A stretch of DNA of 42,871 nt, from assembly GCA_949298635.1 (NCBI GenBank), contig CASFXG010000017.1:1-42871 (forward strand). Reading direction: 5' to 3'. Positions 1-42,871 of this stretch are shown in pieces (within the stretch, counting starts at the first letter, position 1; each line of letters opens with the position of its first letter). A program made the position numbers and the translations under genes. The notes beneath the pieces were generated by a model that made no database searches, had not been told where the DNA came from, and saw nothing but the letters and a program-made list of their open reading frames with translations. The DNA comes from an uncultured Coriobacteriaceae bacterium. Lineage in GTDB: Bacteria > Actinomycetota > Coriobacteriia > Coriobacteriales > Coriobacteriaceae.

Positions 1-1642
1 GGCCGATTCGACCCTGCGGATCGATCGAAAGCTCCTCGACGCGCTCCGAGCCCACATAGGGCGTGGCCTGAAACATGAGCGGAATGACCGGACAATCGCG
101 ACCGACGGTGTTATCGACATCTTGCAGCAGGGAGATACGCGTCGTCTCGGACTCGACCGTACGCGCTTCGGCAAGCTGCTCATCCACGTTGTCGTCGCGG
201 TAACCAGACACGTTCGTCGACGCATCGCTGCCCGAAAAGAAGAGCGGGAACAGTACGCCGTCCATCACCGGCGCATCGGTCGCCCAATCCATGCGCACGA
301 GATCGAAGTCCCTCGCCGCGACGCGCCGGCGCAGCTCCTCAAGCTCGACGCCCTCCGCCTCGCACACGACGCCCACCTCGGCAAGGTTCTCGACGATGGC
401 CTCGATGATCTCGCGGTGCCCGCCGTCGGCATGGTAGAGCAAGCGCACCGTTAGATCGCGCATGCCCTCTTCAACCACCGGATAGGAGGTTTCAAGCAGC
501 TCCTCCGCGCGCTCGCGGTCGAGCGCCGCATACGGCCACGCCGCCTCGCGATATCCCTTCACCGCAGGCGGAATCACGCCGTCTGCAGCGATGCGCGTCT
601 CGCGGTAGAGCGTCTCCGCGAGGTAGTCGCGGTCGATTGCGAGCGAAAGGGCACGGCGAACATCGGCGTTATCGAGCGGCGATGCCAGGCAGTTGCAGGC
701 GAGCATGCTCGTGGCAAGACCCGCACAGCACACAAAGCGCCTCCCGCGCATCATGACGTTGCCGTCTTCCGGCCGACCATGGCTCGACGCGGCACCGCTC
801 GCTTCGCGCACTGGGCAACGGCACACGTCCGCATCGCCCGTCTGGAAGAGCTGATACCCTTCCTCGATGTCCTTGGCGAGTTCGACCCGCACCGCAGAAA
901 GCGTCGCGGGCTCGCCTGCATAGTCCTCGAAGCGCACGAGCTCGATGGCGCTGGCCTCTGGCTCCCAGGCGGCGGCGAGCCGAAACGGCCCGTTGCCGAC
1001 GGGTTGGCGCGCGAACGCCTCGGCATCATCCTCCGCCGCTGCAGGGACGGGCCCCAGCGCGGGATGCGCGAGCACATAGGGGAAGTCCGCGTACGGCGTG
1101 CGCAGCGCCACACGCAGCGTCTGGGCGTCCGGACAGGTAACGCCCGCTAATTCACGTGCATTCCCCTGCCTGAGCTCTTCGAACCCTTCTATGACAGAGA
1201 GCATGCTCGCAAGGCTCGAAGGAGCGCCCGCTACTGCGGCGGCGGCACTCGCGGGGTTCACGATGCGCTCCCACGCGCGCTTGAAGTCCTCGGCAGTCAC
1301 CGCCTCTCCGTTATGGAAGACGGCATCGCGCAGGTGGAACGTGAACAAGCACGCATCTTCAGACGCCTCGAAGCGCTCCGCCGCGAGGCACGAGAGCTCG
1401 CCGGAATAGAAATCGTAGGAGGTGAGGGAATCGAAGAGCTGCCACGCAAAGGTGAGCGCGCTCTCGTCTTGCGCGCCATAAAGGTCGAGCGTGGCGGGCG
1501 CGATAAGGCTTATCGCAAGCGGACGGGCGGATTCGATATCCGCGCTTCCGGGGTCTTCCGCCGTGATGCGTCCGCATGCCGGCAGCGCCCCGAGCGCGCA
1601 CACCCCGAGCACTCCACCGAGAAACATCCTGCGATCGATCAT
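1..1642 (-). CDS. Peptide ABC transporter substrate-binding lipoprotein, family 5 (C-terminus cut by window edge)
   Basis: Translating the minus strand from the ATG at 1642 gives 547 codons without a stop, running off the left edge, so only the last few residues are missing. The start is supported by an AAAGGGG ribosome site about 10 bases upstream. The N-terminus has a twin-arginine-like run (DRRMFLGG), a hydrophobic stretch and a lipobox LPAC near residue 22, so it is probably an outer-face lipoprotein. Family 5 motifs are visible: VFHNGEAVTAEDFKRAWER, QPVGNGPFRL, DVRRALSLAIDRDYL and, near the end, CPVIPLMFQATPYVGSERV. The last closely matches OppA at 6316-7995 (MPVIPIMFYAHNYVGSER). It lies downstream of oppF on the same strand but is separated by 227 bases with two inverted repeats, so it may be a second binding protein using the same permease. 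The ligand is unknown. Confidence 0.9.
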   Translation of the reverse strand, partial: MIDRRMFLGGVLGVCALGALPACGRITAEDPGSADIESARPLAISLIAPATLDLYGAQDESALTFAWQLFDSLTSYDFYSGELSCLAAERFEASEDACLFTFHLRDAVFHNGEAVTAEDFKRAWERIVNPASAAAAVAGAPSSLASMLSVIEGFEELRQGNARELAGVTCPDAQTLRVALRTPYADFPYVLAHPALGPVPAAAEDDAEAFARQPVGNGPFRLAAAWEPEASAIELVRFEDYAGEPATLSAVRVELAKDIEEGYQLFQTGDADVCRCPVREASGAASSHGRPEDGNVMMRGRRFVCCAGLATSMLACNCLASPLDNADVRRALSLAIDRDYLAETLYRETRIAADGVIPPAVKGYREAAWPYAALDRERAEELLETSYPVVEEGMRDLTVRLLYHADGGHREIIEAIVENLAEVGVVCEAEGVELEELRRRVAARDFDLVRMDWATDAPVMDGVLFPLFFSGSDASTNVSGYRDDNVDEQLAEARTVESETTRISLLQDVDNTVGRDCPVIPLMFQATPYVGSERVEELSIDPQGRIG

Positions 1643-1666
1643 CCTGCATACCCCTTTTACGGAACA

Positions 1667-1699
1667 TGATACATTCAGTACCTGGTATTGAATGTATCA
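1667..1699. repeat. 33-bp palindrome, GTACCTGGTA family, copy 1
   Basis: TGATACATTCAGTACC, one central T, then the inverted copy GGTATTGAATGTATCA. Fifteen of 16 positions pair, and the exception would be G-U in RNA. It lies 25 bases upstream of the start codon of the second binding protein. A closely related palindrome is at 16301-16341. It could be an operator or an RNA hairpin; the sequence alone does not decide. Confidence 0.8.
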
Positions 1700-1753
1700 C
1701 ACGCATTACCTGTCTGTTGGACGAACAAGGAACCGCACAACCCCGTAAACACA

Positions 1754-1862
1754 GGGAGCCCCGGCTTCCTCCCGCGCGATTCCGCAGCCGCGCGCCCAGT
1801 TCCCCGACGGGAAACTTGGTCGCATGCGGCGAGGACAAGCGAGGGAGGAAGCCGGGGCTCCC
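1754..1862. repeat. 20-bp perfect inverted repeat after oppF
   Basis: GGGAGCCCCGGCTTCCTCCC at 1754-1773 is matched exactly by its complement at 1843-1862, with a 69-base interior that has further short pairings. It begins 8 bases after the oppF stop codon. It would fold into a strong RNA hairpin at the end of the opp transcript, without a clear T-run, so it may be a terminator, a stability element or an interspersed repeat. Confidence 0.7.
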
Positions 1863-1869
1863 GGTCAGC

Positions 1870-2907
1870 CTACAGATCGATGTGCGTTTCCTTGATCGGG
1901 AACTTCTCCGCAAAGTGGCACGCACAGCGATGACCCGGCGCGACCTCACGCAGCTCGGGTACATCCGTGCTGCAGATCGCCTGCGCGATGGGGCAACGCG
2001 TGTGGAAGCGGCAGCCGCTCGGCGGGTCGATGGGCGACGGCGGATCACCGGCGAGGATGATGCGCTCGCGCGTCTTCTGCACGTCCGGGTCGGGCACCGG
2101 CACGGCGGAGAGCAGCGACTGCGTGTAGGGATGGTGCGGCTCGGTGTAGAGCGTCTTCCAGTCGGAAATCTCCACGATCTTGCCGAGGTACATCACGGCC
2201 ACGCGGTCGGAGATATGCTGCACGACGGAGAGGTCGTGCGCGATGAAGAGATACGCTGTACCGAACTGATCCTGCAGGTCCTTGAGCAGGTTCAGCACCT
2301 GCGCCTGGATCGACACGTCGAGCGCCGAGACCGGCTCGTCACAGATGATGAGCTTGGGACGCAGCGCGAACGCGCGGGCGATGCCGATGCGCTGGCGCTG
2401 ACCGCCGGAGAATTCGTGCGGATAGCGGTTGATGTGCTCCGGGTTGAGGCCAACCACGTCGAGGAGCTCGCGCACGGTCTTCATGCGCTCGTCATGCGTG
2501 CCCACGCCATGGATGGTCATGGGTTCGGAAACGATCTCGCCGATCGTCATGCGCGGGTTCAGGCTCGCGTACGGATCCTGGAAGATGAACTGCATGTCGC
2601 GACGCAGGTGCTTGAGCTCCTTGCGATTCATCTTCGCCACGTCGTGACCCTGGAAGTACACATGGCCGGACGTGGGCTTCGTGAGGCGCATGATAGAGCG
2701 GCCGGTCGTGGACTTGCCGCAGCCGGACTCGCCCACGAGGCCGAACGTCTCGCCAGCGTTGATCTCGAACGACACGTCGTTCACCGCGGACACGACGCGC
2801 TTGGAGAACCTGCCGGCGAGCATGCCCGCCTCCGCAGGGAACTCCTTGGTGAGGTGCTCGACCTTGAGCAGCGGCATGTTCTCCATGTTCTCGGTGTTCT
2901 CGGCCAT
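1870..2907 (-). CDS. oppF: Oligopeptide ABC transporter ATP-binding protein OppF
   Basis: This is one of the two ATPases (345 aa) powering the oligopeptide importer, acting at the cytoplasmic face of the membrane with OppD. Visible motifs are Walker A GESGCGKS (residues 59-66), the Q-loop in [12 protein letters not shown], signature FSGGQRQR (about 166-173), Walker B KLIICDEP (about 185-192) and the switch histidine in FIAHDLS. The C-terminal oligopeptide/dipeptide transporter extension contains [14 protein letters not shown]. The ATG at 2907 directly abuts the oppD stop codon, so the two are translationally linked. Gene order (oppF last, after oppABCD) and length are normal. Confidence 0.96.
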
Positions 2908-4035
2908 TTATGCCTCACCTCCCATCGAATCGGTGTCGAGCACGTCGGGCGTACCGGTCGCGATTTTGCCGCGCGAGCGCGACGTATCCGGGGCGTTCTT
3001 CAAAAACTCCGGGTCGTCGGCGAAGTGGCACGCGGAATAATGGCCGGTCTCGGTCGTGTAGTGCTCGGGAAGCTTCTCGTGACAGATGTCCACGGCGTAC
3101 GGGCAGCGCGGCGCGAACGGGCAGCCAGCAGGCAGGTTCACGAGCGACGGCGGGTTGCCATGGATGGGCGTAAGCGGCTTCTTCTCGTCGACCGCCTGCT
3201 CCGGGATGGAGCGGATGAGACCCCAAGTGTAGGGATGGCGGCTCTCGTAGAAAATCTCGTCGGCAGAGCCGAACTCCACCGGACGGCCGGCATACATGAC
3301 CATGATCTTATCGGCCATATCCGCCACGACACCCAGGTCGTGCGTGATCATGATGATCGCGTTGCCGTTCTTCTCCTGCATCTCCTGCATGAGCTCGATG
3401 ATCTGCGCCTGGATGGTCACGTCGAGGGCCGTGGTGGGCTCGTCGGCGATGAGGATGTCCGGGTCGCAGGCGAGCGCCATGGCGATCATGACGCGCTGGC
3501 GCATGCCGCCGGAGAACTGGTGCGGGTACTCGTTCACGCGCTTCTCGGGGTTCGGGATGCCCACCAAGCGCAGCAGCTCGATAGCGCGCTCCTGAGCCTC
3601 CTGCTTGGAGTAGCCGCGGTGCAGGCGCAGACCCTCGCCCACCTGGCGCCCGATCTTGTACACCGGGTTCAAGGACGTCATGGGGTCCTGGAAGATCATC
3701 GCAATATCATTGCCGCGGATGTGCTGCATCTCCTCCTCGGACTTCTCGAGGAGCGACTCGCCGCGGTAGATGATGTCGCCACCCTCGATCTTGCCCGGAG
3801 GCATGTCGATGAGGCCCATGATGGTCATGTGGGTGACGGACTTGCCCGAGCCGGACTCGCCCACCACGCCGAGCGTCTCACCGCGGTCGAGCGTGTAGGA
3901 AACGCCGTCCACCGCGTGCACGATGCCGTCCTGCGTGTGGAAATACATCTTGAGGTCGTTCACCTCGAGCAGATGCCCGCCCTCGGGGATGGGCTTCGTC
4001 TTGAGGTCGACGTAGTTCGTGTTCTTCTTAGCCAT
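2908..4035 (-). CDS. oppD: Oligopeptide ABC transporter ATP-binding protein OppD
   Basis: Second ATPase (375 aa) of the peptide importer. Walker A GESGSGKS lies at residues 59-66, signature FSGGMRQR at about 174-181, Walker B ILIADEP at 194-200 and the switch histidine at about 232 (ITHDLG). The C-terminal peptide-transporter extension has cysteines at about 305, 311, 318 and 336 in the [14 protein letters not shown] region, a family trait. A short acidic/polar tail follows. It starts 3 bases after the oppC stop, consistent with an operon. Confidence 0.96.
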
Positions 4036-4038
4036 GGT

Positions 4039-4992
4039 TTACGCGTCCTTCATCTTGACGTCGAGGGCATCGCGCAGGCCGTCGCCCAGCAGGGTGAAGG
4101 CGAGCACGGTGGTGAGGATGGCGAGACCCGGCAGGATCATGAGCCAAGGCTCGGTTTGCAGGTACTGCTGGCCATCGTCGATGAGGGTGCCCCACGAGGG
4201 ATCGGGCGGGACGACGCCCATGCCGAGGAACGACAACGCGCTCTCGGTAAGGATCGCGCCGCCGATGTTCATGGTCGCGTAGACCACGATGGAAGCGACG
4301 GAGTTGGGGAAGATGTGGCGCGCGATGATGCGCACGTCGGAGGCGCCCATGGAACGCGCCGCGTCCACGTAATCGTTCTCCTTGACCGAAAGGATCGCGG
4401 AGCGGAACACGCGCGCGATCTGCGGCCAGCCGAGCACACCGATGGCGATGAACACGTTCTGGATGCCGTTACCAATGACCGCGATCATGGCGATGACGAA
4501 GAGCGTGTAGGGGAACGCCAGGAAGATGTCGGCGAGGCGCATGATGATGGTGTCCCAGATGCCGCCGTTATAGGCCGCGAGCGCGCCCATCACGAGGCCG
4601 ATGATGGTCGAGATGCCCGTGGCGACCACGCCGACGGTGAGCGAGATGCGCGCACCGTAGATGACGCGCGAGAGCACGTCGCGGCCGAGGGTGTCCGTAC
4701 CGAAGGGATGCGCAAGCGAGGGCGCGGTACGCGAAGCTTCGGCCATGTTGGCAGCCGTGGCGTTCGGCGCGCCAAGCACCTGCGGGACCCAGAGGTCGGC
4801 CGAGGCGGCGACGATGATGATGAAAACGATCCAGCATGCCGCGACGATCGCGAGCTTGTTCTTCTTCAAGCGACCCCATGCGTCGCCCCAAAGGGTGCGC
4901 GACTTCGCGGAGCTCTCCGCAGCTTCCTGCTGAGCGGCGATGTCGTCGATATTCGCCGGGATCGAGTGCTGCTGATACTCGGAATAGATCAT
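4039..4992 (-). CDS. oppC: Oligopeptide ABC transporter permease OppC
   Basis: Inner-membrane permease (317 aa) of the peptide importer. The cytoplasmic N-terminus precedes a first membrane span around residues 45-70 (LAIVAACWIVFIIIVAASAD). A periplasmic-side loop follows with the family motif HPFGTDTLGRDVLSRVIYGAR. Several spans come next, and the EAA-type loop that contacts the ATPases reads YVDAARSMGASDVRIIARH. Length and order (between oppB and oppD) are as expected. Confidence 0.95.
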   Translation of the reverse strand: MIYSEYQQHSIPANIDDIAAQQEAAESSAKSRTLWGDAWGRLKKNKLAIVAACWIVFIIIVAASADLWVPQVLGAPNATAANMAEASRTAPSLAHPFGTDTLGRDVLSRVIYGARISLTVGVVATGISTIIGLVMGALAAYNGGIWDTIIMRLADIFLAFPYTLFVIAMIAVIGNGIQNVFIAIGVLGWPQIARVFRSAILSVKENDYVDAARSMGASDVRIIARHIFPNSVASIVVYATMNIGGAILTESALSFLGMGVVPPDPSWGTLIDDGQQYLQTEPWLMILPGLAILTTVLAFTLLGDGLRDALDVKMKDA

Positions 4993-5004
4993 GAGCGCTC
5001 CCTC

Positions 5005-6057
5005 CTAGCCTTCATTCTTGGAGCTGCCCAGGCGGATGCGCGGATCCAAGAAGGCATAGCTCACGTCTACGATGAGATTGATGACCATGACCACGAACAC
5101 GATGATCGTGACCGAACCCATGACGATGGGCCAGTCGCGCTGCGAGATGGCGAGATAGGTCTCGCGGCCGATGCCCGGCCAGGAGAAGACCGTCTCGGTG
5201 AGGATTGCGCCGGCGAGCATCGCGCCGAAGTCCATGCCCACGTAGGTCACGACGGGGATGAGCGCGTTCTTGAGCGCGTGCTTGCGGATGATCGCGCCCT
5301 TGGAAAGGCCTTTGGCGCGCGCGGTGCGGATGTAGTCCTGGTTCATGACGTCCAGTAGCTGCGAGCGCATGATACGCGCGGTGTATGCCGTGGAGACCGC
5401 CGCGAGCGTGATGGCGGGCAGGATGTAGTACATCCAGTCGGGGAACTTCGACACGGGGCCGGCGACGCCGGAGATGGGGAACGCGCCGAGCCATACGCCA
5501 AAGACGAGCTGGAGCAGCATACCGAACCAGAACGCCGGCATGGCGACCATGAGCGACGTGGCAAGCGTGACGAGGATGTCCCAGAACGAGTAGCGCTTGA
5601 TGGCCGAGATGATGCCCGCGCCGATGCCTACAATCGCCTCGATCACGATGGCGACGAGCGCGAGCTGCACCGTATAGGGATATTTCTGCAAGATGATACT
5701 CGAGACAGACGTGCCGCGCTGGTACGACGTGCCCAAATCACCTTGCAGAAGGTCGGTGAGATAGGTGACGTAGCGCTTCCACATAGGCGTGGGAACCGCC
5801 ACCGGGTTGCCCGCGTCGTCGAGAACGACCTCGCCGTTCTCATCCGTCTCATAGATGGGCTTACCGTTTTCGTCGACCTCGACGAGACCGTGGCTCACAC
5901 GGATGTTCATCTCGGTCTGGGGGTCCATCTTCCGCTCGCCGGCGATGAGCTTGATGGGATCGCCGGGAACGACGTTCTGCATGATGAAGAGAATCAGCGT
6001 AACGCCGAGGAAGACGGGGATGAATTGCAGGACTCGCTTGACGATGTACTTGATCAC
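5005..6057 (-). CDS. oppB: Oligopeptide ABC transporter permease OppB
   Basis: First permease subunit (350 aa). The N-terminal span (VLQFIPVFLGVTLILFIMQN) ends in the family motif VPGDPI. A hydrophilic extracytoplasmic insert rich in Asp, Glu and Gly follows at roughly residues 55-90, then the remaining spans and the EAA loop IRTARAKGLSKGAIIRKHAL. The C-terminus carries the family's YAFLDPRIR motif. OppC follows after 12 bases. OppA lies 258 bases upstream, across a region with two hairpins that may lower expression of the permease relative to the binding protein. Confidence 0.95.
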   Translation of the reverse strand: MIKYIVKRVLQFIPVFLGVTLILFIMQNVVPGDPIKLIAGERKMDPQTEMNIRVSHGLVEVDENGKPIYETDENGEVVLDDAGNPVAVPTPMWKRYVTYLTDLLQGDLGTSYQRGTSVSSIILQKYPYTVQLALVAIVIEAIVGIGAGIISAIKRYSFWDILVTLATSLMVAMPAFWFGMLLQLVFGVWLGAFPISGVAGPVSKFPDWMYYILPAITLAAVSTAYTARIMRSQLLDVMNQDYIRTARAKGLSKGAIIRKHALKNALIPVVTYVGMDFGAMLAGAILTETVFSWPGIGRETYLAISQRDWPIVMGSVTIIVFVVMVINLIVDVSYAFLDPRIRLGSSKNEG

Positions 6058-6189
6058 AGCGATACCCTCCCTCGTCCAATGGATACAAACCGGGCTCGAA
6101 TGCCCAAGGCGCTTCCGCGCCGTAAACGACTAGTATATCTCAGAATGTGCAAATATGTGAGAAATCACTCACGCGCGCCATCGTGGTAT

Positions 6190-6272
6190 GCACGGAATCG
6201 CGCGGCTCGACGCGGGGCTGCGCGATGCCGTGCACAACACAAGCGAGCAGGGCACCGCGAGCGATGCCCTGC
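6190..6272 (-). terminator. Two hairpins between oppA and oppB, possible attenuator
   Basis: Two GC-rich inverted repeats sit in the 258-base oppA-oppB gap: 6190-6203 with 6220-6233 (GCACGG and TCGCGC arms) and 6247-6272 (GCAGGGCACCGC paired with the mirror half). Neither is followed by a strong T-run on the minus strand. Partial termination or 3-prime end protection after oppA is common in such operons, but is inferred here. Confidence 0.4.
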
Positions 6273-6315
6273 CCAAAAGCTCAGATATGAGCAGCTACCC
6301 TACGCAAAACCGACC

Positions 6316-7995
6316 TTACGCAAGCTGCGCGGTGTCGAAGTGCGGGATGGTCGCGGCGTCGTAGAAGAAGTGCGCGAGACGCTCGGAACCAACGTAGTTG
6401 TGCGCATAGAACATGATCGGGATAACCGGCATGTCCTCGCCGATCTGGTGGCAGACCGTGCGGTAGGCGGCACGACGCTCTTCCTCGTCCTGGATCTGGC
6501 GGGCAGCCAGGATGGCAGCGTCGACGTCCGGGTTGTTGTACCCGTTGTAGTTGTTGTCGGCGGTGCTGAAGAAGTTCGGATACAGGAAGTTGTCCTGGAT
6601 CGGGTAGTCGGCCGTCCAGCCAAGGCGGGCGAGGCCGTAGGCGCCGTCGGACAGGCTGTCAAGGTAAGCGGCCCACTCGAGGGTGTTCTGGGTGACGTTC
6701 ACGCCGATCTCGGCGAGGTTCGCCTGGATGGCGGACATGATGTCCTCATGGTCGCCGCCCGAGTTGTAGTCGAGCGTGACGGAGATGCTCGCGGGATCCA
6801 CACCGGCGTCGGCGAGGATCTGCTTGGCGCGCTCGGGATCGTAGGCGCAGTACTCCCAGATGTTCTCCTCGTTGTCGTCGATGGAGAGCGGCATGATGGA
6901 GTTCGCCGGCTCACGATAGCCCTCGAAGAGCGTGTCGACGATGGCCTGACGGTCGATGGCGAGCGACAGGGCCTGACGGACCTCCTTCTTGGCGAGGTTC
7001 TCGTCGGTGAGGTTCGGGATCAGGTAGTAGGTGGAGAGCTCGGTGCCGGTGAGCGCCTGGGCGCCCGGGGTCACCGTGAAGCCGTCCTCGGACTGGCCGT
7101 ACTGCTCGACGCAGTCGTTAATCTGGCCGACCGGGATGTTGGTGAAGTCGATCTCGCCAGCCTGGAAGCCGCGGAACGCGGTGTCGGGATCGGCCTGGAT
7201 CGAGAAGTACACGCCGTCGATGGCGGGAGCCTCACCGAAGTAGTCATCGAAGCGCGAGCAGAGGATGTACTGGTTGTGCTGCCAAGGCTCATCCATCTTG
7301 AACGGGCCGTTGCCGATGGGCTGCTCAAGGAAGGACGCCGGGTCGTCGAGGGCGGCCTGCGGCACGGGCACGAGCGCCGGGTGGCAGCAGACGGCCGTGA
7401 AGTCGGCCATGGGCGCGGAGAGGGTCACCTGGAAGGTGAGGTCGTCGACGGCGACGAGACCAGTCATCTCGTCAGCCTCGCCGGCGGCGTACTCGTCGTA
7501 GCCAGCGACGGGCGCGAGGTGGTAGCCGACCTCGCCCGGGGTGGCCATGGAAGGATCGACCATGCGCTCCCAGCCGCGCTTGAAGGAAGCGGCGTCGACG
7601 GGATCGCCGTTGTGGAAGGTCATGCCCTCACGCAGGGTGAAGGTGTAGGTGAGGCCGTCCTCGGAGACGGTCGGGAGGTCGGCAGCCGCGAGGGCGACCG
7701 GCTCGTTGGTGTCGTAGTCCCAGGTCACGAGACCGTTGAAGACGGCAGCGATGACCGCCATGCCCTGGTTCTCCTGGCCGTTGTACGGGTCGATGAACGC
7801 GGGCTCGGACAGGTAGTACGACATGTAGTTCTCGCCGACCGTCGGAGCCTCGGCAGCAGCGCTGCCGGAACCGGCGGTGGTGCCACCGTTGCCGCCCGTG
7901 CAACCAGCGAGGGCCGCGAGAGCGCTCGTCGCAAGCGCGCCGCCCACGAAGTGGCGACGATCAAGCATCGGCTGCTTCTTCTCGAAATCTGCCAT
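6316..7995 (-). CDS. oppA: Oligopeptide ABC transporter substrate-binding lipoprotein OppA
   Basis: Binding protein of 559 aa (family 5). The N-terminus has a twin-arginine-like DRRHFVGG, a hydrophobic core and lipobox LAGC near residue 32, followed by a low-complexity Gly/Ser/Thr linker. It is therefore likely a Tat- or Sec-exported lipoprotein anchored outside the cell. Domain motifs include GMTFHNGDPVDAASFKRGWE, QPIGNGPFKM, EVRQALSLAIDRQAIV and MPVIPIMFYAHNYVGSER. It is first in the opp operon with a strong GGAGGAAGC ribosome site before the ATG. The protein encoded at the left edge of the window is a paralogue. Confidence 0.95.
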   Translation of the reverse strand: MADFEKKQPMLDRRHFVGGALATSALAALAGCTGGNGGTTAGSGSAAAEAPTVGENYMSYYLSEPAFIDPYNGQENQGMAVIAAVFNGLVTWDYDTNEPVALAAADLPTVSEDGLTYTFTLREGMTFHNGDPVDAASFKRGWERMVDPSMATPGEVGYHLAPVAGYDEYAAGEADEMTGLVAVDDLTFQVTLSAPMADFTAVCCHPALVPVPQAALDDPASFLEQPIGNGPFKMDEPWQHNQYILCSRFDDYFGEAPAIDGVYFSIQADPDTAFRGFQAGEIDFTNIPVGQINDCVEQYGQSEDGFTVTPGAQALTGTELSTYYLIPNLTDENLAKKEVRQALSLAIDRQAIVDTLFEGYREPANSIMPLSIDDNEENIWEYCAYDPERAKQILADAGVDPASISVTLDYNSGGDHEDIMSAIQANLAEIGVNVTQNTLEWAAYLDSLSDGAYGLARLGWTADYPIQDNFLYPNFFSTADNNYNGYNNPDVDAAILAARQIQDEEERRAAYRTVCHQIGEDMPVIPIMFYAHNYVGSERLAHFFYDAATIPHFDTAQLA

Positions 7996-8087
7996 GCTTC
8001 CTCCTTAATATCGGGCGGGGCTGATCCCCGCCGCCTGTGCAGCGAACCGCTCGCCCATGGCATGGAGGCGAGCGCGTGCTTCGCTAT

Positions 8088-8115
8088 ACGATAGCGGATT
8101 ATTGACGCTTTGTAA
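8088..8115 (-). promoter_or_regulatory. oppA: Candidate oppA promoter
   Basis: On the minus strand TTACAA and TATCGT are separated by 16 bases, about 100 bases upstream of the oppA ATG. A GGCGGGG/CCCCGCC hairpin at 8014-8032 lies in the presumed leader. The boxes are weak matches, and the hexamers are the only evidence. Confidence 0.3.
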
Positions 8116-8178
8116 GCGGAAAATGCATAAAACGTTCAGGAAAAACTTTAGCTTGACAAAGTTGTGGAGAACGGGAAA

Positions 8179-8216
8179 GGCCGACCATACCTCGATCAAC
8201 ACGAGGATGACCGGCC
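8179..8216 (-). terminator. Terminator-like hairpin downstream of secG
   Basis: GGCCG...CCTCG (8179-8194) pairs imperfectly with CGAGG...CCGGCC (8202-8216). On the minus strand the hairpin is followed by TTTCCC. It lies about 115 bases after the secG stop codon, in a 336-base gene-free gap that otherwise holds only the candidate oppA promoter. Confidence 0.55.
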
Positions 8217-8331
8217 TGCCACGTACCAGACGGGCGATTTCTACCGCCATGCGACGAAGGTGTCGCAGCGAATACGCGACCGCACTGTTTCAAAACGATG
8301 TACGAGACGTGTAAGCTCCGTGCAAGCGCGC

Positions 8332-8598
8332 TTAGATGACGTCCACGCCCACGATGCCGCCCTGCGGGAAGAAGAACATGCAGAGCAGGACGCACACCGC
8401 GAAGACCACGGCGACGATGACCGTAAGACGGTCGAGGTTGCGCTCCATGATGCCCGTGGCCGCATTCGCGTTATACAGGCTGCTTGCAATCATGTCCGAG
8501 ATGCCCGTTCCCTTGCCGGAATGCATGAGGACGAGCGCGATGAGCGCGAGCGCGGAAAGCGCCCACACGATGAAGATGAGGATCTGGAAGAAACCCAT
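8332..8598 (-). CDS. secG: Preprotein translocase subunit SecG
   Basis: Small membrane protein of 88 aa, the normal SecG length. There are two hydrophobic spans (residues about 4-24 and 56-78) separated by a loop with the family pattern LMHSGKGTGISDM, followed by a short tail. SecG is the accessory subunit of the SecYEG channel and assists SecA-driven export. An AGGAG site lies 11 bases before the ATG. The position downstream of the glycolytic genes is the common actinobacterial arrangement, here separated from them by the RAYT unit and the HAD gene. Confidence 0.93.
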   Translation of the reverse strand: MGFFQILIFIVWALSALALIALVLMHSGKGTGISDMIASSLYNANAATGIMERNLDRLTVIVAVVFAVCVLLCMFFFPQGGIVGVDVI

Positions 8599-8691
8599 GG
8601 GTTAAAACTCCTGTTGACGTGAATTCGGTCTAACGCACGGTATGGTACCACACTTGACGGGTTGGTTGGGGACGTGTTCCTCTCAACTCCC

Positions 8692-9318
8692 TCACAGCAC
8701 CAAAGCGAGCGCCTCTGCGATATCCGTCCCGCGATAGGCGTGCGTCGCTGCACGCTCCGCTTCCTCGGTCGCATTGAAGGCAATCGATGTCCCAACGAGC
8801 TTGAAGAGCGGGATGTCCGAGCGGCTGTCCCCGATGGCGATGCATGCCGCAAGATCGGCGCCTCGCGCTGCACAGAGTTCGCGCGCATAGGCGCATTTTC
8901 CCTCGCCCTCGAGTGCCAAGGCGACGCCGCCCGTACACGCACCGTCTTTTACCTCGAGCTCCGAGCCCACATAGCCATCGAATCCATAGCGCTCGCACAG
9001 ATAAGCTGCGACCACGCCCCAAGTAAGCGACGCGATACGCGCCTCCCCATCCGCTGCATGCACTGCCTCGACCGCGCGGGCAACTCCGTCGACGAGCGGC
9101 ATGGCTTCGAGCATACCGAAGAGCTCTTCCGTGCTGTGCCCTGCGTAGCCCGCCGCGTCGATGCGGCAGACCTCATCGTTATCGATCTCGCCGCGCGCGT
9201 AGGCTGCTTCAGCCTTTTCCATGAGCTTCCCGTGCCCCAGCAGGTTCGCGAGATACGCCCCTGACGTCACCCCACGCGTCAGCGTCCCATCGATATCAAA
9301 GAACACGATCCGCTTCAC
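8692..9318 (-). CDS. HAD-superfamily phosphatase, phosphoserine phosphatase-like
   Basis: A 208-aa soluble hydrolase of HAD subfamily IB type. Motif I FFDIDGTLT carries the nucleophile Asp8 and Asp10. The helical cap region has EIDNDEVCRIDAAGYAG. Motif III/IV reads AIGDSRSDIPLF, with acidic metal ligands. The start is a GTG with AGGAGA 8 bases upstream. Homologues act on phosphoserine or related small phosphomonoesters, but the substrate cannot be read from the sequence. A palindromic REP pair starts only 15 bases upstream of the start codon, so its mRNA leader probably contains these hairpins. Confidence 0.8.
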   Translation of the reverse strand: MKRIVFFDIDGTLTRGVTSGAYLANLLGHGKLMEKAEAAYARGEIDNDEVCRIDAAGYAGHSTEELFGMLEAMPLVDGVARAVEAVHAADGEARIASLTWGVVAAYLCERYGFDGYVGSELEVKDGACTGGVALALEGEGKCAYARELCAARGADLAACIAIGDSRSDIPLFKLVGTSIAFNATEEAERAATHAYRGTDIAEALALVL

Positions 9319-9333
9319 TCGCTTCTCCTCTCA

Positions 9334-9401
9334 TGACTCATTTGGGGACGGGGTCGTTTTGAGTCATTTGACTCATTTGGGGACGGGGTCGTTTTGAGTC
9401 A
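9334..9401 (+). repeat. Tandem REP elements, TGACTCA stem (two copies)
   Basis: Copy 1 is 9334-9366 and copy 2 is 9369-9401. Each is TGACTCA, the 19-base core TTTGGGGACGGGGTCGTTT, then TGAGTCA, so the ends pair over 7 bases and leave the core as the loop. The two copies are identical and separated by 2 bases. The stop codon of the RAYT gene lies inside copy 2. Confidence 0.9.
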
Positions 9402-10154
9402 TTGTACACTCCGGCGCGTTGCACGAGAGATGGTGCTCCGACCGATTCCGGTAAGCCGTTCGATCTGCTTAATCGTAATCCCCGCGCCGCGCAGTTCCCG
9501 CAATCCGGCATCACGACGCTCTCGTGGCAATGCTTTGAGCTGAGCAGGCTCGACGTCACCGAGCACCGAGCGCGCCACCTCCGCCGCCGCATCATCGGGC
9601 ACGCGTTTCGTCGTTCTCAGATAGCCCGACGCGAACCGATCGTCCGTGCAGAATTGCTCGAAGCCCTCTCTCCCGCCAATCATCTCGAGAACCAACGCGT
9701 CTTTGATGATCCGCGCGCCCCATCGATACTCCCCATAGCTGCTCCATCGGTACTCGCTCGCCCGTGCAATGCCGGCTTTCTCGGGATTCTCGTGGATATA
9801 TCTCACCGTCTGAAGCAGCTGTCTGTCATCCGATATCGCCACGCTCGTAAAACGATCTTGAAACACCGCGCCAACATGACCGCTCTTGCCGTTGAAGTAA
9901 CGCGCGTAAGCTGTCGCAAGCGCATGCATCGATTGGCTGAGCATTGCATCTCCGTCATCCAGCAGCAGATGAACATGGTTGCTCATGAGGCACCAAGCAA
10001 TGATGGCAACCCCGTATTCACTCGTCTTTTTCTCGAGAAGGGCGAGGAAGCGGCTCCTATCTTTATCATCCTCAAAGAGCAGCTGCCTCCCGTTTCCCCG
10101 AAAGATCACATGATAGAACCCGGTCTTCGACTGCCGCCTCGGTGCGCGTGGCAT
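9399..10154 (-). CDS. REP-associated tyrosine transposase (RAYT, Y1_Tnp family) with C-terminal HTH
   Basis: The 251-aa protein carries the HUH signature LMSNHVHLLL (two metal-binding histidines about residue 60) and the catalytic tyrosine in VRYIHENPEKAGI. These are the hallmarks of single-stranded-DNA transposases of the IS200/IS605-like RAYT group. A C-terminal segment (GITIKQIERLTGIGRSTIS) looks like a helix-turn-helix, probably for DNA binding. I chose the ATG at 10154 because the GGGGG site is 9 bases upstream; an ATG at 10163 would sit directly on that site. The reading frame is intact, so it may be active. The TGA stop at 9399-9401 is part of the palindromic end of a REP element. Confidence 0.88.
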   Translation of the reverse strand: MPRAPRRQSKTGFYHVIFRGNGRQLLFEDDKDRSRFLALLEKKTSEYGVAIIAWCLMSNHVHLLLDDGDAMLSQSMHALATAYARYFNGKSGHVGAVFQDRFTSVAISDDRQLLQTVRYIHENPEKAGIARASEYRWSSYGEYRWGARIIKDALVLEMIGGREGFEQFCTDDRFASGYLRTTKRVPDDAAAEVARSVLGDVEPAQLKALPRERRDAGLRELRGAGITIKQIERLTGIGRSTISRATRRSVQ

Positions 10155-10275
10155 GGCCATCATCCCCCGTCGTAAGCATCCACCCCTAACACGAGTGAGG
10201 GGTTACATACTAGCGCGCACAAGGCAACGGAGTGGCGGGGCATCGGCAGACGGCACAGGCCTCCGCCGAAGCGGA

Positions 10276-10346
10276 TGACTCAAAACAACCCCGTCCCCAA
10301 ATGAGTCCCCAAATGAGTCAAAACGACCCCGTCCCCAAATGAGTCA
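10276..10346 (-). repeat. REP elements in minus orientation upstream of RAYT (two full, one partial)
   Basis: 10276-10308 reads TGACTCA, core complement AAACAACCCCGTCCCCAAA, TGAGTCC. A truncated core end (CCCCAAA) at 10307-10313 joins it to 10314-10346, which reads TGAGTCA, AAACGACCCCGTCCCCAAA, TGAGTCA. Their orientation is opposite to the pair at 9334-9401. The left flank of the third unit (TGAGTCA) does not pair perfectly with its right flank. Confidence 0.85.
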
Positions 10347-10357
10347 ATGAGTCACAC

Positions 10358-10392
10358 AAAAAAGCCGCCAGCGCGGTGGTTGCGCTGGCGGC
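10358..10392 (-). terminator. Intrinsic terminator of the glycolytic operon
   Basis: Perfect 11-bp stem GCCGCCAGCGC (10364-10374) with GCGCTGGCGGC (10382-10392), loop of 7, followed on the minus strand by six T residues (10358-10363). It lies 41 bases after the gpmI stop codon. It is wedged between REP elements, so the REP at 10400-10432 lies between gene and terminator. Confidence 0.9.
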
Positions 10393-10399
10393 TCGGGGA

Positions 10400-10432
10400 T
10401 GACTCAAATCGACCCCGTCCCCAAATGAGTCA
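10400..10432 (-). repeat. REP element, TGACTCA stem, adjacent to gpmI stop
   Basis: TGACTCA, core complement AATCGACCCCGTCCCCAAA, TGAGTCA: perfect 7-bp stem, 19-base core. It ends one base before the gpmI stop codon, so it would form a hairpin in the gpmI 3-prime untranslated region. Confidence 0.88.
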
Positions 10433-10433
10433 A

Positions 10434-11975
10434 TTATTCCTCGGTGGCGAGGACACGGCCGGTCATCTCGGCGCTGGGCTCGAGGCCGGCGAGCGCGAGC
10501 ATCGTGGGCGCGATATCGGACAGGCGCCCGTCCTCGATACCCGTGAGCTTGGCCTTCGGGTCAACCACGATGAACGGTACGCGGTTCGTCGTGTGCGCGG
10601 TGAAGGGATGCTTCTCCCCTTCCGCGTCCACGTCGTACATGTGATCCGCGTTGCCGTGGTCGGCGGTGATGAGGGCGAAGCCGCCCTTCGCGAGGATCGC
10701 GGGGATGACCTTCGAAAGGCCATCGTCCACGGCCTCGACCGCCTTCACCGCAGCGTCGAAGACGCCGGTGTGGCCGACCATGTCGCAGTTCGCGTAGTTC
10801 ACGATGTAGAAGTCCGCCGCATCGGCCTCGATGGCCTGCACGAGCTTCTCCGTGACCTCGGGCTCGGACATCTCGGGCTGCAGGTCGTATGTGGCAACCT
10901 TCGGCGAGGGCACGAGCACGCGCTCCTCCCCCTCCTTGGGCTCCTCCACGCCGCCGTTCAGGAAGAACGTAACGTGCGCGTACTTCTCGGTCTCGGCCGT
11001 GTGCAGCTGCTTCAAGCCGTTCTGCGCGATGACGTCTGCAAGCACGTTCTCGGGGAAGGTCTTCGGGAAGGCGACCTCCACGTTCTTGAACGTGTCGTCG
11101 TACTCCGTCATGGTGATGAAGTGCGAGAGCCCCGGCGCGACCTTGCGCTCGAAGCCATCGAAGCCGTCCTGCGTAAACGCCCGGGTCATCTCGCGGGCGC
11201 GGTCGGGGCGGAAGTTGAAGAACACCATGGCGTCGCCATCGTGCACGCCCTCGTTGTGGCAGGCGAAGGGCTCGACGAACTCGTCGCCGCGCTCGTCCTG
11301 CTCGTAGTAGGCCTTGACGCCCTCCACGGGATCCGTGTCGGTATCGCAAGCCTGCGTGATGACGTCGTAGGCGCGCTCGACGCGCTCCCAGCGGTTATCG
11401 CGACCGGACACAGTCGCGATGCGGGCGTCGACACCGGTGTACTTGGAGAGCGCCTCGAGGTTCTCCTTGAGCGTCTCGATGTAGCCGGCACCAGAGTGCG
11501 GATCGACGTCGCGGCCGTCCATAAAGCAGTGGAAGCGGATCTTCTCCACGCCGTGCATGGCGGCGAGCACGGAAAGCACCTCGCCGTGGCGCTGCATGGA
11601 ATGCACGCCGCCCGGGGACACGAGACCCAGCAGGTGCACGGTGCCGCCGATCTTCGCCACGTCGGACATGGCGTGCGCGAGCGTGGGGTTCTCCTCGATG
11701 GAGCCGTCGATGATGGCGTTGTTGATGCGGGAAAGCTCCTGGAACACGATGCGACCGGCACCGATGTTCAGGTGGCCGACCTCGGAATTGCCCATCTGGC
11801 CGGCGGGAAGGCCCACGTCCTCGCCCGAGGCGCCAAGCGTGGTGTGCGGGTACTCCTCCCAGAGCTTGTCCAGGAAGGGCTTGTTGGCCTTGTAGACGGC
11901 ATTGTTGTCGCCCGCAGGCGCGAGGCCGAAGCCGTCCATGATCACCAGGAGCGCGGGAAGATGACGCTCAGCCAT
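10434..11975 (-). CDS. gpmI: 2,3-bisphosphoglycerate-independent phosphoglycerate mutase
   Basis: Converts 3-phosphoglycerate to 2-phosphoglycerate in glycolysis (513 aa, cytosolic, manganese-dependent family). Visible motifs: Asp14 in VIMDGFG, the phosphoserine nucleophile Ser64 in MGNSEVGH, GRDVDP, FFNFRPDRAREMT, CDMVGHTG, ITADHGNADHM and HTTNRVPF, so metal ligands are present. The conserved stretch usually reading GRYYAMDRDNRWER appears as GRDNRWER at residues 191-198, as if six residues were missing; these normally include a substrate-binding arginine. The start codon is two bases after the tpiA stop, so it is translated as part of the gap-pgk-tpiA-gpmI cluster. Confidence 0.95.
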   Translation of the reverse strand: MAERHLPALLVIMDGFGLAPAGDNNAVYKANKPFLDKLWEEYPHTTLGASGEDVGLPAGQMGNSEVGHLNIGAGRIVFQELSRINNAIIDGSIEENPTLAHAMSDVAKIGGTVHLLGLVSPGGVHSMQRHGEVLSVLAAMHGVEKIRFHCFMDGRDVDPHSGAGYIETLKENLEALSKYTGVDARIATVSGRDNRWERVERAYDVITQACDTDTDPVEGVKAYYEQDERGDEFVEPFACHNEGVHDGDAMVFFNFRPDRAREMTRAFTQDGFDGFERKVAPGLSHFITMTEYDDTFKNVEVAFPKTFPENVLADVIAQNGLKQLHTAETEKYAHVTFFLNGGVEEPKEGEERVLVPSPKVATYDLQPEMSEPEVTEKLVQAIEADAADFYIVNYANCDMVGHTGVFDAAVKAVEAVDDGLSKVIPAILAKGGFALITADHGNADHMYDVDAEGEKHPFTAHTTNRVPFIVVDPKAKLTGIEDGRLSDIAPTMLALAGLEPSAEMTGRVLATEE

Positions 11976-11977
11976 CC

Positions 11978-12757
11978 CTACTCGCCCGCCTTCTCGACCA
12001 TCGCGGCGAAGCTATCCGCCTTGAGCGAGGCACCGCCCACGAGCGCGCCGTCGACGTCCTCCTTCTCGAGGAAGCCGGCGATGTTCTCGGGCTTGGCGGA
12101 GCCGCCGTAGAGGACGCGGATGCCGCTCGCGATCTCCTCGCCGAAGATCTCGACGAGGGTGGCACGGATGGCACCGCAGACTTCCTGAGCGTCATCGGCC
12201 GTGGCGGTCTTGCCGGTGCCGATGGCCCAGATGGGCTCGTAAGCGATGACGAGCTCGTCGCCAGAGGCGATCTCGACGCCCTCGAGGCCGGCCTTGATCT
12301 GGCCGGTCACGAACGCGACGTGCTCGCCGGCCTCGCGGGTCTCGAGCGACTCGCCGCAGCAGAAGATGGGGACGATGCCGCCGGCGATGAGCGCCTTGGC
12401 CTTCTTGTTCTCGTCCTCATCGGTCTCCTTGAAGTAGTCACGGCGCTCGGAGTGGCCGATGATGCAGTAATCAACGGGCACGGACTTCAGCATGTCGACC
12501 GAGGTCTCACCGGTGTAGGCGCCAGCAGCCTCCCAGTACACGTTCTGGGCACCGAGCTTGATGGGGCTCTCCTTGATTCCGCCCTTGCAGGAAACAGGAC
12601 GGAGGTCGACGGTCGGCGGGCACACGCACACCTCGACGCCCTCGGGGATCTCGGGAAGGGCGGCAACGAGCGCCTGAGCGAGCTCGACGGCCTCCGGGAT
12701 CGCATTGTTCATCTTCCAGTTGCCCGCGATGAGGCGGGTACGCTTACTCTGCGTCAT
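11978..12757 (-). CDS. tpiA: Triosephosphate isomerase
   Basis: Interconverts dihydroxyacetone phosphate and glyceraldehyde 3-phosphate (259 aa). The substrate lysine is in AGNWKMN (about residue 15), the catalytic histidine in IIGHSERRDYF, the catalytic glutamate in IAYEPIWAIGTGK, and the phosphate-binding end in VLYGGSAKPEN and GALVGGASL. The ATG at 12757 lies inside the end of pgk (14-base overlap), with GGAGG 6 bases upstream, so translation is coupled. Length is normal for the family. Confidence 0.96.
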   Translation of the reverse strand: MTQSKRTRLIAGNWKMNNAIPEAVELAQALVAALPEIPEGVEVCVCPPTVDLRPVSCKGGIKESPIKLGAQNVYWEAAGAYTGETSVDMLKSVPVDYCIIGHSERRDYFKETDEDENKKAKALIAGGIVPIFCCGESLETREAGEHVAFVTGQIKAGLEGVEIASGDELVIAYEPIWAIGTGKTATADDAQEVCGAIRATLVEIFGEEIASGIRVLYGGSAKPENIAGFLEKEDVDGALVGGASLKADSFAAMVEKAGE

Positions 12758-13940
12758 TGAGAGCCTCCACTCCCGGCAGGGGCTTGCCCTCGACGAGCTG
12801 CATCGAGGCGCCACCGCCCGTAGAAATGAACGTCATCTTATCGGCCAGGCCGAACTTGTTCACGGCAGCCACGGAGTCGCCGCCGCCGATCACGGAGTCG
12901 CAGTCCTGGTTGTCCGCGATGGCCTCGGCGATCGCCTTGGTGCCATGGGCGAACGTATCCATCTCGAACACGCCGCAGGGGCCGTTCCAGAAGACGGTCT
13001 TGGCGCCGGCGATGGCGTCGGCGAAGAGCTTCTCGGTCTCGGGGCCGATGTCCAGACCCTGCCAGCCGTCCTCGATCTCGCCGGTCTTGGCGATCTTGGT
13101 GTTGGCGTCGTTCGCGAAGTCGTCGGCCACGACGTTGTCGACGGGAAGCAGGAAGTTCACGCCGTTCTTCTTGGCCTTATCGAGCATCTCGAGCGCGCGA
13201 TCGCACCAGTCGTCCTCGCACAGCGAGTTGCCGATCTTGCCGCCCTGGGCCTTGGCGAAGGTGTAGGCCATGCCGCCGCCGACGATGACGGTGTCGGCGG
13301 AGTCGAGCAGACGGTCGATGACACCGATCTTATCGGAGACCTTCGAGCCGCCGAGGATGGCGACGAACGGGCGCTTGGGCTCGCTGAAGAGGCCGGAAAG
13401 GGTCGAGACCTCCTTCTCGAGCAGGAAGCCGGCGACCGCGGGCAGGTACTGGGCGGGGCCCACGACGGAGCCCTGGGCGCGGTGAGCGGTGCCGAAGGCG
13501 TCGAGCACGAAGATGTCGGCGAGGTCGGCGAGCTTCTTGGCGATCTCGGGGTCGTTCTTCTTCTCGCGCTTGTCGAAGCGGACGTTCTCGAGCACCAGGA
13601 CGTGGCCGGACTCGAGCGCGGCGGCAGCCTCAGCGGCGGCCTCGCCGTAGGTATCGGCGACGAAGGAGACGTTCAGGCCGGAAAGCTCGGCAAGCTTCTC
13701 GGCAACGGGGGCGAGCGAAAGCGCAGGCTCCGGACCGTCGCCCTTGGGGCGGCCGAGGTGGCTCATGAGGATGACCTTGGCGTTGTGGTCAACGAGGTAC
13801 TGGATGGTGGGGATGGCGGCCTTGATGCGCGTGGTATCGCCCACGACGCCATCGGCCACCGGCACGTTGAAGTCCACGCGCACGAGGACGCGCTTGCCGT
13901 CGACATCGATGTCGCGGATGGTCTTCTTGGAGAAAGCCAT
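12744..13940 (-). CDS. pgk: Phosphoglycerate kinase
   Basis: Makes ATP and 3-phosphoglycerate from 1,3-bisphosphoglycerate and ADP (398 aa, normal length). Motifs: RVDFNVPV, MSHLGRPKG, LENVRF, DAFGTAHRAQGSVVG, ILGGSKVSDKI, WNGPCGVFEM and the ATP loop ISTGGGASMQLVEGK. The ATG at 13940 is chosen because AAAGGAG lies just upstream. A terminator-like hairpin separates it from gap, so it may be expressed partly by read-through. Confidence 0.96.
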   Translation of the reverse strand: MAFSKKTIRDIDVDGKRVLVRVDFNVPVADGVVGDTTRIKAAIPTIQYLVDHNAKVILMSHLGRPKGDGPEPALSLAPVAEKLAELSGLNVSFVADTYGEAAAEAAAALESGHVLVLENVRFDKREKKNDPEIAKKLADLADIFVLDAFGTAHRAQGSVVGPAQYLPAVAGFLLEKEVSTLSGLFSEPKRPFVAILGGSKVSDKIGVIDRLLDSADTVIVGGGMAYTFAKAQGGKIGNSLCEDDWCDRALEMLDKAKKNGVNFLLPVDNVVADDFANDANTKIAKTGEIEDGWQGLDIGPETEKLFADAIAGAKTVFWNGPCGVFEMDTFAHGTKAIAEAIADNQDCDSVIGGGDSVAAVNKFGLADKMTFISTGGGASMQLVEGKPLPGVEALNDAE

Positions 13941-13960
13941 GTTCACTCCTTTACGTTCGA

Positions 13961-14008
13961 AAAACAAAAAAGGGTGCGGCCGCGGCCCTGTGAGCTGCGA
14001 CCGCACCC
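13961..14008 (-). terminator. Intrinsic terminator between gap and pgk
   Basis: On the minus strand GGGTGCGG (complement of 14001-14008) pairs with CCGCACCC (complement of 13972-13979), extended by a GC-rich inner stem, and is followed by TTTTTTGTTTTT. It sits 25 bases after the gap stop codon. It would give gap a higher transcript level than pgk, tpiA and gpmI. Confidence 0.85.
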
Positions 14009-14033
14009 GTGTGTACCGAGCGGAGCCCGAAGC

Positions 14034-14999
14034 TTACGCCACGAACTTCTCGAAGTACTTGATGGTGCGGACCATCTGGGAGGTGTAGGAGTTCTCGTTG
14101 TCGTACCAAGAGGTGACCTGAACGAGGGTCTGACCGTTGCCGAGCGGGGCGCACATGGTCTGGGTGGCGTCGAAGATCGAGCCGTGGGTCTCACCGATGA
14201 TGTCGGTGGAGACGATGTCGTCCTCGTTGTAGGCGAAGGTCTCGGAGATGGTCGCGGCGTAGGCCTTCATAGCAGCGTTGACCTCGTCCTTGGTGACTTC
14301 CTTGTCAACCACGGCGTAGAGGTTGGTGAGGGAGCCGGTGGGGGTGGGAACGCGCTGGGCGGCACCGATGAGCTTGCCGTTGAGCTCGGGGAGCACGAGG
14401 CCGATGGCCTTGGCGGCACCGGTGGAGTTGGGAACGATGTTCACGGCGCAGGCGCGGCTGCGACGCTTGTTGCCCTTGCGCTGCGGGCCGTCGAGCGGCA
14501 TCTGGTCGCCGGTCCAGGCGTGGATGGTGGTCATGATGCCGGACACGATGGGCGCGAAGTCGTTGAGGCCCTTGGCCATCGGGGCGAGGCAGTTGGTGGT
14601 GCAGGAAGCGGCGGAAATGATGTTGTCCTCGGCCGTGAGCTGCTCATGGTTCACGTTGTAGACGATCGTGGGGAGGTCGTTGCCCGCGGGAGCGGAGATG
14701 ACGACCTTCTTGGCGCCAGCGTTGATGTGAGCCTGCGCCTTCTCCTTGGAGGTGTAGAAGCCGGTGCACTCGAGCACGACGTCGACACCGAGCTCGCCCC
14801 ACGGGAGGTTGTTGGCGTCGGCCTCCTTGTAGATGGTGATCTTGCCCTGCGTGGAGTCGTACTTCAGCAGGTACGCAAGCATATCCGGAGAGGTGAGGTC
14901 GTTGATGGCGACGATCTCGGAACCCTCGTGACCGAACATCTGGCGGAACGCGAGACGACCGATGCGGCCGAAGCCATTAATCGCAACCTTTACTGCCAT
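14034..14999 (-). CDS. gap: Glyceraldehyde-3-phosphate dehydrogenase, internally shortened
   Basis: NAD-dependent glycolytic dehydrogenase. NAD-binding INGFGRIGR (residues 7-15), catalytic Cys133 in [15 protein letters not shown], His160 in [31 protein letters not shown] and SWYDNENSY are all present. The protein is 321 aa, about 14-20 shorter than usual. The gap lies right after KYDSTQG (Gly52), where the text jumps to [15 protein letters not shown]; a beta-hairpin region of the N-terminal domain normally lies there. Active-site residues are unaffected. The ATG at 14999 is preceded by AAAGGAG. An AT-rich stretch with TATATT (minus strand, 15071-15076) is a plausible -10 box. Confidence 0.94.
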
Positions 15000-15133
15000 G
15001 TGTGTCTCCTTTCGTAGGGCCCGGCAGGTTCCTTGCCTACCGCTCAGACCCACAAACAAACCACTCACCAAATATACCTTTTTTTACAAGATAGATTCGC
15101 GTGAATAGAGACTTTTTGACGATTCTCTGACAT

Positions 15134-15163
15134 TAAAACGCTTCATATTATTGAAGCGTTTTA
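15134..15163. promoter_or_regulatory. Candidate operator or hairpin upstream of gap
   Basis: Perfect 12-bp inverted repeat TAAAACGCTTCA, spacer TATTAT, TGAAGCGTTTTA, about 135 bases upstream of the gap start codon and just beyond the likely promoter. AT-rich symmetric sites like this often bind dimeric repressors. No matching regulator is visible in the window. It could also be a weak terminator hairpin for whiA read-through. Confidence 0.5.
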
Positions 15164-15194
15164 CAAACAAAACATTCGGTATTTGAATACTAGT

Positions 15195-15343
15195 GCGCGG
15201 GGCCACCCAGGCGGCTGCTTTGTAAAATTACCCCAGGGGTTTTCTGACATGAACTAACGGAATACATTCAGAGCGCTCAGGCAATTCATGTCAGAAAACC
15301 CCTGGGGTAATTTTACAAAGCAGCCGCCTGGGTGGCCCCGCGC
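15195..15343. repeat. Perfect 59-bp inverted repeat, ACCCCAG family, after whiA
   Basis: The arms 15195-15253 and 15285-15343 are exact reverse complements over 59 bases, with a 31-base loop. Inside each arm is the unit TGTAAAATTACCCCAGGGG, followed by TTTTCTGACA. The right arm ends 10 bases from the whiA stop codon. The RNA would be an exceptionally stable hairpin. No flanking target-site duplication is evident. Related units occur at 29007-29116 and 32101-32131. It fills most of the 354-base gap between gap and whiA. Confidence 0.9.
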
Positions 15344-15353
15344 GCCTTGGTCC

Positions 15354-16277
15354 CTACTCGCCAAGGAGCTTTTCCAGGCGGAGCACCCGGTGGTACAGGG
15401 CAGACTTGGAAAGCGGGGGGTCGCACATCTCACCCAGATCGCGGAGCGAAAGATCCGGGTACGCGAGACGCAGGTCGCAAAACTCCTCGAGCGCCTGTGG
15501 CAGGCTTCCCCGCAGGCCGCGCTCCTCGGCCTCGGCGATGAGCTCGAGCTGATGCTGGGCGGCGCCGGCGCTTCTCGTCTGGTTTGCGAGCTCGGCGTTC
15601 ACCTTGCGATTCACCTCGTTCTTCACCGACTTCATCGCCCGCGCATCCTCGAGCACACCCACGGATCTGGCCGCACCCACCGCCTCGAGCAGGCCGCGCA
15701 CATCGTCGCCACTCTTCACGTACACCGCATACGTCGACTTCCGGTGATTCACGCGCGCGTTGATGCCGATCTCACCGATGAGCCGTGCGAGCGACTGGGC
15801 AAACTCCTCCCCTTGCACAGCGATTTCCAAATGGAAGTCACCGCGTGGGTCGGCGACGAAGCCACCGGCGATGAGCGCGCCGCGGATGTATGCCAGCCGG
15901 CAGCATGGCCGCGCGACGACGTGCCGCGGGATACCCGCCACAAGCCCGCCGCGCCGATCGAGCACGCCCAGCAACACGAGCGCCTTGTCGAGCCCCGGCT
16001 GGTCGGGCAGCGAGATGAGGTAGTTACGCACCTTGTGGAGCACCGAGCGCCGCACGGTGAACTCGGTCTTGAGCTTGAGCACCTTGTGCGTGAGTCCGAT
16101 CATGGTGCGCGCCACGGCGCCCGTTTCCGTGGCGACCATGAGCCCGTAGCGCCCCGACCCGCCGAGCGAGAGCGTGCCGCACACGCGCACAAGCGCGGCG
16201 AGCGTCGCAAGGTCGCAGAACTCGCATGCGGGCTCCTGACGCGAGAGCTCGTCGCGCACCTCGGCGGTAAACGACAT
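15354..16277 (-). CDS. whiA: DNA-binding protein WhiA
   Basis: Actinobacterial/Gram-positive regulator of 307 aa linked to sporulation or cell division. The N-terminus MSFTAEVRDELSR is typical. The middle has the degenerate LAGLIDADG-type segment YIRGALIAGGFVADPRGDFHLE, and the C-terminal HTH reads SLRDLGEMCDPPLSKSALYHR. I use the ATG at 16277 because AGGAGG lies 11 bases upstream; a GTG at 16289 would overlap that site. It follows rapZ on the same strand. The yvcK/cofD gene that often sits between rapZ and whiA is absent, and a 41-bp palindrome occupies that gap instead. Confidence 0.95.
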   Translation of the reverse strand: MSFTAEVRDELSRQEPACEFCDLATLAALVRVCGTLSLGGSGRYGLMVATETGAVARTMIGLTHKVLKLKTEFTVRRSVLHKVRNYLISLPDQPGLDKALVLLGVLDRRGGLVAGIPRHVVARPCCRLAYIRGALIAGGFVADPRGDFHLEIAVQGEEFAQSLARLIGEIGINARVNHRKSTYAVYVKSGDDVRGLLEAVGAARSVGVLEDARAMKSVKNEVNRKVNAELANQTRSAGAAQHQLELIAEAEERGLRGSLPQALEEFCDLRLAYPDLSLRDLGEMCDPPLSKSALYHRVLRLEKLLGE

Positions 16278-16300
16278 GTCGATGCCCACCTCCTGTCGGC

Positions 16301-16341
16301 AACATGATAATTTCAGTACCTGGTACTGAAATTATCATGTT
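16301..16341. repeat. 41-bp perfect palindrome, GTACCTGGTA family, copy 2
   Basis: AACATGATAATTTCAGTACC, a central T, and the exact reverse complement. It occupies nearly all of the space between the rapZ stop (3 bases away) and the whiA ribosome site. It shares the outer AACATGATA and the inner TTCAGTACCTGGTA with copy 1 at 1667-1699. Confidence 0.88.
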
Positions 16342-16343
16342 TG

Positions 16344-17285
16344 TCAGTGTGCTTCTCCGTTGGCGGTCATGTTGGCGCGGGGCAGGTCGCGATGCGAGAT
16401 CGTCACGTGGTACTGCTGGCGCTCGAGATAGCGTGCCGTGGCCTCCGCGATGGCCACACTGCGGTGCTGGCCGCCCGTGCATCCCACCGCAATCGAAAGC
16501 TGCGGCTTACCCTCCGCCACATACCCCGGCATGACAGCGTCGAGCAGCTGGCACCATGACGTCCAGAATGCCTGGGTGTTCGGATGCTCGAGGACGAAAC
16601 GCGAGACTTTCTCGTCAAGTCCCGTGAGCTTGCGCATATCGGGATCGTAGAAGGGATTCGGCAGGAACCGCACGTCGATCAAGATATCGGCCTCAACGGG
16701 CATGCCGTGCTTGAAGCCGAAGGAGAACACCTGCACGTCCATGAGCTGCTGGTCGGTGAGCTCGGAGAACGCCATGCGGAGCTTCGTGCGGAGCGCCGAG
16801 ACCTTCAAACGGCTCGTATCGATGATCATATCCGCATGGTCGCGCACGACTGCGAGCTGCGTGCGTTCGCGCTGGATGGCATCGGCCGTGGTTTCGCCGG
16901 GCTTCGCGAGCGGGTGCCGGCGGCGATTCTCGCTGTAGCGGCGGATGAGCACCTCATCCGACGCCTCGAGAAACACCACCTTGCAGCTCATCTCGTGTGC
17001 GCGCAGATTCTGGATGGTGTCGAGCAGCTCGTCGAAGAGCCCCTGGCTGCGCAGGTCGCTCGTCACCGCAAGGTGTCTGCCCACGCCGGTGTTGATGCCC
17101 ACGAGCTGCGCGAGCTGCAGCACGAGACTCGGCGGCAGGTTATCGATGCAAAAATAGCCCATGTCCTCGAAGACGTGCAGCGCCTGCGTGCGGCCAGATC
17201 CGCTCATGCCCGTGATGATAACGATGTCGGGCACGCGGTCAGCGAGCTCGGCCGCGGTGATCACCTGGGGGTTGATGTCTGCCAT
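16344..17285 (-). CDS. rapZ: RapZ/YvcJ-family nucleotide-binding protein
   Basis: A P-loop protein of 313 aa. The N-terminal P-loop is GMSGSGRT (26-33), with Arg in place of the usual Lys, a change I believe is seen in actinobacterial members. It is followed by the family's YFCIDNLPPSLV. The C-terminal domain contains VDVQVFSFGFKHGMP, DVRFLPNPFY and the signature VGCTGGQHRSVAIAE. In other bacteria relatives bind RNA or tune amino-sugar metabolism; the role here is unknown. The ATG at 17285 has AAGGAGG upstream. It is followed by whiA and preceded, 254 bases away, by uvrC. Confidence 0.93.
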   Translation of the reverse strand: MADINPQVITAAELADRVPDIVIITGMSGSGRTQALHVFEDMGYFCIDNLPPSLVLQLAQLVGINTGVGRHLAVTSDLRSQGLFDELLDTIQNLRAHEMSCKVVFLEASDEVLIRRYSENRRRHPLAKPGETTADAIQRERTQLAVVRDHADMIIDTSRLKVSALRTKLRMAFSELTDQQLMDVQVFSFGFKHGMPVEADILIDVRFLPNPFYDPDMRKLTGLDEKVSRFVLEHPNTQAFWTSWCQLLDAVMPGYVAEGKPQLSIAVGCTGGQHRSVAIAEATARYLERQQYHVTISHRDLPRANMTANGEAH

Positions 17286-17359
17286 GGGCTGCCTCCTTGT
17301 ACGCGGGCGACATGGTCTCATCCAGTATACCGCGCACGGACACGGCACGGCGCCGCGCC

Positions 17360-17496
17360 GCTCGTTGCCAAAACATGCCGTTTCATACGCGGAGCACGCT
17401 TGCTAGCACCATTCGTTCAAAAAATATGCCGTTTCATACGCGAAGCACTTCCAAAGATGTCCTTCGCTCGCAAAATATGCCGTTTCATACCCGAAG
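17360..17496. repeat. Three-copy repeat array with exact 51-bp period
   Basis: The sequence AAAATATGCCGTTTCATACG (first copy AAAACATG...) starts at 17370, 17421 and 17472, exactly 51 bases apart. Each core is closed by a short inverted repeat whose sequence differs: GCTC/GAGC (17360-17395), TTCG/CGAA (17412-17444) and CTTCG/CGAAG (17462-17496). The rest of each period is not conserved. It lies in the 254-base gap between uvrC and rapZ. I see no credible gene in this gap. Confidence 0.85.
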
Positions 17497-17539
17497 AACA
17501 TCGAAGCGATAAGCCGGCACCGGCGCAGCAGGGCGAGCG

Positions 17540-19573
17540 TCAGCGCGCGGTGTCCTCTGTGCCGTCGGCGTCCGCCCCCGCCCCAGCGCGTTCGCGATCC
17601 CAAGCGCGAAGCGTGTCGTACACGGCCCGTGCCACCTGTGCCGGCACGCCCTTCACCGCGGCGATGTCCTCCACGCTCGCCGCACGAAGTTTCTTCATGG
17701 AGCCAAAGTGCCGCATGATCGCCTTCTTGCGCGTGGCGCCCACGCCTTCCACCTCGTCGAGCACCGACACCGTCATGGCCTTGTCGCGCAGCTCGCGATG
17801 GAACGTGATCGCGAAGCGGTGCGCCTCGTCGCGCACCTGTTTGATAAGGTAGAGCGAAGCCGAGCCGCTCGGCAGCACCACGGGAGCGTCGTCCCAGGGA
17901 ACGAATACCTCCTCATCGGCCTTGGCGAGTCCGCACACGGGGATATCGAGGCCGAGGGCTTCCAGCTGCGTGAGCGCGGCGGTGAGCTGCGGCTTGCCGC
18001 CATCGACCACGAGCAGGTCCGGCCGCGAGCCGAAGCGCTCGTCCGCCATGCGCTCCGGGGCATAGCGGCGCCCCAGCACCTCCTGCATGGAAAGGAAGTC
18101 GTTCGCCTCGCCGGTGACGCTCCGCACGCGAAAACGCCGGTACTGCCCCTTGTCCGCCCGGCCGTTCGTGAACACGACCATTGAAGCCACGGTGAAGGAG
18201 CCGTGGATGGTCGAAATGTCGAAGCACTCGATGCGCAACGGGGGCGCAGGCAGCGCGAGCGCGCTCTCGAGCTCAAGGAGCGCCTGGTTCGTGCGATCGT
18301 CCGCATACCCCGTGCGCATCATGTAGCGCATGAGGGCGTGGCGGGCGTTGCGCTCGCACGTCTCGAGCAAGTGCCGCTTCTCGCCACGCTGTGGACGGTG
18401 CAGTCGGCATACGTGTCCGCGTTTCTGCGTGAGCCACTCGCCCAGAAGTTCGGCATCGTCGAGCTCCACGGCAACATCGACCTCGGAGGGAATGTCGGAG
18501 GTCTCGTCGTAGTAACGCTTGAGGAAGCCCGCAACGAGCTCGTCTTCGCCCACATCGAGCCCCTTATCCAGGATGAACTCGCAGCTGCGCTGCATGCGGC
18601 CATCGCGCACGGCAAACACACACGCGCCGGCGATGGTCTCCTCCCGGAAAAACCCCACGACGTCGATATCCACGCGCGAGGGGAAAACGACTTGTTGGCG
18701 ATCGTCGAGGCCGTCGATCACCTCGAGGCGACGCTTCACGCGGGCGGCGCGCTCGAAATCGAGGTCCGCGGCGGCTTCGGCCATCTCGGCCTTGAGCTCG
18801 TCCACCACCTCGCGGCGACGACCGGAGAGGAAGCGCTCCACGCGCCGCACGTTGCCCGCATACTCCTCCGGCGTCACGGCGCCCACGCACGCGCCGGGGC
18901 CGCGCCCCACGTGATAGTCGAAGCACGGGCGTCCCTTCTGCGCGCAGATGAGACCCAAAATGTCCTCGTCGCCCGTATGCGCCTCGATGAGCCGGCGGGT
19001 GCGCTTCCACTCCGCGCAGGTGGCGCTGCAGATGGGTATGACCTTGCGGATGGTGTCGATCACGTCGCGCGCGGCACGGCTATCCGTATAGGGGCCGAAG
19101 TAGCGCGTGCCACTTTTGTGTTTCTCGCGCGTGTACTTGATCGCCGGAAAACGGTCGCTTCTCGTGATGGCAATGAAGGGATAGCTCTTGTCATCTTTGA
19201 AGTCGACGTTGAAGTACGGACGATACTGGCCGATGAGCTCGCGTTCCAAGACAAGCGCCTCGTGCTCGGAGTCCACCACGATGTAGTCGAAGCTCTCTAC
19301 GAGCTGCATCATGAGCGGAATCTTCGCACGCTCATCCGAAAGCGTCACGTACTGGCGCATGCGGGCGCGCAGGCTCTTGGCCTTGCCCACGTATATGACG
19401 GTGCCGGCCGCATCCTTCCACAGGTAGCAGCCGGGCTGCGTGGGCACCTGTGCGACTTCTTCGGCGAGGCGCGCAAGATGCTCGGCGCCGGAAGAACGAG
19501 CGACAGGGCGGGTATCAGTCGACTGCTCGTTTGCCGTCTCCTCGCTGCCCTTGAATCCGGGCTCGGAACTCAT
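17540..19573 (-). CDS. uvrC: Excinuclease ABC subunit C
   Basis: Nuclease of nucleotide excision repair (677 aa). Order of parts: a GIY-YIG-type N-terminal nuclease (PGCYLWKDAAGTVIYVGKAK, about 47-66), a cysteine region (CSATC ... RPCFDYHVG ... GACVG) with a longer spacer than in E. coli, the UVR motif that contacts UvrB (ADLDFERAARVKRRLEVI), the RNase H-like second nuclease (IECFDIS, LLVVDGGKPQL, DEAHRFA) and a C-terminal helix-hairpin-helix tail (EVEGVGATRKKAIMRHFGS). The start follows femX by 12 bases. UvrA is encoded elsewhere in this window; UvrB is not present. Confidence 0.96.
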   Translation of the reverse strand: MSSEPGFKGSEETANEQSTDTRPVARSSGAEHLARLAEEVAQVPTQPGCYLWKDAAGTVIYVGKAKSLRARMRQYVTLSDERAKIPLMMQLVESFDYIVVDSEHEALVLERELIGQYRPYFNVDFKDDKSYPFIAITRSDRFPAIKYTREKHKSGTRYFGPYTDSRAARDVIDTIRKVIPICSATCAEWKRTRRLIEAHTGDEDILGLICAQKGRPCFDYHVGRGPGACVGAVTPEEYAGNVRRVERFLSGRRREVVDELKAEMAEAAADLDFERAARVKRRLEVIDGLDDRQQVVFPSRVDIDVVGFFREETIAGACVFAVRDGRMQRSCEFILDKGLDVGEDELVAGFLKRYYDETSDIPSEVDVAVELDDAELLGEWLTQKRGHVCRLHRPQRGEKRHLLETCERNARHALMRYMMRTGYADDRTNQALLELESALALPAPPLRIECFDISTIHGSFTVASMVVFTNGRADKGQYRRFRVRSVTGEANDFLSMQEVLGRRYAPERMADERFGSRPDLLVVDGGKPQLTAALTQLEALGLDIPVCGLAKADEEVFVPWDDAPVVLPSGSASLYLIKQVRDEAHRFAITFHRELRDKAMTVSVLDEVEGVGATRKKAIMRHFGSMKKLRAASVEDIAAVKGVPAQVARAVYDTLRAWDRERAGAGADADGTEDTAR

Positions 19574-19585
19574 CGACGGCTCCGA

Positions 19586-20557
19586 CTACTTGAAGAGGCG
19601 GCGGTAGAGCTTGAGCGCACCGTCCCACACGCGGTAGAGCGGCGAGAGCGGTCGGTCGAAGGTGCCGATCCAGACCGTGGGCTCACCGGCAAAGAGCAGC
19701 TTGAACGTGCTCACGCCGCCCTCGAGCAGGCCGTTCATGTCGTACAGCGCCGCACCCGACTCCTTTGCGGTGCACATAGCATGCCATTTGAGCAGGTAGT
19801 TCGCGCGCAGACGCTTGCCTTCGTCCGTCACGCCTCCCCACAGCTCGAATGCCGTGCCCGAGGTCGTGATGTTCCACAGGAACGCGAGCGGCCGCCCCTC
19901 GATCTCTGCGATGAACACCTGGTTCACGTCCGCGCATGCCGAAAACGCCGTGCGGTAGTACTCGTCGGAATGGAGGAAGAACTCGTCGGTCTCGGCGGTG
20001 TGGTGATAGATATCCATGATCGCATCGAGGTCGGCTTCGGTCGCGCGGCGAACCTCCACGCCGGAGCGGCCGGCCTTGCGAATATACTGGCGCGCCTTCT
20101 TGGAGTGGAGGCCGGCCATGATCTCATCCTCGGTGGGAGCGAGGTCGATGGCGGCCGTGTTGGGCAACGTGATCTTTTCGGCAGGTTCCCACGGGGCAGG
20201 CATCGTCACCTCCTGTGCGGTGACGGCAGGCTCGATCTTGAGCGATACGGCAGAGACGTTTGCACGGCACCATGCGGCGACATCGTCGGCGACCTGTGGG
20301 ACATCCGCCGCATGGTCCGTCACCGGCCCGCGCGGGGCATAGCAGATGTGCCCGAACGGCCAGGGGAGCTTCCGCACGAGCACCTGGCAGGCGCCTTCGA
20401 ACGAGCCGTCGCGCTCGACCACGATGCGCCGAGCCGTCCAGGAACCCGTGCACTCCTTGAGCTCGCCCCAACCCCATGCCTGCATGGGATGACCAGCATG
20501 CGCATTGACGATCTCGTCCCATGCCTGTGCATCGGTGACCTCGCGGTATTCAGCCAT
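19586..20557 (-). CDS. FemAB/FemX-type aminoacyltransferase
   Basis: A protein of 323 aa with two GNAT-like halves. Family features: the N-terminal HPMQAWGWGELKE, GHICYAPRGPV, then MAGLHSKKARQYIRKAGRSGVEVRR, ADVNQVFIAEIEGRPLAFLW and, near the end, YLLKWHAMCTAKESGAALYDMNG. Family members add amino acids from aminoacyl-tRNA to the peptidoglycan stem peptide. The amino acid used here cannot be told. The ATG at 20557 is preferred to an upstream TTG because of ribosome-site spacing. It is the first gene of the femX-uvrC pair. Confidence 0.88.
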   Translation of the reverse strand: MAEYREVTDAQAWDEIVNAHAGHPMQAWGWGELKECTGSWTARRIVVERDGSFEGACQVLVRKLPWPFGHICYAPRGPVTDHAADVPQVADDVAAWCRANVSAVSLKIEPAVTAQEVTMPAPWEPAEKITLPNTAAIDLAPTEDEIMAGLHSKKARQYIRKAGRSGVEVRRATEADLDAIMDIYHHTAETDEFFLHSDEYYRTAFSACADVNQVFIAEIEGRPLAFLWNITTSGTAFELWGGVTDEGKRLRANYLLKWHAMCTAKESGAALYDMNGLLEGGVSTFKLLFAGEPTVWIGTFDRPLSPLYRVWDGALKLYRRLFK

Positions 20558-20626
20558 GAGTCTCCCGTCTCTCCTCGTTTTTTCCAATCGCTAACTCTAT
20601 CATGACGGCCGTTGCCGAACGCTCCC

Positions 20627-20654
20627 TTGCACCAAGATGACACATTGGTATAAT
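20627..20654 (+). promoter_or_regulatory. Promoter of the tRNA-like gene
   Basis: TTGCAC at 20627-20632 and a perfect TATAAT at 20649-20654, spacer 16. Transcription would start about 8 bases before the tRNA 5-prime end. This is the best promoter match in the window. Confidence 0.75.
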
Positions 20655-20668
20655 AGGTAGCCGCACAT

Positions 20669-20743
20669 GCCGATGTAGCTCAACGTTAGAGCACCGGTCT
20701 CGTTTTCCGGGGATGCAGCGTTCAACTCCTGCCATCGGCTCCA
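20669..20743 (+). tRNA. tRNA-Thr(CGU)-like gene with aberrant loops
   Basis: The acceptor arms GCCGATG and CATCGGC pair perfectly and the 3-prime end has encoded TCCA. The D-stem GCTC/GAGC is intact. Anticodon arm CCGGT, loop CTCGTTT, TCCGG places CGT at the anticodon (threonine, codon ACG). Four departures from a healthy tRNA are visible: the D-loop has GT where G18-G19 is expected, position 37 is T rather than a purine, the closing pair 31-39 is T-T, and the T-stem has a single bulged C (GCAG, C, G before TTCAACT). It is transcribed from a strong promoter and followed by a hairpin. It may be a decaying gene or an unusual functional one. Confidence 0.7.
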
Positions 20744-20754
20744 GCAGTATCTTC

Positions 20755-20774
20755 GCGCCGCCTTCGAGCGGCGC
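20755..20774 (+). terminator. Hairpin after the tRNA-like gene
   Basis: GCGCCGC, loop CTTCGA, GCGGCGC, followed by TATTCGTAT. The stem is strong with a stable loop type, but the T-run is poor. A second small stem CCCC/GGGG then TTTT follows at 20803-20817. Confidence 0.6.
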
Positions 20775-20856
20775 TATTCGTATATGTCCCAGCGCGTCAT
20801 TTCCCCAGAGGGGTTTTCGCCGGACGATTCGCTATAATCCCTGCTACACGCGCCGT

Positions 20857-22599
20857 CTACTGAACCGTGCGATACCGCCAGACGCTGATGCCCTCGCCGC
20901 CGGAGGTGGTCTCGCCCAAGCTCTCCACCTGCTCGGCCGCGACCTTTGAACCGGAATGCTCGGAGAGGTAGGTCGCGATCAGCTCGGCCTGATATGCGTA
21001 GCTCACCGTGACCATATCATCGGCATCCACCAAGTTGAGCAGGAAACCCTCGCGCGTAAGCCCCACGCGCGCGAGGAACGTCTCCCACGAGGGGGTGTAG
21101 TACTCGTAGCCGCCGATGAACACCGCGTTTTCCGGCTGCTCCCAGGAATCGAACGAGATGATGTCGTCGTTCATGACAATGCCCTGCGTATTGGTGAAGA
21201 GCACGAGCTCATCTTCGTGCGCAGCGAGATACGCATCGGCGCGCGGCGTGAGGTCGTTCGCAAGCGATGCTTGCAGCGGACGCACATAGGTGAGGCAGAG
21301 CAAGCCGAGCGCGCCCGCGTACGCGACCACGCCGAGCGTGGGCACCACGCGGCCGAGGAACGTTCCGAGCCGATGCGCGGGCTCATCGTCCTCCCCCTTC
21401 GTCGGAATGAGACAGCACACCGCAAGCGCGAAGAGCGCCACCACGAAGACGGGGAGGAACACGTGGATCTTAAGGCGGGCACGCAAGAAAATGACGAGGA
21501 ACTCGCAAACCGCGATGATGGGAATCGAAAGCGCCAGCGCGCACGCGCCCGCGGAAAGACGCCGAGCAGCGCAGATGAACCCCGCCGTGGCGAAAAGCAC
21601 CACCACGAGCCCGAACACATATGCCGTGAACGATATACGGGCGACGATGCCCGAAAGCATCGTTTGGATCCCATAGTCTTCGACCACCGTACCGACGCGC
21701 TGGAAGGTGTCGAGCGAGTAGGTATCCGCATCCACGAAGAGGAACTCGTAGATCATATCAACGTCCGTTTGGGATAGCTCGGGAGCGACTTCCTGCACGT
21801 CTGCATAATCGACCTCGGGATAGTCGGCGATGGCTTGCGCCGCTTTGAACGTCTGCTCGAACTCCTCCCATCCCGGCGTGACACGCCAAGCGATGATGCC
21901 CGCCGCATAGGAGACCATCACCGCCGCGATGACACCCACGGCAAATGCCATGGTGCGGGCGTTGCGGTTGCATATAATCGCCCACACGAGGAAGGGCACG
22001 AAGAGCGCAATCGCAGCGAAGCCCGACTCCGGTCGCAATGAGAACCCCTCGACGATGAGCGCGAACGAGAGGACATCCGAGGCGCGGAACCCGCGCGGCC
22101 TGCAGAACGCCGCCCGTCGCAGCACGAGCGCGACGCCCGCCGCGGTGGCGATGAAGGCGACGATCGTATAGGTGAGGTACACCGTGACCATGACCTCTGC
22201 GAGCGCGAGCGCGACGGCTAAAAACACCTTGAGCGGCGTCGCTGCGCGGGATGAGAGCACCACGACCCCCATCGCGGCGCTCGAGATCGCGATGAGCGCG
22301 AGAAGCGCCACGGGGAACCACGGAACGGCAGGGATCAATGCATAGAGCCACGATATGGGAGCGCTGAATGCCACGAGCGAGTAGAGCATGAGATAGCCGG
22401 GCGTGTCGAAATACGCGCCACGTGCGTAGAGATCCTGCATGAAATCGTCCGGCATGGCGTACTTCGGCATCTGGATAAGGCAGACGAGCGCCACGATCGC
22501 CACGGCTACGGCGATGCACGCGGCGACGACGCTCCATTCTGCACGGGAGGGCTCTCCCTCAACAGCCTGAGTCTTCATATGCTTTGCCGTCTGCACCAT
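20857..22599 (-). CDS. Polytopic membrane protein of unknown function
   Basis: A 580-aa protein I cannot assign to a named family. A first span around residues 24-44 is followed by an outward-facing loop (QMPKYAMPDDFMQDLYARGAYFDTP), then about ten more hydrophobic spans up to roughly residue 440. A soluble C-terminal domain of about 140 residues contains LVLFTNTQGIVMNDDIISFD and YYTPSWETFLARVGL. The layout resembles membrane glycosyltransferases of the GT-C type (early acidic loop after the first span, soluble tail), but the match is only architectural. GGGAG lies 7 bases before the ATG. It is divergent from the ATP-grasp gene. Confidence 0.8.
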   Translation of the reverse strand: MVQTAKHMKTQAVEGEPSRAEWSVVAACIAVAVAIVALVCLIQMPKYAMPDDFMQDLYARGAYFDTPGYLMLYSLVAFSAPISWLYALIPAVPWFPVALLALIAISSAAMGVVVLSSRAATPLKVFLAVALALAEVMVTVYLTYTIVAFIATAAGVALVLRRAAFCRPRGFRASDVLSFALIVEGFSLRPESGFAAIALFVPFLVWAIICNRNARTMAFAVGVIAAVMVSYAAGIIAWRVTPGWEEFEQTFKAAQAIADYPEVDYADVQEVAPELSQTDVDMIYEFLFVDADTYSLDTFQRVGTVVEDYGIQTMLSGIVARISFTAYVFGLVVVLFATAGFICAARRLSAGACALALSIPIIAVCEFLVIFLRARLKIHVFLPVFVVALFALAVCCLIPTKGEDDEPAHRLGTFLGRVVPTLGVVAYAGALGLLCLTYVRPLQASLANDLTPRADAYLAAHEDELVLFTNTQGIVMNDDIISFDSWEQPENAVFIGGYEYYTPSWETFLARVGLTREGFLLNLVDADDMVTVSYAYQAELIATYLSEHSGSKVAAEQVESLGETTSGGEGISVWRYRTVQ

Positions 22600-22785
22600 A
22601 CTTTGCTCCCTCGAACGCTTGCAGCATCATACAACAGCATGCAGACGGGACCCGTGGCAATCCCGTTCGAACCCCAAGCCGAAGGACTGGGATGCAGGCT
22701 AAACCCAGCGGATGCGTCGACAGGGCAAGACGCTGCCGTCATGCACCGCCATCTCGCGCGGGACACTTTGGAAGATTCGGGTAAT

Positions 22786-22815
22786 TCAAGGGGTTTTTCG
22801 CCAGTAGGCTATAAT
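22786..22815 (+). promoter_or_regulatory. Candidate promoter of the ATP-grasp gene
   Basis: A perfect TATAAT at 22810-22815 follows the segment TCAAGGGGTTTTTCGCC. No good -35 box is present (TCAAGG at 18-base spacing is the nearest). A similar segment, AGGGGTTTTCGCC then GCTATAATC, occurs at 20808-20839. The remainder of the 273-base gap 22600-22872 shows no gene. Confidence 0.5.
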
Positions 22816-22872
22816 CGCAGGCGACTGAACGGCCGCTCGGCCGAATATCATCCATCTAGCTACGGAGACCAC

Positions 22873-24117
22873 ATGCCTGCTTCCGTCACGCCCACACGCA
22901 CCGATTTCATCCCCGTCGTCCTGGGCGGCGACATTGGGTCGTACGCGCTCATCCGCGAATTCCACGAAGCCTACCACATCAAGAGCATCGCCTTGGGCCC
23001 GGGTTTCATCGGCGCGATCACCCACTCGAAACTCGCTGAGCTCCGCTTCATCGAAGCCTATACGCCGGAGCTTCTGCTCAAAGCGCTCGAAGAGGTGCAT
23101 GCCGAGCATCCAAGCAAGACAATCGTGCTCGTCGCGAACACGGACCCGCTCATCGAGACGCTCGAAGAGCTCCATGCCGAGCTGCCCGAATATGTATCAT
23201 GCACCATCCCGCCGCGAGCCGCGTTCGATGCCGTATGCGACAAGGGCACCTTTGCCGAACTCTGCCGCGAGCACGGGCTCGAAGCGCCGCGCACCGAAGT
23301 CGTGCACCTCGCCGGCGAGGAGCCCATCGCGCCCTCCGCGATTCCCTTCCCCGTCGTGGCCAAGCCCGCTGTCTCCGCCGGGTACTACGACACGCTGCTC
23401 AAAGGGTTCAAAAAGGTATACTTCGCAACCGAGCAGACCGAGCTCGACGAGCTGTGGCAAGGGCTGCGCGCCTCGGGATTCACCGGCGACTTCCTTGTCC
23501 AGGAGCTCATCGGCGGCGACGACACCTACATGGACTCGCTCACGCTCTACATCGGCCGTGACGGCCGCCCGCGCCTGCTCGGGGCGGCGCAGGTGCTCCT
23601 CGAGGACCACGCGCCCGCGATGCTCGGCAACCCCGTCGCCATGGTCATTCGCGAGAAGCCCGAGCTTTGGGAGCGTGCCTCCGCGCTCTTGGCCGACGCA
23701 GGCTACCGCGGCTTCGCGAACTTCGACGTGAAGCGCGACCCCGCCACGGGGCGCGAGGTGTTCCTCGACTGCAACCCGCGCATGGGTCGCAACTCCTACT
23801 ACAACGTCGCCGGCGGCGTGAACCCCATGGAAGTGCTCGTGCGCGACGCGCTCGACGATACCGGCGACGAGGCGCGCATCGCCAAGAACCCTGCGCTCTA
23901 CACCCTCGTTCCCTGCTCGCTTTTGCGACGCTACGTCCGCGACAAGGCGCTCCTGGCCGAGGTTGACGACCTCATCCGCCAAAAACGCGTCTTCGATCCG
24001 CAGCGCTATGTGCACGACCGAGGGCTCCGTCGCATGATCGACGTCGAACTCACGGAGAAGAACCAGTTCAGGAAGTTCGCACGCTATTATCCCGAGGCGA
24101 CGGACACCTCGTTCTAG
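22873..24117 (+). CDS. ATP-grasp carboxylate-amine ligase
   Basis: A 414-aa protein of the COG3919-like ATP-grasp type, to which D-aspartate ligases also belong. The N-terminal Rossmann-like part reads PVVLGGDIGSYALIREFHEA. The central part has PFPVVAKPAVSAGYYD (ATP-binding lysine) and FLVQELIGGDD. The C-terminal part has FANFDVKRDP and EVFLDCNPRMGRNSYYN, with the metal-binding Asp/Asn. Such enzymes join a carboxylate to an amine using ATP. The ATG at 22873 is chosen because the longer frame back to 22579 overlaps the divergent gene and its promoter. The aminotransferase gene follows after 64 bases, so both may act in one small pathway. Confidence 0.85.
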   Translation: MPASVTPTRTDFIPVVLGGDIGSYALIREFHEAYHIKSIALGPGFIGAITHSKLAELRFIEAYTPELLLKALEEVHAEHPSKTIVLVANTDPLIETLEELHAELPEYVSCTIPPRAAFDAVCDKGTFAELCREHGLEAPRTEVVHLAGEEPIAPSAIPFPVVAKPAVSAGYYDTLLKGFKKVYFATEQTELDELWQGLRASGFTGDFLVQELIGGDDTYMDSLTLYIGRDGRPRLLGAAQVLLEDHAPAMLGNPVAMVIREKPELWERASALLADAGYRGFANFDVKRDPATGREVFLDCNPRMGRNSYYNVAGGVNPMEVLVRDALDDTGDEARIAKNPALYTLVPCSLLRRYVRDKALLAEVDDLIRQKRVFDPQRYVHDRGLRRMIDVELTEKNQFRKFARYYPEATDTSF

Positions 24118-24181
24118 AGAACCGGGCGGAGCCGCGGCCATGCGCCGCCGTACCCGCCTCTTCGAGTGAAAGGCAGCAGCC

Positions 24182-25375
24182 ATGGCGCAATCGAATTCCA
24201 CCGGAAACGCGCTCGTACACCTGCGCGAGGCGCTCGCCCAGCGCACCGGCACCCGGGCATGCGATTGGCACCTCGTCTTCAAAGCCCGCTACGGCATGCG
24301 CGAGGTCTTCCGCACCCTCCGCGAGGTGCGCGGAGAAGGGTGCGTGGTCACGACGCTCTTCACCGGCTGCACTGCGGCGGACTCTATCGTGGCGTCTGGT
24401 CTCGCGCCCGCATACGCCGATATCGACCCTGCGACGCTCACCGTCGACGCCCAAGCGCTTGAGGTGGACGAGAATGTGCGCGCGGTGATCGTGCAGCACT
24501 CATACGGCATGATCGACTGCGCCAAGACCGCTGCGTGCGCCGCAAAGGCCCATGCCGCCGGGGCGCTTGTCGTCGAGGACAGCGCGCACTGCGTTGCCCG
24601 CATGGCGCGCGACGCCGCAGGCAAGCCCATCGCCGACATCTCCATCCATTCGATGGGCATCGAGAAGCAGCTCGGCGTGGGGTTCGGCGGAGCGATCTGG
24701 GTAAACCCCGCCATGAACGACGCGCGTCTCTACGCCGCGCTCACCCGTACCCTCGAGGCGCTGCCGCCGCTTCCCGCGAAGATCGACGCCGCCGTTCGCC
24801 GCTATCGCAATCAGAACCGGGTACTCGCGCATCTTCCGCGCGCCGTGAGCGGGCCGGCGAGGGCGCATCTTGCCGCAACAGGCCGCCTTGAGCTGCCCGT
24901 TGCGGACATGGAACGCCGCGGCCGCCTTCCCTACCCGTCTTACCTGCCGAGCGAGTGGATCGCGCAGAGGATTCTCGACGGCCTCTCTTCGCTCAACGAG
25001 GACGAGGCGAATCGCATCGCGTGGACGAAGGGCTACCTCGAGGCGCTGGAGGGGCTTAACGGCATCGAGATCCCCGAGGCGGCACGCACCGTCGCTCGCG
25101 AGCAATCGCTCATCCGCTTCCCTATCGTGCTTCCCAGCGAAGCCGCAGCGGATCCGCTCATCGCGGAGCTCCGCGGCAGCCACCTGTATTGCGTCGACTG
25201 GTACCGGATGCCGTTCTATCCCGGCGCGTTCGACCTCGCGCCCTACAATATGTCCGAGGATGATCCGCGCTACCAGGGCTTCTTCAAGCGCTACGGCGGC
25301 ATCGTGGGACTTCCCACCGATATCGACATCGCGCGTCTGCCCGATGTGGTCGAGATCGTCCGCCGTCACGCCTAG
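24182..25375 (+). CDS. DegT/DnrJ/EryC1/StrS-type PLP aminotransferase
   Basis: A 397-aa fold-type I aminotransferase. The cofactor aspartate is in VVEDSAHCV (about 133). The Schiff-base lysine is probably Lys162 in SMGIEKQLGVGFGGAIW. The family's early segment TTLFTGCTAADSIVASGLAPAYADID matches the substrate-entry region. The C-terminal part PYNMSEDDPRYQGFFKRYGGIVGLPTD resembles the GCXXLP-like end of the family. Most relatives aminate nucleotide sugars, but no sugar-nucleotide genes are nearby. The neighbouring ATP-grasp ligase suggests an amino-containing small molecule or wall precursor. AAAGG lies about 10 bases before the ATG. Confidence 0.85.
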   Translation: MAQSNSTGNALVHLREALAQRTGTRACDWHLVFKARYGMREVFRTLREVRGEGCVVTTLFTGCTAADSIVASGLAPAYADIDPATLTVDAQALEVDENVRAVIVQHSYGMIDCAKTAACAAKAHAAGALVVEDSAHCVARMARDAAGKPIADISIHSMGIEKQLGVGFGGAIWVNPAMNDARLYAALTRTLEALPPLPAKIDAAVRRYRNQNRVLAHLPRAVSGPARAHLAATGRLELPVADMERRGRLPYPSYLPSEWIAQRILDGLSSLNEDEANRIAWTKGYLEALEGLNGIEIPEAARTVAREQSLIRFPIVLPSEAAADPLIAELRGSHLYCVDWYRMPFYPGAFDLAPYNMSEDDPRYQGFFKRYGGIVGLPTDIDIARLPDVVEIVRRHA

Positions 25376-25406
25376 GCATAAAACCCGCTCCCCACGCAGC
25401 CCATAC

Positions 25407-25474
25407 GGCCAACCGGGCTTCCTTCCATCATGTTCTCACCTAAACGTGATGGTGGGCGACCCGGCTGGCCTTTT
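25407..25474. terminator. Convergent terminator between aminotransferase gene and murJ
   Basis: GGCCAACCGGG ... CCATCA (25407-25430) pairs with TGATGG ... CCCGGCTGGCC (25447-25470), with one mismatch and an internal loop, followed by TTTT on the plus strand. It sits between the two convergent stop codons and may serve both directions. Confidence 0.7.
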
Positions 25475-25480
25475 ATCAAG

Positions 25481-27139
25481 CTATGCCCGTTTGAGCAGGC
25501 GGGCGACGTGGCGGAAGATGCCGTCGAAGAAGGGCGATTCGGAAACGCCCATCGCATACGCGGCGCCGAACGATGCCACGATGGCCGGGATGCCAGCCAC
25601 CGCCACGAACACGATGCCCATAAGTGTGCCGCTCGGCTCACCGAGAACGAAGGCGAGCGCCTGGAGCACGGCCCAACCCACGGCAGAGCCCAGAATGCCG
25701 AAACCGAAGGCGCGGAGACTCGGCGCCACGATGGAGCGCAACCCGAATGCGCCGATCTCGCGGCGAATCGAGATGAGCGAGATCGCATCCACGGCAATGA
25801 AGAGGAATGTCGAGCTCAACGGCACGACGTAGAGCCCGTAGATCGGCGTGAGCACGATGCAGAACGCCACTTGAATGACGGCGGCAACCACGCTCGCGAC
25901 CATGTAGATCTTCATGCGCATGAGCGACGAGCACACCTTCTGCAGATACGTCGACACGCCGTAGAACGGCAGCGCGAGCGACTGCACCTGGAGGTAGGTT
26001 GCCGTGAGCATCGCGTCCTCCGCATCGAGACCGCCGAGGACCGCGACGAGGTAGGGAGCGAACGTCATGAGCAGCAGCATGCAGGGAATCGTGGTGAAGC
26101 CGACCTTGCGGATGCCCGAAGCGACCGTGCGGCGGTACGCATCCATGCGCTCGGCGACACGGTAATTCGAGAGCTCGGTGAACAAGGCCGTGGTGATGGG
26201 AATCACAAGGATGGAATAGGGCAGCACGTACCACACGCGCGCATAATACGAGATCGCGGCGCCGTTTGCGGTGACCTGGAGCGCACACGACGACTGCACG
26301 GCGTTCGTGGGAAACGACGAGAGCATGATGATGAGCGTGGGGAGCCCGATGGTGAGCGTCTCTTTGATGGCCGGATCGTGCAGATCAACCCGGAACCGCA
26401 GGCGAACGCCGTGCCTGCGCAGCGCAGGCAGCTGGATGAAGACCTGCGCCGCGACGCCGAGCGGATTGCCGATGGCAAGGATGATGAGCCCCTCGCGCCA
26501 GCCCACGATGCCGCCCTTTACCAAGAAGGCATAGAGCGAGAACGAGGCGATGGTGATGATGTTGTTCACGATGGGGGCCGCGGTGCTCCACCAGTAGTCG
26601 CGCTCGGCGTTGAGCACGCCCGAGATCACCGACGACATGCCATAGAGGATCACCTCGAAGGCGAAGAAACGGAAGAACCAAACCGCGAGCTCGAAATCGA
26701 AGGCCGCATCCGCTCCTGCAGACTGCGTCCACACGATGGGCGCGGCGAAGATGAGGCAGGCTATAGAAAGAACGCCCATGACGATGAGGACGAGCGAGAG
26801 CAAGTTCGAAGCGTACGCTGCCGCCCCCGTACGGCCGAGCTTGCCGCGCACCGAAAGGTATACCGGTAGAAACGACGTGATGAGCATGCCACCCATGACG
26901 AGCTCGTACAGCATGTTCGGCAGATTCGAGGCGACGGTATAGCAGCTCGCCACCGACATGAGTGCGCCGGAAAGGGCGTTCGCCTGCGCCATCGTGCGAC
27001 CGAAGCCGGTGATGCGGCTGATGATGACGAGCAGGCTCGCGCCATTCGCCTTGCGCGATACGAGCTCCTCGACCTCTTCCTCGGACTCTTGGCCGGGAAT
27101 CGGCACCGCGGTCTCACTCCTTGGTTCGAGCTCCGTCAT
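25481..27139 (-). CDS. murJ: Lipid II flippase MurJ
   Basis: Multispan membrane protein (552 aa, MviN/MurJ of the MOP superfamily) that moves peptidoglycan precursors across the membrane. A hydrophilic, acidic N-terminal tail of about 30 residues precedes the first span. Family features: ISRITGFGRTMAQANALSG, ASNLPNMLYELVMGGMLITSFLPVYL, and about 14 hydrophobic spans. GGAGA lies 5 bases before the ATG. Neighbouring wall genes (NlpC/P60, FemX) make an envelope role fitting. The C-terminus is short and basic (HVARLLKRA). Confidence 0.93.
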   Translation of the reverse strand: MTELEPRSETAVPIPGQESEEEVEELVSRKANGASLLVIISRITGFGRTMAQANALSGALMSVASCYTVASNLPNMLYELVMGGMLITSFLPVYLSVRGKLGRTGAAAYASNLLSLVLIVMGVLSIACLIFAAPIVWTQSAGADAAFDFELAVWFFRFFAFEVILYGMSSVISGVLNAERDYWWSTAAPIVNNIITIASFSLYAFLVKGGIVGWREGLIILAIGNPLGVAAQVFIQLPALRRHGVRLRFRVDLHDPAIKETLTIGLPTLIIMLSSFPTNAVQSSCALQVTANGAAISYYARVWYVLPYSILVIPITTALFTELSNYRVAERMDAYRRTVASGIRKVGFTTIPCMLLLMTFAPYLVAVLGGLDAEDAMLTATYLQVQSLALPFYGVSTYLQKVCSSLMRMKIYMVASVVAAVIQVAFCIVLTPIYGLYVVPLSSTFLFIAVDAISLISIRREIGAFGLRSIVAPSLRAFGFGILGSAVGWAVLQALAFVLGEPSGTLMGIVFVAVAGIPAIVASFGAAYAMGVSESPFFDGIFRHVARLLKRA

Positions 27140-27168
27140 CTTCTCCGCATACCTCCCCTATACATGAC

Positions 27169-27193
27169 AGCGCCCCCGTCAACCGAGGGCGCT
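27169..27193 (-). terminator. Hairpin after the NlpC/P60 gene
   Basis: AGCGCCC and GGGCGCT with inner CG pairs form a compact stem 36 bases after the NlpC stop codon. No T-run follows on the minus strand, so terminator function is uncertain. Confidence 0.4.
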
Positions 27194-27228
27194 GATCCGA
27201 ATCGAGCTGCGCGCGGGCGCCGCCAGTC

Positions 27229-28380
27229 TTATACCGGCGAGCCGCCGCCAGCGAAGTTTCCACCCGTGTAGAGCGTGCTCACCACGACGCCAACACCCGG
27301 CGAGGAAGCATGGACATACTGTCCGCCACCGATATAGATGCCCACGTGGTAGATCGCGCTACCGCTGCCGCCATGGCCCCAGAAAACGAGATCGCCCGGC
27401 GAAAGGTAGCTCGTGCTGTACACGAGATGGCCTTTCCCCGCCACGATGTTGTACTGAGCCTGCGAGGAGTGGGTGATCGAGATACCCATCTGGCCGTAGC
27501 AGTAGGTCACCAGGCCGGAGCAGTCGAACGTGTTGGGGCCTGCGGTCGCAAACACGTAACCCTTCCCCACCTGCGCGAGCGCTATGTCGACCACGCTCGA
27601 GGGCGCATTGCCGGAATCGGTGTTCGAGGAATCATTGTTGCTTCCGCCGCCGTTGCTGTTGCCGCCGCTGTTGTCGGCATTCGAATCGCTGTTGTTCCCC
27701 TGCTCTTCGCGGTCGGCCTGCTCGGCCTCCTGACGCGCAGCCTCCTCGGCGGCGCGGCGAGCCTCTTCTTCGGCAAGCTGCTGCTGGAGCTCGCTATCGA
27801 GCCCCTCGTAATACGCCTGCTGCTCGGAGACCTTCGCCTGAATTTCGGCGGTCTTCTGCTCTTGCTCTTCGACAAGCTGCTGCTGCTCCGCCTCCTGCTC
27901 GGCGAGGTCCTCGCGGCGCTGCTGAAGCTCTTCGCGCGTCGACTTGACTTCCTCGACGAGCTCGGAGTCGTAGTCGATCATGCGGTTGGCGTAGTAGAAC
28001 CTCGTGACAAGCTCTTCGAAATCGGACGCGCCCACGATCACGGAAAGCGGGCTGCTCGACGTATCCTGCTTGTACGATTCGGCGAGACGCTCGGAGAGCT
28101 TCTCCTGCCCCTCTTCGAGCTTCACCTCGAGCTCGGCGATATCGTCCTCGGTCTGAGCGATCTCATGCTGCGTGCTTTCGAGATCCTGCTGGAGCTGGTA
28201 GAGCTCGTTGCTCGCAGACTCAAGCTCGTTGGCATATCGGGTAAGCGTGCTATACGCCTCATTGACCTGAGCCTGAAGCTCGCTCGAAGGGGTGGCGAGC
28301 GCAGAAACCGGGAACGTACCCAGTGCAAGAGCAGCGGAAACGAGCAGTGTGAGAGCCCGTGAGGTGTGTTTCGAGTGCAT
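27229..28380 (-). CDS. Secreted coiled-coil NlpC/P60 peptidoglycan hydrolase
   Basis: A 383-aa exported protein. The signal peptide covers residues 1 to about 30 (core LTLLVSAALALGTFPVSALA). A long coiled coil rich in Gln and Glu runs to about residue 230. A low-complexity Asn/Ser/Gly/Asp linker follows, then an NlpC/P60 catalytic domain with Cys in NTFDCSGLVTYCYG, His in YHVGIYIGGGQYVHAS. Such proteins cut peptide bonds in peptidoglycan during growth and division, with the coil often acting as a brake. I use the ATG at 28380 since the GAGAGGATC ribosome site would overlap the upstream ATG. Confidence 0.93.
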   Translation of the reverse strand: MHSKHTSRALTLLVSAALALGTFPVSALATPSSELQAQVNEAYSTLTRYANELESASNELYQLQQDLESTQHEIAQTEDDIAELEVKLEEGQEKLSERLAESYKQDTSSSPLSVIVGASDFEELVTRFYYANRMIDYDSELVEEVKSTREELQQRREDLAEQEAEQQQLVEEQEQKTAEIQAKVSEQQAYYEGLDSELQQQLAEEEARRAAEEAARQEAEQADREEQGNNSDSNADNSGGNSNGGGSNNDSSNTDSGNAPSSVVDIALAQVGKGYVFATAGPNTFDCSGLVTYCYGQMGISITHSSQAQYNIVAGKGHLVYSTSYLSPGDLVFWGHGGSGSAIYHVGIYIGGGQYVHASSPGVGVVVSTLYTGGNFAGGGSPV

Positions 28381-28505
28381 AGGGGAAGATCCTCTCATTC
28401 GCTAACAGCCATAACTATAGCAAGCACACCGAACACCGAGCCCGGGTTTGGGGATTCTTCAAGCTATAACCAAAGCACCTTCACAGAATGCCTGTGGACA
28501 AGATC

Positions 28506-28994
28506 CTATCGCGTGATCGCAGCGACGGTGGCGCCGGTGAACGCCACGAGGTCGTCCGGCGCGACGGCGAGCCGCACGCCGCGCCGGCCACCGGAGATGT
28601 AGATCTCGTCCCACAGCTCGCAGGTCTCGTCGATGATCGTGGGAAAGCGCTTCTTCATACCTATGGGCGAGCATCCCCCGCGCATATAGCCCGTCACCGG
28701 CACAAGGTCGCGCACGTGCATCATGCTGAGCGCCTTCTCCCCCGCCACGGAGGCTGCGCGCTTAAGATCGAGCTCTTCGGCAACGGGTATGCAACACACC
28801 ACATGACCGCCGCTGGGCGTCTCGGTGACGAGGGTCTTGAAACCTTGACCGGGATTCTCGCCGAGCTGCTCGGCGACGTGGATGCCCGAGAGATCGCTCT
28901 CATCGACCTCGTACGTTTGAACCTCGTATGCGATGCCCGCGCGGTCGAGCTCGCGCATGGCGTTCGTCTTCTGCAGCTTCTCCTGTTTGGCCAT
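28506..28994 (-). CDS. ybaK: YbaK/EbsC-type Cys-tRNA(Pro)/aminoacyl-tRNA deacylase
   Basis: A 162-aa editing-domain protein. Family features: QKTNAMRELDRAGIAYEVQTY, GFKTLVTETPSGGHVVCCIPVAEELDLK with the catalytic-type lysine context, the GYMRGGCSPIGMKKRFPTIID motif and ISGGRRGVRLAVAPDDL. These free-standing enzymes remove cysteine wrongly attached to tRNA-Pro. GGAGG lies just before the ATG at 28994. A 37-bp inverted repeat of the ACCCCAG family lies 12 bases upstream of the start codon. Confidence 0.93.
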   Translation of the reverse strand: MAKQEKLQKTNAMRELDRAGIAYEVQTYEVDESDLSGIHVAEQLGENPGQGFKTLVTETPSGGHVVCCIPVAEELDLKRAASVAGEKALSMMHVRDLVPVTGYMRGGCSPIGMKKRFPTIIDETCELWDEIYISGGRRGVRLAVAPDDLVAFTGATVAAITR

Positions 28995-29006
28995 GACGCC
29001 TCCCCC

Positions 29007-29116
29007 GGCATGTAACATTACCCCAGCGACTTTTTTACATGGCGTATCGAATGCCCTCCCCCAGAAGTTCCATCAGCGTGCCATGTAAAAAAGTCGCTGG
29101 GGTAATTTTACATGCC
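29007..29116. repeat. 37-bp inverted repeat, ACCCCAG family, after uvrA
   Basis: Arms 29007-29043 and 29080-29116 match at 36 of 37 positions, with a 36-base loop. Each arm contains TTACCCCAGCGACTTTTTT flanked by ATGT and ACAT. It starts 16 bases after the uvrA stop codon (minus strand). Confidence 0.88.
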
Positions 29117-29132
29117 GCATATATAACACGCG

Positions 29133-32000
<2,868 letters not shown>

Positions 32001-32100
32001 GGTTGCTCCGTTTCATTGTTGGCAACCTTTGATTCTAGCGCAGAGGACGCGGGCTCCCCTCACCTGCCGTGTCCGTCACGGTTTGTTCAAGCCTTGTTCG

Positions 32101-32131
32101 ATGTAAAAACACCCCAGGGGTTTTTTAACAT
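32101..32131. repeat. ACCCCAG-family palindrome, single unit, upstream of uvrA
   Basis: ATGTAAAAACACCCC, a central A, then GGGGTTTTTTAACAT: 13 of 15 positions pair. It has the same AAAA/ACCCCAGGGG/TTTT layout as the larger inverted repeats at 15195-15343 and 29007-29116. It lies about 120 bases after the nudC stop codon and 100 bases before the uvrA start. Confidence 0.75.
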
Positions 32132-32137
32132 GCGCCC

Positions 32138-32215
32138 ATGAACGGGATGCAGATTCGTCCCCATTCAGGATGCAAATACATCCCTTTTCGACCGACGAAA
32201 CGGATATATCTGCAT
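32138..32215. repeat. Repeated GATGCA elements upstream of uvrA
   Basis: Two similar words, GGGATGCAGATTCGTCCC (32148-32165) and AGGATGCAAATACATCCC, are followed by ATATATCTGCATC in inverted sense. TGAACGGG and CCCATTCA flank the first word as imperfect inverted ends. No gene is evident here. The meaning is unknown. Confidence 0.5.
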
Positions 32216-32249
32216 CATAAACCTTGTAGAGCGATGCTCGAAAGCGCCC

Positions 32250-33359
32250 CTAAAGCGGCGCGCCGTACCATTGCTCGATCATGTGGCGCGCGATGGAGGC
32301 GCGACCGGGCAGCTCGAGCTCGCCCGCCTCGACCGCATGGCGTAGCTCGTCTTTGGTGAACCAGCGCGCCGAGCCCACCTCTTCGTGGTCGACGAGCACC
32401 TCGGTGGAACACGCATGCGCGCGGAACCCCAACATGATCGACGCGGGGAACGGCCAGGGCTGCGATCCCAGGTAGCGCACCTCATCGAGCTCGACGCCCA
32501 CCTCTTCTCGCGCCTCGCGTCGAACTGCATGCTCCAGGCTTTCGCCCGCTTCCACGAACCCGGCAGAGACCGAAAAGAACTTCTTGCGCCATGCGGCGTT
32601 GTTCTGTAGAAGGATACGGTCGGCATCGTCGACGATCGCCGTGATCACCGCGGGCTCGATACGCGGGAAGAGCAGGCGCCCCGCATCGTTCGGGCTCGTG
32701 CAGGTCTGAGCCCAGCCGGAAAGCGTCGGGCGCACGGGCGCGCCGCACGCAGGACAGAAGCGCTGGTTTGCGTGCCAGGCGGCGAGCGCCACCGCCGTCG
32801 TGGCGATACCCGATTCGAACGGCGCGGCGCACGGCGCGAACTCACGCAGCTCAACCCAGTCGAAATCGCGCAGCGCGCGCTCGGCAAGAGAGCCAGCCGC
32901 CCCGTCAATCCCCTGGTCAGCACTCACATGCGCCGCGTTCACCGCGGGCGCGGGACTCGAGATATCGAGGGCGAGATAGGGCACCGCAGGCTCGCCGGCG
33001 CGGTCGAGCCCCAGGTAGATGACGAGCGCCCCGTCGCCGAGCGCCTCAGCGCGTACCTCGGCGCCCGAAAGCAGCGCGAGCGAAAGCGCGCCCTCGGGCA
33101 CCGTCGCATCCGGGCGCGGCGCCGCCGGATCGTTGAAACAAAAGAGCGCACCTGCCGACGCGCCCTGCGCATGCCGGGGCACCGCGACCATCCCGCCGTT
33201 TACGAGCACCACGCGCGTCGCCGCGTCGCCGAGCAACCATTCAATGAGCCCGTCCTCGCCGCGCCGCTCCACGTCGTAATCGATCTCGGTCTGGGCGAGC
33301 GGCAGGCTCGCCATGAACGCCGCGTCATCGAGTTCAGTCCATCTTCCATGCTCGGCCAT
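32250..33359 (-). CDS. nudC: NudC-type NAD(H) pyrophosphatase (Nudix)
   Basis: Hydrolyses NADH and possibly NAD-capped RNA (369 aa). The Nudix box reads GFVEAGESLEHAVRREAREE followed by VGVEL, and the NudC-specific SQPWPFP motif follows it. A zinc-ribbon region (FCPACGAPVRP ... QTCTSPNDAGRLLFPR) keeps three of the four usual cysteines; the fourth is replaced by a short polar insert. The N-terminal part is weakly conserved. The ATG at 33359 has GGAGG 8 bases upstream, whereas an ATG at 33392 would put that site inside the frame. Confidence 0.92.
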   Translation of the reverse strand: MAEHGRWTELDDAAFMASLPLAQTEIDYDVERRGEDGLIEWLLGDAATRVVLVNGGMVAVPRHAQGASAGALFCFNDPAAPRPDATVPEGALSLALLSGAEVRAEALGDGALVIYLGLDRAGEPAVPYLALDISSPAPAVNAAHVSADQGIDGAAGSLAERALRDFDWVELREFAPCAAPFESGIATTAVALAAWHANQRFCPACGAPVRPTLSGWAQTCTSPNDAGRLLFPRIEPAVITAIVDDADRILLQNNAAWRKKFFSVSAGFVEAGESLEHAVRREAREEVGVELDEVRYLGSQPWPFPASIMLGFRAHACSTEVLVDHEEVGSARWFTKDELRHAVEAGELELPGRASIARHMIEQWYGAPL

Positions 33360-33494
33360 CGTGCGCCTCCAGCCCAGAATGATACCGTTCAACCGTTCTG
33401 GATTTTATCACGTCCGATTTGTTCGACATGCCCCGGCAAACCGCTTCATAGCGCACCGCCCGACGACTCCCCTCCCCGCTGTGCAAGATACCAC

Positions 33495-33580
33495 CTTGCT
33501 GTGCAAAAATCATAGAAAGCTTCAATAAGAGCTGCTCGAAATGGCCTTATTGAAGCTTTCTACGCTTTTTGCACAGCAAG
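33495..33580. repeat. 35-bp inverted repeat upstream of nudC
   Basis: Arms 33495-33529 and 33546-33580 match at 33 of 35 positions with a 16-base loop. The outer part is CTTGCTGTGCAAAAA and the inner part TAGAAAGCTTCAATAAG. GCTGTGCAA occurs once more at 33479. It could be a terminator-type hairpin or an interspersed element. Together with the remnants and REP pair it fills the 443-base gene-free gap 33360-33802. Confidence 0.75.
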
Positions 33581-33587
33581 AGGTGTG

Positions 33588-33633
33588 GCGTGAGCGCACG
33601 TTGCCATCGTAATAACCAGTCCAGCCTACGCTC
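33588..33633 (-). pseudogene. Fragment of a GNAT acetyltransferase gene
   Basis: The minus-strand translation VGWTGYYDGNVRSRHTS matches VWAGYYDGNERSRRVQ in the intact GNAT gene at 33803-34360. On the DNA level the first 34 bases nearly match 33929-33962. Neither start nor end of a gene is present, so it is a relic of a second copy. Confidence 0.7.
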
Positions 33634-33642
33634 TTACTTGAC

Positions 33643-33717
33643 CTCGTGCTGCGCCGACCCGTAAAGCGCCTCACCGCCTGGATGGAAGACGAGCTCGAAG
33701 CGGCGCATGTGGCGTAG
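33643..33717 (+). pseudogene. C-terminal fragment of a YhgE/Pip gene
   Basis: Twenty-four codons plus TAG: LVLRRPVKRLTAWMEDELEA then AHVA. The intact protein at 37815-40043 ends LVLRRPVMRLTAWMEDELEA then TQVM. I count 67 of 75 identical bases with 39969-40043. The fragment keeps the frame and the stop codon and lies on the same strand as the intact genes, 6.3 kb upstream of its match. It is a relic of a third YhgE/Pip gene. Confidence 0.8.
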
Positions 33718-33718
33718 C

Positions 33719-33787
33719 GCGTCACTTTGGGGACGGGTACGTTTGTGACGAAAACGACACAAACGTACCCGTCCCCAAAGTGACGCG
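33719..33787. repeat. Inverted REP pair, CGTCAC stem
   Basis: Plus-orientation unit CGTCAC, TTTGGGGACGGGTACGTTT, GTGACG (33720-33750) faces a minus-orientation unit with the same core (33761-33779). Together they form a 29-bp perfect hairpin with a 10-11 base loop. The 19-base core length is the same as near the RAYT gene, while the stem sequence differs. Confidence 0.88.
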
Positions 33788-33802
33788 CGTGATTGCGTGG
33801 TG

Positions 33803-34360
33803 TCATCCCGCGCGATGCCAGGCTTCCGCATCCAGGAGCTGGCAATGCTCGATACGGTGCTCGCCCAGCAACGACACGTCTCGCTCGGCGCTGAACTGAT
33901 GCACGAACCCGAGCTTTTCCTGGACGCGGCGTGAGCGCTCGTTGCCATCGTAGTAACCCGCCCAAACCGCGTGTATCCCCTCGTCCTCGAACGCATAGCG
34001 GAGGACTTCCGCAGCAGCCTCCGTGGCATAGCCGCGCCCTTGGAACGGGACACCGATCCAATAGCCGAGCTCTGCCTCATCGCTCCCCTGCACCAGATAC
34101 GAGGCGTCTTCATGCTTTAAGGCAACCGCGCCGACAAGTGCGCCCGTTGCCCGCTCCACGATAGCGAAGCTGTCGGGCACGGCAAGTACCTGCTGAATCA
34201 CCGCACGGCTCTCCTCAACGCTTGCATGAGGCGGCCAGCCCGCCCGAGGCCCAACGTGGGGATCGCGCGCAAGCTCGAACAACGCTGGCGCGTCATCGAG
34301 GCACCACGGCCGCAGCTCAAGCCGGTCAGTTGTAAGCTGCTCTTGCTTCAATTCCATCAT
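33803..34360 (-). CDS. GNAT-family N-acetyltransferase (RimJ/RimL-like)
   Basis: A 185-aa acetyltransferase of the Acetyltransf_3/RimJ-like type. It opens with TTDRLELRPWCLDDAPALFEL. The acetyl-CoA loop region reads ELGYWIGVPFQGRGYATEAAAEVLRYAF (motif GRGYAT), followed by the typical end GNERSRRVQEKLGFVHQ. The acceptor is unknown (ribosomal protein N-terminus, antibiotic or metabolite are all possible). It starts 3 bases after the TetR stop codon, so the two are co-transcribed; AGGAG sits 6 bases before the ATG. Its neighbours include a relic of a second copy. Confidence 0.88.
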   Translation of the reverse strand: MMELKQEQLTTDRLELRPWCLDDAPALFELARDPHVGPRAGWPPHASVEESRAVIQQVLAVPDSFAIVERATGALVGAVALKHEDASYLVQGSDEAELGYWIGVPFQGRGYATEAAAEVLRYAFEDEGIHAVWAGYYDGNERSRRVQEKLGFVHQFSAERDVSLLGEHRIEHCQLLDAEAWHRAG

Positions 34361-34363
34361 CTC

Positions 34364-35035
34364 CTACTCCTGCAACACTTTGGGGACGGGGTCAAAAGTG
34401 TTGAATTCAACACTTTTGACCCCGTCCCCAAAGTGTTCGTCCCCAAAGTGTTGAACCATGCCGTGCAGACCGAATTCCGCGAGCGTCGCAGCCGTGCGAG
34501 CAAGCTCGTCGGGCGTGCGGGCGCAGCCCTCAAGCATCCAGCAACGCAAAAGCGCGAACAGGCCGCCCAACACATAGGCAAGGCACGCCTCCTGCTCGCA
34601 GGCGGGGATGATGCCGTCGAGCAGTCCGCGCTCCGCGATCTGCCGGCCGAACGCATGGCTCAGGTGCCGGTACAGCACATCGACGGGCACGCGCTCCACA
34701 TAGCGCCGGTCGCGCTCCATGCCTTCCGAGATCGTCTGCACGAGCACCGAGAAGAACACAGCGAGCGCCCGCTCCCGCTCGCCAGGCTCCACGCTGTTCG
34801 GCGCCGCCCGTTCCACTTCGTCGAGCACACGCGCGGCAAGCCCGTCCGTTATCGCTGCAAGCAGCCCGTCGATGCTTCCGAAATGCTGATAGAACGTCTT
34901 CCGGTCGACATCCGCCTCCTGCGCGATGGCGCTCACCGTGATGCGCTCGAACGGTCGCGTGACGAGCAGCCGCTCGAATGCGGAAACGATGAGGCGTCGG
35001 CTCCGCACCGCACGCCTATCTATGCCGTTCGTCAT
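34364..35035 (-). CDS. TetR-family regulator with REP-encoded C-terminus
   Basis: A 223-aa regulator. The N-terminal HTH reads RRLIVSAFERLLVTRPFERI, then TVSAIAQEADVDRKTFYQHFGS, with the family's TFYQHF motif. The ligand domain is variable. The last 30 or so residues (VQHFGDEHFGDGVKSVEFNT and on to KVLQE) are encoded by the inverted REP pair at 34373-34454, so the original end of the protein was probably replaced. The gene is divergent from the YhgE/Pip pair, which it most likely represses. The ATG at 35035 has a GGGGG site upstream; a start at 35095 is less likely. Confidence 0.88.
   Translation of the reverse strand: MTNGIDRRAVRSRRLIVSAFERLLVTRPFERITVSAIAQEADVDRKTFYQHFGSIDGLLAAITDGLAARVLDEVERAAPNSVEPGERERALAVFFSVLVQTISEGMERDRRYVERVPVDVLYRHLSHAFGRQIAERGLLDGIIPACEQEACLAYVLGGLFALLRCWMLEGCARTPDELARTAATLAEFGLHGMVQHFGDEHFGDGVKSVEFNTFDPVPKVLQE
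34373..34454. repeat. Inverted REP pair, CAACAC stem, inside the TetR gene
   Basis: Plus unit CAACAC, TTTGGGGACGGGGTCAAAA, GTGTTG (34373-34403), spacer AATT, then minus unit CAACAC, TTTTGACCCCGTCCCCAAA, GTGTTC (34408-34438) and a truncated third end (GTCCCCAAAGTGTTG). The pair is a perfect palindrome of about 64 bases centred on GAATTC. All of it is in the TetR reading frame. Confidence 0.9.
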
Positions 35036-35098
35036 CACATGCCCCCGATCTGTGGAGTAACTCTCGGAACGCCCCTCTTCGTTGCTTACCCACATATC

Positions 35099-35124
35099 TT
35101 ATTCCACATATGAGGATTATTCCA
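35099..35124. promoter_or_regulatory. TetR/Pip intergenic region with TTATTCCA direct repeats
   Basis: TTATTCCA occurs at 35099-35106 and again at 35117-35124, 18 bases apart, between the divergent TetR and YhgE/Pip genes. Overlapping CCACATAT words are also seen. This is the natural place for the TetR operator, but a clear inverted repeat is lacking, so the exact site is uncertain. Confidence 0.35.
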
Positions 35125-35235
35125 TAACTGGGTACCATGAGCGCACGACCGCCGTGCAGGATATGGCATACGGGCACATGCAACGCGCCGCACGCTCCCT
35201 GCCAGCAGAAGGCTTTCTTCACCCAAGGACCGCCC

Positions 35236-37818
35236 ATGCGCACCGCACTCAACATCTTCCGTCGCGACATCCGCCGCATCATGCGCAGCCCCGTCGCCGT
35301 CATCGTCACCGTAGGCGTCTGCATCATCCCGTCGCTCTATGCCTGGATTAACATCCTCGCCAACTGGGATCCCTACACCAACACCTCGACCATGCCTGTC
35401 GCCGTGGTCATAGAGGACGAAGGCGCACAGATACCCGGCATGGGGAACATCAACGCAGGCTCCATGGTGCGCGACCGCCTTGCCGAGAACGACCAGCTCG
35501 CTTGGACGTTTGTGCATGACGAGCAGGCCGCGCTCGACGGCGTGCGCGCGGGCACATACTACGCCGCGTTCGTGATACCGAGCGACTTCACTGCATCGCT
35601 CGCCCGCGTGCTCGACGGAGACGCCGAGCCCGCACATATCTCGTATTACGTGAACGAGAAGGCGAACGCGATCGCCCCGAAAGTGACCGATACCGGCGCC
35701 ACCGAACTCGAAACGCAAATCGCGAACGAATTCACACGCGTGGCGAGCGAAGCGGTTTCAGAGCGGCTCGGAGCGGCTGCTCGCTCCTTCACGACCGAGG
35801 CGCAAGCAACGCATGAAGCCCTGGGAAACTCGCTTGAAGACGCAAGCACGCTGTTGAACGACCTCGCCGATACCCTCGACGACGCGGGTATCGCGATCGC
35901 GTCCTCGCGCGAAGCGGTGACCGAAGCGAGCGCCACCCTTGATGACCTCGGCTCGGCGTCGCAGCGCCTCTCCAACAACCTCGACAGCGCGCTGGAAGAC
36001 CTCGGCACGACGCGCGAGCACGCCCAGACCTCGCTGACATCGCTTTCCCAGGCCCTGAACGAGGGCGCGAGCTCCATCGCTGGCATCGCGGCGAGTGGCT
36101 CATACGATATCGGGGCCATCGCCGGAGATATCGGCTGGGCACAGGGAAAACTCGACGGCGCACTCTCCGAGATTCGCGCATCGCTCGGCACCCTCGCCTC
36201 GCTCAAGGAGACGCTTCAGCAGGTGCGCGACGAGATAGCCGGCGTCGCGCCCGAGACGGATGCGGCGAAAAGCGCGCAGGAAGACGTCCTTGCGATGCTC
36301 GATGACGCCATCACGAGCCTCGATGCGTTCACGCAAGCGCAAACAGCCGCGCTCGACCGCCTGCAGGCGGCAGCGGACGACATCGCGGCAGGCGCGGAAA
36401 ACGCACGTGATCTCTCGAGCGCCATCGCCGAGGCGGCGAGCGCAGGGGCTGAGGGGCTCTCCGACCTCTCTTCCGTGCTCGCAAGCACCACGCTGCCAGA
36501 GCTTTCCCACGCCCTCGACAGCTTCGCCCAAGCGGGCGGCAGCGCGCAGGCCGGGGCAGTAGGCACCTCGAGCATGATTGAGCAGGCACGCGGCACGCTT
36601 TCCAGCCTCGATGCGGTGCTCGAACAGGCCGGGGCCGCGGTGTCGGCGACAGCGGAGGGTCTGCGCACGAGCGCTCAGACGCTAAACACCGTCGCACGCG
36701 ACCTCGACGCGCTTTCAAGTGCCTGGACGCTGCAAGAGCTTGAAGAGCTCGGGAACATCGACCCCGACGACATCGCCTCGATCATGGCGGAACCAGTCGC
36801 ACTCGACGCGCAGCCGGTCTTCCCGGTCGCAAACTACGGTTCGGGCGTCGCGCCGTTCTATACAAACCTCGCCCTGTGGGTAGGCGGCTTCGTACTCGTC
36901 GCCATCTACAAACTCGAGGTCGACGGAGAGGGCGTCGACTCCGCGACACCGCGCGACGCCTTCTTCGGACGATGGCTGCTCATCGTGACGCTCGGCATGG
37001 TGCAGGCGCTCATCTGCTGCACGGGCGACGTGCTCATAGGTGTGCAGTGCGCAAGTCCGCTCGCGTACGTGGCGGCGGGCATCGTGGAATCGCTCGTCTA
37101 CGTCTCGATCGTCTTCTCGCTCGCCATCGCCTTCAAACACGTGGGCAAGGCACTCGGCGTGCTCCTCGTGGTGCTGCAAATCCCCGGAGCCGCCGGCACC
37201 TACCCCATCGAGATGATGCCCGGCTTTTTCCAGGCAATCCACCCCTGGCTCCCCTTCACCTACGGCATCGCAGCGATGCGCGAGGCGGTCGCGGGCTTCT
37301 ATGGATACACGTATGCCGCAAGCATCGCGGCGCTCCTTGCCTTTCTTGCGCCCGCAGCGATCGTCGGCCTCGGCCTGCGGAGCCATCTCGCGAGCTTGGG
37401 CGCGCTCTTCGACCGGAGGCTCGCCGAAACCGATTTCATGGTGAGTGACCACCGGGGCATCGCATGCGGCACCCGCGGGATGGAGCGGCTCGCGAAGATG
37501 CTGCTCATCGAGCCCGAGGTGCGCCGCCGCTTCCAGATGCGCGCAAGCCGCTATCTTCAAACCTACCCGCGCCTCCTCAAGCGGGGCGTCGCCGCGCTCG
37601 TCGTCATCCCCATTGTGCTGCTTGCACTCATGTTTGTACTCCACCGTACCTTCGACTTGCTCATGCTGTGGGTCTGCTCGCTCACGGTCATCTCGGCCTA
37701 CCTCGTCGCCGTGGAATACCTGCGCGACCGCGCGCTCCGCATCGAGCTGCTCGCCCAGCTGAAACCCCATACCCTCCGAAGGCTCGCGCGAAGCGGCCGA
37801 AAGGCAGGTACACGATGA
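35236..37818 (+). CDS. YhgE/Pip-family membrane protein 1
   Basis: An 860-aa membrane protein. Near the N-terminus RIMRSPVAVIVTVGVCIIPSLYAW (one span) is followed by the family motif NWDPYTNTSTMPVAVVIEDEG. A long extracytoplasmic Ala/Ser/Asp-rich helical region (about residues 180-510) follows, then a C-terminal ABC-2-like block of six or so spans with GAAGTYPIEMMPGFFQAIHPWLPFTYGI. Relatives include Lactococcus Pip (phage receptor) and Bacillus YhgE. The role here is probably envelope-related transport or assembly. AAGGA is before the ATG at 35236. The next gene overlaps by ATGA, indicating tight coupling. A basic tail of about 100 residues with an extra span (after LGALFDRRLAETDF) is longer than in the partner. 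Confidence 0.9.
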   Translation: MRTALNIFRRDIRRIMRSPVAVIVTVGVCIIPSLYAWINILANWDPYTNTSTMPVAVVIEDEGAQIPGMGNINAGSMVRDRLAENDQLAWTFVHDEQAALDGVRAGTYYAAFVIPSDFTASLARVLDGDAEPAHISYYVNEKANAIAPKVTDTGATELETQIANEFTRVASEAVSERLGAAARSFTTEAQATHEALGNSLEDASTLLNDLADTLDDAGIAIASSREAVTEASATLDDLGSASQRLSNNLDSALEDLGTTREHAQTSLTSLSQALNEGASSIAGIAASGSYDIGAIAGDIGWAQGKLDGALSEIRASLGTLASLKETLQQVRDEIAGVAPETDAAKSAQEDVLAMLDDAITSLDAFTQAQTAALDRLQAAADDIAAGAENARDLSSAIAEAASAGAEGLSDLSSVLASTTLPELSHALDSFAQAGGSAQAGAVGTSSMIEQARGTLSSLDAVLEQAGAAVSATAEGLRTSAQTLNTVARDLDALSSAWTLQELEELGNIDPDDIASIMAEPVALDAQPVFPVANYGSGVAPFYTNLALWVGGFVLVAIYKLEVDGEGVDSATPRDAFFGRWLLIVTLGMVQALICCTGDVLIGVQCASPLAYVAAGIVESLVYVSIVFSLAIAFKHVGKALGVLLVVLQIPGAAGTYPIEMMPGFFQAIHPWLPFTYGIAAMREAVAGFYGYTYAASIAALLAFLAPAAIVGLGLRSHLASLGALFDRRLAETDFMVSDHRGIACGTRGMERLAKMLLIEPEVRRRFQMRASRYLQTYPRLLKRGVAALVVIPIVLLALMFVLHRTFDLLMLWVCSLTVISAYLVAVEYLRDRALRIELLAQLKPHTLRRLARSGRKAGTR

Positions 37819-40043
37819 AGCATATACTCGCCCTCCTGCGACGCGACGGGCGTCGCGCCTATGCGAACGCCGTCACCATCGTCGTCATGGCCGGCATCAT
37901 CGCCGTCCCCTCGTTCTACGCATGGTTCAACATCGCGGGAAGCTGGGACCCGTACGCCAACACGCGCGACCTCAAGGTCGCTGTCGCCAACACCGACGCC
38001 GGCTACGACGGTGAGCTCGTGCCCGTGCACGTCAACCTTGGCGAGCGCGTAGTGGCGGAGCTCTTGCAGTCGGAAAGCATCGGCTATGTTCCCGTTTCGA
38101 AAGACGAGGCGCTCGAGGGCGTGCGCGCCGGCACGTATTATGCCGCCGTCATCATCCCTGAGGACTATTCCGCTTGCCTCATGAGTGCGTTTTCCGCAAG
38201 CCCCCGGCGAGCGCGGATCGTCTTTGTGCAGAACGAGAAGGCGAACGCCATCGCCGAGATCGTCACGGACAAGGCGGGAACGGCCGTGGAACGCGATATC
38301 GAGACGAGTTTCGTCGCCGCCACGACCGACGTCGGAACGGCCGCGGCGACAGAACTCGCCTCCTCGCTCGACGACGGAGACCTCGCGACCATCGCGACGC
38401 ACCTCGAGGCCGCGCTCGGCGATGCTGCCCGCGAGCTGCGCACCGCCGCGGAAAACGCCCGCGCGTATGTAGAACTCACAGCGTCGACGCAGGCGCTTCT
38501 TGCGGGCAGCACGGAGACGTTCGACGCCGCGACAGGCCCGCTGCAAGATGCGGGCGACGCTCTCACCAACACGGCGGACGGCATGGAGGACGTCTCGGGG
38601 GCGCTCGACGAGACAACGACCTCCGCCGACGATGCCCTCGCCGACGCACACGAGCACCTGGGATCGGTATCCACCGCCGTGGACGATGCCTTCGAGGACG
38701 CCGGGCAGCAGGCGAGCGACTTGGCAGACGGCCTTTCGAACGTGAAGGCGGCCGTCGACGACCAGGCGTCGCAGCTCTCCGACCTTGCAGGGTCGCTCTC
38801 GGCGCAGATCGCCGCCGCGCAGCGGCTCGAGAAGCTGCTCCCCGAAAACAGCTCCAGCCGCGCTGCCGTCCACACCGCGATCGCCGCGCTCACCGGCATC
38901 GAAGACCGCCTGAACGATCTGCAGAGCGAGCTCACGGAGCTCTCTTCCGCACTCGAGGCGACCGCGCGAGATATCGCACAGGGAACAGCGAACGTACAGA
39001 CGGCGCGCGAGAAGCTCGACAACCTCATAGCAGACGCGCAGGCGGGCATCGATGCCGCACGCGACGCCTATGAGGACGGTGCGAGCGAAGCCCTCGCGGG
39101 GCTTGAGGACGGGGCGCGCGACGCCGCCGCGACCATCGCCGAGCTGCAAGGAGATGTCGCCGCGACGCTCGCCGCCGTCGACGACGCAACGAGCACGACC
39201 GCAGACGGGCTCGGCAGCGCCGCCCAATCGCTTGAAACGGCAGCTCGCGAACTCGATGCGTCCGCCGATTCGCTCGATGCCATGCAGGAGCGCCTCCACG
39301 CTGCCCTCGCCTCCTCCGACCTTGAGCAGGTTCGCGCCATCCTCGCTGCGAGCCCCGCCTCGCTCGCCTCCTTCATGGCGCGGCCGGTGCGGGTCGAGCG
39401 CACGGCAGTCTTTCCCGTCGAGAATAACGGTTCCGCCATGACGCCGTTCTACACGACGCTTTCGATATGGATCGGCGGCGTGGTGCTCGCCGCGCTCATC
39501 CGCGTGCGCCCGAGCGAGCGAGCGCTCAGGGAGACCGGCTGCACCGCAACCGAAGCCTATCTGGGGCGACTCGCGCTCTTCGCGGGCACCGGGCTTCTGC
39601 AGACGACGCTCATCTGCGCGGGCGACATCTTGTATCTCGAGGTACAGTGCGCACATCCCGTCCTCTTCCTGTTGGCGGGATGGGTCGCCTCGTTCGTGTT
39701 CGTGAACATCATCTACGCGCTCACCGCCTCGTTCGGAGACGTGGGCAAAGCGATCGCCGTCGTGCTCATGGTGCTCCAGGTCGCAGGCTCGGGCGGCACG
39801 TTCCCCCAGCAGATGCTTCCCGCAGGGTTCCAGCTCATCTACAGCTGGCTACCGTTCGTACATGCGGAAAACGCCATGCGAGCCGCGATGTTCGGCATAT
39901 GGAACGCCGATTTCTGGATCGAACTCGGGCTCTTGACCGCCTACCTCATGCCCGCGCTCTTACTCGGCCTCGTACTACGCCGACCCGTAATGCGCCTCAC
40001 CGCCTGGATGGAAGACGAGCTCGAAGCGACACAGGTGATGTAG
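37815..40043 (+). CDS. YhgE/Pip-family membrane protein 2
   Basis: A 742-aa paralogue of the preceding protein. N-terminal span NAVTIVVMAGIIAVPSFYAW, then GSWDPYANTRDLKVAVANTD, a long helical extracytoplasmic region rich in Ala, Asp and Thr, and a C-terminal membrane block with GSGGTFPQQMLPAGFQLIYS and WLPFVHAENAMRAA. The ATG overlaps the previous stop codon as ATGA, so equal amounts and a heteromeric complex are plausible. The end (RRPVMRLTAWMEDELEA) is repeated as a broken fragment at 33643-33717. Confidence 0.9.
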   Translation: MKHILALLRRDGRRAYANAVTIVVMAGIIAVPSFYAWFNIAGSWDPYANTRDLKVAVANTDAGYDGELVPVHVNLGERVVAELLQSESIGYVPVSKDEALEGVRAGTYYAAVIIPEDYSACLMSAFSASPRRARIVFVQNEKANAIAEIVTDKAGTAVERDIETSFVAATTDVGTAAATELASSLDDGDLATIATHLEAALGDAARELRTAAENARAYVELTASTQALLAGSTETFDAATGPLQDAGDALTNTADGMEDVSGALDETTTSADDALADAHEHLGSVSTAVDDAFEDAGQQASDLADGLSNVKAAVDDQASQLSDLAGSLSAQIAAAQRLEKLLPENSSSRAAVHTAIAALTGIEDRLNDLQSELTELSSALEATARDIAQGTANVQTAREKLDNLIADAQAGIDAARDAYEDGASEALAGLEDGARDAAATIAELQGDVAATLAAVDDATSTTADGLGSAAQSLETAARELDASADSLDAMQERLHAALASSDLEQVRAILAASPASLASFMARPVRVERTAVFPVENNGSAMTPFYTTLSIWIGGVVLAALIRVRPSERALRETGCTATEAYLGRLALFAGTGLLQTTLICAGDILYLEVQCAHPVLFLLAGWVASFVFVNIIYALTASFGDVGKAIAVVLMVLQVAGSGGTFPQQMLPAGFQLIYSWLPFVHAENAMRAAMFGIWNADFWIELGLLTAYLMPALLLGLVLRRPVMRLTAWMEDELEATQVM

Positions 40044-40190
40044 GGGCTGATCGCATGCCTGCGCTTGAACTTCAAACAGAACCCCCTCCCTATTTTTCCC
40101 GTTATGCGCGTGCCTGTGGGGTGACGTGCTATGCTGGGGTTGCCCGTCATCGGCGCATTCCATCAAGGCGAGCTATCAAACGGGGGTCGT

Positions 40191-41348
40191 ATGCTTACCG
40201 ACGCGGAACGCAGGCTCATCCAGAAGTACTATCTGCTGCCCAAGCTGGGACGGAAGGGCTTTGGGATCATCTTGGCGCTCAGCGCCGAATGGCTCTTTCT
40301 GAACATGCTCGACGACCTCGTCTTCCACAACCCGCAACCGCCCTATCTCGCCGGCTGGATCGCCTATTTCGCACTCGTGATCGCGCTGACGGCGTTTTGC
40401 TGCTATGCGTATCTCTCGGCCGCCTATGGCATGAGGAAGCCGGCATGGAAAACCATAGAACGAAAGCGCGCCGCGGCACGCAAACAGGCGCGCGAGCAGG
40501 CGAAGGCGGCCTCAGACGAAAACGGCGCCTCGCGCACGGCGCTTACCGCGGCCGCAGGCGTCGCCGCAGCCGGCCGCGTGCTCGCCGACGGCGTTCTCGA
40601 CGCGGCTGACATCGCATCTGCGGGCTACAGCGCCGCCGGAGTCGCGCGCTACACCGAAGCGACTGCCGGCATCTCCCGGGATGCCGCGCGGGTGGCGCAC
40701 GACCTGGGCGTTGAACTCCCCAACCCCAAACGCGTGAGCATGCTCATCCTGCTCGGCCTCCTCGCCGTGCTCGCCCTCACCTACGGCGTGCACTTCCTTG
40801 GCCGCATGGGGGCTATGGGCGAAGACCAACAGCAAGCCGCCGCGACGCTCTCCTCGATCGAGCGCACCTTCGAAGCCGAGGGTTTCTACGTTGTCGGCGC
40901 CAGTAGCGCCGAAGAGCACGATGCAAACGGCTACTCCATCTATGGCAATCTCTTCGAGATGGGCGACGACGGTACCCGCGTCGGGCTGCGCGTCGATAAC
41001 GAGGGCGTGGTGTACGAAGTGAGCTATACGCTCGATATCAATCCCGAGCTTTCACTCGAAGAGAACCTCGCGAAGGCCGAGGATGACCTCGCGCGCCTGC
41101 AAGCGGCCGTAGCCAAGCTCGATGTCCCCTTCGAACAGCCCGGACTCGCCGCCGAGATCGCACTGCCCGAAGCGTTCAAAGAAGCATTCCTCGCTGGCAC
41201 ACTCTACGAGGACATCTTCTTCAATCCAGACGACCTAGGCAGCGTCGACGGAGCCTATATGTGGTGCACCTTCGACACACGCTCCGAAGAGGACTGGATC
41301 GACGGCATGTGGCCATCGATCTGGCTCAGCCTGGAGACGGACTGGTAG
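40191..41348 (+). CDS. Membrane protein of unknown function
   Basis: A 385-aa protein not recognised. Hydrophobic spans occur at about residues 27-41 (FGIILALSAEWLFLN), 55-80 (AGWIAYFALVIALTAFCCYA) and 190-206 (MLILLGLLAVLALTYG). Between spans two and three lies an Ala/Arg/Lys-rich helical stretch (TIERKRAAARKQAREQAKAA), probably cytoplasmic. The C-terminal 170 residues look soluble and acidic, with GNLFEMGDDGTRVGLRVDNE and LSLEENLAKAEDDLARLQAA. GGGGG lies just before the ATG at 40191; an upstream ATG at 40131 is possible. It follows the YhgE/Pip pair after 147 bases with no strong terminator. Confidence 0.8.
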   Translation: MLTDAERRLIQKYYLLPKLGRKGFGIILALSAEWLFLNMLDDLVFHNPQPPYLAGWIAYFALVIALTAFCCYAYLSAAYGMRKPAWKTIERKRAAARKQAREQAKAASDENGASRTALTAAAGVAAAGRVLADGVLDAADIASAGYSAAGVARYTEATAGISRDAARVAHDLGVELPNPKRVSMLILLGLLAVLALTYGVHFLGRMGAMGEDQQQAAATLSSIERTFEAEGFYVVGASSAEEHDANGYSIYGNLFEMGDDGTRVGLRVDNEGVVYEVSYTLDINPELSLEENLAKAEDDLARLQAAVAKLDVPFEQPGLAAEIALPEAFKEAFLAGTLYEDIFFNPDDLGSVDGAYMWCTFDTRSEEDWIDGMWPSIWLSLETDW

Positions 41349-41399
41349 CGGACTGGTAGCGCACCGACCCCGCGCATGACAACATAACCAGGCTTCGTT

Positions 41400-41443
41400 G
41401 TCACGGCTCCCTTGTCCCCAACTGGGTACAATGGAGCCGTGAC
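41400..41443. repeat. Inverted repeat upstream of mrp
   Basis: GTCACGGCTCC (41400-41410) and GGAGCCGTGAC (41433-41443) are exact complements with a 22-base loop. A smaller pair TGACAAC/GTTGTCA (from 41378) partly overlaps. It lies 52 bases before the mrp start and could be an operator, a leader hairpin or a terminator of the preceding gene. Confidence 0.6.
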
Positions 41444-41494
41444 ACCCATATCCGGCACCGACGAGCACGCCGGATTCAGCATGAAAGGACATCC

Positions 41495-42358
41495 ATGGCT
41501 ACCTGTGAACATGCGTCTGCGGCGGGCGGTCAGACCGCGCCTACGCAGTTCGAAGAGAACAACCTTTCCGAGGCGAAACGCGTCATCGCCGTACTTTCTG
41601 GCAAGGGCGGGGTGGGTAAATCCCTCGTCACGGGCGCGCTCGCCGTCGAGCTCAACCGCCGCGGCCACACGGTCGGCATTCTCGACGCCGACATCACCGG
41701 CCCCTCCATCCCCAAGATGATGGGCATGAGCGGCCGGCGCGCGCACGGCCTGGGCAAGCTCCTGCTGCCCGAGATCTCCACGACGGGCATCAAGGTCATG
41801 TCGTCGAACCTCCTGCTCGAACACGAGACCGACCCGGTGCTCTGGCGAGGCCCCGTCATCGCGGGCGCCATCCGCCAGTTCTGGAGCGACACGTCCTGGG
41901 GCCCCATCGACTACCTGCTCGTCGATATGCCTCCCGGCACGGGCGATGTGGCGCTCACCGTGTTCCAGTCGCTGCCGGTCGACGGTATTGTCGTCGTGAC
42001 GAGTCCGCAGGACCTTGTGAGCATGATCGTGGCGAAAGCCGTGAACATGGCCGAGAAGATGAACGTGCCGATCCTCGGCCTCATCGAAAACATGAGCTAC
42101 GTCACCTGCCCGGATTGCGGCAAGAAGATTGAAGTCTTCGGCACGAGCAAGCTGGATGACGTCGCTCAGCAGTACGACCTCAAGGTGCTCGGACGCCTGC
42201 CCATCGACCCTGCGCTCGCGCTCGCCTGCGACGCCGGTGCCATCGAGGAAGCGCTGCCGCAGGATTTCCTGCCCGAAGCGACCGCCGTCTGCGAGGCTAT
42301 CCCCGCACATGAGGGCGCGCCCGAGGACGCGGCTCCCCAGGGCGACACGGAAGCATAA
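41495..42358 (+). CDS. mrp: Mrp/ApbC-type iron-sulfur cluster carrier ATPase
   Basis: A 287-aa P-loop protein of the ParA/MinD group. Deviant Walker A SGKGGVGKS (35-43), GILDADITGPSIPKMMG, DMPPGTGDVALT and LIENMSYVTCPDCGKK, whose Cys205 and Cys208 form the cluster-binding pair. Such proteins deliver Fe-S clusters to client enzymes. The length is short of the forms with an N-terminal DUF59 domain, which is absent here. AAAGGA precedes the ATG. Confidence 0.94.
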   Translation: MATCEHASAAGGQTAPTQFEENNLSEAKRVIAVLSGKGGVGKSLVTGALAVELNRRGHTVGILDADITGPSIPKMMGMSGRRAHGLGKLLLPEISTTGIKVMSSNLLLEHETDPVLWRGPVIAGAIRQFWSDTSWGPIDYLLVDMPPGTGDVALTVFQSLPVDGIVVVTSPQDLVSMIVAKAVNMAEKMNVPILGLIENMSYVTCPDCGKKIEVFGTSKLDDVAQQYDLKVLGRLPIDPALALACDAGAIEEALPQDFLPEATAVCEAIPAHEGAPEDAAPQGDTEA

Positions 42359-42392
42359 CGAAACGCCCACGTAAGAGCGGAGACGAACGGCC

Positions 42393-42871
42393 ATGGCGCG
42401 TACAGCACCGGCAACCTACGATGTGATCGTGATTGGCGGCGGGGCATCCGGCCTCGCCGCCGCCCTTACGTCCGCCCGTGCAGGCGCGCGCACGGCGATC
42501 GTCGAGTGCGACGTCGACTGCGGCCTGCCCATCCTCGCCACCGGCAACGGTCGGTGCAACCTCTCGAACGAGCGCCTGCGTCCCGCCCGATATCGCCATC
42601 CCGTCATAGCGCGCGCCGTTTTGGGCGAGCACCCGGAAGAGACGCTCGCTGCGTGGTTCGACAGCGTCGGCATCTGGACGACGAGCGACGAAGGCAGGCT
42701 CTACCCCATGAGCAAGCGTGCGGAATCCGTGCGCGACGCGCTTCTTGCCGCCTGCGAGCGCGCCGGCGTGGCGAAGCTTTGCGCGCACCGACTCATACAC
42801 GCCGCCTGGAATGCGGAAGACGGGCTCTGGAAACTTGAGACGCTCGCCCCTGCCGCGGCACTCCACGCGCC
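42393..42871 (+). CDS. BaiN/HI0933-type FAD-dependent oxidoreductase (N-terminal part)
   Basis: Only the first 159 codons are inside the window. The dinucleotide-binding motif VIVIGGGASGLAAA lies at about residues 11-24. The family-specific TGNGRCNLSNE follows at about 50, which distinguishes the BaiN/YhiN/HI0933 flavoproteins from other FAD oxidoreductases. BaiN itself is a bile-acid flavoprotein in gut clostridia, but most relatives are unassigned, so no bile-acid role is claimed. It begins 34 bases after mrp on the same strand. Confidence 0.88.
   Translation, partial: MARTAPATYDVIVIGGGASGLAAALTSARAGARTAIVECDVDCGLPILATGNGRCNLSNERLRPARYRHPVIARAVLGEHPEETLAAWFDSVGIWTTSDEGRLYPMSKRAESVRDALLAACERAGVAKLCAHRLIHAAWNAEDGLWKLETLAPAAALHA

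Follow-up and report, generated by a model that had tools for sequence, protein, structure and literature searches.

A RAYT-linked REPIN behind whiA in a Collinsella-type actinobacterium, with arms that may be kept identical by template switching

REPINs, as defined by Bertels and Rainey (2011, PMC3116915), are inverted doublets of REP units that form hairpins together with a spacer and are linked to RAYT transposases. In the extracts of that work on which we draw, the doublets combine near-constant spacing and a variable spacer with a long predicted hairpin, and they are mostly intergenic, reach high copy numbers and are built from a unit that also flanks a RAYT gene; the family described here shares these features. 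However, its long perfect arms run on into locus-specific flank, its 31-bp palindromic units lack a visible GTAG tag and its host is a Coriobacteriia-type actinobacterium, which sets it apart from the REPINs of those extracts. A second relevant body of work concerns REP dimers with GTAG or CGTC tags and TIRtrons (PMC3733652). The parts of it used here describe homodimers and dimers within palindromes, as in the present family, and also genes for Y1 transposases that have inverted repeats of the GGGGWSAS type on their flanks; in the genome studied here, GGGGACGG palindromes occur at two other Y1_Tnp loci. Unlike these tagged superfamilies, our family shows by eye neither a GTAG nor a CGTC tag at the ends of its 31-bp consensus or of the units in the window, and the full text of PMC3733652 never mentions Collinsella, Coriobacter, Eggerthella or Actinobacteria.

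Perfect inverted repeats can also arise by template switching, a process known from extracts of PMC7202029 and PMC8604942 to turn quasipalindromes into perfect ones in E. coli and in yeast. As outlined in portions of these and two further papers (PMC8794818, PMC3820800), one arm is rewritten from the other, several bases changing at once, and the outcome is arms that are identical within a copy and divergent between copies, which is the likeness to the family considered here. In those portions such correction is reported for reporter genes, yeast genes and RNA genes, from which a REPIN family differs. Judged by title or by the start of the abstract, none of the openly available papers retrieved on REPINs and RAYTs, on REPs in Collinsella, on SbcCD and palindromes, on concerted evolution or on tyrosine transposases in Coriobacteria treats this Collinsella-type family or the copying of REPIN arms in place, and by title none of those retrieved on REPINs and template switching is about bacterial REPs.

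The window, as we call the whole stretch of 42,871 nucleotides that was analysed, belongs to a draft genome (G000; 1.93 Mb in 83 contigs, 86% complete) of a Collinsella/Enorma-type gut actinobacterium. The original prediction had described a perfect 59-bp inverted repeat beginning 10 bases past the stop codon of whiA, and both statements were confirmed (Table 1), bases 15344-15353 separating the arm from the stop codon at 15354-15356 on the minus strand. The long RNA duplex that had been expected is supported by predicted folding, the minus-strand RNA of the hairpin being predicted to form a very stable duplex of -138.1 kcal/mol (z -20.4; shuffled sequences average -56.2, and none of 200 folds as well); for the plus-strand DNA the fold is -85 kcal/mol (z -18.1 against shuffles). 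A 22-mer from the outer stem matches the genome only at the two arms of this hairpin, even with up to 3 mismatches allowed, and at gathering scores Rfam returned nothing in the window beyond a tRNA. The neighbouring genes, whiA and gap, are adjacent in all 16 relatives whose loci were compared.

Table 1. Coordinates of the hairpin behind whiA, its neighbouring genes and further copies of the family in the window
Feature	Position	Strand	Remarks
Hairpin left arm	15195..15253	+	59 nt, 100% complementary to 15285-15343
Loop between perfect arms	15254..15284	.	31 nt
Hairpin right arm	15285..15343	-	59 nt, 10 bases from whiA stop
REP unit 1	15220..15250	+	31 bp, 2 mismatches vs family consensus
REP unit 2	15288..15318	-	31 bp, equal to unit 1 once reversed
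Outer stem, left	15195..15219	+	25 bp, 84% G+C, found at this locus only
Outer stem, right	15319..15343	-	25 bp
whiA, upstream gene	15354..16289	-	Pfam PF02650, PF14527, PF10298
gap (glyceraldehyde-3-phosphate dehydrogenase), downstream gene	14034..14999	-	PF02800, PF00044
Second inverted doublet	29006..29117	.	38-nt arms, 97%
Single REP unit of the family	32101..32131	+	in the window

Two further palindromes lie close by. At 15134-15163, upstream of gap, the short palindrome TAAAACGCTTCA-TGAAGCGTTTTA is perhaps an operator, and CG-centred sequences similar by eye precede gap in several relatives. A perfect palindrome with 20-bp arms and a 1-nt centre occupies 16301-16341, in the space that separates whiA, on its upstream side, from the ORF at 16344-17348.

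A genome search revealed that the middle part of the whiA hairpin recurs at many places across G000, with the inner 31 bp of both arms belonging to a dispersed family. A pattern for its 21-base core has 86 exact matches in the genome and the reversed pattern none, and the full 31-bp palindromic unit is present in 126 copies (up to 7 mismatches to the consensus ATGTNAAAWWACCCCWGGGGTTWTTTNACAT allowed, searched in 69 stretches around copies plus the window; 0 when the same stretches are read backwards). Among these 126 units are 35 inverted doublets, most commonly with a spacer of 38 bp. Placed relative to genes by a simple custom gene caller, the 80 unit clusters fall between genes in 68 cases (42 between codirectional, 18 between convergent and 8 between divergent genes), at contig edges in 8 and apparently within an ORF in 4. 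Both arms of the second doublet in the window carry one and the same subfamily variant, as do both arms of a copy in Collinsella massiliensis (L073). The full-length form of the unit also occurs in Collinsella massiliensis (CAPI), C. tanakaei ET10 and ET30, Enorma massiliensis phI and an uncultured Collinsella. Several G000 contigs have ends that lie in or beside REP units (L129, L142, L150, L156, L159, L167 and L168), and the end of contig C5 is a 106-nt imperfect palindrome that is possibly a fold-back artefact.

G000 contains five Y1_Tnp (RAYT-type transposase) genes. Around one of them (C53), on both sides, lie nine units of the family, and the other four loci have none. The C53 protein scores above cut-off for PF01797 and reaches 67.7 bits (E 9.4e-19) with the NCBIfam RAYT model NF047646, whose curated cut-off is 80; a search of solved structures gave no match at E 0.01. 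This locus is shared with a separate isolate genome, G002, the RAYT stretch having 70% DNA identity against 86-93% in the flanking stretches. Because the unit is dispersed, forms inverted doublets and flanks one RAYT-type locus, the whiA hairpin is a REPIN, consisting of two inverted 31-bp REP units and a spacer in the whiA-gap intergenic space, and it is most likely a non-autonomous mobile hairpin served now or formerly by the C53 RAYT. The lack of a target-site duplication had earlier been taken to speak against a simple MITE; this holds as far as it goes, none being visible by eye at 15190-15348, but membership in a dispersed RAYT-linked family had been missed. Under the IS200/IS605-like mechanism proposed for RAYT hairpins there is no reason to expect such a duplication. 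With MITEs the element shares its shortness, non-coding character, inverted ends and dispersal, but neither a DDE-type transposon end nor a target-site duplication was seen, and the link is instead to a Y1 (HUH) transposase.

The two arms of a doublet do not vary independently. Across the 35 doublets of G000, unit identity is 28.54/31 within doublets versus 25.81 between them, and the match also extends beyond the units, both outward (mean 5.89 bp within versus 0.72 between) and inward (2.17 versus 0.45), none of 5000 permutations reaching the observed value in any of the three comparisons. The outward runs measure 42, 32, 30, 25, 13, 12, 9, 6, 5, 5 and 4 bp, the rest being at most 3 bp, and that of the whiA copy is 25 bp. 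Runs of at least 9 bp (9-42 bp, with a flank that differs at every locus) are present in 7 of the 35 doublets versus 0 of 1190 cross-pairs, and of 42 single units only one matches outward over 4 bp or more, the longest such run being 5. In G002 the agreement within copies is found again (29.1 within versus 26.0 between in 10 doublets, 0 of 5000 permutations), with outward runs of at most 3 bp and a mean of 1.2 (47 of 5000 permutations); runs of at least 25 bp (4 of 35 doublets) were seen in G000 only.

Orthologous sites carry the comparison across species. In 11 alignments of unit-bearing regions of G000 and G002, doublets are present in both species at four sites, a small sample in which the two arms of G000 coincide at 119 of 124 positions, against 108 (left) and 105 (right) for orthologous arms. 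The arms of G002 agree with each other at 108 of 124, no better than orthologues do, and two of its four doublets are decayed. In six columns both arms differ jointly from one species to the other; three of these (columns 23, 26 and 27) are at one site (L122/L194). At another site (L181/L208) the flanks are 95-96% identical. Of the four, only L175/L065 retains a spacer that is conserved and can be aligned; at two of them, where the spacer does not align, independent insertion is possible. The closer agreement of arms within G000 than with orthologues suggests that the arms evolve in concert in place. The earlier proposal that the arms of the whiA hairpin were recently made or corrected by conversion thus fits on two grounds, as the arms of one copy are much more alike than arms of different copies, and shared sites show joint change of both arms between two species.

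Taken together, we consider it reasonably probable (about 0.6) that the whiA hairpin is a RAYT-served REPIN whose arms are kept identical in place by template switching, with overrun of the copying giving the outer stem. During replication the quasipalindrome would fold and the polymerase would switch to the other arm, so that one arm would be overwritten with the reverse complement of its partner; a switch running beyond the unit would draw neighbouring flank into the stem and leave a perfect, locus-specific outer stem such as the 25 bp at whiA. We infer both the agent, template switching, and the origin of the outer stem in overrun; arms identical within and divergent between copies are the pattern that such switching yields. 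The identity of the family and the non-independence of the arms are our firmest claims, the copying mechanism being the best inference from them. Since matched REPIN arms are usually taken as a sign of selection for structure, joint changes in both arms together with flank recruited into the stem would point to a mutational mechanism whose traces resemble compensatory evolution and might be misread as selection on RNA.

One could instead imagine that a perfect palindrome of another kind already stood behind whiA and that the REPIN inserted into its tip or its loop; the 25-bp outer stem would then be that older hairpin, and no overrun would be needed. It is tempting to point to G002 and a further genome (G004), which carry other, perfect palindromes at the same whiA site, and to nested hairpins elsewhere: in L158 the unit in the outer arm resembles another palindrome family that also occurs near the C53 RAYT, in L130 a REP-like unit lies in the outer arm, and in L145 a REP doublet encloses a third family (67 of 69 pairs). 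Extracts of PMC3733652 likewise report REP dimers within palindromes in A. variabilis and H. neapolitanus. However, the nested hairpins suit overrun copying just as well, the outer 22-mer is part of no second palindrome anywhere in G000, and a seamless stem would call for a hit at the exact centre that left no unpaired remnant. As such an insertion also leaves the joint changes inside the units unexplained, we regard it as rather unlikely. Still less likely is that selection on RNA or DNA structure, whether for protection, stopping or processing of whiA RNA or for recognition by the RAYT, produced compensating changes without any copying between arms. The very stable fold predicted for the whiA hairpin would suit such selection, as would the mostly intergenic position of the clusters with its excess of convergent over divergent settings, and according to the extracts of PMC3116915 REPIN stems commonly show compensatory changes. 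Yet compensation point by point does not readily yield perfect, locus-specific stems of 25-42 bp, an element of the family is found at whiA in none of 23 other genomes (22 plus G040), and a scan limited to loops of 3-8 found no terminator-like site at 14950-15450.

That a fold-back or a graph error in assembly made the arms identical appears very improbable for the whiA copy, because it is internal to a 42.9-kb contig, gene order is conserved on both sides of it, and the continuation into reversed whiA that would be expected of a fold-back is missing. The draft state of the genome (83 contigs), the clusters at contig edges (8 of 80) and the palindromic contig end would be in keeping with such an error, but within-copy identity of arms recurs in G002, a separate assembly, and a different genus (G006) has long perfect arms as well.

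The setting behind whiA was also compared between genomes. A conserved whiA element was considered and rejected, the family unit being absent from the whiA loci of the 22 other genomes and of G040. The latter (CASEEY) was likewise dismissed as a near strain: it reaches 86% over one stretch, but its WhiA protein is only 76% identical, so that it is no close strain. In G002 an array of a different palindromic repeat lies behind whiA (L100, 1097-1495), which indicates that the 3' side of this gene is used by more than one family. As the original prediction proposed, the hairpin might act as an RNase substrate and a strong transcription block for whiA RNA, which its predicted fold would allow; on visual inspection the stem is not immediately followed by a T run on the whiA strand. 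A phage origin was considered and set aside: neither a locus pattern nor a 31-base motif pattern had a match in viral_contigs, a collection from which near records may be missing.

The family's host lineage is of interest with regard to SbcCD, which in E. coli removes inverted-repeat structures and which mismatched REP dimers have been suggested to escape (extracts of PMC3733652). SbcD scored above cut-off in 11 of 40 genomes (0/21 in genera g1-g5, 4/4 in g6 of the same family and 7/15 in other families), and convincing matches to SbcC (E < 1e-35) were found in the same 11 genomes. SbcCD was not found in the genus of the window; for G000 itself this rests mainly on 99%-complete genomes of its genus, as its own assembly is 86% complete. 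Absence of SbcCD would permit matched REP dimers, and comparison within this lineage could naturally test the published proposal that long matched REP dimers become costly where SbcCD is present. Perfect arms of at least 20 nt number 17 in 600 kb from six SbcD-negative genomes versus 8 in 580 kb from six SbcD-positive ones, and those of at least 30 nt number 5 versus 1 in the same samples (100 kb per genome, 80 kb for G017; the genera are not independent). A higher palindrome load in genomes without SbcD is suggestive only, the counts being low and uneven, with 13 of the 17 in G006 and G008, none in G004 and G007, and contigs of G002 chosen partly as unit-bearing. On a wider and more tentative reading, to which we give somewhat less than even odds, RAYT-linked hairpins in a lineage without SbcCD would be self-repairing palindromes, with one arm repeatedly rewritten from the other, flank captured by overrun so that the perfect stem lengthens, copies concerted within a locus and divergent between loci, and an ability to nest as compound hairpins in which several families are combined. 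Perfect inverted repeats with TGGGGACGTAGC-type units were recorded in G006, a genome of another genus without SbcD (L226, L227 and L229, with arms of 88, 57 and 52 nt).

The window holds several other repeats. A RAYT-like Y1 transposase gene at 9399-10163 on the minus strand (PF01797; NF047646 at 71.2 bits, below cut-off) is flanked at about 9338-9405 and at 10267-10430 by repeats of another palindrome family, whose core is TTTGGGGACGGGGTCGTTTT and which resembles the TIR-type repeats published for such genes. Two palindromes of the GGGGACGG type, perfect or nearly so, lie at 33717-33788 and 34374-34437, the former resembling one beside the C37 Y1 transposase (L061, 834-899) and the latter identical to one in L037 (117-180). 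Another hairpin family, with arms ending in GCTTCAATAAG, is represented at 33495-33580 and also at C9 (L033, 265-352). Finally, three 43-nt direct repeats with a spacing of 51 nt and the core ATGCCGTTTCATACGCG occupy 17361-17505, just 3' of an ORF that we take to be uvrC-like.
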